The notes beneath the pieces were generated by a model. It did not search any database, was not told the origin of the DNA, and was given only the letters and a program-made list of their open reading frames with translations. DNA of 64,000 nt, taken from positions 62,001 to 126,000 of the forward strand of contig JAIEMQ010000015.1 of NCBI GenBank assembly GCA_019752015.1. Reading direction: 5' to 3'. The translations under genes were made by a program, and so were the position numbers. This stretch comes from Cyanobacteriota bacterium. Its GTDB lineage: Bacteria; Acidobacteriota; Vicinamibacteria; Vicinamibacterales; UBA2999. Positions 1 through 64,000 of the stretch are shown one piece after another (position 1 is the first letter of the stretch; each line of letters starts with the position of its first letter).

Positions 1-252
1 GAGGGCAGGTGCCGCCTGGGTGATCACCTGCTGCAGCGCCTGCACGAATGCATCGGGTGTGTAGTGCGCGAGCGCCGCATGATCGACGGCGATCACTTCG
101 CCGTACTGCGCCAGCTCGGTCGCTACGGCGGCGACGGTCTGGCCGGCGACCGCAATCTTGATCGGCATCGACAGCTGCTGCGCCGCCGCAATCGTCTCGA
201 CACTCGCGCGATTGAGCTTGCCGTCCTTCTGTTCCGCGATGACCAGAATCAT
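1..252 (-). CDS. etfA: Electron transfer flavoprotein alpha subunit, N-terminal part (runs off window)
   Basis: Only the first 84 codons lie in the window; the gene continues past position 1. The product is the FAD- and partner-binding alpha subunit of electron transfer flavoprotein, which passes electrons from acyl-CoA dehydrogenases to the quinone pool. The start MILVIAEQKDGKLNRASVET is the typical Rossmann-like N-terminus of the FixB/EtfA family. Its ATG overlaps the TGA of etfB in an ATGA arrangement, so the two subunits are translationally coupled and probably made in equal amounts. An acyl-CoA dehydrogenase at 59.2-60.4 kb in the same window is a plausible electron donor. The C-terminal FAD domain cannot be seen. 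Confidence 0.85.
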   Translation of the reverse strand, partial: MILVIAEQKDGKLNRASVETIAAAQQLSMPIKIAVAGQTVAAVATELAQYGEVIAVDHAALAHYTPDAFVQALQQVITQAAPAL

Positions 253-1010
253 AGGACCCGCGCCTCCTCTCGGAGACGCTTGACGAGCTCTCTCGCGGCG
301 TCAGCGGCGGAGCCGGTGATCATCACGGTCTGCTTCGCCTTCTGCGGCGCGTACAGGGAGACGATCTTCTGGCGCGCGGCCAGGCCGCCGGGTGCGGCGA
401 CCTTGGCGATCTCTTTCTTCTTCGCCGCCATGATGCCCTTCAGCGTCGCGTAGCGCAGCTGATTGATGCCGCTCTGGATCGTCAGCAGCGCCGGCAGCGG
501 CATGGTGACGTACTGGAACCAGCCGCCCTCGAGCTCGCGCTTCACTTTCAGCGACTGGCCGTCGACGTTGACCTCCATGATGATCGTCGAGTGCGGAATC
601 GACAGTTTCTCGGCGAGCACCGGGCCGAACTGCGCGTGGCCCTGATCGTCGCTCTGCAGCCCGGTCAGGATCAGGTCGAACTTCTGCTCCGCCATCGCCG
701 CGGTCAGCGCGGTGGCTGCCGTAAAGGCATCCGCGGCCGCGAGCGAATCGTCCTCGACGTGCAGCGCGCGGTCGGCGCCGCGGGCGAGTGCCTCGCGAAT
801 CACCTGCTGCACCCGCGCCGGACCTGCCGAGCACACCACCACCTCGCCGCCGTGCTTCTCGCGAAGGCGCAACGCCTCCTCGAGCGCATAGGCGTCAGGC
901 TCGTTCATTTCGTAGCTGACATCCTGATCGCGGACCCACGTCTTGTCGTCGTTCAGACGTGGCTGCCATTCACGCGTCGGGACTTGCTTGATACAGACAG
1001 CAATTTTCAT
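249..1010 (-). CDS. etfB: Electron transfer flavoprotein beta subunit
   Basis: This 253-residue protein has the length and the start (MKIAVCIKQVPTREWQPRLN) of EtfB/FixA, the AMP-binding subunit of the soluble flavoprotein that carries electrons from beta-oxidation dehydrogenases to ETF:quinone oxidoreductase. Family landmarks are MNEPDAYALEEALRLREK near residue 35, the ADRALHVEDD stretch near residue 80 and DLILTGLQSDDQ near residue 112. The gene overlaps etfA by four bases and follows fabF after about 90 bp. That gap is filled by a paired-hairpin element (1022-1090), so it may be transcribed separately from the fab cluster or uncoupled by the hairpins. Confidence 0.93.
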   Translation of the reverse strand: MKIAVCIKQVPTREWQPRLNDDKTWVRDQDVSYEMNEPDAYALEEALRLREKHGGEVVVCSAGPARVQQVIREALARGADRALHVEDDSLAAADAFTAATALTAAMAEQKFDLILTGLQSDDQGHAQFGPVLAEKLSIPHSTIIMEVNVDGQSLKVKRELEGGWFQYVTMPLPALLTIQSGINQLRYATLKGIMAAKKKEIAKVAAPGGLAARQKIVSLYAPQKAKQTVMITGSAADAARELVKRLREEARVL

Positions 1011-1021
1011 GGTCTGGTTGG

Positions 1022-1090
1022 CGTTTGGAGAGCGACGGCTTTAGCCGTCGCTGAACCGCGGCGACCGCTAAAGCGGTCGCCCTCCAAACG
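1022..1090. repeat. REPIN-like paired palindromes between fabF and etfB
   Basis: Two perfect hairpins stand side by side inside a 9-bp outer inverted repeat. The outer arms are CGTTTGGAG (1022-1030) and CTCCAAACG (1082-1090). The first hairpin has 10-bp arms, 1031-1040 and 1043-1052, around TT. The second has 9-bp arms, 1061-1069 and 1072-1080, around AA. The two inner palindromes are related (AGCGACGGCT and GCGACCGCT). This organisation, two inverted REP-like units with shared flanks, is that of REPIN elements. It could also terminate or stabilise the fab transcript before etfB. Confidence 0.75.
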
Positions 1091-1099
1091 TCTGGGTCC

Positions 1100-2341
1100 T
1101 CACTCCTCGTAGCGCTTGAACAACAATGCTCCGTTTGTGCCGCCGAACCCGAACGAGTTCGACAGCGCGTAATCGATCTTCATCGCGCGCGACTTGTGCG
1201 GCACGTAGTCGAGATCGCAGCCTTCATCCGGCGTATCGAGGTTGATGGTCGGCGGCGCCATCTGGTGCCGGACCGCCAGCGCGCTGATGCCCGCTTCGAG
1301 GCCGCCGGCGGCGCCGAGGAGATGCCCCGTCATCGACTTGGTCGACGATACCGCCAGCTTGTGGGCGTGCTCGCCGAACGTCCGCTTGATCGCCGTCGTC
1401 TCGATGCGATCGTTGTGCGGCGTCGAAGTGCCGTGGGCGTTGATGTAGTTGACCTTGCCGGGGTCGACGCCCGCGCGATCGAGCGCGGCTTGCATCACGC
1501 GCACGGCGCCGTCGCCGTCTTCGACCGGCGCGGTCATGTGATACGCGTCGCCGGACATGCCGTAGCCGACAATCTCGGCATAGATGGTGGCGCCGCGCCG
1601 CTTCGCCAGCTCGAGCTCCTCGAGGATCAGGATGCCGGCGCCTTCGCCGAGCACGAAGCCGTCGCGATCCTTGTCGAACGGCCGGCTGGCTTTGGTGGGA
1701 CTGTCGTTGCGTTGCGACAGCGCGCGCAGCGCGCCGAATCCGCCGACGCCCATCGGGCACACCGCCGCCTCGGCGCCGCCGGTGATCATCGCGTCGGCCG
1801 CGCCGCGCTTGATGATCTCGAATGAATCGCCGATGGCGTGCGCCGACGCCGTGCACGCCGTGCAGGTCGCGAGATTGGGACCCTTCGCGCCGAAGCGGAT
1901 CGAGACCTGGCCCGCCGCGAGGTTGATGATGGCCGAGGGAATGAAGAACGGCGAGATCTTGCGCGGCCCGCCGTCGAGATAAGCGCTGTGCTGCTCCTCG
2001 ATGGTCGTGAACCCGCCGATGCCTGAGCCGATGAACACGCCGACGCGCGGCGCCAGCGCCGCATCGATCGTCAGCCTGGCATCGTCGATCGCGTACTGGG
2101 AGGCGGCGACGGCGAACTGAATGAAGATGTCCATCTTCTTCAGCTCCTTCTTTTCGATGAACTGCAGCGGATCGAAGTTCTTCACTTCGCCCGCGAACGT
2201 CGTCGAAAAGGCCGCCGCGTCGAAGCGCGTGATCGGGCCAATGCCGCTGGTGCCCGCGCACAGCGCATCCCAGTTCGCCTGAGTGCCCATGCCGACCGGC
2301 GACACCAGGCCGACGCCGGTCACGACTACCCGCCTGTTCAC
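1100..2341 (-). CDS. fabF: Beta-ketoacyl-ACP synthase II
   Basis: This 413-residue enzyme condenses malonyl-ACP with acyl-ACP in fatty acid elongation. The thiolase-fold catalytic triad is visible: Cys163 in TCTACTASAHAIG, His303 in NAHGTSTPHND and His340 in SSTKSMTGHLLGAAGG. The length equals that of E. coli FabF. The segment after the first histidine (TPHND) departs from the usual TPLGD, but this does not touch the triad. It lies 10 bp downstream of acpP and closes the plsX-fabD-fabG-acpP-fabF cluster. Confidence 0.96.
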   Translation of the reverse strand: MNRRVVVTGVGLVSPVGMGTQANWDALCAGTSGIGPITRFDAAAFSTTFAGEVKNFDPLQFIEKKELKKMDIFIQFAVAASQYAIDDARLTIDAALAPRVGVFIGSGIGGFTTIEEQHSAYLDGGPRKISPFFIPSAIINLAAGQVSIRFGAKGPNLATCTACTASAHAIGDSFEIIKRGAADAMITGGAEAAVCPMGVGGFGALRALSQRNDSPTKASRPFDKDRDGFVLGEGAGILILEELELAKRRGATIYAEIVGYGMSGDAYHMTAPVEDGDGAVRVMQAALDRAGVDPGKVNYINAHGTSTPHNDRIETTAIKRTFGEHAHKLAVSSTKSMTGHLLGAAGGLEAGISALAVRHQMAPPTINLDTPDEGCDLDYVPHKSRAMKIDYALSNSFGFGGTNGALLFKRYEE

Positions 2342-2351
2342 TTGACCTCTC

Positions 2352-2591
2352 TTATTTTTTCTTGGCGTGGGACTCGATGTAGTCCACGGCTTCCTTGACG
2401 CGCGTGATCTTCTCCGCTTCCTCGTCAGGAATCTCGATGCCGAACTCTTCTTCGAACGCCATCACCAGTTCGACGGTGTCGAGCGAGTCCGCGCCCAGGT
2501 CGTCGACGAACGACGCATCCGGAGTCACTTCCTCCTCGTCGACGCCCAACTGCTCCACGATAATGCTCTTCACCTTGTCGGCAACCGCCAT
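2352..2591 (-). CDS. acpP: Acyl carrier protein
   Basis: This 79-residue acidic four-helix protein carries growing acyl chains on a phosphopantetheine arm. The attachment serine is Ser36 in the family motif [18 protein letters not shown]. It sits between fabG (12 bp upstream) and fabF (10 bp downstream), the position it has in many bacteria. Its acyl chains also feed PlsX and the FabZ-LpxA and LpxI lipid A steps encoded near 19-22 kb. Confidence 0.98.
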
Positions 2592-2603
2592 GTGTCCCTC
2601 TCC

Positions 2604-3344
2604 CTACATGTACATCCCGCCGTTGACGGCGAGAACCTGTCCAGTAATATACGACGCCTCATCAGACGCCAGAAAACTTACAGCGGCGGCAATGTCCGCC
2701 GGCGTGCCCATACGCCCGAGCGGAATCTGCGCCGACCAATCCGTCTTCGCGTCGTCGGTAATCGCCCTGGTCATGTCGGTCTCGATCAACCCGGGCGCGA
2801 CCACGTTCACCGTGATCTGGCGCGACGCCACTTCGCGCGCCAGCGACTTGCAGAATCCGATCAGGCCCGCTTTCGACGCGGCGTAGTTGGCCTGGCCGGC
2901 GTTGCCCATCTGCCCGACCACGGAGCTAATCGCGACGATTCGCCCCGAACGGGCGCGAATCATCGGCTTCAGCGCCGCCTGGCACAGCGTGAACGAGGCG
3001 GTCAGGTTCGTGGCGAGCACTTCGTCCCAATCGGCGCGCTTCATGCGCAGCATCAACTGATCACGTGTGATGCCGGCGTTGCTGATGAGGATATCGAGCT
3101 TGCCGTGCTTGTCGACGACCGACTTGATCAGGCTCTCGACCGCGGCGGCGTCGGTCACATCAGCACCAATCGCTTCGGCCTTGCCGCCCGAGCCGCTGAT
3201 CGCCGCGGCTGTCGCATCCGCATTGGTGCCGCGCGCCACGCACACCACGGTGGCGCCGCCCGCGGCCAGACGCTCCGCGATCGCGCGGCCGATGCCGCGC
3301 GACGCGCCGGTCACGATTGCGATCTTGCCGGGGAATGGGGTCAG
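2604..3344 (-). CDS. fabG: 3-oxoacyl-ACP reductase, probably starting at CTG
   Basis: This NADPH-dependent short-chain dehydrogenase reduces 3-oxoacyl-ACP. The cofactor motif TGASRGIGRA and the catalytic Tyr-Lys in YAASKAG are present. No ATG, GTG or TTG lies in frame upstream of a GTG at 3314, but starting there would delete beta-strand 1 (KIAIV), which the Rossmann fold needs. Ten codons upstream a CTG at 3344-3342 overlaps the fabD stop as CTGA, exactly like the ATGA and GTGA overlaps around it, and GAGGG lies six bases before it. That start gives 246 residues, close to E. coli FabG (244). The CTG start is inference; the gene identity is secure. Confidence 0.93.
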   Translation of the reverse strand: MTPFPGKIAIVTGASRGIGRAIAERLAAGGATVVCVARGTNADATAAAISGSGGKAEAIGADVTDAAAVESLIKSVVDKHGKLDILISNAGITRDQLMLRMKRADWDEVLATNLTASFTLCQAALKPMIRARSGRIVAISSVVGQMGNAGQANYAASKAGLIGFCKSLAREVASRQITVNVVAPGLIETDMTRAITDDAKTDWSAQIPLGRMGTPADIAAAVSFLASDEASYITGQVLAVNGGMYM

Positions 3345-4264
3345 GACTGGCCCTCGAGCGCCGCCAGGTCGTCAGGACCTTCGACGTTCTGAATCGTGGC
3401 GCCGGATGCGATGCGCTTGATCATGCCGCTCAATGCTTTGCCCGGGCCTACTTCAACATATCGGGTGACGCCCTCATTCGCAAGGCGTTGTACGACGTCT
3501 TCCCATCGCACCGGTGAGGCAACCTGCTTGATCAAGGCGTCGATCGATGCGGCGGCGGTGCGCTTGGGCTCCGCATCGACATTGGCGACCACCGGCACGC
3601 GGGGATCGTTGGCCGGCACCGCACGCAGCTCAGGCGTGAGACGAACTTCGGCCGGCTTCATCAAGGCGCAATGAAAGGGCGCGCTCACCGGCAGCGGAAT
3701 CGCCCGCTTGGCGCCGAGCGCCCTGGCGCGCTCGCCGGCGCGCGCGACCGCGGCCGACGTGCCGGCGATGACGATCTGTCCGGCGCCATTGAGATTCGCG
3801 GGACTGACCACTTCACCTTGCGCGGCTTCTTCGCACGCCTTGATCACGCCCGCTTCATCGAGGCCGAGGATCGCCGCCATCGCGCCCGTGCCGACCGGCA
3901 CCGCTTCCTGCATGTAGCGGCCGCGATTGCGCACAAGGCGCACCGCGTCGGCAAACTGCAGCGTGCCCGCGGCGACATGCGCCGAATACTCGCCGAGGCT
4001 GTGTCCGGCCACCAACGAGGGCGTAATGCCCTTCTGATCGAGCAGGCGCCACACCGCGACGCTCATCGTCAGAATCGCGGGCTGCGTGTTTTCCGTGAGC
4101 GTCAGGCGATCGATCGGACCGTTGAAGATCAGATCGCTGATCGGCTCGCCGAGCGCCGCATCGGCTTCGGCGAACGTCTTCGCGCAAATCTCGAATTGAT
4201 CGGCGAGCGCCTTGCCCATGCCGACCGCCTGCGCGCCCTGGCCGGGAAACACGAATGCGATCAC
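3341..4264 (-). CDS. fabD: Malonyl-CoA:ACP transacylase
   Basis: This enzyme moves malonyl groups from CoA to ACP and so supplies the extender for FabF. The start chosen is the GTG at 4264, which overlaps the plsX stop as GTGA and gives 307 residues (E. coli 309). The mature N-terminus is then VIAFVFPGQGAQ, the canonical beginning. The catalytic Ser89 is in GHSLGE and His198 in APFHCALM. A longer frame upstream only reads antisense-like arginine-rich sequence across plsX and is not real. Confidence 0.96.
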   Translation of the reverse strand: MIAFVFPGQGAQAVGMGKALADQFEICAKTFAEADAALGEPISDLIFNGPIDRLTLTENTQPAILTMSVAVWRLLDQKGITPSLVAGHSLGEYSAHVAAGTLQFADAVRLVRNRGRYMQEAVPVGTGAMAAILGLDEAGVIKACEEAAQGEVVSPANLNGAGQIVIAGTSAAVARAGERARALGAKRAIPLPVSAPFHCALMKPAEVRLTPELRAVPANDPRVPVVANVDAEPKRTAAASIDALIKQVASPVRWEDVVQRLANEGVTRYVEVGPGKALSGMIKRIASGATIQNVEGPDDLAALEGQS

Positions 4265-5253
4265 GACTGACTCATCTCCGTCCGAAGGCGCTCCATCATT
4301 CCGTTCTGCACCATGCGTGATGCCATCACGACGGCGTTGCGCACGGCCTTCACCGACGAGCGGCCGTGGCCGACAATGCAGAGGCCGGCGACGCCGAGCA
4401 GCGGCGCGCCGCCAAACTCGGAATAGTCGACGCGCTTGCGAAACCGCCGGAACGCCCGCCGCGACAGCAGGTAGCCGACCTGGCTCGAAAACGTGCTCTG
4501 CAGCTCCTCGCCGAGAAGATCCTCGACCATCTCGACGAGCCCCTCGCTCAACTTCAACGCAACGTTGCCGGTGAAGCCGTCGCACACCACCACGTCGGCC
4601 TCGCCCGCAAAAATGCCCCGGGCTTCAACGTTCCCGACGAACGCCAGCGCCGAGGCTTTCAACCGCTGATGCGCATCGCGCGTCAGCTCATTGCCTTTCG
4701 TTTCTTCCTCGCCGATCGACAGCAACCCGATCCGCGGCCGATCGATCCCGAGCCCGACCCGCGCATACATCGCGCCCATGTGCGCGAACTGCACGAGATG
4801 CTGCGGCCGGCATTCCACGGTCGCGCCCGCATCCAGCAGCACCGCCGCGCCGCGCCTGGTCGGCACCGTCGGCGCCAGCGCCGGACGATCGACGCCGGGC
4901 ACCATGCCGAACGCGCCATGCGCGGCCACCACGCTTGCGCCGGTATGCCCGGCACTGAACAACGCGGCGGCGTGACCGGCGGCGACATGCTCGGCCGCCA
5001 CCCTGATCGAGGCGCGCGGCTTCTTGCGCAGCGCCTTGATCGGCGATTCGAGCATCTCGATCACGTCGGGCGCGTCGACGACGCGCACGTCGAGATCACT
5101 TGCGTCGGGATGCCGCGCCAGTTCGGCGCGAATCAGATCCTCGCGGCCAACCAGATCGACGCCAAGCCCAAGATTTCGCGCGGCCGCAACCGCGCCATCA
5201 ACGGGATGGGCCGGCGCATGATCGCCGCCCATCGCATCAACAGCTATTCGCAC
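4261..5253 (-). CDS. plsX: Phosphate acyltransferase PlsX
   Basis: PlsX turns acyl-ACP into acyl-phosphate for PlsY in phospholipid synthesis. The start chosen is the GTG at 5253, giving VRIAVDAMGGDHAPAHPVDG, the family signature. It makes 330 residues and leaves 32 bp after rpmF, whereas an upstream frame would run into rpmF. A further family segment, FVGNVEARGIFAGEADVVVC, is seen near residue 195. No strong ribosome binding site precedes the GTG, so translation may rely on coupling from rpmF. The order rpmF-plsX-fabD-fabG-acpP-fabF is the widespread lipid cluster. Confidence 0.95.
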   Translation of the reverse strand: MRIAVDAMGGDHAPAHPVDGAVAAARNLGLGVDLVGREDLIRAELARHPDASDLDVRVVDAPDVIEMLESPIKALRKKPRASIRVAAEHVAAGHAAALFSAGHTGASVVAAHGAFGMVPGVDRPALAPTVPTRRGAAVLLDAGATVECRPQHLVQFAHMGAMYARVGLGIDRPRIGLLSIGEEETKGNELTRDAHQRLKASALAFVGNVEARGIFAGEADVVVCDGFTGNVALKLSEGLVEMVEDLLGEELQSTFSSQVGYLLSRRAFRRFRKRVDYSEFGGAPLLGVAGLCIVGHGRSSVKAVRNAVVMASRMVQNGMMERLRTEMSQS

Positions 5254-5285
5254 AGATCGGTGACTAATCTGTGTCGAATCTGTGG

Positions 5286-5468
5286 CTAGTCTTCGTTGAC
5301 CGGGCGGACCTGGCGCGCGCGGTAGTGGCCGCAATACGCGCACACGCGATGCGCCGCCTTCGGCTCACCGCACTGCGGGCACAGGCCGGGCGTCGTGGCC
5401 TTCAGCGCGTCGTGCGTGCGGCGCTTGCGGCCGCGGGTCTTGGAGTGTCTGCGTTTTGGATTAGGCAT
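5286..5468 (-). CDS. rpmF: Ribosomal protein bL32
   Basis: This 60-residue basic protein of the large ribosomal subunit begins MPNPKRRHSKTRGRKRRTHD, as L32 does. It carries the zinc-ribbon pairs CPQC (about residues 30-33) and CAYC (about 43-46), so it is the zinc-binding form. Its start overlaps the end of the DUF177 gene by eight bases, the standard yceD-rpmF pairing. Confidence 0.97.
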   Translation of the reverse strand: MPNPKRRHSKTRGRKRRTHDALKATTPGLCPQCGEPKAAHRVCAYCGHYRARQVRPVNED

Positions 5469-6003
5469 CGTCGTTTCGCTTCAGCAAAGTCTTCAAACCG
5501 GCCATCCGGGGATCGTCCCACTGCGGATGGCAATCGCAGGAGGCGACGTTCCGGTTGGTTCCGCATTGCGGGCAGATTCCCTTGCACGCCTCGGAGCACA
5601 GCGGCTTCATCGGCAGCGCCAGGTAGAACTGCTCCCGCAGCAGCTCGTTCAGGTCGATCTGATCGTCGCGATAAAACGTGATCGCCACGTCGTCATCTTC
5701 GACCTCGGTCTCCTCGTCGTTATCCGCGTCCGGCTCCGCCGCCCCCGCGGGCAGGTAGCGCAGATCGAATTCGCGATCGACCGGCAACTTGAACGGCTCG
5801 AGACACCGGCTGCAATCGAGCTCGAGCTCGGCCTTCACCCTGCCCACCAGGCGGAAGCGATCGTGATCCTTGTGAATCACCATCCGCAACTCCACCGGGG
5901 CCGTAACGCGATACTCCTCTTCCCCGCTTACTAAATCGGCCGGTTGATAGACCTTGTGAAACTCGGTCTCCGGCTGCCGGAAATGGGAAAGTTCGAGGCG
6001 CAC
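5461..6003 (-). CDS. yceD: DUF177 (YceD-like) protein
   Basis: This DUF177 protein is almost always found just before rpmF. YceD proteins have been linked to ribosomal RNA levels, but their precise role here is unknown. The GTG at 6003 is preceded by AAGG at six bases, so I prefer it over a GTG eight codons upstream; it gives 180 residues. Cysteine pairs are visible in LDCSRCLEPF and in CPQCGTNRNVASCDCH, with an acidic linker rich in Asp and Glu between them. The C-terminal cysteine cluster is compatible with zinc binding. The gene overlaps rpmF by eight bases and appears to head the lipid operon. Confidence 0.88.
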   Translation of the reverse strand: MRLELSHFRQPETEFHKVYQPADLVSGEEEYRVTAPVELRMVIHKDHDRFRLVGRVKAELELDCSRCLEPFKLPVDREFDLRYLPAGAAEPDADNDEETEVEDDDVAITFYRDDQIDLNELLREQFYLALPMKPLCSEACKGICPQCGTNRNVASCDCHPQWDDPRMAGLKTLLKRNDDA

Positions 6004-6055
6004 GTTAAACCTTGACCCGTGTAGCACTTGCGGCCAATTTCGCCGCCAGACCAGA

Positions 6056-6067
6056 CTTATAAGTATA
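6056..6067 (-). promoter_or_regulatory. Candidate promoter for the DUF177-rpmF-fab operon
   Basis: The 107-bp gap upstream of DUF177 is locally AT-richer and, on the minus strand, contains overlapping -10-like hexamers TATACT (6067-6062) and TATAAG (6061-6056). They lie about 55-65 bp before the chosen start. I see no convincing -35 box, so this is a weak call. Confidence 0.3.
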
Positions 6068-6110
6068 CCTTAAGCCCCAGCGGTCCGCTAAGCCTTGAAG
6101 CGACAGCCAC

Positions 6111-6740
6111 TTATCCCACGGTGTCGAGCAGTTTCTGCGCCTGCGTGATTTCGTCGTCGTTCACGAGATGGCCCATTCCCGGGTAGATCCTTGTCGTCAC
6201 CGTCGCGCCCATCCGCTCACAGATGGCGGCGCTTTCTCGCACGCGCGCTTCAGGGACGTGCGCGTCGACGTCGCTGCATCCGAAGAACATCCGCATGCCG
6301 CCGAAGCTCTTTTCTGCGCCATCTGCGCCATCTGTGGCCCACGCCGTGCCCGGCGGCCCGATCGCACCGCCGCTGAACGCGATCAATCCGCCCCACGCCC
6401 CGGCATTGCGAATCATGAATTCCGTCGCAAGACACGCGCCCTGCGAGAATCCCAGGAACACGATCTTGTTTCGCGGCACTCCGGACTTCTCCGCATCTTC
6501 GACCGCCGCCTTCACTTGCGCGAGCGCATTCGAGAGATGCGGTTCGTTCTTCTGAATCTCCGCCATGAAACTGAACGGATACCAGGTCTGATTCGGCGCG
6601 GCGGGCGCGACGTACTGGAATTGCGGACGAGCCAGCCGCGGAACGAGCTCGAGGATGTTCTCCGGCCCGGCGCCGCGGCCGTGAAGCATCACGACGACGG
6701 GCTTGCCCCCCGCAGCGTCAGCGAAGGGGGGCCTGATCAC
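6111..6740 (-). CDS. Alpha/beta hydrolase, phospholipase/carboxylesterase type (MhqD/YpfH-like)
   Basis: This 209-residue serine hydrolase has an oxyanion region at MLHGRGAGPEN, the nucleophile elbow GFSQGACLA (serine near residue 100), a downstream aspartate in FFGCSDVDAHVP and the final histidine in YPGMGHLVNDDE. This is the small esterase family with YpfH and B. subtilis MhqD. Its GTG start overlaps the stop of the ring-cleavage-dioxygenase-like gene as GTGA. In Bacillus, mhqD and mhqO homologues lie in the same MhqR regulon and help resist quinones; the shared operon here suggests a similar detoxifying role. The natural substrate cannot be read from the sequence. Confidence 0.82.
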   Translation of the reverse strand: MIRPPFADAAGGKPVVVMLHGRGAGPENILELVPRLARPQFQYVAPAAPNQTWYPFSFMAEIQKNEPHLSNALAQVKAAVEDAEKSGVPRNKIVFLGFSQGACLATEFMIRNAGAWGGLIAFSGGAIGPPGTAWATDGADGAEKSFGGMRMFFGCSDVDAHVPEARVRESAAICERMGATVTTRIYPGMGHLVNDDEITQAQKLLDTVG

Positions 6741-7681
6741 TTGTAGCTCACGCGAGCGAGATTTGCCTCGATCGACTCGCGATGCTGCTCTTCCCAGGGC
6801 GGCAGCTTCAAGGCCCGGCCAAGCGTGGCCTGATCTTCATCCACTGCAAATCCCGGCTTCATGGTGGCGATCTCGAACAGCACGCCGCCGGGCTCGCGGA
6901 AATAGATCGACGTGAAATACGTGCGATCGCGGACGTCGGTCACGCCGACGCCTTCGTTGAGCAATTGATCGCGAACCGCGATCTGTTCCTCCGCGCTGCC
7001 AATCGCCATCGCCACGTGATGGACCGTGCCAATGCCGTTGATGGCCGAATGCGCCGAGAAGTCTTCGAGCACGTCGATGTAATGGCCGGGGCGATCGCCG
7101 CCGGCCGCGAGCCGCGTGCGTTTGCCTTCCTTCTCGATGATGAGGTAACCGAGGCTCGCAGTCATAAAATGGAGCGTCGATCCCGCGCTCTTCACCATCA
7201 TGGTGACGCTGTGAATGCCGCGGATCGCCGCGTTCGCCGAAATGCCGCCGCCGGCCCACGGCGCGCGCTCGTCGCGATCGCTTGCAATCAACTCGAAACG
7301 CAGCCCGCTTGGATCGTTGAAGGCGATCGCCGGCTCCTTGAAATAAGCCTCGATATCGGCGACGACGACGCCCTTCTCTTTCAGCCGATGCCGCCAGAAT
7401 TCAAGCGACCCCGTCGGCACTGAAAACGCCGTCGTCACCACCTGCCCCGCGCCCCTGACGCCGTCGCGCACGCCGTAGCCGGCGTACGGAAATGTCGTCC
7501 AGATCGTGCCCGGAGCGCCGGACTCGGTGCCGTAGTAGAAGTGATAGACGTTGTGATTGTCGAAGTTGACCGTCTTCTTGACGAGCCGAAGACCGAGCAG
7601 GTCGATGCAGAAGTCGAGGTCGGGCTGCGCTTCGTCAACCGTGGCGGTGACGTGATGCAGGCCGAGAATGCGAGGCGCCAT
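6737..7681 (-). CDS. VOC-family ring-cleaving dioxygenase-like protein (MhqO-like)
   Basis: This 314-residue protein consists of two vicinal-oxygen-chelate modules. Metal-ligand motifs are GLHHVTATVDEAQ near the start, GTVHHVAMAIGSAEEQ near residue 215 and FREPGGVLFEIAT near residue 262, which supply His, His and Glu. The family includes MhqO/MhqA and LinE-type hydroquinone-cleaving enzymes, but many members have no proven substrate. It is coupled to the MhqD-like hydrolase, and a menaquinone-making cell would benefit from quinone detoxification. The dioxygenase label is family-based. Confidence 0.8.
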   Translation of the reverse strand: MAPRILGLHHVTATVDEAQPDLDFCIDLLGLRLVKKTVNFDNHNVYHFYYGTESGAPGTIWTTFPYAGYGVRDGVRGAGQVVTTAFSVPTGSLEFWRHRLKEKGVVVADIEAYFKEPAIAFNDPSGLRFELIASDRDERAPWAGGGISANAAIRGIHSVTMMVKSAGSTLHFMTASLGYLIIEKEGKRTRLAAGGDRPGHYIDVLEDFSAHSAINGIGTVHHVAMAIGSAEEQIAVRDQLLNEGVGVTDVRDRTYFTSIYFREPGGVLFEIATMKPGFAVDEDQATLGRALKLPPWEEQHRESIEANLARVSYK

Positions 7682-7695
7682 CCTGCAACCTTAGA

Positions 7696-8739
7696 TCAGA
7701 TTTCCATCCACGGCTTTGGAATGAACAGCTCCTCGTAGAGCCTGACCGCATATCGATCGGTCATCCCGGCGAGAAAATCCTGCGCGGCCACGTCGACGCC
7801 TTCGGCCTCGACGGTCCGCAAATCGAGGAACACTTCGGGCCGCTGCCGCACCTTCTCCCACAACCCGCCGAGAATGCCCGCCGCCTTGCCGAACTCCGCG
7901 GTGGCAATCTGGTTTTCGTAGACCGCATCGAACAGATAACTGCGGAGGTCGACGAGCGCGTTCAGGAACGGATCGCTCATCCGGATCTCGGTCACGCCGC
8001 CCGCGATCGTCTGCTGCACGACATCGGTCACGAGCCGGCCGATCCGCTCGGACGACGAGTGCCCGACAATGTCGACGGCCTGCTTCGGGAGACTGGACTC
8101 CACGAGAATACCGGCGCGCACCGCATCGTCGATGTCGTGATTGACATAGGCGACAATGTCGGCCACGCGCGCGACCTGGCCCTCAATCGTGCTCGCACGA
8201 TGCTCCGGCGGCGCGCCGACCGGCATGCCGTGCTTGCCCTTTGAATGCCGCGCGATGCCGTCGCGCACTTCCCAGGTCAGGTTCAGGCCCTCGCGATTGT
8301 TCTCGAGCACGTCGACAATCCGCAGGCTCTGTTCGTAGTGGTTGAAGCCGCCGGGCACGAGGCTGCTCAGCACCCGTTCGCCCGCGTGGCCAAACGGCGT
8401 ATGCCCGAGGTCGTGGCCGAGCGCGATCGCTTCCGTCAGCTCTTCATGCAGCCGCAACACCTTGGCGATGGTGCGCGCAATCTGCGCGACTTCGAGTGTA
8501 TGCGTCAGTCGCGTGCGGTAGTGATCGCCCGCCGGCGAGAAGAACACTTGCGTCTTGTGCTTCAGGCGCCGGAACGCCTTGGTGTGAATGATGCGATCGC
8601 GATCGCGCTGAAATGCGGGACGGATGCCGTCTTCCGGCTCCTTGCGGACGCGGCCCTTGCTGTCGGCGCTTTTCGACGCCTGCGGCGCCAGGATTTCGCG
8701 CTCACGCTGCTCGAGCTGTTCGCGGATGGTCGCGGGCAT
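7696..8739 (-). CDS. dgt: dGTPase-like HD-domain triphosphohydrolase
   Basis: This 347-residue protein belongs to the deoxyguanosinetriphosphate triphosphohydrolase-like family, which splits dNTPs into nucleoside and triphosphate. The HD metal site is visible as RTRLTHTLEV (His80) and ALGHDLGHTPFGHAGE (His109-Asp110), with a later Asp in YVNHDIDDA. The N-terminus FRRLKHKTQVFFSPAGDHYR is a family hallmark. It lacks the longer insertions of E. coli Dgt and matches the shorter acetyl- or cyanobacterial-type subgroup. It follows deoB with no gap (deoB stop 8740, dgt start 8739), so the two deoxynucleotide genes form an operon. Confidence 0.92.
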   Translation of the reverse strand: MPATIREQLEQREREILAPQASKSADSKGRVRKEPEDGIRPAFQRDRDRIIHTKAFRRLKHKTQVFFSPAGDHYRTRLTHTLEVAQIARTIAKVLRLHEELTEAIALGHDLGHTPFGHAGERVLSSLVPGGFNHYEQSLRIVDVLENNREGLNLTWEVRDGIARHSKGKHGMPVGAPPEHRASTIEGQVARVADIVAYVNHDIDDAVRAGILVESSLPKQAVDIVGHSSSERIGRLVTDVVQQTIAGGVTEIRMSDPFLNALVDLRSYLFDAVYENQIATAEFGKAAGILGGLWEKVRQRPEVFLDLRTVEAEGVDVAAQDFLAGMTDRYAVRLYEELFIPKPWMEI

Positions 8740-9906
8740 TTACAGCATTATCTCCCGCAGGAAGCTCGTGCCGTTGGCGAGCGTGCCGACGCAGAAATTC
8801 TCGGCGAGCGTCTGGCCGAGATCGGCAAAGGTGGATCGCGTGCCGATATCGGTGCCGGCGGCGACCCGGTCGCCCTTCAGGAGGATCGGCACGTGCTCCC
8901 GGGAGTGATCCGTGCTGGGCGTCGTCGGGTCGTTGCCGTGATCGGCGGTGATCACGAGCAGATCGTCGCGGCGCAGCTTTGGCAACAGCGCCGCGAGCCG
9001 CACATCAAACCGCTCGAGGTTTGCCGCGTATCCACTGACGTCGTTGCGATGGCCGTAGACGGCATCGAAGTCGACCAGGTTGCAGAAGATCACGCCGTGA
9101 TCCTGCGTCGCCATCAACGACTCGATCTTGTCGACGCCGTCGGCATCGCTCTTCGTCGGGTTGGAGGTCGAAATACCGCGGCCCGCGAACAGATCCGAAA
9201 CCTTCCCGACAGAGGTGACGTGATGGCCGTTGGCGACCAGCCGGTCGAGCAGCGTCTCCCCCGTCGGCGGCATGGCGTAATCGTGCCGATTGGGCGTGCG
9301 CTGGAACGATCCGGGCAGGCCGATGAACGGGCGCGCGATCACGCGTCCGAGGCCCATGCCTTTTACGCAGATGTCATACGCAGCCTCGCACCATTCATAC
9401 AACTGCGGCACGGGAACAATGCCTTCGTGCGCCGCGATCTGGAAAACGCTGTCGGCCGAGGTGTAGACGATCGGAAAGCCCGTCTCCATGTGCTCGGGGC
9501 CAAGCTTGTCGATGATCTCGGTGCCGGAGGCGACGATATTGCCGATCGACTTGCGGCCGATGCGCGTCTCGAACTGCTCGATCACCTCGGGTGGAAACCC
9601 ATTGGGAAACGTCGGAAACGCGCGATCGAGGACGACGCCCATCAACTCCCAGTGCCCGGTCACGGAATCCTTGCCGGACGATTTCTCGGCGAGGCGGCCG
9701 TAGGCGGCGGTGGGCTCCGACGTCGGCGCGTTCTTCAGCGTGACGAGCCGCGACATGCCCATCGAGGCGAGCGTGGGAATGTTCAGCGGGACGGCGGCAG
9801 CAATGTTGCCGAGCGTATTACTGCCCTGATCCTCATACAGTGCGGCATCGGGCAGTTCGCCGATGCCGACACTGTCTAACACAATGACAATGACGCGTTG
9901 AAACAC
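8740..9906 (-). CDS. deoB: Phosphopentomutase
   Basis: DeoB interconverts ribose or deoxyribose 1- and 5-phosphates in nucleoside salvage. The GTG at 9906 gives the family N-terminus VFQRVIVIVLDSVGIGELPD; a TTG six codons upstream is possible but less likely. The alkaline-phosphatase-superfamily metal sites are visible as LDSVGIGE, DFDAVYGHRND and ITADHGNDPTTPSTDHSRE. The product would be 388 residues, normal for DeoB. It is separated from hfq by a heptad-repeat hairpin. Confidence 0.95.
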   Translation of the reverse strand: MFQRVIVIVLDSVGIGELPDAALYEDQGSNTLGNIAAAVPLNIPTLASMGMSRLVTLKNAPTSEPTAAYGRLAEKSSGKDSVTGHWELMGVVLDRAFPTFPNGFPPEVIEQFETRIGRKSIGNIVASGTEIIDKLGPEHMETGFPIVYTSADSVFQIAAHEGIVPVPQLYEWCEAAYDICVKGMGLGRVIARPFIGLPGSFQRTPNRHDYAMPPTGETLLDRLVANGHHVTSVGKVSDLFAGRGISTSNPTKSDADGVDKIESLMATQDHGVIFCNLVDFDAVYGHRNDVSGYAANLERFDVRLAALLPKLRRDDLLVITADHGNDPTTPSTDHSREHVPILLKGDRVAAGTDIGTRSTFADLGQTLAENFCVGTLANGTSFLREIML

Positions 9907-9914
9907 AGCTACGC

Positions 9915-9983
9915 CAAGGCACAATGCAACAAGCGAAAGGCAGAAGAATTCATTTTGCTTTCTGCCTTCTGCCTTGTGCCTTG
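9915..9983. repeat. Heptad-repeat inverted repeat between hfq and deoB
   Basis: Two nested pairs of perfect 10-bp arms are present: CAAGGCACAA (9915-9924) with TTGTGCCTTG (9974-9983), and AAGGCAGAAG (9937-9946) with CTTCTGCCTT (9966-9975). The right half contains tandem TTCTGCC units with a 7-bp period. The same heptad occurs before ribH (43414-43441). The structure could act as a terminator or attenuator between hfq and deoB. Confidence 0.7.
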
Positions 9984-9993
9984 AACATCGTCC

Positions 9994-10251
9994 TCAGGGA
10001 TGATGGGACGAGAAGTAATTCGGAACGCTGCGCGGCGTGCGGATCGTGGCGATGGCGTGCTTGAAGATCAGGTGATCCATGCCCGCATGTTCGACGATCA
10101 GCGCAAAGCGATCGAAGTTCTTGATGCGGGCTTCGAACTCGCGGCCGTCCAGCAGGTGCACGGTCACGGGCAGCTTTTCGCGTCGCGCGTAGTTCAGGAA
10201 CACGTCCTGGATGTTCGGCGCGCCGGTCTTGGCTTCAGGTATCGGCGACAT
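9994..10251 (-). CDS. hfq: RNA chaperone Hfq
   Basis: Hfq is the hexameric Sm-like RNA chaperone that pairs small RNAs with mRNAs. This 85-residue copy shows the Sm1 region LPVTVHLLDGREFEARIKNF and the Sm2 signature LIFKHAIATI, with NIQDVFLNYARRE at the proximal-face helix. The usual YKHAI is FKHAI here. It overlaps the end of miaA by 17 bp, the classical miaA-hfq pair. The C-terminal tail is short, ending YFSSHHP. Confidence 0.95.
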   Translation of the reverse strand: MSPIPEAKTGAPNIQDVFLNYARREKLPVTVHLLDGREFEARIKNFDRFALIVEHAGMDHLIFKHAIATIRTPRSVPNYFSSHHP

Positions 10252-11194
10252 GTCTTCCGTCCTTCAACAGGTCCCGCGCGGCCAGCTCCCGAATCACGCT
10301 GTCCTGCACTTCGGCGTTAGTGCCGGGACCGTCAAACCACGTTAGGTTAGGCTCTTTCCGGAACCAAATCAACTGGCGCCGCGAGTATTTCCGGTTCTCT
10401 TGCGCAATAAGTGCACGCGTTGACGCTTCATCGCGGACGCCGCGGAGGTGCTCCATGGCCTGCCGGTAGACGAGACCGCCGAACGGCCGCGCCTCGGGCG
10501 GCACGCCGGCGGCCAGCAGCGTGCGGATCTCATCCAGCAGTCCCGCCTCGAACTGCTCGTCAACGCGCCTGGCCAGCCGATCGGCGAGCCACGGCTGCGG
10601 CATTCGCAGGGCGATCGCGCCGACCGTGACGTCGGGGCCAAGCGGGGACACCGTGTCCTCGAAATGCGCGGTCAGCGGCTTGCCGGTCTGGAAATAGACC
10701 TCGAGCGCACGGACGAGCCGCTTGAGATCGCGCGACTGGATGCGCGCGCCCGACTCCGGATCGACGCGGGTGACCATGCGGTGCAGGAACTCCACGCCTC
10801 TCTTGCGGGCGATGGCTTCCAGGCGATCGCGCAGCGCCGCGTTTTTGCCCGGTCCGGGAAACAAGCCCCGCGTCAGCGCGCGGTAGTAGAAGCCGGTGCC
10901 GCCGACGAGGATCGGCAGCTTCCCCGTCGCATGTAATTCCGCGACGATCGCCGCGGCATCGCGCGCGAACTGCGCCGCCGTGTACTCATCGGTTGGATTG
11001 GCAATATCGATCAAGTGATGCGGAATACCCCGGCGTTGATCGAGCGGCACCTTGTCCGTGCCGATATCGAAGCCGCGATACACCGCGGTCGAATCGCAAT
11101 TGATGATCTCGCCGTGAAAGCGCTCGGCGATGGCAATGCCGAGCGCGCTCTTTCCCGTGGCCGTCGGACCGAGGATGGCAATTAGTGGACGCAT
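10235..11194 (-). CDS. miaA: tRNA dimethylallyltransferase
   Basis: MiaA adds the isopentenyl group to A37 of tRNAs that read UNN codons. From the ATG at 11194 the protein is 319 residues long and starts MRPLIAILGPTATGKSALGI, with the P-loop at residues 9-16. Further family motifs are NCDSTAVYRGFDIGTDK, GIPHHLIDI and LPILVGGTGFYYRAL. A GTG two codons upstream is an alternative start. The gene overlaps hfq and follows a stretch of octamer repeats (11205-11242). Confidence 0.96.
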   Translation of the reverse strand: MRPLIAILGPTATGKSALGIAIAERFHGEIINCDSTAVYRGFDIGTDKVPLDQRRGIPHHLIDIANPTDEYTAAQFARDAAAIVAELHATGKLPILVGGTGFYYRALTRGLFPGPGKNAALRDRLEAIARKRGVEFLHRMVTRVDPESGARIQSRDLKRLVRALEVYFQTGKPLTAHFEDTVSPLGPDVTVGAIALRMPQPWLADRLARRVDEQFEAGLLDEIRTLLAAGVPPEARPFGGLVYRQAMEHLRGVRDEASTRALIAQENRKYSRRQLIWFRKEPNLTWFDGPGTNAEVQDSVIRELAARDLLKDGRHVADT

Positions 11195-11204
11195 CCGCAC
11201 TCAA

Positions 11205-11242
11205 GCACCCAGGCACCCAGGCACCCCAGGCACCCAGGCACC
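11205..11242. repeat. Tandem octamer GCACCCAG, four copies plus a partial
   Basis: Four head-to-tail copies of GCACCCAG (the third has one extra C) and a fifth partial copy fill the gap between the TonB-like gene and miaA. The period is eight bases, unlike the 7-bp repeats elsewhere in the window. On the minus strand the units read GGTGCC/TGGG-rich and lie directly upstream of the miaA start. Confidence 0.85.
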
Positions 11243-12171
11243 TATTGCCCAGGCGGGGATTCGTTGTAGTAGAACGTGACCGTGAAGAACGCCTTCTCGT
11301 CCGGATACTCCGGCGGGAGCGGCGTCGTTGGATTCGACGCGAGCAGCGCGTTCACGGCGGCGGTGTTGAACGAATCGATCTCCGATGGACGAACCACCGT
11401 GACGTCCGTGAGCGCGCCGTTGCGATGCACGAAGAACGTGATCACCACTCGGCCGCGCATTGTCATTGCCGCCATCGGCACGAACCAGTTGCGGCGCACC
11501 TGCGAGACGAAGCGGCGGATCCAGGGGCCGAACTCGACGCCCTTCGTATCGAATTGCAGCGGGCCGAATTCCTGCGTCTGCCCCTGCTGATTGTTGAACG
11601 ATTCCTTCTGCACGTACTTCTGTAGATTCTTCAGCGCCTCGCCCAGCGATCCGCCCGGCGGCGGCAGCATCTGCGGCTTCTGCATCATTGCCATGTCGGC
11701 CTGGCGTTGATCCGCGATCGTCGGCGTTTCCACCGCGGGCTGAGGAGCGGGCGGCGCGGGCTGCGGCGCGGGACCCTCGCCTCGCATGCGCTCCGCCGGA
11801 GACGACTCGGTGCGCTCGGATGAATTGCCGCGAGCGGCCGGCAGCGGATTGGTGATCGTCGGCGCCTTCTCCGTTGAGCGCGCGCTGCGATCCACGTCGG
11901 ACATCTCCACACGATCCGGCTGGTGCGTCGGCGGCAGATCAACCTTCGGCTGGACGAACACGAATCGCGGCTGATCTTGACGCGGCGGCTGCTGGGGCGG
12001 CGGCTGCACGACCTGCGCGGGGAGGAACTGCTGGAGGTATTGCGGCGCGTACAGCATCAGGGCGATGAGCACCGCGTGAATCAGCACGGCCACGGCTACG
12101 CCGTCGCGCCGGTTGATCGCGGATCCGACCGGCTCGATATCGCGGTAGCGATCGTCGAAGTCGAAGAACAT
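11242..12171 (-). CDS. TonB-family energy transducer-like protein
   Basis: The ATG at 12171 gives a 309-residue protein starting MFFDFDDRYRD; an upstream frame only translates repeat DNA. There is one N-terminal membrane helix (about residues 25-45, VAVAVLIHAVLIALMLYAP), then a proline-rich linker (PPPQQPPRQDQP and a PAPQPAPPAPQP stretch) and a C-terminal TonB-like domain at about 220-305 with RGRVVITFFVHRNGALTDV. TonB proteins use the proton gradient, through ExbB-ExbD, to drive outer-membrane receptors. No exbB, exbD or receptor gene lies nearby, so the partner is unknown. Confidence 0.8.
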   Translation of the reverse strand: MFFDFDDRYRDIEPVGSAINRRDGVAVAVLIHAVLIALMLYAPQYLQQFLPAQVVQPPPQQPPRQDQPRFVFVQPKVDLPPTHQPDRVEMSDVDRSARSTEKAPTITNPLPAARGNSSERTESSPAERMRGEGPAPQPAPPAPQPAVETPTIADQRQADMAMMQKPQMLPPPGGSLGEALKNLQKYVQKESFNNQQGQTQEFGPLQFDTKGVEFGPWIRRFVSQVRRNWFVPMAAMTMRGRVVITFFVHRNGALTDVTVVRPSEIDSFNTAAVNALLASNPTTPLPPEYPDEKAFFTVTFYYNESPPGQ

Positions 12172-12186
12172 TAAGGACTTACTCGA

Positions 12187-12192
12187 ATTATA
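12187..12192 (-). promoter_or_regulatory. Candidate -10 box for the TonB-like gene
   Basis: A perfect TATAAT reads on the minus strand 15 bases before the ATG at 12171. Used as a -10 box it would give a leader of only about nine bases. No clear -35 is seen because the upstream DNA is a heptad repeat. Confidence 0.35.
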
Positions 12193-12195
12193 ACG

Positions 12196-12269
12196 GGGAC
12201 TTGGGGCCTGGGGCTTGGGACTTGGACGCAAACGTTCTTACCAAGCCCCAAGGCCCAAGCCCCAAGCCC
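12196..12269. repeat. Heptad-repeat hairpin between menG and the TonB-like gene
   Basis: The left arm (12196-12225) repeats GGGACTT/GGGGCTT-type heptads and the right arm (12241-12269) repeats CCAAGCC/CCAAGGC heptads. The arms are largely complementary and enclose about 15 bp. On the minus strand it follows the menG stop directly, so it can form a strong stem between the two genes, though no run of T follows it. Confidence 0.75.
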
Positions 12270-13010
12270 TCAGGTTTTTCGACCCGTATACAGATAGACG
12301 GCCCCGAACATTAAAGGTCTGGCCTCCACCTGTGAAAATCCTGCGGTAGCGAGGTGCTTCGCGAACTCCTCACCGTAAGCAAAGGTCCCGATGGACTCGG
12401 GGAGATAGGTGTAAGCCGCCTCGTGACGGGAGACGGCGCGCCCAATCCGCGGCAGGATATTGCGCGAATACCACTGATAAACGGGTCCGAACAGTTTTGA
12501 GCTCGGCGTGCCGAACTCGAGGATCGCGATCCGGCCTCCCGGATTTAACACTCTTAACAATTCGCGGCAGGCGGCTTCAGGCTGCATCACGTTACGGATG
12601 CCGAACGCGATGGTCGCGGCATGAACGGACGCGTCCGCAACCGGGAGATTCGTCGCGTCGCCGCGAACCAGTTGAATGCGCGCTGCAAGGCGTCCCTTCT
12701 TCACTTTATCCAGCCCGTGCGTCAGCATGGCGCCCGAGAAATCGATGCCGACGACGCGAGCGGCGCCGTGACGCGTGGCGCCGATCGCAACATCCGCGGT
12801 GCCGGTGCAGACGTCGAGCAGGCGTTCCTTGCCGCTGAGGTTCAACGACGCAATCGCAAGACGGCGCCAATAGCGATCGAGGCCGCCCGACAACACCGTG
12901 TTGAGAAGGTCATAGCGGCCGGCGATCGCGTCGAACATGCCCGCGATCTTTGAAGGCGTTTTATCCGGCTCCCGGTTCCCGGTTCCCGGCGCCCGGGTTT
13001 CAACGGACAT
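12270..13010 (-). CDS. menG: Demethylmenaquinone methyltransferase
   Basis: This 246-residue SAM-dependent enzyme makes the last C-methylation in menaquinone synthesis. The UbiE/MenG signatures are FDAIAGRYDLLNTVLSGGLD, the SAM motif LLDVCTGTADVAIG and AFGIRNV. Residues 7-17 (APGTGNREPDK) are encoded by a CCCGGTT heptad repeat and look like an addition before the domain. It overlaps the prenyltransferase gene by 11 bp and so ends the mqnA-mqnC-deaminase-mqnP-menG run. Confidence 0.93.
   Translation of the reverse strand: MSVETRAPGTGNREPDKTPSKIAGMFDAIAGRYDLLNTVLSGGLDRYWRRLAIASLNLSGKERLLDVCTGTADVAIGATRHGAARVVGIDFSGAMLTHGLDKVKKGRLAARIQLVRGDATNLPVADASVHAATIAFGIRNVMQPEAACRELLRVLNPGGRIAILEFGTPSSKLFGPVYQWYSRNILPRIGRAVSRHEAAYTYLPESIGTFAYGEEFAKHLATAGFSQVEARPLMFGAVYLYTGRKT
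12965..12999. repeat. Five CCGGYTC-type heptads at the menG start
   Basis: Five head-to-tail heptads (CCGGCTC, CCGGTTC twice, CCGGCGC, CCGGGTT) lie at the menG/mqnP junction and are translated into the N-terminus of MenG. The same heptad occurs at 14919, 58267 and 63812. Confidence 0.85.
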
Positions 13011-13854
13011 AGAGCGCGAGCCCGGTCGTCACAAAATACAGAATTCCAACCCACCCGTTGAGATCGAAGGCGCGCTTGACTTGTGACAGATCGGTCGCCG
13101 ACACCAGCGATTGCTCGTAGATCAGCAGCGCGGCGACCATGGCGACGCCGCCAAGATAAATCGGGCCGAGCGGCAGCAGCCAGGCGAGCGCCGCCATGCC
13201 GATCACCGTTGCCACGTGCATCACGCGCGAGATGATCAGCGACCGCGCGACGCCGTAGCGCACCGGGATCGAATTCAACCCATGCGCGCGATCGAACTCG
13301 ACATCCTGGCAGGCATAGAGGATGTCGAAGCCGCCGACCCACAAGCCGATCGCCAGGCCGAGCAGCCACGGCTCCGCCGCGCCGATGCGGCCTCCCGCCG
13401 CGAGCCACCCGCCGACGGGCGCCACCGCCATCGCCAGGCCGAGGAATGCCTGCGTGTAAGACGTGTAGCGCTTGGCGAGCGAATACCAGAACACGATCGC
13501 GAGCGCGACCGGCGACAGCCATCCGCAGGTGTTATTCAGCTGGAACGCCGCGAACACGAAGATGATCGACGTGACGACGACGAAGATCGCCGCGTCGCGG
13601 CCGCTCAACGCGCCGCGCGGAATCTCGCGCGTCGCGGTGCGCGGATTGAGCGCATCCATGTTCGCGTCGGCCAGGCGATTGAAGCCCATCGCGGCGCTGC
13701 GCGCCGCAACCATGGCCACCATCACCCAGACGAGCTGCCGCCAGTCAAACGGCGCCCGTTGCCACGCCAGCAGCGCGCCGGTCAGCGCAAACGGCAGCGC
13801 GAACACCGAGTGCGAAAACCGGATGAACGACAGATACGTAGCTACGCGACCCAT
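13000..13854 (-). CDS. mqnP: UbiA-family prenyltransferase of the futalosine menaquinone pathway
   Basis: This polytopic 284-residue protein carries the two aspartate-rich motifs of UbiA prenyltransferases: NRLADANMDALNPRTATREI near residue 59 and DVEFDRAHGLNSIP near residue 181. UbiA enzymes attach the polyprenyl tail to an aromatic acid. In ubiquinone makers this would be 4-hydroxybenzoate, but here the neighbours are mqnA, mqnC and menG, so 1,4-dihydroxy-6-naphthoate is the likelier acceptor (MqnP). It overlaps menG by 11 bp and the deaminase by 13 bp. Confidence 0.87.
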   Translation of the reverse strand: MGRVATYLSFIRFSHSVFALPFALTGALLAWQRAPFDWRQLVWVMVAMVAARSAAMGFNRLADANMDALNPRTATREIPRGALSGRDAAIFVVVTSIIFVFAAFQLNNTCGWLSPVALAIVFWYSLAKRYTSYTQAFLGLAMAVAPVGGWLAAGGRIGAAEPWLLGLAIGLWVGGFDILYACQDVEFDRAHGLNSIPVRYGVARSLIISRVMHVATVIGMAALAWLLPLGPIYLGGVAMVAALLIYEQSLVSATDLSQVKRAFDLNGWVGILYFVTTGLALYVR

Positions 13855-15038
13855 TGCACCTGTGACGGCGTGATCCCGCTGACAAGAAACTCTTCGACAT
13901 GATCCACTCGCGCGGGAAGTGTGACGGCGATCATTTCAGCACGTTTGCCTGGTGTCAGCGACCCCAGTTCGTCGCCAAGACCCAGGGCGCGCGCCCCGGT
14001 CAACGTCGCGCTCTCCAGGATCTGCGACGCGGGCACCTTCGGCGCCAGCCATCGCATGGCCTTCAGTTCCGAAAACACATTCAGATCGTCGACGCTCGCC
14101 AGACTGTCGGTGCCGACCGCCACGTTCACGCCGGACTGGTAGAACCGATCGATCGGCGGATGCCCGACGCCGACCCACTGATTGCTGCGCGGGCAGGTGA
14201 CAAGCGTCGCGCCGATCTCCGCCAGCCGCAACAGCGCGCGATCGGTGAACTGCACGCCGTGAACGACAAGCGTGCGCCCGTCGATCACTCCATGGCGATC
14301 GAGATAGGCAACGGGATCACACTGCGGCGCCTGCCAGTCGTCGCGCCACGCGCCAATGAACTCGAGCATGGCGCGCCACGCCCCGGTGCCTTTCTCCAGG
14401 AACTCGATTTCTTCCGGCGACTCGCCGAGATGCACGCTCATGATCGCGCAGAGGCTGTCGTCGACCGCCGCCCTGATCGCGCCGAACAGCTCCGGCGACG
14501 TGGAATACGGCGCATGGGGCGCCAGCGAGACGCGCGCCCCGGCCGCGGCGGCCGACGTCCGCATGTCGCGCGTCGCATCGAGCAGCGAGCCGTCTCTTTC
14601 CTTGAAGCCGAGCAGCTCGTGGAAAATCACGCCGTCGAGATTCGCCTTCCGCATCGGCGCCGCCGACATCAGAGAGTTGCTGATGTCGCCGACCGCAACG
14701 GTTCCCGCGGCCTTCGCTTCGGCAATCGCGCCGTCAATGGCGGCCACTTGCTCGGCGGTCATCGGTTTGTCCGGACGGCCCCGCACCGCAAACAACCGCT
14801 TCACCCAGTCGGTGAACTTCGCCGCGGGCGGCACGCGATCGCGCAGCCACGACAGCTCGAGATGCGTGTGCGCGTTAATCAGGCCCGGCATGACTGCGAC
14901 ATTTCCAAGGTCCTGCGCGCGGCTCCCGCTTCCCGGCTCCCGGATCCCGGTAATGACACCGTTTTCGACGTCGATGACGGCATCACGAATTGGCGGCTGA
15001 TCGATCGGAACGACCCACGCCGCCCGGAAGGCGGTCAT
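13842..15038 (-). CDS. mqnX: Amidohydrolase, probable aminodeoxyfutalosine deaminase
   Basis: This 398-residue amidohydrolase resembles TrzN/SAH deaminases. The metal ligands are visible: PGLINAHTHLELSWLRD near residue 53, a later His in SVHLGESPEEIEF, the HGVQFTD region, and the catalytic Asp in AVGTDSLASVDDL. The deaminase that turns aminodeoxyfutalosine into futalosine belongs to this family. Lying between mqnC (four-base overlap) and mqnP, it fits that step. Residues about 33-43 (REPGSGSRAQD) are encoded by an in-frame heptad repeat in the small beta-sandwich domain. Substrate assignment rests on context. Confidence 0.72.
   Translation of the reverse strand: MTAFRAAWVVPIDQPPIRDAVIDVENGVITGIREPGSGSRAQDLGNVAVMPGLINAHTHLELSWLRDRVPPAAKFTDWVKRLFAVRGRPDKPMTAEQVAAIDGAIAEAKAAGTVAVGDISNSLMSAAPMRKANLDGVIFHELLGFKERDGSLLDATRDMRTSAAAAGARVSLAPHAPYSTSPELFGAIRAAVDDSLCAIMSVHLGESPEEIEFLEKGTGAWRAMLEFIGAWRDDWQAPQCDPVAYLDRHGVIDGRTLVVHGVQFTDRALLRLAEIGATLVTCPRSNQWVGVGHPPIDRFYQSGVNVAVGTDSLASVDDLNVFSELKAMRWLAPKVPASQILESATLTGARALGLGDELGSLTPGKRAEMIAVTLPARVDHVEEFLVSGITPSQVQWVA
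14919..14953. repeat. Five CCGGYTC-type heptads inside the deaminase gene
   Basis: Five imperfect heptads (GCGGCTC, CCGCTTC, CCGGCTC, CCGGATC, CCGGTAA) are translated in frame into a loop of the deaminase N-terminal domain. They belong to the same family as the repeats at 12965, 58267 and 63812. Confidence 0.8.
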
Positions 15039-16267
15039 GAGACCGGCGAAATGGGGCGGGCTCGCTGCTTCTTCCCTGCCGCGCTGCGCGCTTGGTAGTT
15101 CACAAGCTCCGCGGGCACCGAGTTGTCGCCCGCGTCACGCGCGGTCGAGAGCGCGTGCGTGCGCTTGACCTCGTGCGCGCGGAAGAACGGATCGCCGAGG
15201 ATGTCGTAGTGCATGTTGCGGCGCTTGGCCACGAAGCCGGCGTCTTCGACGTTGCGGACGATTTCGACTTCGTCCATGCAGTAGGCGGCGCCGGCGGCGC
15301 GCACGACGTTCTCCTCGATCATCACGCTGCCCATGTCGTTGGCGCCGAACGCGAGGCTGAGTTGTCCGACCTTGCCGCCCTGCGTGACCCACGAGGCCTG
15401 CAGGTTGTCGAAGTTGTCGAGCACGAGGCGCGCGATCGCCAGGGTGCGGAGGTATTCGATGCCCGACGCCTCGATGATGTTGTGCGCGGCGCCCAGCTCG
15501 GTGTGCGCGGGCTGAAAGCTCCACGTGATGAACGCGGTAAAGCCGCCGGTCTCGTCCTGCAGGTCGCGCAGGCGCAGCATGTGTTCGAGACGCTCTTCGT
15601 CGGTCTCGACGGTGCCATACATCATCGTCGCGGTGGTGCGCAGGCCCTTCCGGTGCGCGTGACGCATCACGTCGAGCCATTCGTCGGCGGTCGCCTTGTG
15701 GTAGCAGTTGAGCAGCTTGCGCACGCGATCGACGAGGATCTCGGCACCGCCGCCGGGAATGCTGTCGAGGCCGGCCGCGATCAGCCGGTCGATCACCTCG
15801 GGCACGCTCAGCTTCGACATGCGCGAGAGGTGAATCACTTCAGGCGGCGACAGCGCGTGGAGCTTGAAGTCGGGGAACTGCTGCTTCACCGCGCGGAACA
15901 AGTCCTCGTACCACGCGATCGGCAGATCCGGGTTGTGACCGCCCTGCAGCAGCAGCTGCACGCCGCCCAGCTCGCGCGTCTCCTCGATCTTCCTGAAGAT
16001 CTCTTCGAAGCCGAGCACGTAGCCGTCGCTGTGCCCGACCTCGCGATAGAACGCGCAGAAGTTGCAGCGCGCCACGCAGACGTTGGTGTAGTTGACGTTG
16101 CGATCGATGATGTAGGTGACGAGATTCTCCGGATGCTTCCGGCGGCGAACCTCGTCCGCCATGCGGCCCAGCCAATAGGTCGGCGCGTGCCGATAGAGCT
16201 GCAGCGCGTCGGCGGCCGTCAGGCGGCCGCCGTGCGCGATGCGGTTCTCGAAGGCTGTCAAATCCAC
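15035..16267 (-). CDS. mqnC: Cyclic dehypoxanthinylfutalosine synthase (radical SAM)
   Basis: MqnC is the radical SAM enzyme that cyclises dehypoxanthinylfutalosine in menaquinone synthesis. The [4Fe-4S] cysteines are Cys64, Cys68 and Cys71 in NYTNVCVARCNFCAFYRE. Other family stretches are VQLLLQGGHNPDLPIAWYED, HALSPPEV, SIPGGGAEILVDRVR and the C-terminal LSLAFGANDMGSVMIEENV. Its 410 residues include a basic tail ending ARPISPVS. It overlaps the deaminase by four bases. It is also the reference for the degenerate relative at 17665-18540, with which it shares several blocks. Confidence 0.95.
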   Translation of the reverse strand: MDLTAFENRIAHGGRLTAADALQLYRHAPTYWLGRMADEVRRRKHPENLVTYIIDRNVNYTNVCVARCNFCAFYREVGHSDGYVLGFEEIFRKIEETRELGGVQLLLQGGHNPDLPIAWYEDLFRAVKQQFPDFKLHALSPPEVIHLSRMSKLSVPEVIDRLIAAGLDSIPGGGAEILVDRVRKLLNCYHKATADEWLDVMRHAHRKGLRTTATMMYGTVETDEERLEHMLRLRDLQDETGGFTAFITWSFQPAHTELGAAHNIIEASGIEYLRTLAIARLVLDNFDNLQASWVTQGGKVGQLSLAFGANDMGSVMIEENVVRAAGAAYCMDEVEIVRNVEDAGFVAKRRNMHYDILGDPFFRAHEVKRTHALSTARDAGDNSVPAELVNYQARSAAGKKQRARPISPVS

Positions 16268-16316
16268 TGAAGATTCAAGAATATCGAATCGCGGTGGACA
16301 AATACAGCCGCCGCGC

Positions 16317-16829
16317 TTACTTGCGCGCGGCGAACGGATTTTCGTCGGCGCTGGGACCGTAAATGGACGGCAGCGGCACGTCGAGGAGCCGGAGGTACAC
16401 CGACAACTGCCCGCGATGGTGAATCCAGTGATTCATCACGATGGCGCGCACCAGCGATCCTTTCGGCATCGACATCAGCGTGTTGTCGCCGGCCTTGGCG
16501 CTCCACATCTTGTCCAGCCCGGCATCGCCAATCTTCCCGAGCAGGTCCTTGCTCGTCTTGATGCTCTGATCGTGAGCCGCGAGAATCTCGTCGGTTGATT
16601 TCGGCGTGGGCGTCTTCTCACCCGTCAACTGCGTGACGTCCTGCGACGCCCAGCCGCAGATCACGCCGGGGCTCATCGCGACGTGAAGCGCGAGCTCGCC
16701 GAGCGACATCGATTTCGCATGCGGCTTCCAGGCGAGCTTGTCCGACGGGACGCGCTCCAGGACGCGGCGCGTCGTGGTGGCTTCATTTTCGAGTTCCTGA
16801 ACGATTGCGGCAATCCTGGACATCGTCAT
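16317..16829 (-). CDS. DinB-family protein
   Basis: This 170-residue four-helix protein belongs to the DinB/YfiT-like superfamily of putative metal-dependent enzymes, many of which are thiol-transferases. The three predicted metal histidines are in LGELALHVAMS (near residue 49) and NHWIHHRGQLSVYLR (near residue 135). It lies between mqnA and mqnC on the same strand with short gaps (49 and 39 bp) and so appears to be transcribed with them, but no role in menaquinone synthesis is known for it. Confidence 0.83.
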   Translation of the reverse strand: MTMSRIAAIVQELENEATTTRRVLERVPSDKLAWKPHAKSMSLGELALHVAMSPGVICGWASQDVTQLTGEKTPTPKSTDEILAAHDQSIKTSKDLLGKIGDAGLDKMWSAKAGDNTLMSMPKGSLVRAIVMNHWIHHRGQLSVYLRLLDVPLPSIYGPSADENPFAARK

Positions 16830-16868
16830 GCCTCCGGGGAAGGTTGTGTGAGTGGTGGATTGTATTAC

Positions 16869-17663
16869 TCACGCGGGATAAAAGCGCAGCGGTTCGAGGC
16901 CGGGGACCACGCCGATTTCCGCGGCGAGCTCGTGAAACCTGGCCAATCCGGCCTGCTCGGCGTGGCCCAGCCCGTACTTGAGGTTGTCGCGCAGGTACTC
17001 GAGCGCCCGTTGCTCGAGCGTGGCGTTGCCGTTGCCAACCTGCCTGGCGATTTTCGGGAGATGCGCGACGCCGGCGTCGCGCGCCTGCCGCAGCGCCGCG
17101 CATTGCGCGGCTGAGGCGGCGCCCGGACGCCCGACCCACATCGCATAGACGAACGGCAGCCCGGTCAGCGCCTTCCATTCGGCGCCGAGATCGATCTTGG
17201 TGACGTGGTGCTTCGCGGGATCGATGTCGAACGCCGGATCGCCGATCACCAGCGCCGCGTCGGCGCGATGCAGCATGGCGTCCAGATCCGGCGCCGCCGG
17301 CGTGAACTTCGGCGTGATGTGCCAGTGCTTCGCGCACAGTACCCGCGTCAGCGCCACCGAGGTGCGCGAGCTGAGATCGAGCGCGATCGTCTGCACGTCT
17401 CGAATCGGCTTGCGCGTGAACACCGCCACCGTCGCCACCGCACCATCCGACGCAATCGAAATGTCCGGCACGATCGTGTAGTGACCGCGCAGGTACTCGA
17501 TCGCCGGGATCAATCCGAGATCGACGCGCCCTTCGTGCAGCAGCTCGGCACACTTCGACGGGACGTCGAAGCGGACATCGAATTGATCGGGATGGGCATC
17601 GAGCCCGTAGACCAGCGGCTTCGTATTGAGATACGAAACCGCGCCAAGGCGCAGAGGTTTCAC
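16869..17663 (-). CDS. mqnA: Chorismate dehydratase
   Basis: MqnA makes 3-[(1-carboxyvinyl)oxy]benzoate from chorismate, the first step of the futalosine route. The GTG at 17663 gives VKPLRLGAVSYLNTKPLVYG, the characteristic N-terminus, and 264 residues. It starts one base after the stop of the MqnE-like gene; a TTG seven codons upstream is an alternative. The periplasmic-binding-protein-like fold is suggested by VDLGLIPAIEYLRG, SSRTSVALTRVL and ALVIGDPAFD. Confidence 0.93.
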   Translation of the reverse strand: MKPLRLGAVSYLNTKPLVYGLDAHPDQFDVRFDVPSKCAELLHEGRVDLGLIPAIEYLRGHYTIVPDISIASDGAVATVAVFTRKPIRDVQTIALDLSSRTSVALTRVLCAKHWHITPKFTPAAPDLDAMLHRADAALVIGDPAFDIDPAKHHVTKIDLGAEWKALTGLPFVYAMWVGRPGAASAAQCAALRQARDAGVAHLPKIARQVGNGNATLEQRALEYLRDNLKYGLGHAEQAGLARFHELAAEIGVVPGLEPLRFYPA

Positions 17664-17664
17664 G

Positions 17665-18540
17665 TCAGCTCGCGGCCCGTTCAACAGGAGTGAAACCGGC
17701 CGCAGCGATGTTGCGCTTCACGTCTTCGACCGACGTCCGGCGCTTGCCAAGCGACTCATCGTCCACCGTCGAGACGCGATCGAGATCGTTGGCCCCAAAC
17801 GTCAGCGCCACTTGCGCGAGCTTCGGTCCGTACTGCGCCCAGTCCACCTGGATGGTCTTCACCGACGGCAACACCAGCCGCGCGAGCGCGACGGCCCGCA
17901 CGTCTTCGTATCCCGTGGTCGGCATTTGCACCGGCTGCTCACGCGACAGCGGATTGACGGTGTCGATCTTCGGGAACTTCATGACGAGATCGCGCAGGTG
18001 AATCAGCCAGCTCGATCGGCCGTCGATGTTGATCGGGCTTTGCAGCGACAGGCAACGAACCGGGAGATCCGCCGCCTCGCAGGCCTTCAACGCGTCTTCG
18101 GCGTCGTGCAGCCGATCGACGGGCGCTTCGACGATCGCATCGAGGCCGGCGCTCTTCAACCTCGTGAGAATGTCGACGAGCTTGCCCCAGTGACGATCGG
18201 CAATGTCCGCCAGCGAAAACCCCGTCAACAACTGCGGCCCCGCCAGCATGCGCCCTTCCGCAATCAAGCCTTCCGTGTCTTCAAGAGATGCGGGCAATTT
18301 GGAAATCCGCATCTCCGCACCCGACGCACCCGACGCACCCGATGCACCCGATGCACCCGACGCACCCGTGATCTCGAGCACCCGAGTGAACGTGACCGAC
18401 TCGCCCACTCGAGCGCGACGCACTTCGTCCGCGAGCATTCCCAGCGAGAGGATGTCCGATGAGCCAAGCTCGTCGATCTCGGCGACGGTCAGCGCCTCGC
18501 CGGCGCGCGCCCGTTCGGCGATTGCCAGATTGATGTTCAC
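17665..18540 (-). CDS. MqnE/MqnC-like protein lacking the radical SAM cluster motif
   Basis: This 291-residue protein aligns by eye with the MqnC of this window. ADEVRR stands at residues 38-43 in both, followed by VTF/VTY. Where MqnC has RNVNYTNVC and its cluster cysteines, this protein has RVLEITGAS and a GAS tripeptide repeat (about residues 58-75). The C-terminus again matches: VRAVALARLVLP and VALTFGANDLDRVS against LRTLAIARLVLD and LSLAFGANDMGSV. Only two cysteines remain (in ACEAADLPVRC), so no CxxxCxxC cluster can form. It overlaps the Gfo/Idh gene by four bases and is one base from mqnA. It may be a relic, or a cofactor-free partner of MqnC or MqnA. Confidence 0.75.
   Translation of the reverse strand: MNINLAIAERARAGEALTVAEIDELGSSDILSLGMLADEVRRARVGESVTFTRVLEITGASGASGASGASGASGAEMRISKLPASLEDTEGLIAEGRMLAGPQLLTGFSLADIADRHWGKLVDILTRLKSAGLDAIVEAPVDRLHDAEDALKACEAADLPVRCLSLQSPINIDGRSSWLIHLRDLVMKFPKIDTVNPLSREQPVQMPTTGYEDVRAVALARLVLPSVKTIQVDWAQYGPKLAQVALTFGANDLDRVSTVDDESLGKRRTSVEDVKRNIAAAGFTPVERAAS
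18317..18370. repeat. Six in-frame 9-bp repeats in the MqnE-like gene
   Basis: Six head-to-tail copies of GCACCCGAY (the last diverged) encode a Gly-Ala-Ser tripeptide repeat. They lie exactly where the radical SAM cysteine loop should be. Because the period is a multiple of three, copy-number change keeps the frame open. Confidence 0.92.
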
Positions 18541-19454
18541 TGCCGCATCAACTCCACGATTCGTACCGCCAGCGCCAGCGCGGCGCGGCCTTGCTCTCCA
18601 GACACCAGCGGCGCGCGCTTCTCACGCACCGCAGCCACGAAATCCTCGAGCTCGCGCTTGAGCGGCTCGTCGCCCGGCACCGTCAGCTTGCCGCCGTCAA
18701 TCTTCGGCAGCCCCGCAGGCTGAGGCGACAGCTGATACATTTCGACCTCGCGTGCCGCCGTGTCGATGGACAGATACCGCTCTCGCTGAAAAAAGCGAAT
18801 CTTGCGGATCTGCTCGCGGCTGATGCGGCTCGCGGTGAGGTTGGCAATGCAGCCGTTCCTGAAACGCACTCGCGCGTTCGCGATGTCGACCTTCGGCGTC
18901 AGCACCGGCACGCCGACCGCCTCGACGCTCTCGACCTCGCTCGGCACCATGCTCAGGATCAAATCCAGATCGTGAATCATCAGGTCGAGGACGACGTCGA
19001 TGTCGAGGCTGCGGCCCAGTTGCGTGCCCATCCGATGCACTTCGATGAATCTCGGATCGTTCACGTAGGGCCGTGCGGCCGCGACGGCGGGATTGAAACG
19101 CTCACTGTGGCCCACTGCGAGCACCGCGCCCGATGACTTGGCCGCGGCAATCAACGCGTCGGCTTCCGCCACTGTCGATGCCACCGGCTTCTCGATCAGC
19201 GTGTGCACGCCCGACTCGATCAGCGGCAGCGCGATCGCGCTGTGTGCTTCGGTCGGCGCCGCGATCACCGCGAGCTCGAGATGCTGGATGTCGCGCACGT
19301 CGGCAAACGCCCTGGTGCCGTGTTCGCCGGCGATCTTCTCGGCGCGTTCGCGATTGATATCGATGACGCCGGCCAGCGACACGTCCGGCAGCGACGCGAG
19401 AATCCGCGCGTGATGCTGGCCGAGGTGTCCGACGCCGATCACCGCCGCCTTCAT
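18537..19454 (-). CDS. Gfo/Idh/MocA-family oxidoreductase
   Basis: This 305-residue NAD(P)-dependent dehydrogenase starts with a Rossmann motif, AVIGVGHLGQHHARIL. It has the family catalytic signature EKPVAST near residue 93 and a histidine in LMIHDLDLILSM near residue 170. These proteins oxidise or reduce sugars, often nucleotide sugars. It overlaps lpxI by four bases and ends the bamA-skp-fabZlpxA-lpxI run. GnnA, which oxidises UDP-GlcNAc before amination for N-linked lipid A, belongs to this family, so a lipid A role is possible. No GnnB-like aminotransferase is nearby. Confidence 0.82.
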   Translation of the reverse strand: MKAAVIGVGHLGQHHARILASLPDVSLAGVIDINRERAEKIAGEHGTRAFADVRDIQHLELAVIAAPTEAHSAIALPLIESGVHTLIEKPVASTVAEADALIAAAKSSGAVLAVGHSERFNPAVAAARPYVNDPRFIEVHRMGTQLGRSLDIDVVLDLMIHDLDLILSMVPSEVESVEAVGVPVLTPKVDIANARVRFRNGCIANLTASRISREQIRKIRFFQRERYLSIDTAAREVEMYQLSPQPAGLPKIDGGKLTVPGDEPLKRELEDFVAAVREKRAPLVSGEQGRAALALAVRIVELMRQ

Positions 19455-20278
19455 GGCTTCGGTCTCCCCATCACGGCGATCTTCGCCTCGTTCGCCGACG
19501 CGAAGAACGCCTCGCGATCGAAAATCAGCGTCCGGCCCGCATCGACCGACAACGCCCTCGCGCCGGCGACGCGCATCGCCTGGATCGTCGCCAGCCCGAC
19601 GATCGGCACGTCGAAGCGCATGTCCTGGTTCGGCTTCGCAACTTTAATAATCGCCACGCCCTCGCCGGCGAGGTGTCCTGCTCGCGCGATGCAGTCGTCG
19701 GTGCCTTCCATGGCTTCCACCGCGACGACCGCCTGGTGCTTCACGGCAATGGTCTGCCCGATGTCGAGCCCGGCGATCGCGTCGGCCATCCGGTAGCCGA
19801 ACTCGAGGTCCTTGCGCTCGGTCTCGTTGGGCACTCGATCGCTCAGCTGCCCTTCGCCGGCAAGCAGCGGCTCGAGGAACTTCGCCGAGTTGATCAGCTC
19901 CACGCCGCGCTCGCGCATCAGGTCAGCAACGGCGCCGATCAGCGCGTCGGTGTTGAAGCCCTTCAGCTTCCCCATCAGCGACATCGCCGTCATGTCGGGC
20001 ACGAACCCGCCGAAGATCTTGATGTGCTTGACCTGGCCGGCCATCACCGCCTGCGCGATTTTGTTGTCTTCGAGGATCTTCAGGAACGTGCCCAACTGGC
20101 CGATCGAGACCCAGTGCACATCGGCTTTCGGAGACTTCGCCGCGGCCTCTTCGATTTCTTTCGAGGCCTCTTCCTTGATCGCGACGACGACGACCTGGTG
20201 GCCCATCGATCGCGCCGCGTCAAGGACGAGGAACGGAAACCGGCCGTTGCCTGCGATCAACCCTAGTTTCTGAGCCAT
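19451..20278 (-). CDS. lpxI: UDP-2,3-diacylglucosamine pyrophosphatase LpxI
   Basis: LpxI cleaves UDP-2,3-diacylglucosamine to lipid X in lipid A synthesis and replaces LpxH in many diderms. The 275-residue sequence shows LGLIAGNGRFPFLVLDAAR at the start, AVMAGQVKHIKIF near residue 98, and in the C-terminal domain AIAGLDIGQTIAVKHQAVVA, EGTDDCIARAG and RFDVPIVGLAT, with the aspartates expected for this metal enzyme. It lies 21 bp after fabZ-lpxA and overlaps the Gfo/Idh gene. Confidence 0.95.
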   Translation of the reverse strand: MAQKLGLIAGNGRFPFLVLDAARSMGHQVVVVAIKEEASKEIEEAAAKSPKADVHWVSIGQLGTFLKILEDNKIAQAVMAGQVKHIKIFGGFVPDMTAMSLMGKLKGFNTDALIGAVADLMRERGVELINSAKFLEPLLAGEGQLSDRVPNETERKDLEFGYRMADAIAGLDIGQTIAVKHQAVVAVEAMEGTDDCIARAGHLAGEGVAIIKVAKPNQDMRFDVPIVGLATIQAMRVAGARALSVDAGRTLIFDREAFFASANEAKIAVMGRPKP

Positions 20279-20299
20279 CTGTGCCTTCTGCGGCCCTGG

Positions 20300-21637
20300 C
20301 TATTCCTCTGCGCCTTCGTCGGCCTTCTTGCCGCCGCGGCGCAGGATCACTCCGCGTGAGGCGGTGCGGATGAATTCGACGAGGTTGTCGACCTCCGGGC
20401 ACTTCAGCGCCGCATCCTGCTCGATGCGCGCGATCGCCTGGGTCGTGTTGAGCTTCGACTGCATCAGGTAGCGATACGCGGCGCGCAGCTTCTTCAGCGT
20501 GTCGTCGCCGAAGCCGCGGCGCTTCAAGCCGATCAGGTTGAGGCCGAACACGCGCGCCGGCCGGCTGCCGACCGTGCGTCCGTAGGGCAGCGCGTCCTTC
20601 GTGATCACCGAATAGCCGCCGATGAACGCGTAGGCGCCGACCCGGCAGAACTGGTGCACCGCCGATCCGGCGCTGACGTTCACGAAGTCGGCGATCGCCA
20701 CGTGCCCGCCAAGCGTCGCGTGCGGTCCGAAGATCGTCTGGTTGCCGACATGGCAATCGTGCGCCACGTGCACATAGTTCATGAACAGGTTGCGATCGCC
20801 GATTGTCGTCACGCCGCCGCCGCCCTCGGTGCCGCGGTGAATCGTGACGAACTCGCGGAAGATGTTGCCGAAGCCGATCTCGAGGCGAGTCGGCTCGCCC
20901 TTGTATTTCAGATCCTGAGGCGCGAGGCCGATCGACGCATACGGGAAGACTTCATTCGCGTCGCCGATCGTGGTGAGTCCTTCGATCACCGACGACGCGC
21001 CGATCTTGCAGTTCCGCCCGATGCGCACGTGCGGACCTATCACCGCGAACGGCCCAACCGTCGTGCCCGCGCCGACGACCGCGGCCGGCGACACGTGCGC
21101 GGACGGATCGATATGCGCGATCGGCTGGACGGCCAGCAGCAGTTCCGCTTCGACAACCGTCTGGCCGTCGACTTCGGCGAGCGCCGCGGCTCGCACCAGC
21201 GGACCGCGCGACGCGCCAAGCGTGACCACGAGCCTCAGTTGATCGCCGGGGATGACGTGCCTGCGGAACTTGGCGCCGTCAACGCCGCGCAGCTGTACGC
21301 CCATGCCGGCCGCGCTGGCCCTGAGCGAACTCGAGTCCGGAGCATCCGGACTCGAGTGAGTCGAAGGGTCGAGAAGCAGCAATGCCGCCGCCTGCGTCAG
21401 CGCCTCGATCATGAGGACCGCCGGCATCAGCGGCTTGTGCGGAAAATGTCCCTGGAAAAAGTCTTCGTTGACGGTGACGTTCTTGAACGCAACCAACCGC
21501 TTCCCCGGCTCGTGCTCGGCAATCGAGTCGACGAGCAGTGAGGGAAAGCGGTGGGCTAAACGCTCCAGCACGTCCGCGGTCCCGCCCCTCGACTGCGCCC
21601 GGGGCGGTCCTGAGCTTGCCGAAAAACCGGCGCTCAC
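20300..21637 (-). CDS. Bifunctional FabZ-LpxA fusion
   Basis: One 445-residue frame joins a 3-hydroxyacyl-ACP dehydratase to UDP-GlcNAc acyltransferase. The FabZ part (about 25-170) has the active-site His and Glu in GHFPHKPLMPAVLMIEALTQ. The LpxA part (about 172-445) is a left-handed hexapeptide helix with catalytic His in MNYVHVAHDCHVGN and family segment PYASIGLAPQDLKYKGE. The two domains would use the same 3-hydroxyacyl-ACP pool. A palindromic element is inserted in frame in FabZ (encoding DPSTHSSPDAPDSS). The GTG start overlaps the skp stop as GTGA; its first 22 residues also come from repeat-like DNA, and GTG 21571 (VLERLAHRFP) is an alternative. Confidence 0.9.
   Translation of the reverse strand: MSAGFSASSGPPRAQSRGGTADVLERLAHRFPSLLVDSIAEHEPGKRLVAFKNVTVNEDFFQGHFPHKPLMPAVLMIEALTQAAALLLLDPSTHSSPDAPDSSSLRASAAGMGVQLRGVDGAKFRRHVIPGDQLRLVVTLGASRGPLVRAAALAEVDGQTVVEAELLLAVQPIAHIDPSAHVSPAAVVGAGTTVGPFAVIGPHVRIGRNCKIGASSVIEGLTTIGDANEVFPYASIGLAPQDLKYKGEPTRLEIGFGNIFREFVTIHRGTEGGGGVTTIGDRNLFMNYVHVAHDCHVGNQTIFGPHATLGGHVAIADFVNVSAGSAVHQFCRVGAYAFIGGYSVITKDALPYGRTVGSRPARVFGLNLIGLKRRGFGDDTLKKLRAAYRYLMQSKLNTTQAIARIEQDAALKCPEVDNLVEFIRTASRGVILRRGGKKADEGAEE
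21319..21368. repeat. Palindromic insertion element inside the FabZ domain
   Basis: A perfect inverted repeat with 13-bp arms (21329-21341 and 21345-21357, loop GCA) is flanked by CCCTGAGCGA on one side and GAGTCGAAGGG on the other. It is translated in frame into a serine-rich insertion. Similar CCTGAGC/TCGAAGG-bordered sequences lie at 21588-21625 and 46297-46344, so this looks like a dispersed small palindromic element. Confidence 0.8.
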
Positions 21638-22272
21638 TGACCGGGTGGCTTCGGGGCGGCGGGCTTGGCCGGCGGCTTCGCCGAGTCGAGCTTCTTGATC
21701 ACCTCAGACGAGATATCGAGCGAGGAATCCGCCCACACCAGGCCGGCGTCGGGACCGTTGAACACGAACTGCAGGCCCATTTCCTGCGCGACCTGCTGCA
21801 GTACCGGCTCGAGCCGCTGCTGGAATTCCTGCTGTAACGCCTGCTGCAGTTCCTGCACCTCCGCCTGCGCGTCCTGCGTGAAACGCTGCACCTCGAGCGT
21901 CGCCTTCTCGATGTTCTTTTGCAGCTCGCCGGCTACCGACGCGCTCATCACCGAGCCTTCCTTCTCGAGCTTCTGTTGCATGGTCGTGAGCTGCTTGTTC
22001 CTCTCGTTCAGCTCGGCGGCCTTCTTCTGCTGCAGCGCCTGGATGCGCGTCGTCGCCACGCGGCCGTCGGCCGATTCATTGGCGATGCGCTGAAGGACCA
22101 CATACGCGACCTTTGCGCCCTGCGGGAACGGTTTCGGCGCGGGCGGCTGTGCCGGAGCCTGGGTGGCCGGAGCGGGAGCCGCGGGCTTGGCCTGATCGGC
22201 CGCAGCCTGCGCGTAAACGGGAGCGGCCGCGAGCACGGCGGCCAGCGCCACAACGACGATAAAACCTTTCAT
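21634..22272 (-). CDS. skp: Skp/OmpH-family periplasmic chaperone
   Basis: Skp holds unfolded outer-membrane proteins in the periplasm for BamA. The ATG at 22272, preceded by AAGGA at a good distance, gives 212 residues with a signal peptide (MKGFIVVVALAAVLAAAPVYAQA). A proline-alanine-rich stretch follows (about 24-47). Then comes the long, Gln- and Glu-rich coiled coil (about 60-160) that forms the Skp tentacles. It lies downstream of bamA and overlaps fabZ-lpxA by four bases, the usual gene order. Confidence 0.9.
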   Translation of the reverse strand: MKGFIVVVALAAVLAAAPVYAQAAADQAKPAAPAPATQAPAQPPAPKPFPQGAKVAYVVLQRIANESADGRVATTRIQALQQKKAAELNERNKQLTTMQQKLEKEGSVMSASVAGELQKNIEKATLEVQRFTQDAQAEVQELQQALQQEFQQRLEPVLQQVAQEMGLQFVFNGPDAGLVWADSSLDISSEVIKKLDSAKPPAKPAAPKPPGQ

Positions 22273-22325
22273 TACCAGTCCTTTCAAGGAGATCGGAAGT
22301 CTGTGATTTTAGCCGACTTCGGCCT

Positions 22326-22360
22326 CAAATCCGAAATCCGAGATCTGAAATGCGAAATCC
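22326..22360. repeat. Five GAAATCC-type heptads between the lipoprotein gene and skp
   Basis: Five head-to-tail heptads (CAAATCC, GAAATCC, GAGATCT, GAAATGC, GAAATCC) directly abut the stop of the lipoprotein gene. The same heptad type precedes the RND pump gene at 47546. Confidence 0.85.
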
Positions 22361-22777
22361 CTAAGGATGGCTGACGGTGAAGGTGTAAGGAACCGGTTCG
22401 GTCAGCACCCCGACGTCGTAGACCCGGACGCAGAGGGAGCCGCCCAGCGTCGACACCGTTCCCGTCAGTACGCTGGTGACGACGGCGTTGTCGTTGGTCA
22501 GCACCGCGCTGCAGGTCGCACCGGCGAGCGTACCCATGCTGAAACCGACCTTGGCCGGCGCGGTTTCACCCAATGAAGTCAGCGTCGCCGTCACTGCCCC
22601 CGTCGCACTGGTGAAGACATTGTGCGTGGCCGCGCCGTTGACGGTCAATGTTCCAGTGAATGTTTCCGTCACAATCACCGGAGTCGGCGTAGTCGGCAGA
22701 CGGCTGATCAGGCCCCCACAGCCGATCGCGGCTGCCGCGACTGGAACCAACAACGCAAATACTGCGAATCCGCGCAT
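22361..22777 (-). CDS. Small secreted lipoprotein coupled to bamA
   Basis: This 138-residue protein has a lipoprotein signal with the lipobox AAIGC (Cys20), a short Pro-Thr-rich linker (SRLPTTPTPVIVTE) and an all-beta-looking domain rich in Thr, Val and Gly, with single cysteines near residues 88 and 115 that could pair. Its ATG overlaps the bamA stop as TAATG, so it is made with BamA. I recognise no family. The position suggests a Bam-associated or envelope lipoprotein, but the sequence itself also resembles generic adhesive or choice-of-anchor beta domains. Confidence 0.7.
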   Translation of the reverse strand: MRGFAVFALLVPVAAAAIGCGGLISRLPTTPTPVIVTETFTGTLTVNGAATHNVFTSATGAVTATLTSLGETAPAKVGFSMGTLAGATCSAVLTNDNAVVTSVLTGTVSTLGGSLCVRVYDVGVLTEPVPYTFTVSHP

Positions 22778-25401
22778 TAAAATGTCGACCCCACTGCAAA
22801 CCTGAACGTGAAACGCTTGGCCGGCCGCAGATTGTAATCAAACACGCCGGCTCGCTGCGGGTTGTACGCAAAGATCAGCCGGAACGGGACGTTCAACACC
22901 GGCATGAAGAAGCGGATTTCGGCGCCTGTCGAGGTCTTGAAGGCGCTGGTCTCACCGATCTTGCGCAGGAACGGCGTCGGCCCATTGGGATCCACCAGCC
23001 GCGTCGTCGTAAACGGATCGATGATCGGCGGCAAGCTTGGATCGACTCGCTGGTTGACGGCTTCCTTCCACGCAAAGCCCTGGCCGATGTCGCGGACTTG
23101 GCCAGTATCGTAAAACAGCACCAATCGAACCGGCCCGGCGACGTTAATCAAATACTCGCCGTTGAAGAGCAGCGACTTGTTGCCGCCGAGCAGGAGACCG
23201 CCGACATCGCGCGGACCGACCGAACGGAGTTGATAGCCGCGGATAGTGTATTCACCACCGAGATACAACGTCTCGGTAATCGGCAGCGTCGTCGTCGATC
23301 CGTAGGGGCGGATGTATTCCAGTTGCGCCCGGAACCCGACCGACATGCGCCTGTTGAGCGGCTTGAATTGCGTGTATTCGGTGCGCGGCTTCAAAAAGGA
23401 CGTGTTGCCGCCAAGGCCGGCGAAGTCCATCGATGCCGTGATTCGCCGGCCGGAATTCGGAAAGATCGGATTGTCGACGGTGTTGTGGACGAAGCTCGGC
23501 GTGACTTTGCTGATGGTGCGCTGCCCGCCTTGACCAAGCAACAGCGAGTCGCGCAGATAGGGGTTGCGCTGCACGAGTTCCGGCGCGTAATACACGGGAT
23601 TCAGGTTGGACACCCTGATCGCCTGATAACTGTAGGTCATGAACATCCGCGAGAATCCGGCCAGCGGGAAACCGCTGGTCAGGTTGCCGCCCGTGGATTC
23701 CTGCGTGAACTGATCGATGTAACGCAGCGTGCGCTTATAAACATCGACGCCGCCGGTGATGTTGCGATCGAACAGGAACGGCTCCGTAAACGCGATCTGG
23801 TAATTCTCCGATCGCGATCCGGCCTGCAGCGAGATGGTCAGGGCTTCGCCGCGGCCGAGGAAATTGGACGTCTGGAACGACAACTGTCCGAAAAACCCTT
23901 CGAACTGCGACACGCCCGCGCCGAACGTCAACTGGTTGCGGTTCTGCTCTTCGAGCTTGAGGGTGACGTCGACCTGGTTCTTTTCCCCGGGCGTCTTTTG
24001 GACGTTGATGCCCTGCCCTTCTTCGATGGGTTTGAAGTAGCCAAGCTGATTGAGACGCTTGACGCTGTATTTCAGCGCTTCCGTGTTGAACGGCGCGCCT
24101 TCGAGCAGTCGCACTTCGCGGCGGATCACGTTGTCGCGGGTCGTGGTGTTACCGGCGAACGTCAGGCGGTTCACGAAGTACTGTTCACCTTCGGTCATCC
24201 GCATGGTCACGTTGACGGTCGGTGAAGACGGACCTGCGACGGGCCCTTCCGCGGCGGCGATCGGTTCGAGATCCGGGAAGCCGGTGAATTCGAAGTAGCC
24301 AAGGCTCCCGTAGCCTTCGCGCGCCTTGACGAGGCCGGCGCGAATCGGCTTGTCCGAGTACCAGTCGCCCGCCTTCAGTTTGAAAAACGGCTGCAGGAAT
24401 TCGGTCTTGATGATCTTGTTGCCCTCGAACGCGAAGGTGCCGATCCGATAGCGCGGACCCTCATCGATCGGAATATTCAGCTCGACCCAGCGCGTTTCCT
24501 TGTCGGCGCTGTCTTCGAGCGTCTTGATCCCGGGCTGGCCGATGCGGGCGCCGATATAGCCGTTGTTGCGGTAGTACTCGATCAGCTTCTCGGCGTCCTC
24601 GTCGAACTTGTTCTCGTTGTAGGTGCCCTTGCCGGTGATGAACGACAACATGCCGGCGGCCTTGGTCGATTTCATCTGCCGCGCCAGCGCGCGATCGCTC
24701 ACCGCGGAGTTGCCGTTGAAGTTGATGGTGCGGACCTTGACCTTCGGCCCTTCCTTCACGTCGAACACGACTTTCACGAGCTTCGGACCCGCGGGCAGCG
24801 GCTCGACGGATGTCGTCACCTCGGCGAACTCGTAGCCCTTGTCCGCCATGAACGACTTGACCAGGCCCTGCACGCGGCGGACCACGGCTTGGTCGAGGAA
24901 CGAGTCGAGACGGAGCGCGATGCCGAGCTCCTTCATCTTTTCGTCGATCTTGGTGCGCTCGACCTTGCTCGACCCCGTGTAGTCCACGATCTTGACGCGG
25001 GGCCGCTCCTCCATGTGATAGATGACGTGCTTCGCCATCACGCCATTGGCGAATCGCGCGTCGACGGCCTCAATCCACAGATTATCGAGAAAGTTGGTGG
25101 CCCACAGCCGCTTGAAGTCGGCCTGCAGCGACTGCTCGGTCTGTTCGTTGAACGGCACCCACGTGCCGTCAGACGGGCGTGGCAGCGGGGTCTGGATGTA
25201 ATAGAGGTAGGTCTGCGCTTCGATGATCGATTCGTTGATCGGGTGGAAGCGCAACTCGGTCTGGCAGATCACCAGCGGCGAGCCAGGGGCCGGCGGACGC
25301 GCGGTCTGCGGACACGGCACCACGGGGGTAACGGGTGCCTGGGCGTACGCCGCGACAGGCATCGCAACAACCGCAAAAACGGCAAGAATCCGTGAAATCA
25401 C
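22777..25401 (-). CDS. bamA: Outer membrane protein assembly factor BamA
   Basis: BamA inserts beta-barrel proteins into the outer membrane. From the GTG at 25401 it is 874 residues long, with a signal peptide ending PVAAYAQA. An N-terminal region (about 20-120) is followed by POTRA domains up to about residue 430, with FEGNKIIKTEFLQPFFKLK, LTFAGNTTTRDNVIRREV and RLNQLGYFKP as landmarks. The 16-stranded barrel contains the lid-loop region LGGEYTIRGYQLRSVGPR and ends in FRFAVGSTF, a C-terminal phenylalanine as in outer-membrane barrels. It is coupled to the lipoprotein, skp and fabZ-lpxA downstream. Confidence 0.95.
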   Translation of the reverse strand: MISRILAVFAVVAMPVAAYAQAPVTPVVPCPQTARPPAPGSPLVICQTELRFHPINESIIEAQTYLYYIQTPLPRPSDGTWVPFNEQTEQSLQADFKRLWATNFLDNLWIEAVDARFANGVMAKHVIYHMEERPRVKIVDYTGSSKVERTKIDEKMKELGIALRLDSFLDQAVVRRVQGLVKSFMADKGYEFAEVTTSVEPLPAGPKLVKVVFDVKEGPKVKVRTINFNGNSAVSDRALARQMKSTKAAGMLSFITGKGTYNENKFDEDAEKLIEYYRNNGYIGARIGQPGIKTLEDSADKETRWVELNIPIDEGPRYRIGTFAFEGNKIIKTEFLQPFFKLKAGDWYSDKPIRAGLVKAREGYGSLGYFEFTGFPDLEPIAAAEGPVAGPSSPTVNVTMRMTEGEQYFVNRLTFAGNTTTRDNVIRREVRLLEGAPFNTEALKYSVKRLNQLGYFKPIEEGQGINVQKTPGEKNQVDVTLKLEEQNRNQLTFGAGVSQFEGFFGQLSFQTSNFLGRGEALTISLQAGSRSENYQIAFTEPFLFDRNITGGVDVYKRTLRYIDQFTQESTGGNLTSGFPLAGFSRMFMTYSYQAIRVSNLNPVYYAPELVQRNPYLRDSLLLGQGGQRTISKVTPSFVHNTVDNPIFPNSGRRITASMDFAGLGGNTSFLKPRTEYTQFKPLNRRMSVGFRAQLEYIRPYGSTTTLPITETLYLGGEYTIRGYQLRSVGPRDVGGLLLGGNKSLLFNGEYLINVAGPVRLVLFYDTGQVRDIGQGFAWKEAVNQRVDPSLPPIIDPFTTTRLVDPNGPTPFLRKIGETSAFKTSTGAEIRFFMPVLNVPFRLIFAYNPQRAGVFDYNLRPAKRFTFRFAVGSTF

Positions 25402-25451
25402 AAAGTACAAACCTATGGAGCGGTGGCCAGACAACCCTTAACTATTGCTAA

Positions 25452-27896
25452 TCAGACGTTCGAGGTCAAACGGCGGCCTGCCACGACCGGCTGGCCCGCC
25501 GGCCGGTAGGCCAGCTGGCCACCCTCGAGGTACACCTCGATCTCCCCGCCTTGCAGGTGCCCGCGAATGAGCTCCTCGGCGAGGGGATCCTCGATGTAAC
25601 GCTGGATGGCCCGGCGCAACGGGCGCGCGCCGTACGAGCGGTCCTTGCACGTGATGTCGATGATCCAGTCGGCCACTTCCGGCGACACCAGCACCTTCAT
25701 GCGCCGATCGAGCAGGTTGACGTTCAGCTGGTCGACCAGCAGCGAGAGGATCTTGCGCAGCTCGTCGTCGTTCAGCGCGTCGAACACGATCAGCTCGTCG
25801 ACGCGGTTGATGAACTCGGGATTGAAGGTGCGCTTCACTTCGCCGAGCACCATTTCCTGGACGCCCTTCTGATCGCTCGCCTCGCTGGTCTGGAAGCCGA
25901 GCGACGCTTTCTTCTGGATGAAGCGCGCGCCGATGTTCGACGTCATGATGAGTATCGCGTTCTTGAAGTTGACGCGATTGCCAAGACCGTCCGTGAGATG
26001 GCCGTCTTCGAACACCTGCAGGAGGATGTTGAAGATGTCGGGGTGCGCCTTCTCGATTTCATCGAGCAGGACGACGGAGTAGGGATTGCGCTTCACCTTT
26101 TCGGTGAGCTGGCCGCCCTCTTCATGGCCGACGTATCCCGGCGGCGAGCCAATCAGCTTCGACACCGAGTGCTTCTCCATGTATTCAGACATGTCGAAGC
26201 GAATCAGCGCGTTTTCGCTGCCGAACAGGAACTGCGCGAGCGCGCGGGCGAGCTCGGTCTTGCCGACGCCGGTCGGCCCGAGGAACATGAAGCTGCCGAC
26301 CGGGCGGTTCGGGCTCTTGAGGCCGGCGCGCGAGCGGCGGATGGCGCGCGACACCGCGGAGATGGCGCGCTCCTGGCTGATCACGCGCTTGTGGAGGTCG
26401 GCCTCCATGCGAATCAGCTTGTCGCTTTCATCCTGGTTGATCGAGGCGAGCGGCACGCCGGTCCACTTCGACACAACCTCGTCGATCTCCGCCCGCGACA
26501 CGATCACCTTGCGCGCGCTCGATCGCACGTCGAACTTCTCACGAACGAACTGCAGGTTCTCGCGCGCGACCTGTTCCTGCTCGCGATAGAACTGCGCCTT
26601 GTCGAAATCCTTGGCCGAGACCGCGCTCTCCATCTGCTCGACGGCCACGCGGATGCTCTTGTTGATCTCGCCGAATTCCTCGCTGTAGCCCGCCTCGCGC
26701 AGCTTGGCGCGTGCGCCGGCTTCGTCCACCAGATCGATCGCCTTGTCCGGGAGGAAACGATCGGTGATGTAACGGCTCGACTGATACACCGCGGCTTCGA
26801 CGGCCTCGCGCGTGTACTCGACGTGATGGAACTGCTCGTAGCGATCCTTGACGCCCAGCAGGATCGAGATGGTCTCGCTCTCCGACGGCGGATCGACCTT
26901 GATCGCCTGAAAGCGGCGCTCGAGCGAACGATCCTTCTCGATGTATTTCCGGTATTCCGCCGGCGTGGTCGCGCCGATGCAGCGGATCTCGCCACGGCTG
27001 AGCGCGGGCTTGAGAATATTCGCGGCGTCCAGCGAGCCTTCCGCGGATCCCGCGCCGACCAGCGTGTGCAGCTCGTCGATGAACACGATGATGTTCGGAT
27101 TGTCGACGAGCTCCTTCATGATCGCCTTGAGGCGCTCTTCGAACTGGCCGCGATACTTGGTGCCCGCGACGATCAACGAAATATCCAGCGCCAGGAGCCG
27201 CTTGTCGGCAAGGAAGTGCGGCACGTCGCCGTAGACGACCTTCTGCGCGAGCCCTTCGACGATCGCGGTCTTGCCGACGCCGGGCTCGCCGATCAACACC
27301 GCGTTGTTCTTGGTGCGGCGGCACAGCACCTGCTGCACGCGTTCGAGCTCGTAATCGCGCCCGACCAGCGGATCGAGCTGGTTCTTCATCGCCGCCTCGG
27401 TCAGGTCGCGGCTGAACTCGGCCAGCAGCGGCGTTTCCTTGACGCGCGTCAGCGAGGTCTTTTCGTTCAGCAGTTGGACGATGTCCTCGCGCACCTGGTG
27501 AAGACGCATCCCCTTTTCCATGAGGATGGTTGCCGCCACCGAGCGCTCTTCGCGCAGAATGCCGAGCAGCAGGTGTTCGGTGCCGATGTAGTTGTGAAGC
27601 AGCCGATCCGCTTCTTCCGCGGCGTACTGCAGGACGCGCTTGGTCTCCGCGCTGAACGGAATCTCAACCGAGGTCGACACCTTCTCGCGGAACACGGTGC
27701 GGCCTTCGATGTCTTTGCGGATGTTTTCGAGGGACAGGTGGGATCGGGCAAAGATCCGGCTCGTAAGGCCCTTGCCCTCACGAATGAGACCCAGCAGCAA
27801 GTGCTCGGTCTCAATAGAGATGCTTCCGAGCTGGCTCGCCTCGTAACGGGCAAAAAACAGAACCCGTCTGGCTCGTTCGGTATAACGCTCGAACAT
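25452..27896 (-). CDS. clpC: ATP-dependent Clp protease ATP-binding subunit ClpC
   Basis: ClpC is a Hsp100 unfoldase that feeds ClpP. The ATG at 27896 gives the standard [20 protein letters not shown] and 814 residues; an upstream GTG would fall inside the -10 box. Two Clp-N repeats (1-140) precede AAA domain 1, with Walker A GEPGVGKT near residue 208. The UVR-type middle region [15 protein letters not shown] is typical of ClpC rather than ClpB. AAA domain 2 has GPTGVGKTE. In many bacteria ClpC needs McsB or MecA adaptors; none is seen here. The bamA operon follows 50 bp downstream on the same strand. Confidence 0.96.
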
Positions 27897-27953
27897 CCGC
27901 CTCCGCGTGGCTACGGCGTGACACGTTCCGCCGCCGCCGCCCCCTTTGTTCAC

Positions 27954-27959
27954 ATTATA
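27954..27959 (-). promoter_or_regulatory. -10 box of the clpC promoter
   Basis: TATAAT reads on the minus strand 57 bases before the clpC ATG, in the divergent gap between clpC and the gene at 28013. The element 17 bases upstream is a poor -35 match. The location supports the downstream ATG as the clpC start. Confidence 0.5.
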
Positions 27960-28012
27960 CGGCTAAAAGCGCCTTTTACACATTTGCGATCCCGCTAAGT
28001 TGCGGAAAAACA

Positions 28013-29125
28013 GTGACTTCGGAGTTTTGGATTGGCACCCCCGATATCGTAAAATACCGATCAGTGACACCTGCCGCAGAAGAAAAACCGAGGCAGGCCT
28101 CACGATGGGAAACCTTCGTTTGGCCGCGGTGGCTGCCCGTACGCGCGCGCATGCCGCTCGTCGCGCAAGTGACCGGCGCCGTGGCGCTTACAGCGTTGAT
28201 CGTCGGACCGTGGTGGGCCTCCGCACCGGACGCGATTCCTGCAACCACCGAGATGCCCGCGACGGCGGAAACTCCGGCGGCGGTCCCGCCGCCCGCTCCC
28301 GCTCCGGCTGCGGCAGTGCCGGCCGGGACCGTTCCGGCTCCCGCGGCCGTCGAGCCACCGAAACCAAAGCCCGTTGTCCCCGCCCGCCCGGCGCATTTGA
28401 ACCTCGATGTGCGGCATAGCTTCCGCAACGTGGACTTCACGGTGACGGTCGACAATAAGCCGGTGCTGCAAACGAAACTCGAAGGCAGCGGCAAACGCTT
28501 CGGCGTGTTTGGCAAGCGTGGTGAGCGCGGCTATACGAAGACGCTGGATCTGACTCCCGGCGTTCACCTCGTTCGAATCCGCGTCCTTTCGGCAAACGAC
28601 AAGTTCGATCAAACACGTGTCGAGCGATTCGATCTCGGGTCATCTTCGGTTGCGTCCATGCGGATCTCGGCCGACAAGACCGGATTGACGCTCCTCGCCG
28701 AGCGGCCGCCTGTGCCCGCGCCCGACGCGACTCCTGCGCCCGAGCCAATCGCCGCGGCGCCAGTGGTCGCGGCGCCGGTGCCTGCCGCGGCTCCAGTCCA
28801 GGCTGCCGCGGTGCCGCAGGCCTCCAACGCTGCGTCCCGGCAGGATGTCAACGCGGTGGCGGATCTCCTGCAATCGGTGCGATCGATGCTGATCGCCATC
28901 GCCGGATTCGTGGCGTCGGCGGCGACCGGTTTCGTGGTCCAGGAATACTTGCGATCTCGCCGCAGCCTCATCTTCGCGCCTGGCGGCGCGCGCGAACCCG
29001 CGGAAGAGCGCCGCAAGCGCCGCCGCCCGGGCAAGCCGGCACCGCGCTACGAAGACGACGGCGAGGATGACGACGGCGATTACTTGCCGGAAGCCGATCA
29101 GGCCGACCAGAAGGTCACCACGTAG
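28013..29125 (+). CDS. Proline/alanine-rich membrane protein of unknown function
   Basis: This 370-residue protein has a membrane helix at about residues 48-68 (MPLVAQVTGAVALTALIVGP) and an Ala-Pro-rich linker. A compact beta-rich domain follows at about 125-220, with NLDVRHSFRNVDFTVTVDNK and LTPGVHLVRIRVLS. A second Ala-Pro linker leads to a second helix near 288-310 (IAIAGFVASAATGFV), and the tail is Arg-rich then acidic, ending DYLPEADQADQKVTT. I do not recognise the family. The extracytoplasmic domain may bind a ligand or peptidoglycan. It diverges from clpC. The GTG at 28013 has no good ribosome binding site, and GTG 28064 is an alternative. Confidence 0.72.
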   Translation: MTSEFWIGTPDIVKYRSVTPAAEEKPRQASRWETFVWPRWLPVRARMPLVAQVTGAVALTALIVGPWWASAPDAIPATTEMPATAETPAAVPPPAPAPAAAVPAGTVPAPAAVEPPKPKPVVPARPAHLNLDVRHSFRNVDFTVTVDNKPVLQTKLEGSGKRFGVFGKRGERGYTKTLDLTPGVHLVRIRVLSANDKFDQTRVERFDLGSSSVASMRISADKTGLTLLAERPPVPAPDATPAPEPIAAAPVVAAPVPAAAPVQAAAVPQASNAASRQDVNAVADLLQSVRSMLIAIAGFVASAATGFVVQEYLRSRRSLIFAPGGAREPAEERRKRRRPGKPAPRYEDDGEDDDGDYLPEADQADQKVTT

Positions 29126-29156
29126 GCCGCGTCCGGGTCGTGTTAGCCTCCGCGCC

Positions 29157-30044
29157 ATGTCCCACACGGTAGGATTCATCGGTCTCGGCCTCATGGGGAA
29201 ACCCATGGCGCGCAATCTCCTCAAGAAAGGCTTCTCGGTCGTCGCGCACAGCCGCAGCCGCGGCCCGGTCGAGGAGCTGAAGAAAGACGGCGCCACGTCG
29301 GCGGGTTCGCCGGCCGAAGTCGCGCGCGCGTCGAAGTTCATCATCACGATGCTGCCCGATGGGCCGGACGTCGAGAAGGTGCTCGAAGGCGGCGACGGCA
29401 TCTTCAACGCCATGTCCAAGGGCACGGTCATCGTGGATTCGAGCACGATCGCGCCGGTGATTGCGCGTCGTCTCGCGGCGCGCGCGAAAGAGCTCGGCGC
29501 ATCGATGCTCGATGCGCCGGTGAGCGGTGGTGAGATCGGCGCGATCGACGGCACGCTGACCTTCATGGTCGGCGGCGATGCCGCCGCGCTCGAATCCGTC
29601 CGCTCTGTCCTGAGCGCAATGGGCAAGCCGGATCGCATCGTTCACGTGGGTGAATCGGGCGCCGGCCAGATTTGCAAGGCCTGCAACCAGATCGTGCTCG
29701 GCGGCACGATGTCGGCGGTCGCGGAAGCGATTGCGCTGTCGCGCAAGGCCGGCGTCGATCCCATGAAAGTGCGCGCCGCGCTGATGGGCGGCTTCGCGCA
29801 GAGCCGCGTCCTCGAAGTGCACGGCGAGCGCATGATCACCGGCAACTGGAAGCCGGGGTTCAAGGCCAAGTTGTTCAAGAAAGATCTCGGCATCGCGCTC
29901 AACACGCTCGGCGAGAACGGGGTGCCGGCAATCACGAGCGCAGCGGTGCAGCAGCTCGTGAACGCGCAGGTTACCGCGGGCGAAGGCGAGGAAGATTACT
30001 CCGGCATTGCCAAAGTCATCTTCAAGCTCGCGAGTTTGAACTAG
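29157..30044 (+). CDS. Beta-hydroxyacid dehydrogenase (GarR/HIBADH family)
   Basis: This 295-residue NAD(P)-dependent enzyme has the motif GFIGLGLMGKPMARNL, the substrate-binding DAPVSGGEIGAIDGTL near residue 121, the catalytic lysine in GAGQICKACNQ and the C-terminal KDLGIAL. These are the marks of tartronate-semialdehyde reductase and 3-hydroxyisobutyrate dehydrogenase. The ATG at 29157 gives MSHTVGFIG; 31 bp separate it from the upstream gene. A 3-hydroxyisobutyrate role would fit the branched-chain and propionate genes near 57-60 kb, but the substrate cannot be settled from sequence. Confidence 0.85.
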   Translation: MSHTVGFIGLGLMGKPMARNLLKKGFSVVAHSRSRGPVEELKKDGATSAGSPAEVARASKFIITMLPDGPDVEKVLEGGDGIFNAMSKGTVIVDSSTIAPVIARRLAARAKELGASMLDAPVSGGEIGAIDGTLTFMVGGDAAALESVRSVLSAMGKPDRIVHVGESGAGQICKACNQIVLGGTMSAVAEAIALSRKAGVDPMKVRAALMGGFAQSRVLEVHGERMITGNWKPGFKAKLFKKDLGIALNTLGENGVPAITSAAVQQLVNAQVTAGEGEEDYSGIAKVIFKLASLN

Positions 30045-30106
30045 CGAGCGCCTCAGACCGACGAGCATGTGCGATTCGGCTCCGCTCGCTAGCGCAGCGT
30101 CGCTTG

Positions 30107-30125
30107 GCCCCGCCTCCGGCGGGGC
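30107..30125. terminator. GC hairpin downstream of the dehydrogenase
   Basis: A perfect stem with 8-bp arms GCCCCGCC and GGCGGGGC around TCC lies 63 bp after the stop at 30044. No T-run follows, so it may be a weak terminator or the edge of the neighbouring inverted repeat. Confidence 0.45.
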
Positions 30126-30126
30126 G

Positions 30127-30190
30127 AGAGTCTTGAAGGGCGGTCTAAAACTTGACTCATTCGGTCAGGATTCCGGCCCTTCAAGACTCT
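30127..30190. repeat. 15-bp perfect inverted repeat around a 34-bp core
   Basis: Perfect arms AGAGTCTTGAAGGGC (30127-30141) and GCCCTTCAAGACTCT (30176-30190) enclose an AT-richer 34-bp core containing TTGACTCATTCGGTC. The element lies between the dehydrogenase and the degraded TPR gene. The size and end structure resemble a very small MITE-like or solo palindromic element; it encodes nothing. Confidence 0.65.
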
Positions 30191-30193
30191 AGC

Positions 30194-30660
30194 TCACTCG
30201 AACGAGCGGGCGCGAGCCAGCTCGGGGCGATCGGTGTCGGCGCTCTTCGCGATCTCGACGACCTGCTGGTAATACTTCCGTGCGGCGGCCCGATCGCCGT
30301 CGGCTTCGGCGGCGCGCGCCGCACCGTAGGCGCCGCGGAACCGGTTCGGCTCCTTCTTCATCGTCGCTTCGAAGGCCACGAGGGCGGGCTTTGCATCACC
30401 GCTTTCGAGGAGCATCTCGCCGAGCAGTTCACGAGCGGGAGCGATCGGACCGGGACCACGGCGGCCGTGTCCGTTCGATCTTCCTGATCCGCGACGGCGC
30501 TCATCACCCGTAAGGCCTCGGCCTCGTTACCCTGCGCGAACGTGACCCATGCCACCGCGGCCTGGCGCGCGACGTCGATTTGCTCCGCCGAATTCGTCCG
30601 TCGCGGTTTTCATGGGCCTCGCGCGGAGCGGCGAGCCTTTCGATATCCGCGGCGGCCGAT
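30194..30660 (-). pseudogene. Degraded TPR-protein C-terminus with at least two frameshifts
   Basis: Read piecewise on the minus strand, this stretch encodes helical-repeat sequence. First comes AAADIERLAAPREAHEN, then after a shift EQIDVARQAAVAWVTFAQGN and ALRVMSAVADQEDRTD, and after a second shift PARELLGEMLLESGDAKPAL through to YYQQVVEIAKSADTDRPELA and the stop at 30194. The pieces join into a plausible TPR tail, with breaks near 30590 and 30435. No start or N-terminal domain is present, so it is a decayed gene. Sequencing indels would explain the breaks but not the missing front. Confidence 0.65.
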
Positions 30661-30684
30661 GCGCGGCCTCCGGGGGACCGTAGT

Positions 30685-31782
30685 CTACCGGAAGCGCTCC
30701 GGCGCGAATAACGCGATCGGGTGACGCGTGGCGCCATCGATCGCGAGGTCGGCGAGTATCTCTCCAATCACGCTCGCGAACTTGTAGCCATGCCCCGAAC
30801 ACGGTGACGCAATCACGACGTTCCCGAATTCAGGATGATGGCCAATTACGAAATGCTGATCCGGCGTCAGCGTGTACCTGCAGCTGACTGTTTCCTTGAG
30901 CGCGCCATCCGCCAACGCCGGAATGCAGGCTCGCAACGCGTCACGCATCGCGGGCTCGCCTTTGACCTTGGATCGAAAGAACGCGACCTTGACCCGATCA
31001 TCAGCGTCTGCCGGAAACCCGTAGAACTGAATGCCGTTGCTGATGTCCCAGATGTAGATCGGAAACCGATCGGGCATGAACGGCGCCGCGCCGCCGGAAG
31101 GCTCGAACCAGTGCAGTTGTTGCGGCTCGACTTCAAGCGGCAGCCAGTCGATCTTGAAGAGCTCCGCCGCCCATGCGCCGGGCGCGAGGATCAGCCGCTC
31201 GCTTTCGTAGCGGCCTCGAGAGGTTCGGACGGTGACCGTGCCCGACGAGGCGACGTCCCAGCCGTCGACGCGCTCATCGAAGTGCACGTGCGCACCGCGA
31301 TCGGCGGCGGCATCGAGATGCGCGCGAATCGCCTCTTCGGGAAACACGACGCCGGCTTCGTGTTCGAAGAGTGCGACCAGGCCAGCGGCCGGCGTCAGCG
31401 GCGGGAATCGCGCATGGATCTGGGCGGCGTCGAGCACTTCGTGATCGAGATGATGTTCGCGCGCGCTTCGCAGGCTGCCGGCCACCACCTCGCTGTCAGG
31501 CGTGCCAATCATCAAGCCGCCGGTGATTTGCAGCAACTGCCTGCCTGACTGCTCTTCCAGCCGCCGCCACACTTCGTAGGCACGCCGCAGCAACGGCACA
31601 TATGCGGGATCTTCGAAATACGCGAGCCTGATCACGCGGGACTTGCCGTGGCTCGATCCCTGATCGTGCGCGGGTTGAAACTGCTCGATGCCGAGCACGC
31701 GCTTGCCGCGCGATGCAGCCTGCGCCGCCGCGGCACTGCCCATCCCGCCGAGACCGACGACGATCACATCGAAACGGCTCAA
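30685..31782 (-). CDS. solA: SolA-like FAD-dependent amine oxidase (MTOX/monomeric sarcosine oxidase family)
   Basis: This 365-residue flavoprotein has the dinucleotide motif VVGLGGMGSAAAAQAASRG and the family segment DQGSSHGKSRVIRLAYFEDP. The cysteine that covalently binds FAD is in ASPCSGHGYKFA (near residue 328). It most likely oxidises N-methyl amino acids such as N-methyltryptophan or sarcosine, making an aldehyde and hydrogen peroxide. It is divergent from the spermidine-synthase-like gene, with only 11 bp between starts, so their promoters must overlap the coding ends. Exact substrate unknown. Confidence 0.87.
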   Translation of the reverse strand: MSRFDVIVVGLGGMGSAAAAQAASRGKRVLGIEQFQPAHDQGSSHGKSRVIRLAYFEDPAYVPLLRRAYEVWRRLEEQSGRQLLQITGGLMIGTPDSEVVAGSLRSAREHHLDHEVLDAAQIHARFPPLTPAAGLVALFEHEAGVVFPEEAIRAHLDAAADRGAHVHFDERVDGWDVASSGTVTVRTSRGRYESERLILAPGAWAAELFKIDWLPLEVEPQQLHWFEPSGGAAPFMPDRFPIYIWDISNGIQFYGFPADADDRVKVAFFRSKVKGEPAMRDALRACIPALADGALKETVSCRYTLTPDQHFVIGHHPEFGNVVIASPCSGHGYKFASVIGEILADLAIDGATRHPIALFAPERFR

Positions 31783-31793
31783 TCAAAGGTAGG

Positions 31794-34172
31794 ATGCCAT
31801 CGATGGGCCGGCTTCTTGTCCTGTTTTTTGCCAGCGGCTGCGCCGCGTTGATTTACGAGACCGTCTGGTTCTACCTGGTGCAACTCGTCGTCGGCGCCTC
31901 GTCGATCTCGGTCGCGGTAGTGCTGTGCGCGTTCATGGGCGGAATGGCGCTTGGCAGCTGGCTGCTGCCGAAGGTCACGCCTCGCGGCGTGCATCCATTC
32001 AAGATCGTCGCCGCACTCGAATCGGGCATTGCGTTGCTCGGCATCGCGATCCCGATCGCACTGCCCTACGTGCGACAGGTGTATCTCGCGCTCGCCGAAC
32101 CCGGCGCCGGCTCGATCGCGCTGCGCTCGATCGTCTGCGTCCTGATCCTCACGCCGCCGACGATGCTGATGGGCGCAACGCTGCCGGCCATCGCACGATG
32201 GCGCGGCGAAGGTGATCGCGGTGAGGCGATGGGCCTGCTGTACATGGCCAACCTCGCGGGCGGCGCCTTTGGCACCGCGCTCGCCGGTTTCTATCTGCTG
32301 CGCGTCCACGACACGATCATCGCGACGTCGGTCGCTGTAACGCTGAACACCCTTATCGCGATCGCGCTCTGGCTGATAGCGAAGCCCTCAAGCGCTTTGC
32401 CATTGGAACCTCTGGAACCCCTGGAACCTTTGGAACCCCCGGACCAACAGAAGTCCGCCACGCCGGTTTTGATTGCAGCCGGCTTATCCGGCCTGACCGC
32501 CCTTGGCGCCGAAGTCGTCTGGACCCGGCAGCTGTCGCTGCTCTTCGGCGCCAGCGTCTATACCTTCTCGCTGATCCTCGCGGTGTTTCTCAGCGGCCTC
32601 GGCCTCGGCGGATTCGCCGGATCGCGGCTGGCACGACGCGGTGTCAATGCCGCCGCTGCGCTGGCCACCGTGCAAGCGCTGCTGGCGTTCGCGATCGGGT
32701 TCGGCGCGTGGGCGATCGTCAACGTCCTGCCCGGCTGGCAGCCGACTGCCCTGTTTCTTCCCGGCGTGCGTGCGAACGCGGCGTTGACGTTTGCGTTCGA
32801 CGCGCTTCGCTGCGCGGTGGCATTGCTGCCGGCGACGATCCTCTGGGGCGCGAGCTTTCCCCTGACGATCGCTTCCGGAAGTCGCGCCGGCTTCGATCGT
32901 CACGTGGCCCGCGTCAATGCCATCAACACGGCCGGCGCCCTGCTGGGCGCGATCGCGTTCACGCTGATTGGCATCCCGCGTCTCGGCTCGCACGACGCCC
33001 AGCAGCTGCTGGTCGTGCTCGCGGCGGTCAGCGCGCTGCTGCTGCTGGCGGTTCCGAATCGCGCACGCGCGCAACGCCTCGGTCTGATCGCGGTCGCAAC
33101 GTCGATCGCGATCTGGATCGTGCCGGCCGTGCCCGGCCGCTTGATCGCCTACGGCCGATCGGTGAACTCGTGGGACTCGATCGCGCGCTTCCTGTATCTC
33201 GCCGAAGGCGCCACGGCGTCCGTCGCGGTGACCGAGGGCAAGGGCGGCGCCCGTCAATTTCACATTGCCGGCAAAGTCGAAGCGTCCGACATGGACATCG
33301 ACATGCGGCTCGAGCGCATGCTCGGTCACATTCCCGCGCTCATCCATCCGCATCCGCGCTCGGTATTGATCGTCGGCGTCGGTGCCGGCGTCACGGCCGG
33401 CGCGCTGTCCATCCATCCCGAGGTCGAGCGGATTGTCATCTGCGAAATCGAACCGGTCGTGCCGCGAAGCGCGCGCGCGTTTTTCGGCAACGAGAACCAT
33501 CACGTCTTCGACGATCCGCGTGTGCAGTTGGTGTTCGACGACGCGCGGCACTTCCTGCAGACGACCGATGAAAAGTTCGACATCATCACGTCGGATCCGA
33601 TCCATCCGTGGGTCCGCGGCGCGGCGACGTTGTACTCGCTCGAATACCTGACGCTCGCGAAGAATCACCTGACGCCCGGCGGCGTGGTCACGCAGTGGAT
33701 CCCGCTCTACGAGACCGACATTCCATCGGTAAAAAGCGAGATCGGAACGTTCGCGGCGGTGTTTCCAGATACGACGTTGTGGAATCCGGATCTGCTTGAA
33801 GAGGGATACGACCTGGTGGCGCTCGGACGCGCCGAACAAACGCCGATTCGACAGGCCGATCTCCAGGATCGTCTCGATGCGGCGCCGCGCGTGAAGAAGT
33901 CGCTCGACGAAGTGATGCTGAAATCAGCCGCGGATATTCTCGGCTCCTACGCGGGACGCGGCAAAGATCTGGCGCCGTGGCTGGCCGACGCCGCGATCAA
34001 TCGCGAACGCAATCTTCGATTGCAGTACCTGGCGGGACTGGCCGCGAACAAGGACCAGCGCTTTGCGATCTTCCGGGGGATCCTGAATTACCGTCGATAC
34101 CCGGCGGACCTGTTGGTAGCGTCCGCCGATACCGAAGCACAATTGCGTAGCTGGTACTACGACGAACGCTAA
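31794..34172 (+). CDS. Membrane-fused spermidine-synthase-like protein
   Basis: This 792-residue protein has an N-terminal multi-helix membrane half (about 1-480) of the kind annotated as fused MFS/spermidine synthase. The C-terminal aminopropyltransferase-like domain (about 500-700) shows the SAM-fold motif LIVGVGAGVTAGALS, an acidic strand end IVICEIEPVV and DIITSDPIHPWVRGAATLYS. The proton-accepting Asp of true polyamine synthases is at the TSDP position. No polyamine pathway genes are nearby, and many such fusions have no known substrate. A 9-bp repeat encodes LEPLEPLEPLEPP in a loop near residue 205. The ATG at 31794 follows AAAGG closely; ATG 31803 is an alternative. Confidence 0.8.
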   Translation: MPSMGRLLVLFFASGCAALIYETVWFYLVQLVVGASSISVAVVLCAFMGGMALGSWLLPKVTPRGVHPFKIVAALESGIALLGIAIPIALPYVRQVYLALAEPGAGSIALRSIVCVLILTPPTMLMGATLPAIARWRGEGDRGEAMGLLYMANLAGGAFGTALAGFYLLRVHDTIIATSVAVTLNTLIAIALWLIAKPSSALPLEPLEPLEPLEPPDQQKSATPVLIAAGLSGLTALGAEVVWTRQLSLLFGASVYTFSLILAVFLSGLGLGGFAGSRLARRGVNAAAALATVQALLAFAIGFGAWAIVNVLPGWQPTALFLPGVRANAALTFAFDALRCAVALLPATILWGASFPLTIASGSRAGFDRHVARVNAINTAGALLGAIAFTLIGIPRLGSHDAQQLLVVLAAVSALLLLAVPNRARAQRLGLIAVATSIAIWIVPAVPGRLIAYGRSVNSWDSIARFLYLAEGATASVAVTEGKGGARQFHIAGKVEASDMDIDMRLERMLGHIPALIHPHPRSVLIVGVGAGVTAGALSIHPEVERIVICEIEPVVPRSARAFFGNENHHVFDDPRVQLVFDDARHFLQTTDEKFDIITSDPIHPWVRGAATLYSLEYLTLAKNHLTPGGVVTQWIPLYETDIPSVKSEIGTFAAVFPDTTLWNPDLLEEGYDLVALGRAEQTPIRQADLQDRLDAAPRVKKSLDEVMLKSAADILGSYAGRGKDLAPWLADAAINRERNLRLQYLAGLAANKDQRFAIFRGILNYRRYPADLLVASADTEAQLRSWYYDER
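32402..32446. repeat. In-frame 9-bp repeats encoding LEP in a membrane-protein loop
   Basis: Four nonamers of the form NNTGGAACC (32402-32437) and a diverged fifth encode a Leu-Glu-Pro tripeptide repeat between membrane helices. Like the GAS repeat at 18317, the 9-bp period preserves the frame. Confidence 0.9.
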
Positions 34173-34552
34173 CCCTTCTTCTTGCCGGTGCCGCTCTGCG
34201 TGAACTGGCCGCCGGCCATGTCCTGCTTCACCGTCAGCGCGCCGTCCTTGAGCGTCAGCGTCATCACCACCGGGATATCGCCCTGCTGCGTGGTCTGGGT
34301 GTACTTGAGCACGGCTTCCGAACCCTTCACCGTGACGTCGGTGATGGTGACCGGACCGCCGCGGCCGCCGCCGAGCTCGGCCGACAGCTTGCCGCCGTCC
34401 TGCTTGATCGTCAGCGGGCGCTCCTGCGGTCCGCGACGGCCTTCGACGGTCAACACCCACTCGCCGAGAAACGCCTTGGCGTCCTGCGCCCAGGCAATCG
34501 CCGGCGCCAGCATGATGGCGCACAGCAGAATCATGAGGCTCTTGCGAATCAT
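34169..34552 (-). CDS. Small secreted protein of unknown function
   Basis: This 127-residue protein starts with a signal peptide (MIRKSLMILLCAIMLAPAIA, cleavage near AWAQD). A lipocalin-like all-beta pattern follows: FLGEWVLTVEGRRGPQERPL, then alternating strands such as VTITDVTVKGSEAVLKYTQ and PVVMTLTLKDGALTVKQDMA. The short C-terminus is GTGKKKG. I recognise no named family. It is convergent with the spermidine-synthase-like gene and overlaps it by four bases. Confidence 0.75.
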   Translation of the reverse strand: MIRKSLMILLCAIMLAPAIAWAQDAKAFLGEWVLTVEGRRGPQERPLTIKQDGGKLSAELGGGRGGPVTITDVTVKGSEAVLKYTQTTQQGDIPVVMTLTLKDGALTVKQDMAGGQFTQSGTGKKKG

Positions 34553-34651
34553 TCTTCACTCCTGTTCTTCAAACCTATTTGAAACCGCGGAGGGCAATTA
34601 CCGGTCGCACCCCGTAAGGCTGCATACGTTACCGCAAACGGGACCGCTTAC

Positions 34652-34962
34652 CTACAACCGCACTTCGTTGACCTGGATCACCGGGGCGATGTTCGTGTAG
34701 TTCGGAACATCCGCCACGATCGGACCGCCGTGCGTCGCGAACGCGAGCTGAAAAGCGTCGACCGACTCGAAGAACAGGTGGCCAATCGCGAGGTAAGGGG
34801 GCGGCGCGCCGGCTCGGCACCACCAAGGCCTTCATCCACGGCCATCCCTTTCACCGACGCGCCGATGCGCTGCTTGACCATCGGCATGTGCGACGACAGG
34901 TAGTAATTCATGTCGAACGTCTTGCCGGGACCGTTCGGATACAGCACGGTGACCTTGATCAT
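34652..34962 (-). pseudogene. EthD-family protein split by a frameshift
   Basis: The first part reads MIKVTVLYPNGPGKTFDMNY, the typical EthD-domain start. After GGAEP (near 34812) the frame shifts, and the rest continues in another frame as APPPYLAIGHLFFESVDAF through to IAPVIQVNEVRL and a stop at 34652. Joined, the protein would be about 103 residues, normal for EthD (a small dimeric ferredoxin-like fold linked to ether degradation and polyketide cyclisation). A single indel in a G/C run explains it, so either a recent pseudogene or a sequencing error is possible. Confidence 0.75.
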
Positions 34963-35019
34963 GCGTACTCCTTGCGCGGCTGGGGGCGCGCGCTGCCGCA
35001 GGGCGCGGCATAGATTACC

Positions 35020-36981
35020 TTAACGGCTGGCGACGACGCGCAGCGAAGGTTTCGCCGCAGCAGCGGGGGGAGAGTCGCTGCTGCGGCGCGAGAGGGACAC
35101 GAACATCTGTCCCAGATGCGGCATGACGAACTGCAGAGTTTGCGTCTGCTCTTCCTTGAACGATTCAGCGGAATAGAGCGACAGCACGCCGGCGACCTGG
35201 CCGTCGGCGACGAGCGGCAGCGCCAGGCAGTAATTCAACTTGTAGAGCGACGCTTCCGCGCCCAGATCGAGCTTCGCGTCCGAGTTCACCATCGGCTGCT
35301 GATGCTCCGCGACCCAGCCGGTGAGGCGCTCGCCGAGCTTCATCTCGAGTCCCTGCAGCAGCGACGCGGCATCGCCGGCGACGAACGCGACCTTCACCGC
35401 ATCCGTGGCGTGGTCGTTGACGAAAAACGCGCAGCTCGCATTCGGCACGACGTGATGCACGTGCGACCAGATCAGCGATGACAGGTCGGCCATGCTCGGC
35501 CGGCCGCTCACCACTCGCGCGAGATTGGCCAGCGCTCGCAGCGACTCGGGACCATCGTTGACGACCGCCGCGGCCGGTGCCGCCACCGGAGCGATCGGCT
35601 GCTCCTGGACCGGCGCCACCGCCTTGGTAATCTGCTGAATCGCTTTCTGCAGCTGTGGCTTGACCTGCATCGGGGCGATATCGCGGCACACGCGCTCGAA
35701 CATGTCGACGACGATCGGGTCGTACATCGTGCCGCGGCGCGCCCGAATGATGCCGAGCGCGTCGTCATCGGTCATCGCGGCACGGTACGGACGATCCGAC
35801 GTCAGCGCGTCGTAGCAATCGACCACCGACAGGATGCGAGCGCCGATCGGAATCTCGACGCCCTTCAGCCGGTTCGGATAGCCGGTGCCGTCCCAGTTCT
35901 CATGATGGGCGCGAACGATCGGCACGACCGGATACGGGAAATCGATCGACGAGAGGATGTCGGCGCCGACATCGACGTGCAGCTTCATCGTCTCGAATTC
36001 CGTGGGCGTGAGCTTGCCGGGCTTGTTGAGAATGCGCTCGGGCACCGCGAGCTTGCCGGTGTCGTGCAGCAGCGCCGCCGCCTGGATCGCTTTCATGGTC
36101 GGTTCGTCGAGACCGCCGAGCGCCCTGGCCAGGCCCATCGCGTAGTGCTGCACGCGGTGAATGTGGCTGCTGGTGACGCCGTCCTTGGCTTCGATCGCGG
36201 TGGAGAGCGCGCCGATCGTCGAGAGATACAGACGATCGACCGTCGCAACATGCTGTTCCGCATCCTCGAGACGGCCGGTCCACGACCGCATCGCGAGGTT
36301 GATCACCGCCAGCAGCGGAATCACCGCAACCAGCGCGATGACGCTGAGGTATTGGGTGAGCACGATCAGCAGGAAGGCCGCCGACGCGGACGCGAAATAG
36401 TTCAGCGACAGCGTCATGAAGTGTGAGCGCCACACTTCAACCGCGGACAGCTGCTTCTGCAGCGCCACCGCCATCGAAATCAGGCCGGAGTTGAGAATGA
36501 AGTAGACGCCCGCGAAACACGCCAGCGGCAGCAGCAGGACGTCGACGTTGATGTGGTCGCCGAACACCGGGCCCAGCCCGCTGAGCCGGAAGAACACCGC
36601 TGCGCCGCAGAAGAACGCCAGCGCCGGCGCGCTACCGTTGAAGAACAGCCGCCGCAGGCGCAAGTCGCGCTGCGTTTTGACGTTCGCGACGTACGAAATC
36701 ACGAGGCTGTCGACCGCCATCGTCACGGTCGCGGGTGCGGGGCCGAACATCAACGCTGAAGTGATGAAGAACGTGTCGGAAATCGAAAACCACGCGTTGG
36801 TGCCGGGGATGCGCAACGGAAAGCGGCCGGTCACCATCGCCAGCACGGCGAGGGCGAACCACTCGCGCGCGTGCGGCGTCGACCACAACGCGAACACCGA
36901 CCAGCCTACCACCGCGGCGCCCACGGCGGTGGTCGCGCCGACGTAAACGTCGACCGGCGATCGCAGGAAGCGTCGAATCAT
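35020..36981 (-). CDS. Membrane-anchored HD-GYP and GAF domain protein
   Basis: This 653-residue protein has an N-terminal membrane sensor-like region with about seven helices (1-230). An HD-GYP domain (about 255-430) follows with HIHRVQHYA, LLHDTGKLAVPERI, the HD-GYP signature HHENWDGTGYPNRLKG and SVVDCYDALTSDRPYR. A Pro-Ala linker leads to a GAF-like domain (about 470-630). HD-GYP proteins hydrolyse cyclic di-GMP or related dinucleotides. The metal-binding His and Asp and the GYP motif are intact, so activity is expected. Its ATG overlaps the stop of the IIWGE-repeat subtilase as ATGA, which ties it to that protease. Confidence 0.88.
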   Translation of the reverse strand: MIRRFLRSPVDVYVGATTAVGAAVVGWSVFALWSTPHAREWFALAVLAMVTGRFPLRIPGTNAWFSISDTFFITSALMFGPAPATVTMAVDSLVISYVANVKTQRDLRLRRLFFNGSAPALAFFCGAAVFFRLSGLGPVFGDHINVDVLLLPLACFAGVYFILNSGLISMAVALQKQLSAVEVWRSHFMTLSLNYFASASAAFLLIVLTQYLSVIALVAVIPLLAVINLAMRSWTGRLEDAEQHVATVDRLYLSTIGALSTAIEAKDGVTSSHIHRVQHYAMGLARALGGLDEPTMKAIQAAALLHDTGKLAVPERILNKPGKLTPTEFETMKLHVDVGADILSSIDFPYPVVPIVRAHHENWDGTGYPNRLKGVEIPIGARILSVVDCYDALTSDRPYRAAMTDDDALGIIRARRGTMYDPIVVDMFERVCRDIAPMQVKPQLQKAIQQITKAVAPVQEQPIAPVAAPAAAVVNDGPESLRALANLARVVSGRPSMADLSSLIWSHVHHVVPNASCAFFVNDHATDAVKVAFVAGDAASLLQGLEMKLGERLTGWVAEHQQPMVNSDAKLDLGAEASLYKLNYCLALPLVADGQVAGVLSLYSAESFKEEQTQTLQFVMPHLGQMFVSLSRRSSDSPPAAAAKPSLRVVASR

Positions 36982-38822
36982 TGACCGTCCGGACGAACGT
37001 TCTCGCCCCAGATGATCTGGTTGGCATTGGCGGGATCAGCCTCACCCCAGATGATCTGCTGGCCGGCGGTCTGCTCGCCCCAGATGATCTGCTGGCCGAA
37101 GCTGTTCTCGCCCCAGATGATTTGCTGTCCGAACGTGTTTTCACCCCAGATGATCTGCTGGCCGATGCTCTGCTCGCCCCAGATGATCTGCTGTCCCCAC
37201 GGAGTGTTCTCGCCCCAGATAATCTGCTGGCCGAACGGCAATTGCTCACCCCAGATGATCTGCTGGCCGATGCTGTTCTCGCCCCAGATGATCTGGCTGC
37301 CCTGCAGCGCCGCGAGCTTGCGAGGCACGACGATGTTGAACCAGTTGGCGAGGAGCTCGAGCGCGCCGAGGCCCGACGCGCCGATCGGAGCGGTCAATCG
37401 ATCGACGCCTCCGTTGGTCATCATGCCGGTCGGCTGAATCGTCTGGCCCGCAATCGTGACGCCGGGAATTTTTCCGGTCAACGCGGTGACGGCGCTATTG
37501 ACGCGACGCGCCGAATACAGGTTGACGCTGCCGGTGCCCGCGCGCAGCACGCCTTCATTGGCCATGAACGACGCGCTCAGCTGCATGGCGAGCTTGACCT
37601 GCCGCACGGTCAGGACCCCGCCTTCGAGCAGCAGCGCGGCGCCGCCGCTCACCATGCCCGCGGCCATGCTGGTGCCGCTCATCGTGTAGTAGGCGTTCTT
37701 GCCGCTGCCCGCGGCGTGAAGTTCCTTGTACTTGCTGGCGAGATACGAGCCCTGCGCCTCGAGCGACACGATCTTGTTGCCCGGCGCGACCACGTCGGGC
37801 TTCACGCTCAGCTCGAAACGCGTCGGCCCGCGCGACGAATACGTCGTCACCGTGTCGTCCCCGCGTCCGACAGTGCCCCACGTATTCAGCGCGCCAACGG
37901 TAATCGCGCTGGGCGCGACGCCGGGCGTCGTGATGCTGGCAAACACCTCCTGGCCCGCCGCGTTCTTGCCGTTGTTGCCGGCAGACGCGACGACCACAAG
38001 GCCGCTGAGCACGGCCTTCTCCACTGAGAGGCACAGCGGATCGGTGAGGCACGGCTCGACGCTCGGATGACCGAGCGACAGGTTCACGACCTTGATGCTG
38101 TACTTGACGCGATTATTAATCGTCCACTGCAGGCCGGCGATCACGTCGCTGGTGTATCCACCGCCGTTGTCGCCGAGCACGCGGACGTTGATGAGGTGCG
38201 CGCCCGGGGCAATGCCGCCCTTGTAAAGCGGCGTGGCGCCGGTGTCCTGGCCGGCGACAATGCCGGCGATATGTGTGCCGTGACCGAAGCCGTCGTCCGT
38301 CGAACTATCACCGGTCACGAAACTCTGTGACCACACTACCTTGCCGGCCAGCGCCGCGTGCGAGGTGTTGATGCCCGAGTCGATGATCGCAACCCCGACG
38401 CCCTTGCCGGACACTCCGGGGAGCGCGCCAATGCCGAGCAAGCCGCCGGGCTGCGACGCGCGCGCCTGATCCGCCGCCATCGTCTTCTGAGAGATGACCA
38501 TCAGCGGCGTCACGATGTTGTCGCGAGAGATCGAGGCAATGCCGGCGACCTGCCGGAGCGTGGAGAGTTGCGCGGGTGTGGCCTGGACGACCACGAAGCC
38601 GTCGAGCACTCGCAGCACCGGCAGCCCGTCGCGGGCCGCCACATCCTGGATGACTCCGACGTCGCCGCGCACGATGGCGCGGACATCCTCGGTGGCGCCG
38701 CCCAGCAGCATCGCCAGTAAATCGCCTGAAAGGGTGGCGAGTGGCGTTTGGCCGCTGACTGTGACCGACAGCCACAGCACGAGCGCAGTAATCTTTACAA
38801 GCGTTGGGGGGACGACGCGCAT
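36978..38822 (-). CDS. Secreted S8 subtilase with nine C-terminal IIWGE repeats
   Basis: The ATG at 38822 follows AGGAG at five bases and gives 614 residues. A signal peptide (about 1-25) and an I9-like propeptide (about 55-105) precede the subtilisin domain. The triad is Asp148 in AIIDSGINTSH, His181 in GFGHGTHIAG and Ser385 in MSGTSMAAGMVSGG; the oxyanion Asn is in ASAGNNGKNA. From about residue 510 to the end the protein consists of nine copies of GQQIIWGE(N/Q)xx. Exported or surface protease, substrate unknown. It is translationally coupled to the HD-GYP protein downstream, and a 266-bp AT-rich control region lies upstream. Confidence 0.9.
   Translation of the reverse strand: MRVVPPTLVKITALVLWLSVTVSGQTPLATLSGDLLAMLLGGATEDVRAIVRGDVGVIQDVAARDGLPVLRVLDGFVVVQATPAQLSTLRQVAGIASISRDNIVTPLMVISQKTMAADQARASQPGGLLGIGALPGVSGKGVGVAIIDSGINTSHAALAGKVVWSQSFVTGDSSTDDGFGHGTHIAGIVAGQDTGATPLYKGGIAPGAHLINVRVLGDNGGGYTSDVIAGLQWTINNRVKYSIKVVNLSLGHPSVEPCLTDPLCLSVEKAVLSGLVVVASAGNNGKNAAGQEVFASITTPGVAPSAITVGALNTWGTVGRGDDTVTTYSSRGPTRFELSVKPDVVAPGNKIVSLEAQGSYLASKYKELHAAGSGKNAYYTMSGTSMAAGMVSGGAALLLEGGVLTVRQVKLAMQLSASFMANEGVLRAGTGSVNLYSARRVNSAVTALTGKIPGVTIAGQTIQPTGMMTNGGVDRLTAPIGASGLGALELLANWFNIVVPRKLAALQGSQIIWGENSIGQQIIWGEQLPFGQQIIWGENTPWGQQIIWGEQSIGQQIIWGENTFGQQIIWGENSFGQQIIWGEQTAGQQIIWGEADPANANQIIWGENVRPDGQ
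37000..37300. repeat. Nine tandem IIWGE peptide repeats (about 33-bp DNA period)
   Basis: Nine units, most reading GQQIIWGE followed by two to four variable residues (NSI, QLPF, NTPW, QSI, NTF, NSF, QTA, ADPANA, NVRPD), form the subtilase C-terminus. Spacing is mostly 11-12 residues. The core codons are nearly identical between copies while the spacers vary, which indicates either recent duplication or strong selection on the core. Confidence 0.92.
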
Positions 38823-38963
38823 TCCGACTCCTATCCGGCCGCTGCATCGCAAGTGCTGCGCCACAACTGAACAGAATGGAGATCTTCAGGGAATTTCAGG
38901 TAAACAATTGACTTGTAAGGACTTCTTGACTCGGTTACTGCCGAGCATGAACGTGGATACCGT

Positions 38964-39022
38964 GCAACCGTGTTGCTTAATGGAACAGACTAAAACGACA
39001 AAATCATGCAAATCGTATTTGC
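38964..39022. promoter_or_regulatory. Two matching dyads upstream of the subtilase operon
   Basis: The 266-bp gap between lolD and the subtilase is clearly AT-richer than its surroundings and holds no gene. It contains two short palindromes with the same CGT centre: GCAAC-CGT-GTTGC (38964-38976) and GCAAAT-CGT-ATTTGC (39008-39022). Their centres are 45 bp apart, a little over four helical turns. The likeness suggests a common DNA-binding protein, perhaps one that loops or acts cooperatively. The regulator is not identified. Confidence 0.5.
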
Positions 39023-39088
39023 GCTGATACTTATATTGATGAGTGAGATTAGCACACTCGCGAAAAAATGGACAGCCTTTAGACGACT

Positions 39089-39757
39089 TTAAAGTAATTT
39101 ACCGCCCTCAAGACGGAGCGTCCTGTCGCACTGAGCTGCCAGACGAGGATTGTGTGTCGCGATAATGGCCGTCAGCCCGAACTCAGCGTGCATGGCGCGG
39201 AGCAGCTGGTGAAGGGAGTCGGCCGTGGCCTCGTCGAGGTCGCCGGTCGGCTCGTCGGCGAGGAGCAATGAAGGCTGCATCACCAGCGCGCGCGACACCG
39301 CCACCCGCTGCTGCTCACCTCCCGACATCATGCCGGGACGATGATCCAGCCGATCGCCGAGGCCGACCCGCTGCAGCAACGCTTCGGCCGTCGGGCGCGC
39401 TTGCTCCGCGGACACGCGGGAAATGCGCAGCGGCATCATCGCGTTTTCGACCGCGGTGAACTCCGGCAGCAGGTGATGGAACTGAAACACGAACCCGATG
39501 TGGCGATTGCGAAACGTGACGCGCGCCTGATCGTCCATCGAGGAGATCTCGTGATCGCCGACGCGCACCTGTCCGGCGTCGATCGCATCGAGGCCGCCGA
39601 GCACGTGCAGCAGCGTGCTCTTGCCGACGCCTGACGCGCCCATGATCGCCACCATCTCGCCTTTCTCCACGGCGAGATCGAGATCGCGCAGCACGTGCAG
39701 CCGCTTGCCGGTCGCGTTGTAGTGCTTGTTGAGGCCCGCGACGGTGACGAACGCCAT
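39089..39757 (-). CDS. lolD: Lipoprotein-releasing ABC transporter ATPase LolD
   Basis: LolD powers release of outer-membrane lipoproteins from the inner membrane to LolA. The 222 residues show Walker A GASGVGKST, the Q-loop FVFQFHHLLPEF (the LolD-like HLLPE), the signature MSGGEQQR, Walker B LLLADEPTGDLD and the switch His in IIATHNPRLA. The signature begins with Met rather than Leu, a mild variation. It follows the LolC/E gene by two bases. Confidence 0.93.
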   Translation of the reverse strand: MAFVTVAGLNKHYNATGKRLHVLRDLDLAVEKGEMVAIMGASGVGKSTLLHVLGGLDAIDAGQVRVGDHEISSMDDQARVTFRNRHIGFVFQFHHLLPEFTAVENAMMPLRISRVSAEQARPTAEALLQRVGLGDRLDHRPGMMSGGEQQRVAVSRALVMQPSLLLADEPTGDLDEATADSLHQLLRAMHAEFGLTAIIATHNPRLAAQCDRTLRLEGGKLL

Positions 39758-39759
39758 CG

Positions 39760-40983
39760 CTATTCGTACCTCAGCGCCTGCGCCGGATCGAGCTTCGCGG
39801 CCTGGCGCGATGGATAGAGCGTGGCGGCAAAACAGACGATCACCGCGCCGATCACCACCGCCACGAAATCGCCGGGCAGTAACTTGAACGGCAGGTAGCT
39901 GACCTGGTAGATGTCGCCGGGAATCGTGATCAGGCGGTAGCGATCGAGTACATAGGCCAGCGCAGCGCCCGACACGGCGCCGATGATCGTGCCGATCACG
40001 CCGATGATCGTGCCCTGCAGCAGGAAGATCAGCGTGATGCTCTTCGACGAGGCGCCCATGGTCTTGAGGATGGCGATGTCGCGGGTCTTCTCCATCACCA
40101 GCAGGATCAGCGACGCGACGATGTTGAGCGCCGCGACCGCGACGATCAGGCCGATGCCGATGCCCATGCCGATCTTTTCGAGCAGCAGCGCGGAGTAGAG
40201 CTGCCGGTTGATGTCGGTCCAGTCCTGCGTGACGTAGTCCTGGCCGAACTCCCCGGCGATGTGATCGGCAATCCGGGGCGCGTCGTAGATTTGCGCGACC
40301 TTTACTTCGATGTGCTCGACGCGATCGGTGCCGGCGAGCAGCATGCCGCGCTCGAGATCGACGAAGCCGGAGCCGGCGTCGACCTCGTAGAGTCCGAGAC
40401 GAAACAGCCCGACGACCTTGAAGCGCCGTTGCCGCGGCATCACGCCCATCGGCGACAGCGTGCCGTTCGCGGTCAGCAGGCTGACGGTATCGCCAACCTT
40501 CACGCCGACGTCGGTGGCGAGGTCCTTCCCCAGCACGATGCCGGGCAGGTCATCTTCCGTCGCCGGTGTAAGACCCGACAGCGAGCCTTCAACCATCGCG
40601 TGACCAATGTCGGTGACGCTTGGCTCCATCGCCGGGTCGATGCCCTTGACGCCGACGAACCCATCCTGGCCCAGGCCGCGAATCAACGCCTTGCCGATCA
40701 CCGCGGGGGCGGCGCCGATCACGCCCGGCACCTTGCTCAGCTTCGAGATCTCCTCGCGATAGTCGGTGATGCCGGCGGGTTTGTAGACGAACACGTGCGC
40801 GGACGAGCCGAGAATGCGCGACTGCAGCTCGCCCTGAAGTCCCGTCATCATCGCCAGCGCGATGACGAGCGCCATCACGCCGACGGTGACGCCGAGCGTC
40901 GAGACCAGCGAGATAACGGAAATGAAGACTTGCCGGCGTTTGGCCAGCAGATAGCGAAGCGCGACCTGCAGCTCAAACGGCAT
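39760..40983 (-). CDS. lolC: Lipoprotein-releasing ABC transporter permease LolC/E
   Basis: This 407-residue FtsX-fold permease works with LolD. It begins PFELQVALRYLLAKRRQVF, the LolC/E N-terminus, with one helix at about 22-48, a large periplasmic domain (about 49-270) and three C-terminal helices, ending SRQAAKLDPAQALRYE. LolE is distinguished from LolC in gammaproteobacteria, but many other phyla have one homodimeric LolCE (LolF), as seems the case here. It follows lysS by four bases, the lysS-lolC-lolD order found in several phyla. Confidence 0.93.
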   Translation of the reverse strand: MPFELQVALRYLLAKRRQVFISVISLVSTLGVTVGVMALVIALAMMTGLQGELQSRILGSSAHVFVYKPAGITDYREEISKLSKVPGVIGAAPAVIGKALIRGLGQDGFVGVKGIDPAMEPSVTDIGHAMVEGSLSGLTPATEDDLPGIVLGKDLATDVGVKVGDTVSLLTANGTLSPMGVMPRQRRFKVVGLFRLGLYEVDAGSGFVDLERGMLLAGTDRVEHIEVKVAQIYDAPRIADHIAGEFGQDYVTQDWTDINRQLYSALLLEKIGMGIGIGLIVAVAALNIVASLILLVMEKTRDIAILKTMGASSKSITLIFLLQGTIIGVIGTIIGAVSGAALAYVLDRYRLITIPGDIYQVSYLPFKLLPGDFVAVVIGAVIVCFAATLYPSRQAAKLDPAQALRYE

Positions 40984-40987
40984 GGCG

Positions 40988-42495
<1,508 letters not shown>

Positions 42496-42496
<1 letters not shown>

Positions 42497-42975
42497 TACT
42501 CCGTCACTGCTCCTTCGTCCTTGAACCGGCGGTACGCGCCGTCGAGCACGCCATTGACGAACTTGGCGGCCTCTTCACCGCTGTAGGCACGGGCCAGCTC
42601 GATCGCTTCGCTGATGACCACCCGCGGCGGGCTGTCGCGATGCGTCATCAATTCCTGCAGCGCCAGGCGCATCACCAGCCGATCGATCGTCGCCATGCGC
42701 TCGACGCGCCAGTTCTTGGCCGCGTCGCCAATGCGCTCGTCGAGCGCGTCGCGCTGTTCCATCGCACCGCGGACGAGCGACACGACAAACGCGTGTTCCC
42801 CTTCGCCGGGATCGGCGACTTCGGGCGGGCCCGCGTGATGCAGCACGCCGAGCGCCTGCTGCGGCGTCAGCCCGCCGATCTCGCATTCATAGAGCGCCTG
42901 TAACGCCACCGCCCGCGCGCGCCGTCGTCCTTCCCAACGATCCCCTTCGCCCTCGAGAACACGGGGAGCACTCAT
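42496..42975 (-). CDS. nusB: Transcription antitermination factor NusB
   Basis: NusB binds boxA RNA with NusE (S10) and prevents early termination in rRNA operons. The 159-residue helical protein shows RRARAVALQALYECEIG at the start, a middle AAKNWRVERMATIDRLVMRL and the family C-terminus VVISEAIELARAYSGEEAAK. It overlaps ribH by four bases and lysS by one, the common ribH-nusB pairing. Confidence 0.95.
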
Positions 42976-43412
42976 GAACGCGCGTCGCCGAGATGAGCAA
43001 ACAACCGCGCCATTTCCACGGCGGCGTCGGCGGACTCGCGCCCTTTGTTGGACGGCCCCGGCGCCGCGCGCTCGAGCGCTTCTTCAGCGGAGTTGGTCGT
43101 CAGCACGCCGAACGACATCGGCACACCGGTACTCGCGGCGGCCGCGGTAATGCCATGGGCACAAGCTGACGCAATGTATTCGAAATGTGGCGTCGCTCCC
43201 CTGATCAGGCACCCGAGACAGACGACCGCGTTGAAGCGGCCGGTTTCGGCGGCGCGTTGCGCCGCCATGGGAATTTCAAAAGCGCCTGGCACCCGGAACA
43301 CTTCCACATCGCTTTCGTTGATGCCGGCATCGCGAAGCGCCGCCTGCGCGCCGACCAGCAATCGATCGGTGACGAAATCGTTGAAACGCGCGACGACGAT
43401 CGCAACCCGCAT
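42972..43412 (-). CDS. ribH: 6,7-dimethyl-8-ribityllumazine synthase
   Basis: RibH makes the riboflavin precursor lumazine. The 146 residues begin MRVAIVVARFNDFVTDRLL and contain VFRVPGAFEIPMAAQ and VCLGCLIRGATPHFEYIA, the substrate-binding motifs. The active-site histidine that normally follows the ligand region is in ATPHFEY. The ATG directly follows four GAAGGCA-type heptads (43414-43441), whose AAAGG copy four bases before the start serves as ribosome binding site. It is short compared with E. coli (156). Confidence 0.95.
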   Translation of the reverse strand: MRVAIVVARFNDFVTDRLLVGAQAALRDAGINESDVEVFRVPGAFEIPMAAQRAAETGRFNAVVCLGCLIRGATPHFEYIASACAHGITAAAASTGVPMSFGVLTTNSAEEALERAAPGPSNKGRESADAAVEMARLFAHLGDARS

Positions 43413-43413
43413 T

Positions 43414-43441
43414 TTGCCTTTTGCCTTCTGCCTTCTGCCTT
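43414..43441. repeat. Four TTGCCTT/CTGCCTT heptads forming the ribH ribosome binding site
   Basis: Four head-to-tail heptads fill the whole gap between the crotonase stop and the ribH start. On the transcribed (minus) strand each unit reads AAGGCAG or AAGGCAA, so every copy carries a Shine-Dalgarno-like AAGG, the last one well placed before the ATG at 43412. Confidence 0.9.
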
Positions 43442-44223
43442 TACTTACCCAGCCAGACAGCCTTGCGCTTTTCCAGGAACGCCTTGGTACCTTCCTTCAT
43501 GTCCGCCGACGAAGCAATCGCGCCGAACAGCGAGGTCTCGAGGTACTGTCCTTCGGCCAGCGAACCTTCGAGGCCCTGGTGCACCGCCTCGATGCAATAC
43601 CGCATGGCGATCGGCGCCTTCGATGCAAGGTGGTGCGCAATCTTCTTCGCCTCGGTCATCAGCTCCGCCGCAGGCACGACCTTGTTGACGAGACCAATCT
43701 CGTAGGCGCGTTGAGCGCTGATCATGTCGCCCGTCAAAATGATCTCGAGCGCGATACCGCGGCCAACGAGACGCGGCAGCCGCTGGCTCCCTCCGTAGCC
43801 CGGAATGATCCCGAGATTGATCTCGGGCTGGCCGAAGCGCGCGGTGTCCGCGGCAATGCGGATGGTGCAGGCCATGATCATTTCGCAGCCGCCGCCTAGC
43901 GCGAAGCCGTTGACGGCGGCAATCACGGGCTTGCCAAGCTGTTCGATCGCATCGAAGATCTGCTGGCCGCGGCGCGCGTGCTCCTTGCCCTCGATCGGCG
44001 TCTGCACGGCGAGCTCGTTGATGTCGGCGCCGGCCACGAACGATTTCTCACCCGCACCGGTCAGCACAATCGCGCGCACACCCGCATCGGACTTGAAACC
44101 GGCGATCGCGGCCGAGAGCTCGGTGAGGGTCTGGGTATTCAGCGCGTTGAGGACTTTGGGGCGATTGAAGGTGACGATGGCGACGGCATCGTCGCGCTCG
44201 ACGAGGAGGTTTTCAAAGGTCAT
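43441..44223 (-). CDS. Enoyl-CoA hydratase/isomerase family protein
   Basis: This 260-residue crotonase begins MTFENLLVERDDAVAIVTFN. The oxyanion-hole segments are GAGEKSFVAGADINELA (near residue 60) and AVNGFALGGGCEMIMACTIR (near residue 105). Catalytic glutamates are present in GGGCEMI and in FGQPEINLGIIPGYGG. It fits short-chain enoyl-CoA hydratase in beta-oxidation or butyrate metabolism. Its ATG overlaps the VanZ-like gene stop, and it precedes ribH. Exact substrate not determinable. Confidence 0.9.
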   Translation of the reverse strand: MTFENLLVERDDAVAIVTFNRPKVLNALNTQTLTELSAAIAGFKSDAGVRAIVLTGAGEKSFVAGADINELAVQTPIEGKEHARRGQQIFDAIEQLGKPVIAAVNGFALGGGCEMIMACTIRIAADTARFGQPEINLGIIPGYGGSQRLPRLVGRGIALEIILTGDMISAQRAYEIGLVNKVVPAAELMTEAKKIAHHLASKAPIAMRYCIEAVHQGLEGSLAEGQYLETSLFGAIASSADMKEGTKAFLEKRKAVWLGK

Positions 44224-44579
44224 TTCCTCGCTAGTTTACTCCACGCCCACGCGGCGGCGAGGCCGCCGAGCGCCCCGATCACGTCGTTGCCGACGTCGCG
44301 CCATTCGGCAAAACGCGTCGGCACGAACATCTGCTCCACTTCGACGGTCATGCCGTGAATCGTCGCGATGACGAACGCCAGGACCAGCGCTCGCATCGTC
44401 ACGCCTGATAGTTTTCCCGCGGCGGTGGCGCGCAGCGTGACGATGGCGAGGCCGGCGTAGCCGGCCATGTGCAGCACGGTGTCAGACAGCCGCGCGGCCG
44501 GGCCGGGCACCTGCGTCAGCGCGGCGCCGTAATAGATCGCGGCCATGTAGACCGCGACCGGCAGCCAGAGGCCGATCAC
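44220..44579 (-). CDS. VanZ-like membrane protein
   Basis: This 119-residue protein has about four membrane helices and the VanZ-family features LSDTVLHMAGYAGLAIVTLR and VEVEQMFVPTRFAEWRDVGN followed by DVIGALGG. VanZ raises teicoplanin resistance in enterococci, but most family members are uncharacterised membrane proteins. The GTG start overlaps the upstream 57-residue gene as GTGA, and the end overlaps the crotonase gene. Confidence 0.8.
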   Translation of the reverse strand: MIGLWLPVAVYMAAIYYGAALTQVPGPAARLSDTVLHMAGYAGLAIVTLRATAAGKLSGVTMRALVLAFVIATIHGMTVEVEQMFVPTRFAEWRDVGNDVIGALGGLAAAWAWSKLARK

Positions 44580-44749
44580 AGCGGGAAGATGCGCATCAGC
44601 CAGCCGAGCGCGATCGCGGCGCCGACGAACATCGCGAACATCTGCGCGCCGAGCATCGCCTGCTCACGAGGCTTGTCTTTCGCAATCGTCGCGAAGATCA
44701 GCGAGACGAAAAACGCGAACAGCAGCATCAGGCCGAGGTGGCTGGTCAT
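44576..44749 (-). CDS. 57-residue membrane protein
   Basis: This short gene begins MTSHLGLMLLFAFFVSLIFA and ends GWLMRIFPL. It has two hydrophobic helices (about 5-22 and 37-54) joined by a charged loop, AKDKPREQAM. It is bounded on both sides by translational-coupling overlaps: TGATG with the gene upstream and GTGA with the VanZ-like gene downstream. That pattern, together with codon use like its neighbours, makes it a real gene. No function is known to me. Confidence 0.8.
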   Translation of the reverse strand: MTSHLGLMLLFAFFVSLIFATIAKDKPREQAMLGAQMFAMFVGAAIALGWLMRIFPL

Positions 44750-45108
44750 CACTTCCGCCCGAGCCGCACGTCGTAGGCGTCGATCGCGACGAGCATGTTG
44801 AGGAGTCCCGAGACGATCAGGAACGTGTTGCCGTATTCGTACGACGCCGCGGTGACAACGCCTTTACCGAGCGACAGCGCCTTCGCGATGAAGTACGGCA
44901 CGCCCATGCCGAGATTGGCGATGGCCGCGAGGCCGACGAGCGGCTCGGAAAAGACGAATGGAAAGAGCCGGCCGTCGAGGAACAACCCGATCGCGAACAT
45001 TGCCGGCAGCGCGATCAGGAAGACGAAACCCTTCTGCCGCCGTCCCTGCATCAGATGACCGGCGCCTGGCACCAGCCACGAAACCACACACACCGCTGCG
45101 GGAGGCAC
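44749..45108 (-). CDS. Small multi-helix membrane protein (DUF6677-like)
   Basis: This 119-residue protein has an N-terminal segment VVSWLVPGAGHLMQGRRQKG, a pattern seen in small TM2-like and DUF6677 membrane proteins, followed by helices at about 26-45, 58-75 and 90-112. It ends DAYDVRLGRK. It starts with GTG 10 bp after the DUF2085 gene and overlaps the 57-residue gene. Family assignment is tentative and no function is known. Confidence 0.7.
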   Translation of the reverse strand: MPPAAVCVVSWLVPGAGHLMQGRRQKGFVFLIALPAMFAIGLFLDGRLFPFVFSEPLVGLAAIANLGMGVPYFIAKALSLGKGVVTAASYEYGNTFLIVSGLLNMLVAIDAYDVRLGRK

Positions 45109-45117
45109 GACGAAAGC

Positions 45118-45492
45118 TTACCTCAGGTCTTTTGTCGCGACCGCCGCGACGATCGCGCCGGCGCTCGCGCCAAGCGGAATCGCGAGCAGCGCGCGCGTGA
45201 TGTTCGAGCCATCCCACACGCCGAGCGTGCCGGTCGCGAGCGAGAGTGCCGTGGGGATCGCGGCGATCACGATCATTCGCGCGGCACGCCGTGAATCGAT
45301 CGCGATTGGCCGCCATCGGCGCACGGTTTTCACTCCGAGCCACGCGATCAACCCGGCCGCGCCGCTCAGGTACAAGCCCGTGCATCGCGTGCACACCGGC
45401 AGCTGGTGGCCGCCGACAAAGAATGACCTTTCGGGCCGCTGGTGGCAGATCAGGCTGCCGACTGCAAAAATAAATTCACTAAGTAAGTCCAT
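45118..45492 (-). CDS. DUF2085 membrane protein
   Basis: From the ATG at 45492 this is a 124-residue protein starting MDLLSEFIFAVGSLICHQRP. It carries the DUF2085 signature CHQRPERSFFVGGHQLPVCT with the following CTGLY, a conserved Cys-His set between the N-terminus and the first long helix that could bind a metal. Three helices follow. An upstream frame would run into the TetR control region, so this start is preferred. It leads the run of small membrane genes down to the VanZ-like and crotonase genes. Function unknown. Confidence 0.8.
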   Translation of the reverse strand: MDLLSEFIFAVGSLICHQRPERSFFVGGHQLPVCTRCTGLYLSGAAGLIAWLGVKTVRRWRPIAIDSRRAARMIVIAAIPTALSLATGTLGVWDGSNITRALLAIPLGASAGAIVAAVATKDLR

Positions 45493-45544
45493 TTGAATCA
45501 GCGATTTATGAGCATCTACCCGACGCTTGTGAAAAATGGAACTT

Positions 45545-45611
45545 GCTAAACACCCCTGTCGTCTAACACCATTTAGCGTCTGAACACTGTTTAGCTCGCT
45601 CTTAAACACTA
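45545..45611. promoter_or_regulatory. Repeated TetR-type operator sites upstream of the efflux operon
   Basis: Two adjacent copies of a 17-18-bp motif read GTCTAACACCATTTAGC (45561-45577) and GTCTGAACACTGTTTAGC (45578-45595). The second contains the near-perfect dyad CTGAACA-C-TGTTTAG. Extra half-sites TAAACAC lie at 45547 and 45606. They sit 58 bp before the TetR start and on the other side face the DUF2085 gene, so autoregulation, and perhaps control of both operons, is likely. Confidence 0.65.
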
Positions 45612-45652
45612 TCCGGGCCGCTGTGCCCGTCTTCAAAGACGAAACGAAATTC

Positions 45653-46396
45653 ATGGGAACGAAAGAACGCCAGGATCGCGAGCGCCAGGCCGTCACGGCC
45701 TCCATCCTCAGCGCCGCGCGCGACCTGTTCATTGCCGAAGGCTATCAAAGCGTCTCCATCCGCAAGATCGCCGAACGGATCGAGTACAGCCCCGCCGCCA
45801 TCTACAGCTATTACCCAAGCAAGGACGACATTTTCCTGGCGCTGGCGGCCGAAGGCTTCCACCTGCTCGATGCCAAGGTGCAGGCGGCCATGAAGACCGG
45901 CGATCCGCTCGAGAACGTGCGCGGGTGCTGGTGGGCCTTCTATGAATTCTCACAGGAGCAGCCGGCCTACTTCCAGTTGATGTTCGTGGACCAGTCGGTC
46001 CCGCGCATCACGCAGCAGTGGGAAGGCTTCGAGTGCCTGCAGCAGATGCTCACCAACGCGGTCACCGCGATCCAGAAGGCGATCGACGCCGGCGCGTTTC
46101 CCCCGACGCTGAGTCCCAATGCGGCGATGCACATGCTGTGGGCGTCGTTGATCGGTCCGGCAGTCGTCGGCTTGCGCCATCGACTCGCCAGCGGCGAGGA
46201 CTACGACGCGCTCGCGCGCGACGTGCTCAACGCCTGTATTGCCGGCCTGCAGGCCGGAGTCACTACTACGTTCGTGTCGTGCAAGTGCCCTGATGACCCT
46301 TCGACCTTGCTCAGGGTCACCCCGAGCCTGTCGAGGGGTGAAGGAATCGCGGGAGCCCCTGTTCCCGCTGGAGTGCGCAGTCATGAGTCGGAATAA
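45653..46396 (+). CDS. TetR/AcrR-family transcriptional regulator
   Basis: The ATG at 45653 gives 247 residues. The TetR helix-turn-helix is at about residues 12-58: ILSAARDLFIAEGYQSVSIR, then KIAERIEYSPAAIYSYYPSK. A ligand-binding helical domain follows (WHG/AcrR-type). Residues after about 215 (PSTLLRVTPSLSRGEG) come from a palindromic repeat inserted in the gene end and are probably a non-functional tail. The gene overlaps the RND adaptor by 14 bp, so repressor and pump are coexpressed; operator-like repeats lie upstream. Ligands are likely hydrophobic drugs or toxic metabolites. GTG 45623 is an alternative start. Confidence 0.9.
   Translation: MGTKERQDRERQAVTASILSAARDLFIAEGYQSVSIRKIAERIEYSPAAIYSYYPSKDDIFLALAAEGFHLLDAKVQAAMKTGDPLENVRGCWWAFYEFSQEQPAYFQLMFVDQSVPRITQQWEGFECLQQMLTNAVTAIQKAIDAGAFPPTLSPNAAMHMLWASLIGPAVVGLRHRLASGEDYDALARDVLNACIAGLQAGVTTTFVSCKCPDDPSTLLRVTPSLSRGEGIAGAPVPAGVRSHESE
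46297..46344. repeat. Palindromic repeat in the 3' end of the TetR gene
   Basis: The sequence runs CCCTTCGACCTTGCTCAGGG, then CACC and CGAGCCTGTCGAGGGG, giving two imperfectly complementary halves with TCGA and GCTC cores. It is the same type as the element in FabZ (21319-21368) and is translated into the TetR C-terminal tail. Confidence 0.7.
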
Positions 46397-47543
46397 TCGT
46401 CAGTTCGCGGTTCTTGGTTTTGCCATCATCCTCAGCTCGTCCCTGATCCTCCCGGCGTGCGGCGGCTCGTCCACCACGGCGGAAGCCGCGCCGGAGACCA
46501 CCGCGCCGGAAGCCACGATCGTTGATGTTCCGGTCGCGAAGGCGTCGGTCGGCGCGATCGAATCCACTCTGGAGATTTCCGGAACGCTGGCGCCGCGCAG
46601 CCGCGTGGCGGTGAAGCCGAAGCTGCCCGGCACGATCGATCGCATCCTCGTCGACATCGGCGACGCCGTGTCGATGGGCCAGACAATCGCGACGATCGAT
46701 CGCCGCGAGATCGATGCGCAGGTCGATGCGTCGGTGGCCGCGGTCGCTGTCGCCAAGGCCGCGCTCGACACCGCCGAAGCCGGTCTCGCGAGCGCGGTGC
46801 TCGAGCACGATCGCGCGAAGAATCTGTTCGAGAAGGGCGCTCTGCCCCGCCAGCGGCTCGATGCGGCGGCGACGCAGCATCGCGCCGGCGTCGCGCAGCG
46901 CGATCTCGCCACGGCGAATCTCGCGCAGGCTAATGCGGCGCTGCGGCGTGCCAGGGAAGTGCAGAGCAATTCGACGGTGACGTCGCCGGTCAACGGCTTC
47001 GTCGTCGAGCGCAACTACGACGCGGGATCGACGCCCGGCGACAAGCCAATCGTCGTCGTCGCTGATCTGCGTGAGATGAAGCTCGAAGCGGGCGTCTCGG
47101 AGCTCGAAGCGGGCCGCCTGCGCGTGGGGATGAAGGCCAGCGTCTCGGTCCAGGCGAAGCCGGGGATGACCTTCCCGGGCCAGCTTGCCGCGATCGCTCC
47201 AGAAGTGGACGAGCGCAATCGCCACTTCAAGATCGACGTGCGTGTGCCGAATGACGGCCGCACGCTGTTGTCCGGCATGTATGCGTCCGCTCGCATTGTG
47301 GAAGCGACCAGCACGAACGCGATCCTGATTCCGAAAGAGGCCGTGGCAACGCGCAACGGCAGGCGAATCGTCCAGAAGGTCAATGGCGATGCCGTCTCGA
47401 TCGTCGAAGTCGTCGAAGGCCTCTCCGACGCCACGCGCGTGCAGATCGTCAAGGGTCTTGCCGCCGGCGACACGGTGTTCGCCGATGCGCGACGCGAGCT
47501 TGCCGCCGGCGTCAAGGTCCGCGGCATCGCCGAATCGCGTTAA
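46383..47543 (+). CDS. RND efflux periplasmic adaptor (membrane fusion) lipoprotein
   Basis: This 386-residue HlyD/AcrA-type adaptor has a lipoprotein signal with lipobox ILPAC (Cys26). The order is that of the family: beta-barrel and lipoyl halves (SRVAVKPKLPGTIDRILVDI), a long alpha-hairpin (about 115-200), the second lipoyl half (NSTVTSPVNGFVVERNYDAG), and the barrel and membrane-proximal domains to the end. It links the RND pump to a TolC channel. It lies between tetR and the pump gene, with 31 bp (heptad repeats) before the pump. Confidence 0.93.
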   Translation: MSRNNRQFAVLGFAIILSSSLILPACGGSSTTAEAAPETTAPEATIVDVPVAKASVGAIESTLEISGTLAPRSRVAVKPKLPGTIDRILVDIGDAVSMGQTIATIDRREIDAQVDASVAAVAVAKAALDTAEAGLASAVLEHDRAKNLFEKGALPRQRLDAAATQHRAGVAQRDLATANLAQANAALRRAREVQSNSTVTSPVNGFVVERNYDAGSTPGDKPIVVVADLREMKLEAGVSELEAGRLRVGMKASVSVQAKPGMTFPGQLAAIAPEVDERNRHFKIDVRVPNDGRTLLSGMYASARIVEATSTNAILIPKEAVATRNGRRIVQKVNGDAVSIVEVVEGLSDATRVQIVKGLAAGDTVFADARRELAAGVKVRGIAESR

Positions 47544-47545
47544 CC

Positions 47546-47573
47546 GATCTGAAATCTGAAATCTGAGATCAGC
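47546..47573. repeat. Four AATCTGA-type heptads before the pump gene
   Basis: Heptads GATCTGA, AATCTGA twice and GATCAGC fill the gap between the adaptor stop and the pump ATG at 47575. They leave no ribosome binding site, so the pump may depend on coupling or on low initiation. Confidence 0.8.
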
Positions 47574-47574
47574 A

Positions 47575-50500
47575 ATGTGGATATCTGATACATCAATCAA
47601 ACGGCCGGTCTTTGCGACGATGGTGATCGTCAGCTTCATGGTGCTGGGCATCGTGTCGCTGGGACGCCTCGGCATTGATTTGTTTCCGGAGGTGAACTTC
47701 CCCTTCGTGAACATCTCCGTCGTCTATCCCGGCGCCGGACCTGAAGAAGTTGAAACGCTGGTGACGCGCCCCATCGAGGACGCGGTTGCCGGCATCAACG
47801 GCGTGAAGCGCGTCATTTCGACGTCGACCGAAGGCTTCTCGCGCGTCGGCATCGAGCTGCGCCTTGAAATAGATCCGCAGGCGGCCACGGCCGAAGTGCG
47901 CGAGAAGGTCGCCGCGATCCGCGAGCGCCTGCCCGAGCAGATCAAGGACCCGACCATTCAGCGGTTCGACGTGTCGGCGCTGCCGATCTCGACCTACGCG
48001 GTCGGATCGACGAGCCTGCCTTCGGATCGCATCCGCCGCATGGTCGAAGACGATCTGAAGCCGCTGCTCGGCCAGATCGACGGCGTCGCCGCGGTGGAAG
48101 TCAACGGCGGCCAGGTTCGCGAGCTGCAGGTCAATCTCGATCCGCGCCGTCTCGAAGCGCTCAACCTCCCGATTACCGAGGTCGCAGCGAAACTCGCCGC
48201 CGACAACCTGGACGTGCCCGGTGGTCAGGTCCGGCGCGACGGCAAGGCGGTTTCGCTGCGCACCCAGGGGCAGTACAAGACCGCCGCCGAAATCGAAAAC
48301 GTGATCCTGCGCTCGGACGGCGGTTCGACCGTGCGCGTCAAGGACGTTGGCGAAGTCGTCGACGGCTACGAAGATCGCGTGTCGACGACGCGCCTCGATG
48401 GCGCCGACGCGGTGTCGTTCTCGGTGCGCAAGCAGTCGGGCGCGAACACCGTCGACGTGCAGACCCAGATCGACGCCGCGCTCGCCAAGGCGGAGCCGAC
48501 CTTCCCGCAGCTGCAGATCAAGACGGTGCACACCGATGCGGAGGGCATCATCGAAAACGTCGAGGACGTGCGGATGAACATCATCTTCGGCGGCATCATG
48601 GCCGTCCTGGTGGTGTTCGTGTTCATGCGCGACTGGCGCTCGACCGCGATCACCGCGCTGGCGCTGCCGACGTCGGTCATCGCGACGTTCTTCTTCATGT
48701 ATGCGGTCGGCTTCACCATCAACATGATGACGCTGATGGCGTTGTCGCTCGTGATCGGCATCCTGATCGACGACGCGGTGGTGGTGCGCGAGAGCATCTT
48801 CCGCCACATGGAGCAGGGCAAGGATCCGGTGACGGCGGCGCGCGAAGGCACGTCCGAGATCGGTCTCGCCGTGATGGCGACGACGTTCACGATCCTGGCG
48901 GTGTTCCTGCCGGTCGGTTTCATGACCGGCATCGTCGGCCAGTTCTTCAAGTCGTTCGCGCTGACGATCGCGTTCGCGGTGTCGATCTCGCTGCTGGTCG
49001 CGTTCACGCTCGACCCGATGCTGTCGTCGCGCTTCGTCCGGTTCATCCCGGTCGAAGAGCGCATGCGCACGCGGACCGGCCGCTTCATGGAGCGCGTCGG
49101 GCACTTCTACGATCGCATCGACGTGCAGTATCACAAGCTGCTCGGCTGGGCGGTCGAGCATCCGTGGAAGATCGTCGCCATTGCCGCCGTCGTGTTCTTC
49201 GCCAGCCTGTCGACGCTCGGCATGATCGGCACCGAGTTCGTGCCGGCTGAGGATCGCGGCGAGTTCGTCGTCAACATCGAGGCGCCGCCGGGCACCGCGT
49301 TCGAGCAGACCGTGGCGCACGTCGTCGAGATCGAGAAGATCGTGAAGCAGATGCCGGAAGTGCGGCAGATCTTCTCGACCGTCGGCTTCGAAGGCAGCCC
49401 GCTCAAGGCGTCGCTGCGCGTCAAGGCCGGCAAGAAGCACGAGCGCGAGCGCGGGCTCGAAGCGCTGAAGGAAGACATGCGCTCGCGGCTGAAGCAGGTG
49501 CCGCTGCTGAAGATGACGGTGGCCGATCCGGAGTTCATGCAGGGAGCGCCGACGCAGGCGCCGCTCAGCGTGTATCTGCGCGGCGACGACATGAAAGAGC
49601 TGCAGCGCCTGAACGAAGAAGTCGTGGCACGGGTGAAGGCGGTTCCCGGCGCGGTGGACGTCGACAGCACGCTCGAGACCGGCCAGCCTGAAATGGCGGC
49701 GAGCGTCAATCGCGAGCTCGCGGCCGACCTCGGCTTCGACGTCGGCTCGGTCGCCATGCAGCTGCGCGGCATGATCGAAGGCATTGTGCCGACGCGCCTG
49801 CGCGAAGACGACAAGGAGTACGACATCCGCGTTCGTCTCGCGCCCGGGTTCCGCAACGACTTCGAGTCGATCGCGCGGACGCCGCTCTACTCACCGACCG
49901 GAGCGGTCGTGCGCGCGCGCGACATTGTCCGGATGAATCCGGAAGTGGGTCCGGCGGCGATCGAGCGCGAACAGCGCCGCCGCCAGGCCAAGATCAACAT
50001 CGAGCTGTCGGATCGGCCGCTCGGCGATGTCACCGCGGATGTCGGCAAGGTGATGGCGGGCATCACCATGCCGCCGAACTTCGAGTGGGGCTTTGCCGGC
50101 GACGTCGAGATGATGCAGGAGGCCGGCGCGGCGATGGCGCTCGCGCTGATCCTGGCGATGGCGTTCATCTACATCGTGCTCGCGTCGCAGTTCGAGTCGT
50201 TCCTCGAGCCGTTCCTGATCATGACGTCGCTGCCGCTGGCGCTGGTCGGAGCGCTGCTGGCACTGTTGGTGACGGGCCGCCACATCGGCATGCCGGCAAT
50301 GATCGGCGTAGTGATGCTGATGGGCCTGGTGACGAAGAACGCGATCCTGCTCGTCGACCTGACGAATCAATATGTGCGCGAAGGATTGAGCGTGAAGGAC
50401 GCGATCCTCAAGGCCGGCCCGGTCCGGCTGCGGCCGATTCTGATGACGACCATCGCGATGATCCTCGGCATGCTGCCGTCGGCAGTAGGTACGGGTGAAG

Positions 50501-52038
50501 GCAGCGGCTTCCGCTCGCCGATCTCGATTGCGACCATCGGCGGTTTGATCACGTCGACACTGTTGACGCTGGTCGTCGTGCCCGTCACGTACCTGATCCT
50601 CGCCCGCGTCGTCGAGCGCGTGAAGAATTGGCGCTCGGCCAGGATCACCGTGCCGCAGCCGGTTCGCGTGGCTGGCGTCATCTTGCTGGTCGCGGTTCTC
50701 GGCTGGCTGCTCTCGACGACGAGCGCCTTCGCCCAGACTTCGCCGTCACCGGCTTCGCCTTCCACGGCTTCGTCGAGGCAGGCTGCGGAAGGCGCCTTGA
50801 CCCTTACCTTCGAACAGGCTCTGCAGCGCGCGTTGTCGGCGAATGAGGGCCTGAAGGTCGCAAAGGAACGAGTCGTCGAGACGCAGGCGCGCGTGCAGGA
50901 GTCGAAGACCAACTTCCTGCCGCAGGTGAATCTCGGCTACAACTTCACGCCGGCACAGCGCTTCCCGGTGATCACGATCCCGGCGGGCATCTTCGGGCCG
51001 GAGGAGCAGAAGTTCAAGGCCGGCTTCACCCAGAAGAACATCCTGCTGCTCTACGTCAACCAGCCGATTTACACCGGCGGCCGGTTGAACAACGCCTACG
51101 GCATCACGACCTCGTCGCTCGATGCGTCGAAGCTCGAGCTCGAACGGACGCGACAGGAGATCGAATACCGGGTCGTGGAAACGTTCTACGCGGCGCTGAT
51201 GAACAAGCGCGGCGTGGCGGTGGCCGACGAACAGATCGCGCTGGCGGCGAAGCAACTGGAGCTCGCCAAGGCGCGGTTCGAGGTTGGCACGGTGGCGCGC
51301 CTCGACGTGCTGCAGGCGGCAGTCGAACTGGCGAATGCCAAGGCGCGCCGCATCCAGGCCAGGGCGCAGGTCGATACGTCGATGCAGGCGCTGCGCTCCG
51401 TCCTGGCGCTGCCGCAAACGCAGGCGCTCGATCTGAATGGTTCGCTCGACGAGCTGGTGATCGGACCTGCTCGCGAGGAGCTCGACAGGAACCTGCCGTC
51501 TCGTCCTGACCTGCAGGCGTTCGCGGCGCGTCGGCATGCCGCCGAGTACGCGTCCAACCTCGCCGCCAGCGAGTGGAAGCCGCGCCTCGCCTTCGCCGGC
51601 ACCATGCAGTACCAGCAGAACAACGTCGGCTCGCTGCTGGGCCGCGACAGCCAGAGCTACTCGCTCGGCATCCAGTTGAACGTGCCGCTGTTCTCCGCTC
51701 CGGGCGGTGCAGCGCGCCGCGCGGTGGCGCAGTCGCAGATGCGGCAGGCCGAACACGGCCTGCGGTTCGCGACCGACACCGCGCGGCTCGAGCTCGAATC
51801 GGCGTGGACCTCGCTCGAAGCGTCGGCGGAAGTAGTGACGACGCAGGAGAAGGCGCTGGAGCTGGCGCGCGAGAGCGTGTCGATCGCGCAGGTGTCGTAC
51901 GAGAACGGCGTGATCACGTCGGCCGAGCTCAACGACGCCCAGGTGCGGCTGCTGCAGACCGAGTGGCTGCTAATGCAGGCGAAATACGCCCGGATCACCG
52001 CCGCGGCGCGCGCCAAGGTGGCCGCGGGTATCTCGTAA
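47575..52038 (+). CDS. RND efflux pump fused to a TolC-family outer-membrane factor
   Basis: One uninterrupted 1487-codon frame encodes two proteins. Residues 1 to about 1025 are a complete AcrB/MdtBC-type RND transporter: MWISDTSIKRPVFATMVIV at the start, both periplasmic halves, transmembrane motif GILIDDAVVVRESIFRHMEQ with the proton-relay aspartates, and MLMGLVTKNAILLVDL. Residues 1032-1053 (GVILLVAVLGWLLSTTSAFA, then Q) look like a signal peptide with an AFA-Q cleavage site. Residues about 1075-1487 are a TolC-like channel with its two internal repeats (LTFEQALQRALSANEGLKVA; VNQPIYTGGRLNNAYG; VPLFSAPGGAARRAVA). Because RND proteins end in the cytoplasm, this extra segment could export the TolC part. 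Cleavage is inferred. Confidence 0.93.
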   Translation: MWISDTSIKRPVFATMVIVSFMVLGIVSLGRLGIDLFPEVNFPFVNISVVYPGAGPEEVETLVTRPIEDAVAGINGVKRVISTSTEGFSRVGIELRLEIDPQAATAEVREKVAAIRERLPEQIKDPTIQRFDVSALPISTYAVGSTSLPSDRIRRMVEDDLKPLLGQIDGVAAVEVNGGQVRELQVNLDPRRLEALNLPITEVAAKLAADNLDVPGGQVRRDGKAVSLRTQGQYKTAAEIENVILRSDGGSTVRVKDVGEVVDGYEDRVSTTRLDGADAVSFSVRKQSGANTVDVQTQIDAALAKAEPTFPQLQIKTVHTDAEGIIENVEDVRMNIIFGGIMAVLVVFVFMRDWRSTAITALALPTSVIATFFFMYAVGFTINMMTLMALSLVIGILIDDAVVVRESIFRHMEQGKDPVTAAREGTSEIGLAVMATTFTILAVFLPVGFMTGIVGQFFKSFALTIAFAVSISLLVAFTLDPMLSSRFVRFIPVEERMRTRTGRFMERVGHFYDRIDVQYHKLLGWAVEHPWKIVAIAAVVFFASLSTLGMIGTEFVPAEDRGEFVVNIEAPPGTAFEQTVAHVVEIEKIVKQMPEVRQIFSTVGFEGSPLKASLRVKAGKKHERERGLEALKEDMRSRLKQVPLLKMTVADPEFMQGAPTQAPLSVYLRGDDMKELQRLNEEVVARVKAVPGAVDVDSTLETGQPEMAASVNRELAADLGFDVGSVAMQLRGMIEGIVPTRLREDDKEYDIRVRLAPGFRNDFESIARTPLYSPTGAVVRARDIVRMNPEVGPAAIEREQRRRQAKINIELSDRPLGDVTADVGKVMAGITMPPNFEWGFAGDVEMMQEAGAAMALALILAMAFIYIVLASQFESFLEPFLIMTSLPLALVGALLALLVTGRHIGMPAMIGVVMLMGLVTKNAILLVDLTNQYVREGLSVKDAILKAGPVRLRPILMTTIAMILGMLPSAVGTGEGSGFRSPISIATIGGLITSTLLTLVVVPVTYLILARVVERVKNWRSARITVPQPVRVAGVILLVAVLGWLLSTTSAFAQTSPSPASPSTASSRQAAEGALTLTFEQALQRALSANEGLKVAKERVVETQARVQESKTNFLPQVNLGYNFTPAQRFPVITIPAGIFGPEEQKFKAGFTQKNILLLYVNQPIYTGGRLNNAYGITTSSLDASKLELERTRQEIEYRVVETFYAALMNKRGVAVADEQIALAAKQLELAKARFEVGTVARLDVLQAAVELANAKARRIQARAQVDTSMQALRSVLALPQTQALDLNGSLDELVIGPAREELDRNLPSRPDLQAFAARRHAAEYASNLAASEWKPRLAFAGTMQYQQNNVGSLLGRDSQSYSLGIQLNVPLFSAPGGAARRAVAQSQMRQAEHGLRFATDTARLELESAWTSLEASAEVVTTQEKALELARESVSIAQVSYENGVITSAELNDAQVRLLQTEWLLMQAKYARITAAARAKVAAGIS

Positions 52039-52062
52039 CCAACTTTGTGATATAAAGTTGAA

Positions 52063-52824
52063 GTGCTCTTCGACAAGAAGAAGGCCTTCTTCGGTTTGAT
52101 CATCGCGGGCGGAGCAGGAGCGATCCTGTTTCCGCTCGCGATTTACTTCGTCGGCCTGGCGGTCGCCCCGCCCATGCCGGCGCCCGCACAGACATCGATC
52201 CCGCCGCTCCTCGCCGATGCGATCTGGGCCCGCGCCGACGGCGGCACGGCCACCGCGCTCACGCCAATCAGTCACCTCAGCATGGCGAAGTTCGCCGCCT
52301 GCGTCGCCTATGAGGATTTCCAGGACGCCTCGCCGGGTGACGCGCAACGCATCGCGAATTGCCGCGAGTACATGCCCGCCCTGCTGGGCATCGAGTACCT
52401 CTCCCGCGAGCATATGCGTGCCGCGAATCTCGAGACCGGCTTCGGCGAAGGCCTGGCGCGGTTGTCGACGACGGTGTGGATCACACATGCATGGTCCAAA
52501 GCCGACTTCCTCAACACGGTCGCCGAACGCGGCGAGTTCGGCGCGGGGCTGCGCGGCTACGAAACCGCATCACAGCACTATTTCGGGCGGCCCGCAGCCG
52601 AACTGACGCTGCCGCAGGCGGCGCTGCTTGCGGCCTTCATCGGCGATCGGAACACGGTGTTCGATCCGTGGTGCGGGCGCGCGGGCGCCGTGACATTTCG
52701 CAGCCGCATCCTGCAGCGCATGCGCGACAATAACGCCATCGACGAGGCCGCATTCAAGGTCGCCAACGTCGTCGATCTCGGCCTCGGTTCTCTGCCCGCC
52801 GGCCATCCCCCATGTAGCGGGTGA
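52063..52824 (+). CDS. Membrane-anchored GT51 (transglycosylase)-like protein lacking catalytic motifs
   Basis: This 253-residue protein has one N-terminal helix (about 8-34). The C-terminal half strongly resembles the GT51 peptidoglycan glycosyltransferase C-lobe: FLNTVAERGEFGAGLRGYET, then SQHYFGRPAAELTLPQAALL. In active GT51 enzymes this is preceded by an EDxxFxxHxG motif and GGSTITQQ. Here only YEDFQDASPGD is found and no GGSTITQQ, so it is probably inactive or altered. It begins 24 bp after the RND-TolC gene and is likely cotranscribed. A structural or regulatory role in the cell wall around the efflux machine is possible but unproven. Confidence 0.68.
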   Translation: MLFDKKKAFFGLIIAGGAGAILFPLAIYFVGLAVAPPMPAPAQTSIPPLLADAIWARADGGTATALTPISHLSMAKFAACVAYEDFQDASPGDAQRIANCREYMPALLGIEYLSREHMRAANLETGFGEGLARLSTTVWITHAWSKADFLNTVAERGEFGAGLRGYETASQHYFGRPAAELTLPQAALLAAFIGDRNTVFDPWCGRAGAVTFRSRILQRMRDNNAIDEAAFKVANVVDLGLGSLPAGHPPCSG

Positions 52825-52901
52825 TGCGTCCCCAATCACGCTGATGTATGCTCCCTCCTTCGCCAAGGCTGCCGAGGGCAAGGTCCCGCAAAGGAGAATG
52901 C

Positions 52902-52988
52902 ATGCCGAAGGTCGTGACCGGCGACCAGATCTATTGCGTTTACATCGCCACCGTGGCGATGATGATCGACCCGGCGGCCTCCGAATAA
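52902..52988 (+). pseudogene. 28-codon remnant of a DUF4242-like gene with an intact ribosome binding site
   Basis: The short frame reads MPKVVTGDQIYCVYIATVAM and ends MIDPAASE. DUF4242 proteins carry YCVYIA early and an IDPxxxE ending, so this looks like one with its middle deleted in frame. AAAGGAG stands ideally before the ATG, and the TAA overlaps the ATG of the next gene (TAATG). It may now serve only as a leader that delivers ribosomes to the downstream membrane protein. Confidence 0.6.
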
Positions 52989-53416
52989 TGCGCACGCTGG
53001 CGGCGATCGCGTTCGCGCCGCTCGCTGTCGTCCCCGTACTCGCGGCGCTGTTCGGGCCGTGGGCGCTGGCCCACGGCGGCACACGCTCCCTCATCGGCAT
53101 CCTGACGCCCGCGCTCGTCGTCGCCTATCCCATGGTGATCCTGTTCGGATTGCCGATGCACTTCGCGCTGGTCCACCAGCGCTTCACTCGCTGGCGCGAT
53201 TACGCGATCACCGGCGTGCTGCTGGGTGCGGTGCCGGTGGCGGGCTACGTGATCGTCGCGGTCGCCTTCGAAGCGAAGTTCGCGCTCTCGGCGATGGGCC
53301 CGGCATTCGTCAGGAATGCGGAGTGGGGCGCGATCGGTGTCGCGGTATTCGGCCTCTGCAGTGCCGCGGTCTCGCTGTCGTTTCGCTTTATGGCTTTTCC
53401 ATCAGGATCGCGCTGA
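52988..53416 (+). CDS. Small membrane protein of unknown function
   Basis: From the ATG at 52988 (overlapping the preceding mini-gene as TAATG) this is a 142-residue protein with four hydrophobic helices, for example MRTLAAIAFAPLAVVPVLAA and LVVAYPMVILFGLPMHFALV. A basic loop, HQRFTRWRDYAITG, lies between helices 2 and 3. It has no recognised domain. Its 3' end overlaps the convergent cytochrome c gene by 29 bp. Confidence 0.7.
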   Translation: MRTLAAIAFAPLAVVPVLAALFGPWALAHGGTRSLIGILTPALVVAYPMVILFGLPMHFALVHQRFTRWRDYAITGVLLGAVPVAGYVIVAVAFEAKFALSAMGPAFVRNAEWGAIGVAVFGLCSAAVSLSFRFMAFPSGSR

Positions 53417-53780
53417 GCGCGTCCTTGTCGGTCGGCAGGTCGGTATCGCCGGCTGGAAACTTATTGAGCTGCAACAAGTACGCGATCACGTCCGCGTACT
53501 CTTCCTTCTTCAAGCTGCCCGGATTGTCTTCAGGCATTGAATCGCTGATGACGTCGAACATCTCCCACAACGGCTTGCCGGCGAAGCTCTGATAGAAGAA
53601 GTCGTCGGTGAATCGATTCGGCGCATGACAGCTCGCGCATTTCGAATTGAACAGCGTCTGCCCGCGCCCCGCCTGGGCGGCGGCATATACGCCGGCCTTA
53701 ACGGACCTTTTCTCCTGCGCGGCACTCACAATCGTGAGGGCAAGGGCGCAAGACCCAAGACTCAAGACCCCGGACCGCAT
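53388..53780 (-). CDS. Monoheme cytochrome c (second of a tandem pair)
   Basis: This 130-residue protein has a signal peptide ending near residue 21, heme site CASCH (48-52) and the likely axial Met in SDSMPEDNPGSLKKEEYADV. The class I cytochrome fold ends with YADVIAYLLQLNKFPAGDTD. It shares the block MPEDNPGSLK with its upstream neighbour, so the two arose by duplication. Periplasmic, probably an electron donor or acceptor for a dehydrogenase or oxidase not seen here. Its ATG overlaps the neighbour's stop as TAATG. Confidence 0.88.
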   Translation of the reverse strand: MRSGVLSLGSCALALTIVSAAQEKRSVKAGVYAAAQAGRGQTLFNSKCASCHAPNRFTDDFFYQSFAGKPLWEMFDVISDSMPEDNPGSLKKEEYADVIAYLLQLNKFPAGDTDLPTDKDALSAILMEKP

Positions 53781-54178
53781 TACTGCTTCTTCGCGACCTT
53801 GATCGCCGCCATCGGCGCCGCGCCGGGCTGCAGTTCGGCGTCGCCGGCCGGGTAGTCATTGAGCGACAGGAAATACGCGATGATGTCGGCGTATTCCTGC
53901 TGCTTCAAGCTGCCGGGGTTGTCCTCCGGCATCGTGCCGCTGGCAATGTCCCAGATTTCTTTCAACGCCTTGTCGTCCCACGCCTCGTGGAAGGTGTCGC
54001 CGCTGAATCGCGACGGCTCGTGGCATCCCGAGCACTTTTCGCCGAACGTCTTCTTGCCGCGCTCGGCCTGCGCCGCCGAGTAGACCTTGTCGTAGGTCGT
54101 CTTCGTTGGCGCCTGCGCATTCGTCACGACTGCCGTGACGGCGAGAACGCCCGCACCGATCAACGCGAAACGAATCAT
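53780..54178 (-). CDS. Monoheme cytochrome c (first of a tandem pair)
   Basis: This 132-residue periplasmic protein has a signal peptide (MIRFALIGAGVLAVTAVVTN), heme site CSGCH (49-53) and axial-Met region SGTMPEDNPGSLKQQEYADI. It is clearly paralogous to the following gene, from KTFGEKCSGCHEPSRF through IIAYFLSLNDYPAGDAE, and is translationally coupled to it. It starts four bases after the end of the PfkB kinase gene, but a functional link to that kinase is doubtful. Confidence 0.88.
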   Translation of the reverse strand: MIRFALIGAGVLAVTAVVTNAQAPTKTTYDKVYSAAQAERGKKTFGEKCSGCHEPSRFSGDTFHEAWDDKALKEIWDIASGTMPEDNPGSLKQQEYADIIAYFLSLNDYPAGDAELQPGAAPMAAIKVAKKQ

Positions 54179-54182
54179 GTCT

Positions 54183-55127
54183 TCAGTATAACTTCAACGC
54201 GCCGAAATGCTTCTCGTAGCGCTGCTTGAATTCGCTCCACGTGTAGGCGTGCGAGGTGCCGCCGAGATGCTCCAGGCAATAGGCCGCCGCCACGCTGCCA
54301 AGCTGCGCGCAAACGCGGTACGGCGCGCCCATGGCCAGGCCTTTCATGAAGCCGCCGCGAAACGCGTCGCCCACGCCGGTCGGATCGGCGATGCGATCCG
54401 GCGTCACCGCGGCCACATCCTCGATGCCATCCGTCGTATGAATGGTGCAGCCCTTCTCGCCTTTCGTCACCACGAGCAGCGGCGACTGCTTGAGGACGTC
54501 CGCTTCCGACATCCCGGTCTTCTGCCGGATCAGCTCGAACTCGTAGTCGTTGCAGATCACCATGAACGCGCCGGTGACGCCGCTCTTCAGCTGCGGGCCT
54601 TCCATGCGCGCGCACTGCTGTCCCGGGTCCCAGATGTACTTGACGCCCATCGCCGCGCACTCTTCGGCCCACTGGCTCATGCCGTTGGGATCGTTGGCCG
54701 CGATGATCACCAGCGCGTCCTTGATGCCCGCGACCGTCCGCATCGACAGCTCGCCGGCGTTGGCCATCGCGCCCGTGTAGAACGACGCGATCTGATTGTT
54801 CTCCTGGTCCGTGCTGCAGAAGAACGACGCGCAGAACTTGCCGTCGATCACTTTCACGAGCGAGGTGTCGATGTTGACCGCGTCCATCCACGCCTGGTAA
54901 TCGCTGAAGTCCTGCCCCGCCGTCGCCATGAGCAACGGCCGCTCGCCGAGCAGCGCGATCGTGTAGGCGATGTTGGGGCCGCAGCCGCCGCGGCGCTTGT
55001 CCATCGAGTCGACCAGAAAACTCAGCGACACGCGACGCATGTGCTCGGGAAGGAAGTGCTCGGTGAACTTTCCGGGGAACGACATCAAGTAGTCGAACGC
55101 AATCGACCCGGTCACGACCAGTTTCAT
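54183..55127 (-). CDS. PfkB-family carbohydrate kinase, probably adenosine kinase-like
   Basis: This 314-residue ribokinase-fold enzyme has the N-terminal substrate motif [18 protein letters not shown] near residue 47 and the PfkB C-terminal signature [20 protein letters not shown] with the catalytic Asp near residue 258. Proteins of this subgroup are annotated as adenosine kinases. Its start overlaps the mtnP stop as ATGA, which fits a nucleoside-salvage role: MtnP frees adenine from methylthioadenosine and this enzyme may phosphorylate adenosine. Sugar kinase activity remains possible. Confidence 0.82.
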
Positions 55128-55984
55128 TTCACGTACTTTCCAATAAGGGGCGCAAGATCGCGCTTCACTTGTTCAGGAATGGCTTCGGCGTGCGTCAGGA
55201 TTGCCGACCGTAATGCACTATGAGCCGGATCGCGATGCGAGACGTCGAGGCGCTCGACCACTTTCGCGATCACTTCCTGCGCCATCTTCACGTTGGCGGT
55301 CAGGTAGCCGATGATCATGTCGATCGTCACCGAGTCGTGATCGGGATGCCAGCAGTCATAATCCGTCACCAGCGCCATCGTCGCGTAGGCGATCTCGGCT
55401 TCGCGCGCCAGCTTGGCTTCCTGCAGGTTGGTCATGCCGATGACGTCCCCGCCCCATGATCGATAGAGGTTCGATTCGGCCAGCGTCGAGAACTGCGGGC
55501 CCTCCATGCACACATACGTGCCGCCGCGATGCGCCTTCGCGCCAGCCTCGACCGCGCACGTTGCCGCCAGCTCCGCAAGGCGATGCGACAGCGGATGCGA
55601 GAAGCCGACGTGGGCGACGATGCCGTTGCTGTAGAAGGTGCTGATGCGCCCGCGCGTGCGATCGATGAATTGATCGGGGAAGACGAGATCCATCGGCGCG
55701 TACTTTTCCTGCAGGCTGCCGACTGCGCTCGCCGACATGATCCACTCGACGCCGAGCATCTTCATGCCGAAGATGTTGGCGCGGTAGTTGAGCTCGCTGG
55801 GATTGAGGCGATGACCCTTGCCATGCCGCGCCAGGAATGCCACGCGCTTGCCGCGCAGTGTCGCCAGCACGTACGGACCGGACGGATCGCCGAACGGCGT
55901 CGTCAGCGTCTTCTCTTCACGATCGGCCAGCTCGGCCATGTCGTACAGGCCGCTGCCGCCGATGATTCCTATTTTCACTGACAT
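55124..55984 (-). CDS. mtnP: S-methyl-5'-thioadenosine phosphorylase
   Basis: MtnP splits methylthioadenosine, a by-product of polyamine and autoinducer synthesis, into adenine and 5-methylthioribose-1-phosphate. The 286 residues show [54 protein letters not shown] and [20 protein letters not shown], the phosphate- and substrate-binding motifs of the purine phosphorylase family. It is coupled to the adenosine-kinase-like gene. The membrane-fused spermidine-synthase-like protein at 31.8 kb would be a possible source of its substrate if it is active. Confidence 0.93.
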
Positions 55985-56005
55985 CGAGGCTCCCGGGTGT
56001 GAAGG

Positions 56006-56266
56006 CTATGACAAGGGAGCCAGCCGGTGAAGAGGCTGAGAATTACGAGCCTGGTCCCAAAGCGCCCTCAATTCGGCTTGGTGCAACGTCGCCCATTCAA
56101 TGACCAGGCCCATCGCTCGAGCCGGCAGTGCACCGGACACTACCGCGAGACTATCGATCGCGATCCGCACTTCATGTTCGGCGTACTCGGCATGAAAATG
56201 CGGCGGTGCATGATCGGCGAAATACATCTTGATGACGATGCCATAAAAGCGGCAGATCTCAGGCAT
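56006..56266 (-). CDS. DUF4160 protein
   Basis: The ATG at 56266 gives an 86-residue protein beginning MPEICRFYGIVIKMYFADHA with PPHFHAEY, the DUF4160 signature (two histidines that look metal-binding). The rest is short and helical, ending NSQPLHRLAPLS. DUF4160 genes are often paired with DUF2442 genes, as here with an 8-bp overlap, and the pair has been suggested to act like a toxin-antitoxin module. The function is unproven. Confidence 0.85.
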   Translation of the reverse strand: MPEICRFYGIVIKMYFADHAPPHFHAEYAEHEVRIAIDSLAVVSGALPARAMGLVIEWATLHQAELRALWDQARNSQPLHRLAPLS

Positions 56267-56540
56267 GCACGGACTTGAGCGACGGAAAGAGATCCTCCGG
56301 CTTCTTTTGGGTGAGTCGCAAGTACATGGCGTCCGGACAGAGATCCAGCTCGGCTCCCCACTCGATCGCGCCCCGCGCACCTAAGTGGACCGATTCAAAT
56401 ACGCCAGGGCGCGTCCAGGCCTCAAAGACACCGCGAGCCGCGAGGTCGGACAAATCCACCTCGCCGCGGCTTCCATCGTCATATTCCAGCCAGATCCGGA
56501 AGTTCGGCAAGGCCCGAACATGAGTGGGTCGCGGAATCAT
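56259..56540 (-). CDS. DUF2442 protein
   Basis: This 93-residue protein shows the DUF2442 pattern VRALPNFRIWLEYDDGSRGE followed by VDLSDLAARGVF and, near the end, IEWGAELDLCPDAMYLR. The fold is small and beta-rich; NE0471-type members have an added DNA-binding region, which is not obvious here. It overlaps the DUF4160 gene and follows the 107-residue gene by 17 bp. Confidence 0.85.
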   Translation of the reverse strand: MIPRPTHVRALPNFRIWLEYDDGSRGEVDLSDLAARGVFEAWTRPGVFESVHLGARGAIEWGAELDLCPDAMYLRLTQKKPEDLFPSLKSVHA

Positions 56541-56557
56541 GGGTCCCTCGAGACGAC

Positions 56558-56881
56558 TTACGCGGCGCCACTGTCGTCGACGGGAACGCCGGCTGACAAA
56601 TGCGCCAACCGAAGCAACGAGCGCGTACGCAGTCTCAAGCCATCGCCAATCGGGCGTCGCTGCGCGGCTGGAACACGATCGAGCGCTTCCAGAATATCGC
56701 CGACTTCGTCCAGCGACAGCTCCAGCTTGTAGTTGTAGGTACTGCCGTTGATAGGATCCTTGTCACGCGCCTCGAGCAACAGGGTTCGCTTCTCGCCATC
56801 GAACCGCGGCGACTTAATCGGCTTGTTGATGACGTCAACCCTTCCGTGATTGCGATGCGCGCCAGCGCGGGTCAGCTTCAT
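56558..56881 (-). CDS. Hypothetical 107-residue protein
   Basis: The frame begins MKLTRAGAHRNHGRVDVINK, has a beta-rich middle (EKRTLLLEARDKDPINGSTY, then NYKLELSLDEVGDILEALDR) and an Arg-Leu-rich end. A good sigma70-type promoter stands 26-54 bp upstream, and the DUF2442/DUF4160 pair follows, so the three likely form one small transcript. No family is recognised. It could be a third component of that module or an independent gene. Confidence 0.6.
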   Translation of the reverse strand: MKLTRAGAHRNHGRVDVINKPIKSPRFDGEKRTLLLEARDKDPINGSTYNYKLELSLDEVGDILEALDRVPAAQRRPIGDGLRLRTRSLLRLAHLSAGVPVDDSGAA

Positions 56882-56906
56882 AGTCCGTCGACCAATCCTT
56901 GGGCAT

Positions 56907-56935
56907 ATTATTCACAACCAGATCGGGACAGTCAA
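56907..56935 (-). promoter_or_regulatory. Sigma70-type promoter for the DUF2442/DUF4160 operon
   Basis: On the minus strand TTGACT (56935-56930), a 17-bp spacer and AATAAT (56912-56907) form a good housekeeping promoter 26 bases before the ATG at 56881. A small dyad CTTATT-CTA-AATAAG lies just upstream of the -35 (about 56938-56952) and could be an operator. Confidence 0.65.
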
Positions 56936-56988
56936 GCCTTATTCTAAATAAGCCAATTGCCGGTGGCGCGGCGTCGCGGCACGATCTG

Positions 56989-58257
56989 CTAGATCACTCT
57001 CTCGACGAAACGTTTGCCGTCCTTTTCGCGCAGATAGCCCGCCGCCATCGACGGGTCGTGCTCGAAGAACAACAGGTATTCACGCTCGATGGCCTCCGGC
57101 GCGAACCCGCGCTTGAACGTCAGCGTGTCCACCGGCAGCAGGTCGAACCCCATCACCCACGGATCGGGAATGTGCACGGATGTCGGATACATGTCGGCGG
57201 TGAAGACCGCGGTTTTCCCGCGTGACTCGATCATCAGGACTTGATGATTCGGCGTGTGGCCGCCCGATCGGCGGTACTTCACACCAGGGATGATCTCCGT
57301 CGCATCGTCCACGAGCGTCAATACGCCCGCCTCTCTGAGCGGAACGAAGTTCTCCTGCAGGTAACTGGCGCGATTGCGCTCATGAGGATGCGTGGCATCC
57401 TCCCATTCCGCGCGATGCGCCACATACCTGGCCTTCGGGAATCGCGGAACGATCGCGCCGTCCTTGCCGAATTTCGTGAAGCCCCCGACGTGATCGAAGT
57501 GCAGATGGCTGGCGACGACGATGTCAATGTCGTCGGCGGTGAGACCGGCTTCGGCCAGCGCGTGATCGAGGTGATACCGGCGATCGAGCTTGTAGATCTG
57601 CGTCAGCTTCGCGTCCATCTTGTCGCCGCAGCCCGCGTCGATGAGGGCGGTGGTGTTGCCGTTCCTGACAATCAGCGGCCGCATGCCGAGCGGGATGCGG
57701 TTTGAATCGTCTGGAGGCAAGCGCTTTTCCCAGAGCGTCCGCGGGACGACGCCGAACATGGCGCCGCCATCGAGACCGATGAAACCGTCGGACAGCGTGA
57801 TCAACTCGAAGTCGCCGAGTGCGTGTCGAGTCGCTTTGGTAAACAGCTCCACCTTCGCCGCCGGCTGCTTCAGCTCGACGAGCACGCCGTGCGCAGCCGA
57901 CGGATGGATGAACGCCACCAGTGCGCCCTCGGCGCCGGGGCGCGCTTTCTCGTCGATCAAGCGGATGCCGCGCGCTTTCAAGTGCACGAGCGCGGCGTCA
58001 ATGTCGTCCACACGCAGCGCCACGTGATGCATGCCGGCGCCGCGCTTCTCCACGAACTTCGCAATCGCCGACTCCGGCGCGGTCGCCTCGAGCATCTCGA
58101 GCGTGGACTGGCCCGTGTTGAGGAACGTCGCTCGCACGCGCTGCGATTCGATCTCCTCACTTGATTCAACGTGGAGGCCAAGAACGTCTTTGAAAAATGC
58201 GAGCGATGTCTGCAAGTCGCTGACGGCGATGCCGACGTGATCCAAGACCGCTTTCAT
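56989..58257 (-). CDS. Methylmalonyl-CoA epimerase fused to a metallo-beta-lactamase-fold hydrolase
   Basis: Residues 1 to about 133 are a full methylmalonyl-CoA epimerase of the VOC family: LDHVGIAVSDLQTSLAFFKD, GAGMHHVALRVDDIDAALVH and AAHGVLVELKQ, with the His, His and Glu metal ligands. Residues about 135-422 are an MBL-fold hydrolase with SHLHFDHVGGF, the third His in SGGHTPNHQ, the bridging Asp in FTADMYPTS and a final His in FEHDPSMAAG. The frame is open throughout. Upstream neighbours meaB and acyl-CoA dehydrogenase fit propionyl-CoA metabolism. The MBL partner may be a thioesterase or glyoxalase-II-like acyl hydrolase. The start overlaps meaB (TGATG). Confidence 0.9.
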   Translation of the reverse strand: MKAVLDHVGIAVSDLQTSLAFFKDVLGLHVESSEEIESQRVRATFLNTGQSTLEMLEATAPESAIAKFVEKRGAGMHHVALRVDDIDAALVHLKARGIRLIDEKARPGAEGALVAFIHPSAAHGVLVELKQPAAKVELFTKATRHALGDFELITLSDGFIGLDGGAMFGVVPRTLWEKRLPPDDSNRIPLGMRPLIVRNGNTTALIDAGCGDKMDAKLTQIYKLDRRYHLDHALAEAGLTADDIDIVVASHLHFDHVGGFTKFGKDGAIVPRFPKARYVAHRAEWEDATHPHERNRASYLQENFVPLREAGVLTLVDDATEIIPGVKYRRSGGHTPNHQVLMIESRGKTAVFTADMYPTSVHIPDPWVMGFDLLPVDTLTFKRGFAPEAIEREYLLFFEHDPSMAAGYLREKDGKRFVERVI

Positions 58258-59237
58258 CAGTGATTTCCGGCTCCCGGTTCCCGGCTCCCGGCTCCCGGCT
58301 GCAATGCCCTGGCAAGGATATCCGAGGCGGCGGTATACGGATCGACTTCGCGCTTCGCGATGCGGTCGACCAGCCCATCGAACTCACCCTTGCCGAGCAG
58401 GCCCTGCTCGACATGTTCCATGAAGCGGTGCGTCAGCAGGTCACGCAGCCGGAATTCGTTGCGCGCCTTCAGGCGTTTCACCCGGGTGCCCTCCGAGCGC
58501 GCGCGAAACGCCTCGATGGTCTGCCACAGCTCGGTGACGCCTTTGCCGGTGGTCGCTTCCGTCTTGACGATCGGCGGCCGCCACTCGCCTTCAGCAACAC
58601 TCTGCAGCGCCAGGTTCGATTCGATCGAGGTGACCATGCGATCGGCGCCGTCACGATCGCACTTGTTGACGACGAAGATATCGGCGATCTCCATGATGCC
58701 GGCCTTGAGCGCCTGCACGTCGTCTCCCGTGCCAGGCACCAGCACGACCACCGAGATGTCGGCGGTGCGCACGATGTCCACTTCGTCCTGGCCCACGCCG
58801 ACCGTTTCGATGATCACCAGGCTCTTGCCCGCCGCATCGAGCACCAGCGCCGCATCGCTGGTGGCGCGTGCGAGGCCGCCCATGTGCCCGCGGGTCGCCA
58901 TGCTGCGGATGAAGACCTGATCGTCCTGCGCGTGCGCCTGCATGCGCAGCCGGTCGCCGAGGATCGCGCCGCCGGTAAAAGGACTGGTCGGATCCACCGC
59001 GATCACGCCGAGCGTCTCGTTTGCCTTGCGCGTCTCCGAAACGAGGCGATCGACGAGCGTGCTCTTGCCGGCACCGGGCGGGCCGGTGATGCCGACGAGA
59101 TACGTCTTGCCGGTGTGAGGAAAAATGTCGCGCACGAGGCCGGCGGCGGCGCCGGCTTCATCTTCGATCAGCGAGATGGCGCGCGCCATGGCGCGTACGT
59201 CGCCGGCCCGGACGCGCTCGGCCAGAGAAGGCGTCAC
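58257..59237 (-). CDS. meaB: Methylmalonyl-CoA mutase-associated GTPase MeaB
   Basis: MeaB (ArgK) is a G3E-type GTPase that protects and reloads the B12 cofactor of methylmalonyl-CoA mutase. The 326 residues show GITGPPGAGKSTLVDRL (P-loop), VDPTSPFTGGAILGDRLRM, FIRSMATRGHMGGLA, ETVGVGQDEVDI and the NKCD base motif VVNKCDRDGAD. The last dozen residues (QPGAGSREPGAGNH) are encoded by a CCGGCTC heptad repeat and are not part of the fold. It follows the acyl-CoA dehydrogenase with no gap. The mutase itself is not in this window. Confidence 0.95.
   Translation of the reverse strand: MTPSLAERVRAGDVRAMARAISLIEDEAGAAAGLVRDIFPHTGKTYLVGITGPPGAGKSTLVDRLVSETRKANETLGVIAVDPTSPFTGGAILGDRLRMQAHAQDDQVFIRSMATRGHMGGLARATSDAALVLDAAGKSLVIIETVGVGQDEVDIVRTADISVVVLVPGTGDDVQALKAGIMEIADIFVVNKCDRDGADRMVTSIESNLALQSVAEGEWRPPIVKTEATTGKGVTELWQTIEAFRARSEGTRVKRLKARNEFRLRDLLTHRFMEHVEQGLLGKGEFDGLVDRIAKREVDPYTAASDILARALQPGAGSREPGAGNH
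58267..58301. repeat. Five CCGGCTC heptads at the meaB 3' end
   Basis: Five nearly identical heptads (CCGGCTC, CCGGTTC, CCGGCTC twice, CCGGCTG) are translated into the Gly-Ser-Arg-Glu-Pro tail of MeaB just before its stop. Same family as at 12965, 14919 and 63812. Confidence 0.9.
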
Positions 59238-60380
59238 TCAGGCGGCCAGTAGTTGCCGGGCAATCACGAGACGCTGCACTTCGCTCGTGCCTTCGCCGAT
59301 GGTCAGCAGCTTGACGTCGCGGAAATATTTCTCGGCGGGATAGTCCTTCACGAACCCGTAGCCGCCGTGCATCTGGACGCAGTCTTCGGCGCCGCGTACC
59401 GCGATTTCGCTCGAATACAACTTCGCCATCGCGGACTCGAGCGTCATGCGCTTGCCCTGATCCTTGAGCCACGCGGCGCGATAGGTCAGCAGTCGCGCGG
59501 CTTCGACCTGCGACTGATGCCGCGCGAGACGCTCCTGGATCGCCGGGAAGGATCCAATGGCGCGGCCGAACTGTTTCCGCTCGCTCGTATACTTCGCCGC
59601 CGCTTCATACGCGCCTTGCGCGAGTCCGACCGACAGCGCCGCGATCCCGATGCGGCCCGCATCGAGCACCTGCAGCGTCTGGATGAAGCCCTGTCCCTCT
59701 TCGCCAATCAGCTGCGCCGGCGGCACGCGGCAGTTCTGCAGGATCACTTCCGTCGTCTCGCTGGCGCGCATGCCGAGCTTGTCTTCTTTCTTGCCGGCGA
59801 GAAGACCGCCCATGCCACGCTCGAGGATGAACGCCGAGATGCCTTTCGCGCCTTTCGACTTGTCGGTGACCGCCATGATCACCAGCGTGTCGGCGGAGGT
59901 GCCGTGCGTGATGAACATCTTCGAGCCGTTCAACACCCAGCACGCGCCGTCCTTGACCGCGGTCGTGCGCATGGCGGCGGCGTCGCTGCCTGAGCCCGGC
60001 TCGGTCAGGCCCCACGCGGCGAGCTTCTCGCCTTTCGCCAGCGGCACGAGGTATTTCTGCTTCTGTTCGTCGCTGCCGCACATCGAGATGTGCGCCGCGC
60101 CAAGGCCGTTGTGCGCCGCGACCGACAGCGACAGGCTCGGATCGACGCGCGCGATTTCCTCGATGCAGATGCAGTAATCGACGGCGCTCATGCCGGCGCC
60201 GCCCAAGGCCTCCGGAAACTGGATGCCCATCAGGCCGAGCTCGGCGAGCTTTGGCAGGATCTCTTTGGGGAAATGTTGAGATTCGTCCCACGTCATCAGG
60301 TTGGGACGAATCTCGGATTCCGCGAATTCGCGAACGCTCTTGCGAAGGAGTTGTTGCTCGTCAGTCAGCGAAAGATTCAC
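59238..60380 (-). CDS. Acyl-CoA dehydrogenase
   Basis: This 380-residue FAD enzyme is of the short/branched-chain type. Signatures are WGLTEPGSGSDAAAMRTTA near residue 122, YTSERKQFGRAIGSFPAIQE near residue 240 and the C-terminal LTIGEGTSEVQRLVIARQLL with the catalytic-base Glu position in IGEGTS. It begins MNLSLTDEQQLLRKSVREFA from a GTG. Electrons would go to the EtfAB encoded at the other end of the window. The meaB and epimerase genes downstream suggest branched-chain amino acid, odd-chain or propionate catabolism. Confidence 0.93.
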   Translation of the reverse strand: MNLSLTDEQQLLRKSVREFAESEIRPNLMTWDESQHFPKEILPKLAELGLMGIQFPEALGGAGMSAVDYCICIEEIARVDPSLSLSVAAHNGLGAAHISMCGSDEQKQKYLVPLAKGEKLAAWGLTEPGSGSDAAAMRTTAVKDGACWVLNGSKMFITHGTSADTLVIMAVTDKSKGAKGISAFILERGMGGLLAGKKEDKLGMRASETTEVILQNCRVPPAQLIGEEGQGFIQTLQVLDAGRIGIAALSVGLAQGAYEAAAKYTSERKQFGRAIGSFPAIQERLARHQSQVEAARLLTYRAAWLKDQGKRMTLESAMAKLYSSEIAVRGAEDCVQMHGGYGFVKDYPAEKYFRDVKLLTIGEGTSEVQRLVIARQLLAA

Positions 60381-60383
60381 TCC

Positions 60384-61022
60384 TTAATAGTACACGACGA
60401 CCCTGAAATTCCCGGAGTTGTCGGTGAGCACATCGTCGTTGACGCCCAGATACAGCCGGCCGGCGGTGCGGATGCGGACCGGGCCGGTCTCGTCGCCAAT
60501 GTAGAACATGTCGTTGCCGATTTTCCCGATCAGGGCCGCGGCGTTGCGGTTGCCCATCGGGCGATTCGGATTCGACGGGGAATTGCGCTCGCCGGCGGGA
60601 CCGTCCTGCCGATCGCGTCCCCAGCGCACGCGGCCTTGCGCCTCGAAATAGACCGTCTGCCCGGCGCGCACGTCGATGCCGGCGTCGTTCCACGCCACGT
60701 CGGCGGAGACGATCACCTGGCGCTCGCGCATGCCGTTCGGCCGCCCGCCCCCGAACGAGTTGCTGTTGGTGTTGTTATTGTTGTTGGTGTTGCCAAAGCG
60801 GCGATTGTCGAAGTCGATGCGATCGACCTCGTCGCGATCGAACCGCAGCGTGCGCGTGCCGCCGAAGCCGCGCCGCTCCTCGAATTCGATCTGGCCGTTG
60901 CGCATGCCAATCAGCTCGCCTTCGACGCGCTGGCCGTTACGAAGATAAAGAGTATCGGCGGCAAGGCTGACCGGCAGGGCCAGCACGATCGCCATGAGCG
61001 CGATCCAACGTCGGGGATTCAT
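60384..61022 (-). CDS. Secreted protein with a PA-IL (LecA)-like carbohydrate-binding domain
   Basis: The ATG at 61022 follows a perfect GGAGG at six bases and gives 212 residues with a signal peptide (IALMAIVLALPVSLAADT). Residues 20-80 form a small beta domain (LYLRNGQRVEGELIGMRNGQ) of the kind that follows secretion signals in acidobacterial proteins. After an Asn-rich linker (NTNNNNNTNSNSF), residues 100-212 resemble the PA-IL lectin fold: WNDAGIDVRAGQTVYFEAQG, ALIGKIGNDMFYIGDETG and GRLYLGVNDDVLTDNSGNF. The Asn-Asp calcium and sugar ligand region is intact, so binding of galactose-like sugars is possible. It starts the operon after the acyl-CoA dehydrogenase by position only. Confidence 0.75.
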   Translation of the reverse strand: MNPRRWIALMAIVLALPVSLAADTLYLRNGQRVEGELIGMRNGQIEFEERRGFGGTRTLRFDRDEVDRIDFDNRRFGNTNNNNNTNSNSFGGGRPNGMRERQVIVSADVAWNDAGIDVRAGQTVYFEAQGRVRWGRDRQDGPAGERNSPSNPNRPMGNRNAAALIGKIGNDMFYIGDETGPVRIRTAGRLYLGVNDDVLTDNSGNFRVVVYY

Positions 61023-61099
61023 GTGTCGCCTCCTCCGGACAGATTTCGCCGGGATACCAAGGGTCACTCCAAACTCCATGCCTGTGTTACCTTCGCTCT

Positions 61100-61597
61100 A
61101 TGACCCTGTTTATCGGCTCCAAACGTCCGCTCGCCACCTCGTTTGTGCTCGCTTGTGCACTTTTGGCCACGACCGCTGTCCCCGCGCGCGCCGACATCAC
61201 GGCGTTCATCGGCCTCACGCCGACACCAGAACGCCACGCGCTGAAAGGCTTCAGCGTCGGCGCGGGCCTGATCATCGTCGGGTGGGAATTCGAGTTCGCA
61301 AGCATCGGCGAAGACGTTGTCAATTCGCTGCCCGGCCTCAAGACCTACTCAGGCAATTTTCTTGTCCAGACGCCGACGTCCACGCAGCTCTATGCGACGA
61401 CAGGCGTCGAGGCGTATCGCGAGAACCTCGGGCCGTTACAGGAAACGTCTTTCGGGACCAACATTGGCGGCGGCGTGAAGTTGAAACTGGTCGGGCCGCT
61501 TCGTGTGCGCGCGGATTATCGGATCTTCAAGCTGCAGGGATCGCCGATTCACAGCGTCTATCAGCGCTTCTACGTCGGCGGGAATCTCAAATTCTAA
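61100..61597 (+). CDS. Outer-membrane beta-barrel-like protein
   Basis: This 165-residue protein has a signal peptide ending near ARADI and short amphipathic strands such as GFSVGAGLIIVGWEFEFASI and GVKLKLVGPLRVRADYRIFK. It ends YQRFYVGGNLKF, with the terminal Phe of outer-membrane barrels. It is probably an eight-stranded barrel of unknown function. It diverges from the lectin-like gene with 77 bp between starts, and heptad-repeat DNA follows as a likely bidirectional terminator. Confidence 0.78.
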   Translation: MTLFIGSKRPLATSFVLACALLATTAVPARADITAFIGLTPTPERHALKGFSVGAGLIIVGWEFEFASIGEDVVNSLPGLKTYSGNFLVQTPTSTQLYATTGVEAYRENLGPLQETSFGTNIGGGVKLKLVGPLRVRADYRIFKLQGSPIHSVYQRFYVGGNLKF

Positions 61598-61652
61598 GAA
61601 CAAAGAACAAATAACAAAAACCTTTTGTTCTTTCATTCTTTGTTCTTTGTTA
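61598..61652. terminator. Heptad-repeat hairpin, likely bidirectional terminator
   Basis: GAACAAA, GAACAAA and TAACAAA heptads (61598-61618) are followed by complementary TTTGTTC, TTTCATTC, TTTGTTC and TTTGTTA units (61624-61652). The A-rich and T-rich arms form a hairpin between two convergent genes and provide a T-run on either strand. It is the AT-rich counterpart of the GC-rich heptads elsewhere in the window. Confidence 0.75.
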
Positions 61653-62153
61653 TTTCTTTATCGGCGCGACTGACATGTTTGCGAGCTCGTTCAGATTGAG
61701 CTTCGACGGCGGCATCGCGAACGCATCCTGATACTTCGTCAGCATCTCCGGCGCGAGCTCTTTCACGAGCTCGTCGAGCAGCAGCGACGGACGGTAATCA
61801 AAGCCGGTGATCGCCGGCATCACGAGATGCACGTAGAGGGCGTTGCCTTTCGCGTCGTTCTCGGTCGCCTTGAAGACGCGCCATCCTTTGGCCGCCGACA
61901 CTCGCAGCTTGTCGGTGTCCTTCGCCAGCGCTTCCTGCAATGTGCGAATCACGAGCTCGTAATCGGGAATCGCGGCAGGCTTGATCGCGACGAGCAGCAG
62001 TCCCGTGTCGCTCAAGAAATGCACGGACGCCGGATCGGGCGACGGTTCGACAGCCGGTTTTGCCGGCGACGCGTTTTGAGCTGGGGATTGCGGCGGGGAT
62101 GACGGCGCGGCGACTTGCGCCAGCAGCAGAAGCGAAGCGAAGAACAGGCTCAA
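61650..62153 (-). CDS. Secreted protein, paralogue of the next gene upstream
   Basis: This 167-residue protein has a signal peptide (MSLFFASLLLLAQVAAPSSP), a Pro-Ser-Ala linker and a domain from about 44. That domain contains LLLVAIKPAAIPDYELVIRT, KGWRVFKATENDAKGNALYV and LAPEMLTKYQDAFAMPPSKL. It shares this layout with the neighbour at 62199-62648, for example GWRVFKATEN against GMKFFKSPTA and TKYQDAFA against QKYKDSFA. It resembles ligand-binding alpha+beta folds of the dimeric alpha-beta barrel kind, but no family is recognised. Confidence 0.72.
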   Translation of the reverse strand: MSLFFASLLLLAQVAAPSSPPQSPAQNASPAKPAVEPSPDPASVHFLSDTGLLLVAIKPAAIPDYELVIRTLQEALAKDTDKLRVSAAKGWRVFKATENDAKGNALYVHLVMPAITGFDYRPSLLLDELVKELAPEMLTKYQDAFAMPPSKLNLNELANMSVAPIKK

Positions 62154-62198
62154 GGGAGTCGCGTCCCGGAGCAGAGCCCCGGGACGCCACCGGCAATC

Positions 62199-62648
62199 TT
62201 ACTGAGTCTTGTTCAGGACCGTGATGGCACGGCCGGCGAACGAGTCCTTGTACTTCTGATACAACGCCTGCACCTCCACCGGGAAGACCTCGGTGATGAC
62301 GCGGGTGATGTCGTACTCCTCGCCCTTCTGAATGTTGTCGACGAAGATGACGTAGACCGTGTTGCCCTGCACCGCGGTCGGCGACTTGAAGAACTTCATG
62401 CCCGCCAGCTGCGTCTTGCGCACGGCGTTTTCGTTCTTCTCGAACGCCTCCTTGTACTTCGCGAGCACGCTCTCGAAGTCGGCGTTCTTGTCGGGCTTGA
62501 TCAAAATCGTGATGACCGCCGCGTCGCCTTCGAGCGCCATCACAGGAGCTGCCTTCGCCGCTTCCTGCGCCGAAGCGACCGCTGCCCCAGCCAGCGTGAA
62601 TCCCGCCAGCGCAATACCAGAAACGAAGACCTGCAATCCTCGAAACAT
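62199..62648 (-). CDS. Secreted protein, paralogue of the next gene downstream
   Basis: This 149-residue protein has a signal peptide ending near ASAQEA and a domain with AVITILIKPDKNADFESVLA, KYKEAFEKNE, QLAGMKFFKSPTAVQGNTVY and VEVQALYQKYKDSF. The pattern of an opening beta strand, a long helix and a FFKS/FKAT core is shared with the gene 45 bp downstream, so they are a tandem duplication. Secreted to the periplasm or beyond; role unknown. Confidence 0.75.
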   Translation of the reverse strand: MFRGLQVFVSGIALAGFTLAGAAVASAQEAAKAAPVMALEGDAAVITILIKPDKNADFESVLAKYKEAFEKNENAVRKTQLAGMKFFKSPTAVQGNTVYVIFVDNIQKGEEYDITRVITEVFPVEVQALYQKYKDSFAGRAITVLNKTQ

Positions 62649-62677
62649 GAACCGCCTCCTGCAAAAGGTTCGCTACT

Positions 62678-63871
62678 TTACCGTACTGTCCCGCCGATGA
62701 AAACCGTCATTACGTCATTAGCCAGAAGCATGCCATCCCGCGTCAACGCTAATCGTCGTCCGGGCTCATGGCGCAGCAATCCGGCGGTCACGTAAGTAGA
62801 CAAGTCTGGCCCGTAACGCGCCCAGATATCAATACCGTGACGACGGTGGAAGGCGGCCAGGTCCAGCCCTTCGGCAAGCCGGAGCCCCATGAACAAGGCT
62901 TCTTCGACACGCTCATCGGTGCCAAGCGTCCGCCGATCGAGGCGCACATCCCGCCCTGCGCTGATCCGATCGATGTAGTCTCCGGTCGCCGACACGGTCC
63001 GCCACCGCTCACCGCGAAACGTGGCGTGCGCCCCGCAGCCGAAGCCAAGCCACTCGCCTTCCTGCCAGTACTTTAAGTTGTGACGCGAGCGGCGCGCGGC
63101 CGGCCGGGCCACATTCGAAATTTCATATTGCTCGAAACCGGCGCGATCGAGACGGGCCAGCCCTTCCAGGTACATCTCCGCCGCATCTTCGTCCGGCGCC
63201 ACCGACCAGCCGGCGCGCGCCATTTCATCGCGCAGCGGCGCGTTCGGATAGATCTCGAGCAGATACAGCGACGCATGATCGGGCTGCTGATCGATCAGCG
63301 CATCAACCGAGGTCAGCCACTCGGCGGTGCGTTGACCCGGCAGCCACATCATCAGGTCGAGGCTCAGGTTGTCGAATCCCGCCGCGCGCGCCGTCTTCAC
63401 CGCCTGCCGCGCTGTGTGGGACGAATGGAGCCGCCCAAGCCGGGCGAGCTCCTCGTCCCGGAATGATTGGACACCGAAACTCAGACGATTGGCTCCGGCT
63501 GCGCGAAAACCATTAAGCGCCTCTTCGGTGGACGACTCGGGATTCGCTTCGATGGTGATTTCCGAATCGGGTGACAGGTCGAAGGAATCGCGGCAGGCCT
63601 GGATGATCCGTGCGACCTCCGAAGGCGCCAGCAGCGACGGCGTGCCGCCGCCAAAGAAAATCGTGTCGGCCTGAATCGAGGGATCGGCGAACGAGCGAAT
63701 GTCCACGATCAGCGCGTCAACGTAGCGCTGACGCAGCCCGACATCGTGCAGGCCACGATTGAAGTTGCAGTAGTTGCAAATCGCGGCGCAAAACGGAATG
63801 TGAATGTAAATGCCGGGAGCCGGGAGCCGGGAGCCGGGAACCGCGGTGTTACTTGTTTCCGGCTTTTCCAC
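62678..63871 (-). CDS. hemW: Radical SAM heme chaperone HemW
   Basis: HemW is a HemN-like radical SAM protein now regarded as a heme chaperone rather than a coproporphyrinogen oxidase. The 397 residues include IYIHIPFCAAICNYCNFNRG with the CxxxCxxC cluster site followed by Asn-Phe, FFGGGTPSLL, RLSFGVQSFRDEELARLGR and NLSLDLMMWLPGQ. The N-terminal residues 12-20 (PGSRLPAPG) come from the GCCGGGA heptad repeat. The GTG at 63871 overlaps the end of the upstream gene by 23 bp. Confidence 0.92.
   Translation of the reverse strand: MEKPETSNTAVPGSRLPAPGIYIHIPFCAAICNYCNFNRGLHDVGLRQRYVDALIVDIRSFADPSIQADTIFFGGGTPSLLAPSEVARIIQACRDSFDLSPDSEITIEANPESSTEEALNGFRAAGANRLSFGVQSFRDEELARLGRLHSSHTARQAVKTARAAGFDNLSLDLMMWLPGQRTAEWLTSVDALIDQQPDHASLYLLEIYPNAPLRDEMARAGWSVAPDEDAAEMYLEGLARLDRAGFEQYEISNVARPAARRSRHNLKYWQEGEWLGFGCGAHATFRGERWRTVSATGDYIDRISAGRDVRLDRRTLGTDERVEEALFMGLRLAEGLDLAAFHRRHGIDIWARYGPDLSTYVTAGLLRHEPGRRLALTRDGMLLANDVMTVFIGGTVR
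63812..63846. repeat. GCCGGGA heptads at the hemW start
   Basis: Four exact GCCGGGA heptads and one diverged copy are translated into the HemW N-terminus. They are the reverse-strand form of the CCGGCTC repeats at 12965, 14919 and 58267. Confidence 0.9.
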
Positions 63872-64000
63872 CTGACCAGTTTAGTTCGTACTGGACGCTG
63901 GAGTCCTTGAGGCGAGCGCGGGCCATGCCGCCTGACTTTCCGGGAAGCCCTTTCTTGGTCTTCAGGTCGGGCGTTTCCGGCATCTGGCCGGTCTTGGCCG
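63849..64000 (-). CDS. C-terminal end of a gene running off the window
   Basis: The last 49 codons of a minus-strand gene are seen, reading AKTGQMPETPDLKTKKGLPG, then GMARARLKDSSVQYELNWSG and ending GKAGNK. The stop at 63849 lies inside hemW, a 23-bp overlap. The tail is basic and low in complexity, so the product cannot be named. Confidence 0.6.
   Translation of the reverse strand, partial: AKTGQMPETPDLKTKKGLPGKSGGMARARLKDSSVQYELNWSGGKAGNK

Follow-up and report, generated by a model that had tools for sequence, protein, structure and literature searches.

A pump and a channel in one reading frame

In well-studied RND pumps, the pump, the adaptor and the channel are separate proteins, and TolC-like channels are often common to several pumps. 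The window studied here (the whole stretch of 64,000 nucleotides that was analysed) contains a gene in which a pump and a channel share one frame, which raises the question of how a single gene might provide products for two membranes. The frame (47575-52038, + strand) runs from ATG to TAA over 1487 codons without interruption, and its translation begins with a complete RND permease, which is followed by a basic stretch, by a hydrophobic segment with AFA|Q at its end, by a linker and finally by a complete TolC-type channel. The initial annotation had described an AcrB-type pump, a hydrophobic segment and a TolC-type channel in this one frame, and the open reading frame, Pfam and AlphaFold/Foldseek agree with that description. 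Together with the orthologues reported below, they identify an RND::OMF fusion gene.

The pump half (47575-50610, +; residues 1-1012) matched ACR_tran (PF00873) over its full length (residues 3-1009; 895.1 bits, cut-off 28). The motifs ILIDDAVV at 396 and VTKNAILL at 919, matched by eye, provide the Asp-Asp and Lys of what we take, from AcrB, to be the roles and positions of the proton relay. None of the NCBIfam RND subfamily cut-offs was reached by the window protein, RND_permease_2 being the best (835.1 of 1250 bits). MdtB (9lyq) was the best solved match of the pump half, and no solved chain covered both halves among the best 60 of 101 structure matches. AcrB-type RND permeases have a cytoplasmic C-terminus, from which it follows, by homology, that the RND half in the window should have 12 helices and end in the cytoplasm.

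The pump half is followed by a basic n-region (50611-50667, +; residues 1013-1031) with a net charge of +5 before the core, a hydrophobic core VAGVILLVAVLGWLL (50668-50712, +; residues 1032-1046; hydropathy 3.26) and a c-region STTSAFA (50713-50733, +; residues 1047-1053). The predicted cut is A1053|Q1054, so that the Q1054 codon (50734-50736, +) would encode the first residue after it. The linker (50734-50802, +; residues 1054-1076) is variable among orthologues.

The channel half (50803-52035, +; residues 1077-1487) was recognized by two OEP (PF02321) stretches from residue 1079 on, the better one at 1079-1276 (178.8 bits for the protein), and by its predicted structure; it was below the cut-off of the NCBIfam TolC model TIGR01844 (169.5 of 225.15 bits). 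An AlphaFold2 model of residues 985-1487, based on a 20-row alignment, had a mean pLDDT of 80.2 and a pTM of 0.67, with helices and strands in the order of TolC and with low confidence for the junction and linker blocks. When the modelled channel was compared with the PDB by Foldseek, ranks 1-38 were all OMF channels, such as TolC, TOprJ1, CmeC, CusC and OprM (E 1.6e-19 to 3.9e-15, TM-score 0.62-0.69 by query, 16-20% identity).

Upstream of the fusion gene lies a periplasmic adaptor (MFP) gene (46383-47543, +; TIGR01730, 189.4 bits, cut-off 94.9), whose likely start, by eye, is ATG 46383 and whose product carries a lipobox-like LILPAC. A TetR-type regulator gene (45653-46396, +; PF00440) precedes it, with ATG 45653 as the likely start by eye and GTG 45623 as a possible one.

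Conservation of the fused frame

We looked for the same fusion in 60 related genomes, as the initial annotation had suggested, and found an orthologue in 24 of them (own genome included), at 63-100% identity. Of the 37 genomes in the window's taxonomic family, 23 have it, as does one genome (G037) from another family of the order; the protein family of the window gene is hereafter called family A. Among the congeners, six of eight carry the orthologue, and none was found in G002 and G006, the latter being 85% complete. The junction is crossed in frame by 22 of the 24 orthologues, and the other two (G030 and G015) end earlier at contig ends. Full length was reached in 18 of the 24; contig ends cut five (G007, G024, G027, G030 and G015), and the frame of the G019 orthologue is broken in the RND half. 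G030, G027 and G015 had been candidates for split genes and were dropped because their contigs end there. A further locus (L078) begins at a contig start, and the bases before its junction do not match an RND end. By organism label, 25 of 29 loci belong to Acidobacteria or members of the phylum, one of them labelled Vicinamibacterales (L084, same protein as L017); the rest are two labelled Acidimicrobiia (L062 and L076), which we take for mislabelled MAGs, and two distant ones from Armatimonadetes and Caldithrix.

Nine pairs were used to compute dN/dS, which was 0.08-0.19 for the RND half and 0.08-0.33 for the channel. Between the window gene and six orthologues, the values were 0.13-0.19 (RND half), 0.17-0.33 (channel) and 0.32-0.81 (signal region), and the value for the linker, which rests on few codons, was above that of the signal region. 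Three further pairs gave 0.08-0.10 and 0.08-0.13 for the RND half and the channel, respectively. Judged from these nine pairs, purifying selection is acting on both halves.

A sequencing or assembly error, or a stop codon lost in one strain and without meaning, could also produce such a frame. The genome is a draft of 82 contigs, and frames are broken elsewhere in two family-A orthologues (L031, in the RND half near residue 231, and L087, in the channel half), either by sequencing error or by decay. However, the 22 orthologues that cross the junction in frame come from separate assemblies and none has a stop there, their identity extends from 63 to 100%, and both halves appear to be under purifying selection. 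The in-frame junction in separate assemblies leads us to reject an artefact for the family, and we give this explanation almost no probability. The initial annotation had named two observations as fatal to its proposal, raw reads with a frameshift or stop between the halves, or relatives that always have two genes. In the assemblies compared, all 22 junctions are free of stops, and fused orthologues exist.

Features of the junction

The family-A junctions were aligned in 22 rows, including the window protein and two copies from G017. Relative to the predicted cut, every row has A at -3 and A or G at -1, while the core varies, and Gln occupies +1 in 16 of the 22. The +1 Gln recalls the Q-rule of Bacteroidetes; a crude scan of the window for signal peptides gave 11 candidates, two of which have Q at +1, and the part of PMC5837995 consulted on this question has no occurrence of 'Acidobacteria'. 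Linker length ranges from 8 to 50 residues, with 25 in the window and 8 in three orthologues.

For comparison, we assembled a set of 42 fused proteins, all distinct, from four families (24 from A, 6 from B, 3 from C and 9 from D). In 33 of the 42 junctions, an exact A-x-A lies no more than 12 residues from the core; among 420 other hydrophobic segments taken from these RND halves, 48 have one. A looser cut-site motif, found in 42/42 junctions and 345/420 controls, does not discriminate. Ahead of the core, the net charge is +3.7 on average, and it is zero or negative in three proteins (L034, L037 and L110). In 30 intact unfused RND proteins (6 of 36 rows were dropped, being cut at contig ends or, in one case, L141), the tails are 9-37 residues long and contain no comparable hydrophobic segment, their best hydropathy being 1.17 versus at least 2.08 in the 42 fused proteins. 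The window protein has the pattern of a type I signal peptide, namely a basic n-region, a hydrophobic core and an A-x-A-type site. Core and c-region together span ~22 residues, which is long for a signal peptide, and could remain as a 13th helix.

Relatives with separate genes

A second RND family, retrieved with L033 as the query, includes both states. L033, L034, L035, L109, L110 and L111 are fused, whereas in L112-L122, whose RND parts show 63-71% identity, each of the three components has its own gene, the order being adaptor, pump, channel. We examined ten separate pairs, nine from this family (two of its eleven separate relatives, in G087 and G238, were left out, and L143 and L115 are near copies) and one from family D (L136). 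In eight of the ten, the channel start codon overlaps the pump stop and is preceded, at 11-14 bases, by an SD-like site. The separate channels start with a hydrophobic core (2.15-3.36 by hydropathy) in the position that the internal segment occupies in fused proteins, and in five of the ten an exact A-x-A comes after it. At L136:4964-5029, the pump and channel genes even share a frame; one TAG separates them, with ATG immediately after it.

One start rule was applied to both groups, which asks for a start codon, together with an SD-like 4-mer, in the 45 codons that lead up to the core. All ten separate genes qualify, versus 4 of the 42 fused genes. With a look-back of 25 codons the numbers are 4/10 and 4/42, and the contrast is smaller because many of the separate signal peptides are longer. 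The window gene is among the four fused ones, by a GTG codon (V1026; 50650-50652, +) with AGGA upstream, the sole SD-backed internal start candidate in this gene, which is not conserved; in the four genes such starts sit at different places. In ten of the 42 fused genes, the 25 codons that precede the core include neither ATG nor GTG nor TTG. By this contrast in start codons, the fused state looks like one in which the separate start was lost and the signal peptide was kept.

A close separate relative of the window's own family was not found. A model of the channel half, run against 396 genomes of the phylum, gave 12 matches with E <= 2.4e-193, of which 11 are frames of 1477-1514 aa and one is a frame of 554 aa at a contig end; a gap then extends to 7.5e-79, from where 45 separate channels follow (frames of 417-671 aa). 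Around those separate channels, 11 of 12 loci fetched have the adaptor gene directly downstream of the channel, so their gene order is unlike that of the fused gene. We therefore infer the step from separate genes in the window's family from what is seen in other families.

A proposed route from one precursor to two membranes

It is most likely, at a probability of about 0.83, that the gene encodes one precursor of pump and channel that is cut by signal peptidase I. The RND half would insert in the inner membrane and end in the cytoplasm. As RND permeases end there and a charge of +5 precedes the core, the next hydrophobic segment should be set for export; it would act as a signal peptide, enter the Sec route and export the channel half. 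Signal peptidase I, to which the constancy of A-x-(A/G) points as the cutter, would cut at about A1053|Q1054. The pump would then remain in the inner membrane and the freed channel would take the usual route to the outer membrane; the adaptor, which has a gene of its own just upstream, would link the two. Pump and channel would be made 1:1, which is the ratio in an RND3-MFP6-OMF3 complex. Such a gene may have originated by the joining of a pump gene, in one frame, with the channel gene next to it downstream, whose signal peptide was kept. What the data show are the frame, the two domains, the fold of the channel, the conservation and the relatives with separate genes; we infer topology, export, cleavage, assembly and the benefit of a 1:1 output.

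RND pumps are trimers. Passages of PMC5404916 describe a channel trimer and an adaptor hexamer in the complex, and a 1:1 output would fit these numbers. According to passages of PMC4754349, pump and channel of MexAB-OprM are without contact and the membranes are 23 nm apart, with 7 nm for MexB, a gap of about 6 nm and 10 nm for OprM; the channel chain begins at the belt half-way along the channel, as stated in a passage of PMC8277102. From these MexAB-OprM dimensions we estimate that an uncut chain must bridge ~18 nm, and that 8 and 25 residues reach ~3 and ~9 nm, respectively.

It is by this distance that an uncut chain through both membranes, in which the segment would form a 13th helix and the linker a tether, may be judged. 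In length, the segment would suffice for a membrane helix, and family-A linkers at their longest (44 and 50 residues) would come near the needed distance if fully stretched; against this, the 8-residue linkers of three orthologues and the 25-residue linker in the window are too short for the gap, which makes cutting likelier than an uncut chain, and the constancy of A-x-(A/G) would have no reason. We consider an uncut chain unlikely. Production of the channel, or some of it, from an internal start codon, with the read-through product being minor or useless, would agree with GTG 50650 and its upstream AGGA, as well as with the separate relatives, whose channels begin in this way and mostly overlap the pump stop. 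However, the scarcity and scatter of SD-backed starts (4/42 fused genes, at different places), the ten fused genes with no start codon near the core and the maintenance of the frame in all 22 orthologues that reach the junction make such a start quite improbable. The halves might also be parted by a protease other than signal peptidase I, but the constant feature is a site of the signal-peptidase type after a hydrophobic core and the linker is not conserved, and we find this very improbable.

Cleavage by signal peptidase I is thus the reading that we prefer. The initial annotation had already taken the segment for an internal signal peptide, and this gains strength from the A-x-(A/G) that is conserved in 22 of 22 rows, from the separate channel genes in close relatives of other fused pumps, which have their own start codon and signal peptide at the same place (signal peptides by eye and hydropathy), from the finding that fused genes share no conserved internal start (4/42 versus 10/10 separate genes) and from tethers that in most members are too short for an uncut two-membrane span; cleavage would be its predicted consequence.

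Comparison with known systems

As in pumps of the AcrAB-TolC and MexAB-OprM type, there is an adaptor gene beside a complete RND permease in the window, as well as a complete TolC-type channel. Unlike in those systems, the pump and the channel share a frame, in which a signal-like segment lies between them. The precursor FbcH (cytochrome b/c1; Bradyrhizobium and others) is cut at an internal signal sequence. The window gene resembles it in that one gene would encode two subunits of a membrane complex, and it has what marks an FbcH-type polyprotein, i.e., one frame, two complete proteins and an internal signal-like segment between them. Both FbcH products stay at the inner membrane, whereas the window gene would send one product to the outer membrane. 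A passage of PMC12456017 gives fbcH as 'cytochrome b/c1 subunit'. The separate operons of Acidobacteriota (L112-L122 and L136) have the same three parts in the same order, with the channel directly downstream, but as two genes for pump and channel. The initial annotation stated that ordinary operons keep these genes separate; in this phylum, the fusion is no one-off.

Databases hold RND-OMF (ACR_tran+OEP) fused proteins with the same domain order, such as CusA-CusC-like proteins of Bacteroidota. In L149, the sole Bacteroidota record that we looked at, pump and channel genes are separate. Laboratory RND-MFP fusions, named in a passage of PMC4754349, likewise join pump parts covalently, but they are man-made and concern another pair. 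A literature search of titles and abstract openings, with preprints and most subscription papers outside its range, found no natural RND-OMF fusion. The parts are ordinary; the arrangement, by the titles and abstract openings searched, seems to be new.

If the proposed route is correct, one precursor would yield one product per membrane, and stoichiometry and partner choice would be fixed at translation; it would also place an internal signal peptide after a protein of 12 helices, which would be rare in bacteria. The 1:1 ratio may be the reason for which the fusion has been kept. Since fused and separate relatives occur in one family (G231 fused, G209 separate), the effect of fusion on a tripartite pump is testable.

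Recurrence of the fusion in the phylum

The window's own genome contains a second RND-channel fusion (L004:1501-5961, on contig G000:C34) with 28% identity to the window protein and a junction IIFALAIAAPALA|Q of the A-x-A type; its pump half is above the RND_permease_1 cut-off (1286.2 of 1250). This genome (5.9 Mb) also has 19 matches to the window protein, 27 OEP repeat matches and 12 matches to the CusA/CzcA model.

We reconstructed a quick maximum-likelihood tree of RND sequences (39 fused and 31 unfused), leaving out eight contig-cut or broken rows and counting L141 as unfused. Fused and unfused labels change 8 times on this tree, 7 of the changes being forced by well-supported branches, versus 23 when the labels are shuffled; because the program warns of long branches (L003, L141, L007 and others) and the rows were picked by likeness to fused queries, these changes describe the sample, and gains are not separable from losses. 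Family A forms one clade in which all 21 rows are fused. Family D (L129 and others) has channels of ~550 residues, and a search with it gave 30 RND frames, 6 fused (L175 among them) and 24 separate, 18 of which have a channel frame downstream in the locus. RND-channel fusion thus seems, from these sequences, to have arisen several times in the phylum.

We tentatively suggest, as a possibility that we would not yet call probable, that pump-channel polyproteins are a recurrent and convergent design of Acidobacteriota, in which pump genes repeatedly take in a downstream channel gene together with the signal peptide that it encodes. The reason would be that synthesis of both proteins in a single translation event, at a single Sec site, fixes the 3:3 ratio, brings the two together early and reserves the channel for its pump, while the adaptor, of which twice as much is needed, would mostly stay separate.

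In tblastn searches of plasmid records with the window protein and L004, a single place covered at least 80% of the query in 13 and 2 records, respectively, among the best 40 and 25 of at least 5000 records. Of these, H1, H2 and H16 consist of two pieces each, annotated as separate genes in H1 and H2 and unannotated in H16; fusions may be present among the other plasmid records. No channel appeared among the 60 matches listed (of at least 5000 records) for a CusA query, because that query has no channel.

Two other RND frames continue past the permease. The + strand frame of 1592 aa in L152 (Caldithrix MAG, G427:C190) contains an RND permease, further hydrophobic segments and, by eye, an ABC-ATPase-like end; it had been a candidate for a channel fusion and was rejected because it continues into this ABC-ATPase-like sequence. 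In L141:3363-7541 (G193:C117), an RND permease and an adaptor (MFP) are in one frame with a lipobox-like joint LLIAGLTVTGAAC, which resembles an internal lipoprotein signal; an in-frame ATG lies before it, by which an internal start would be possible.
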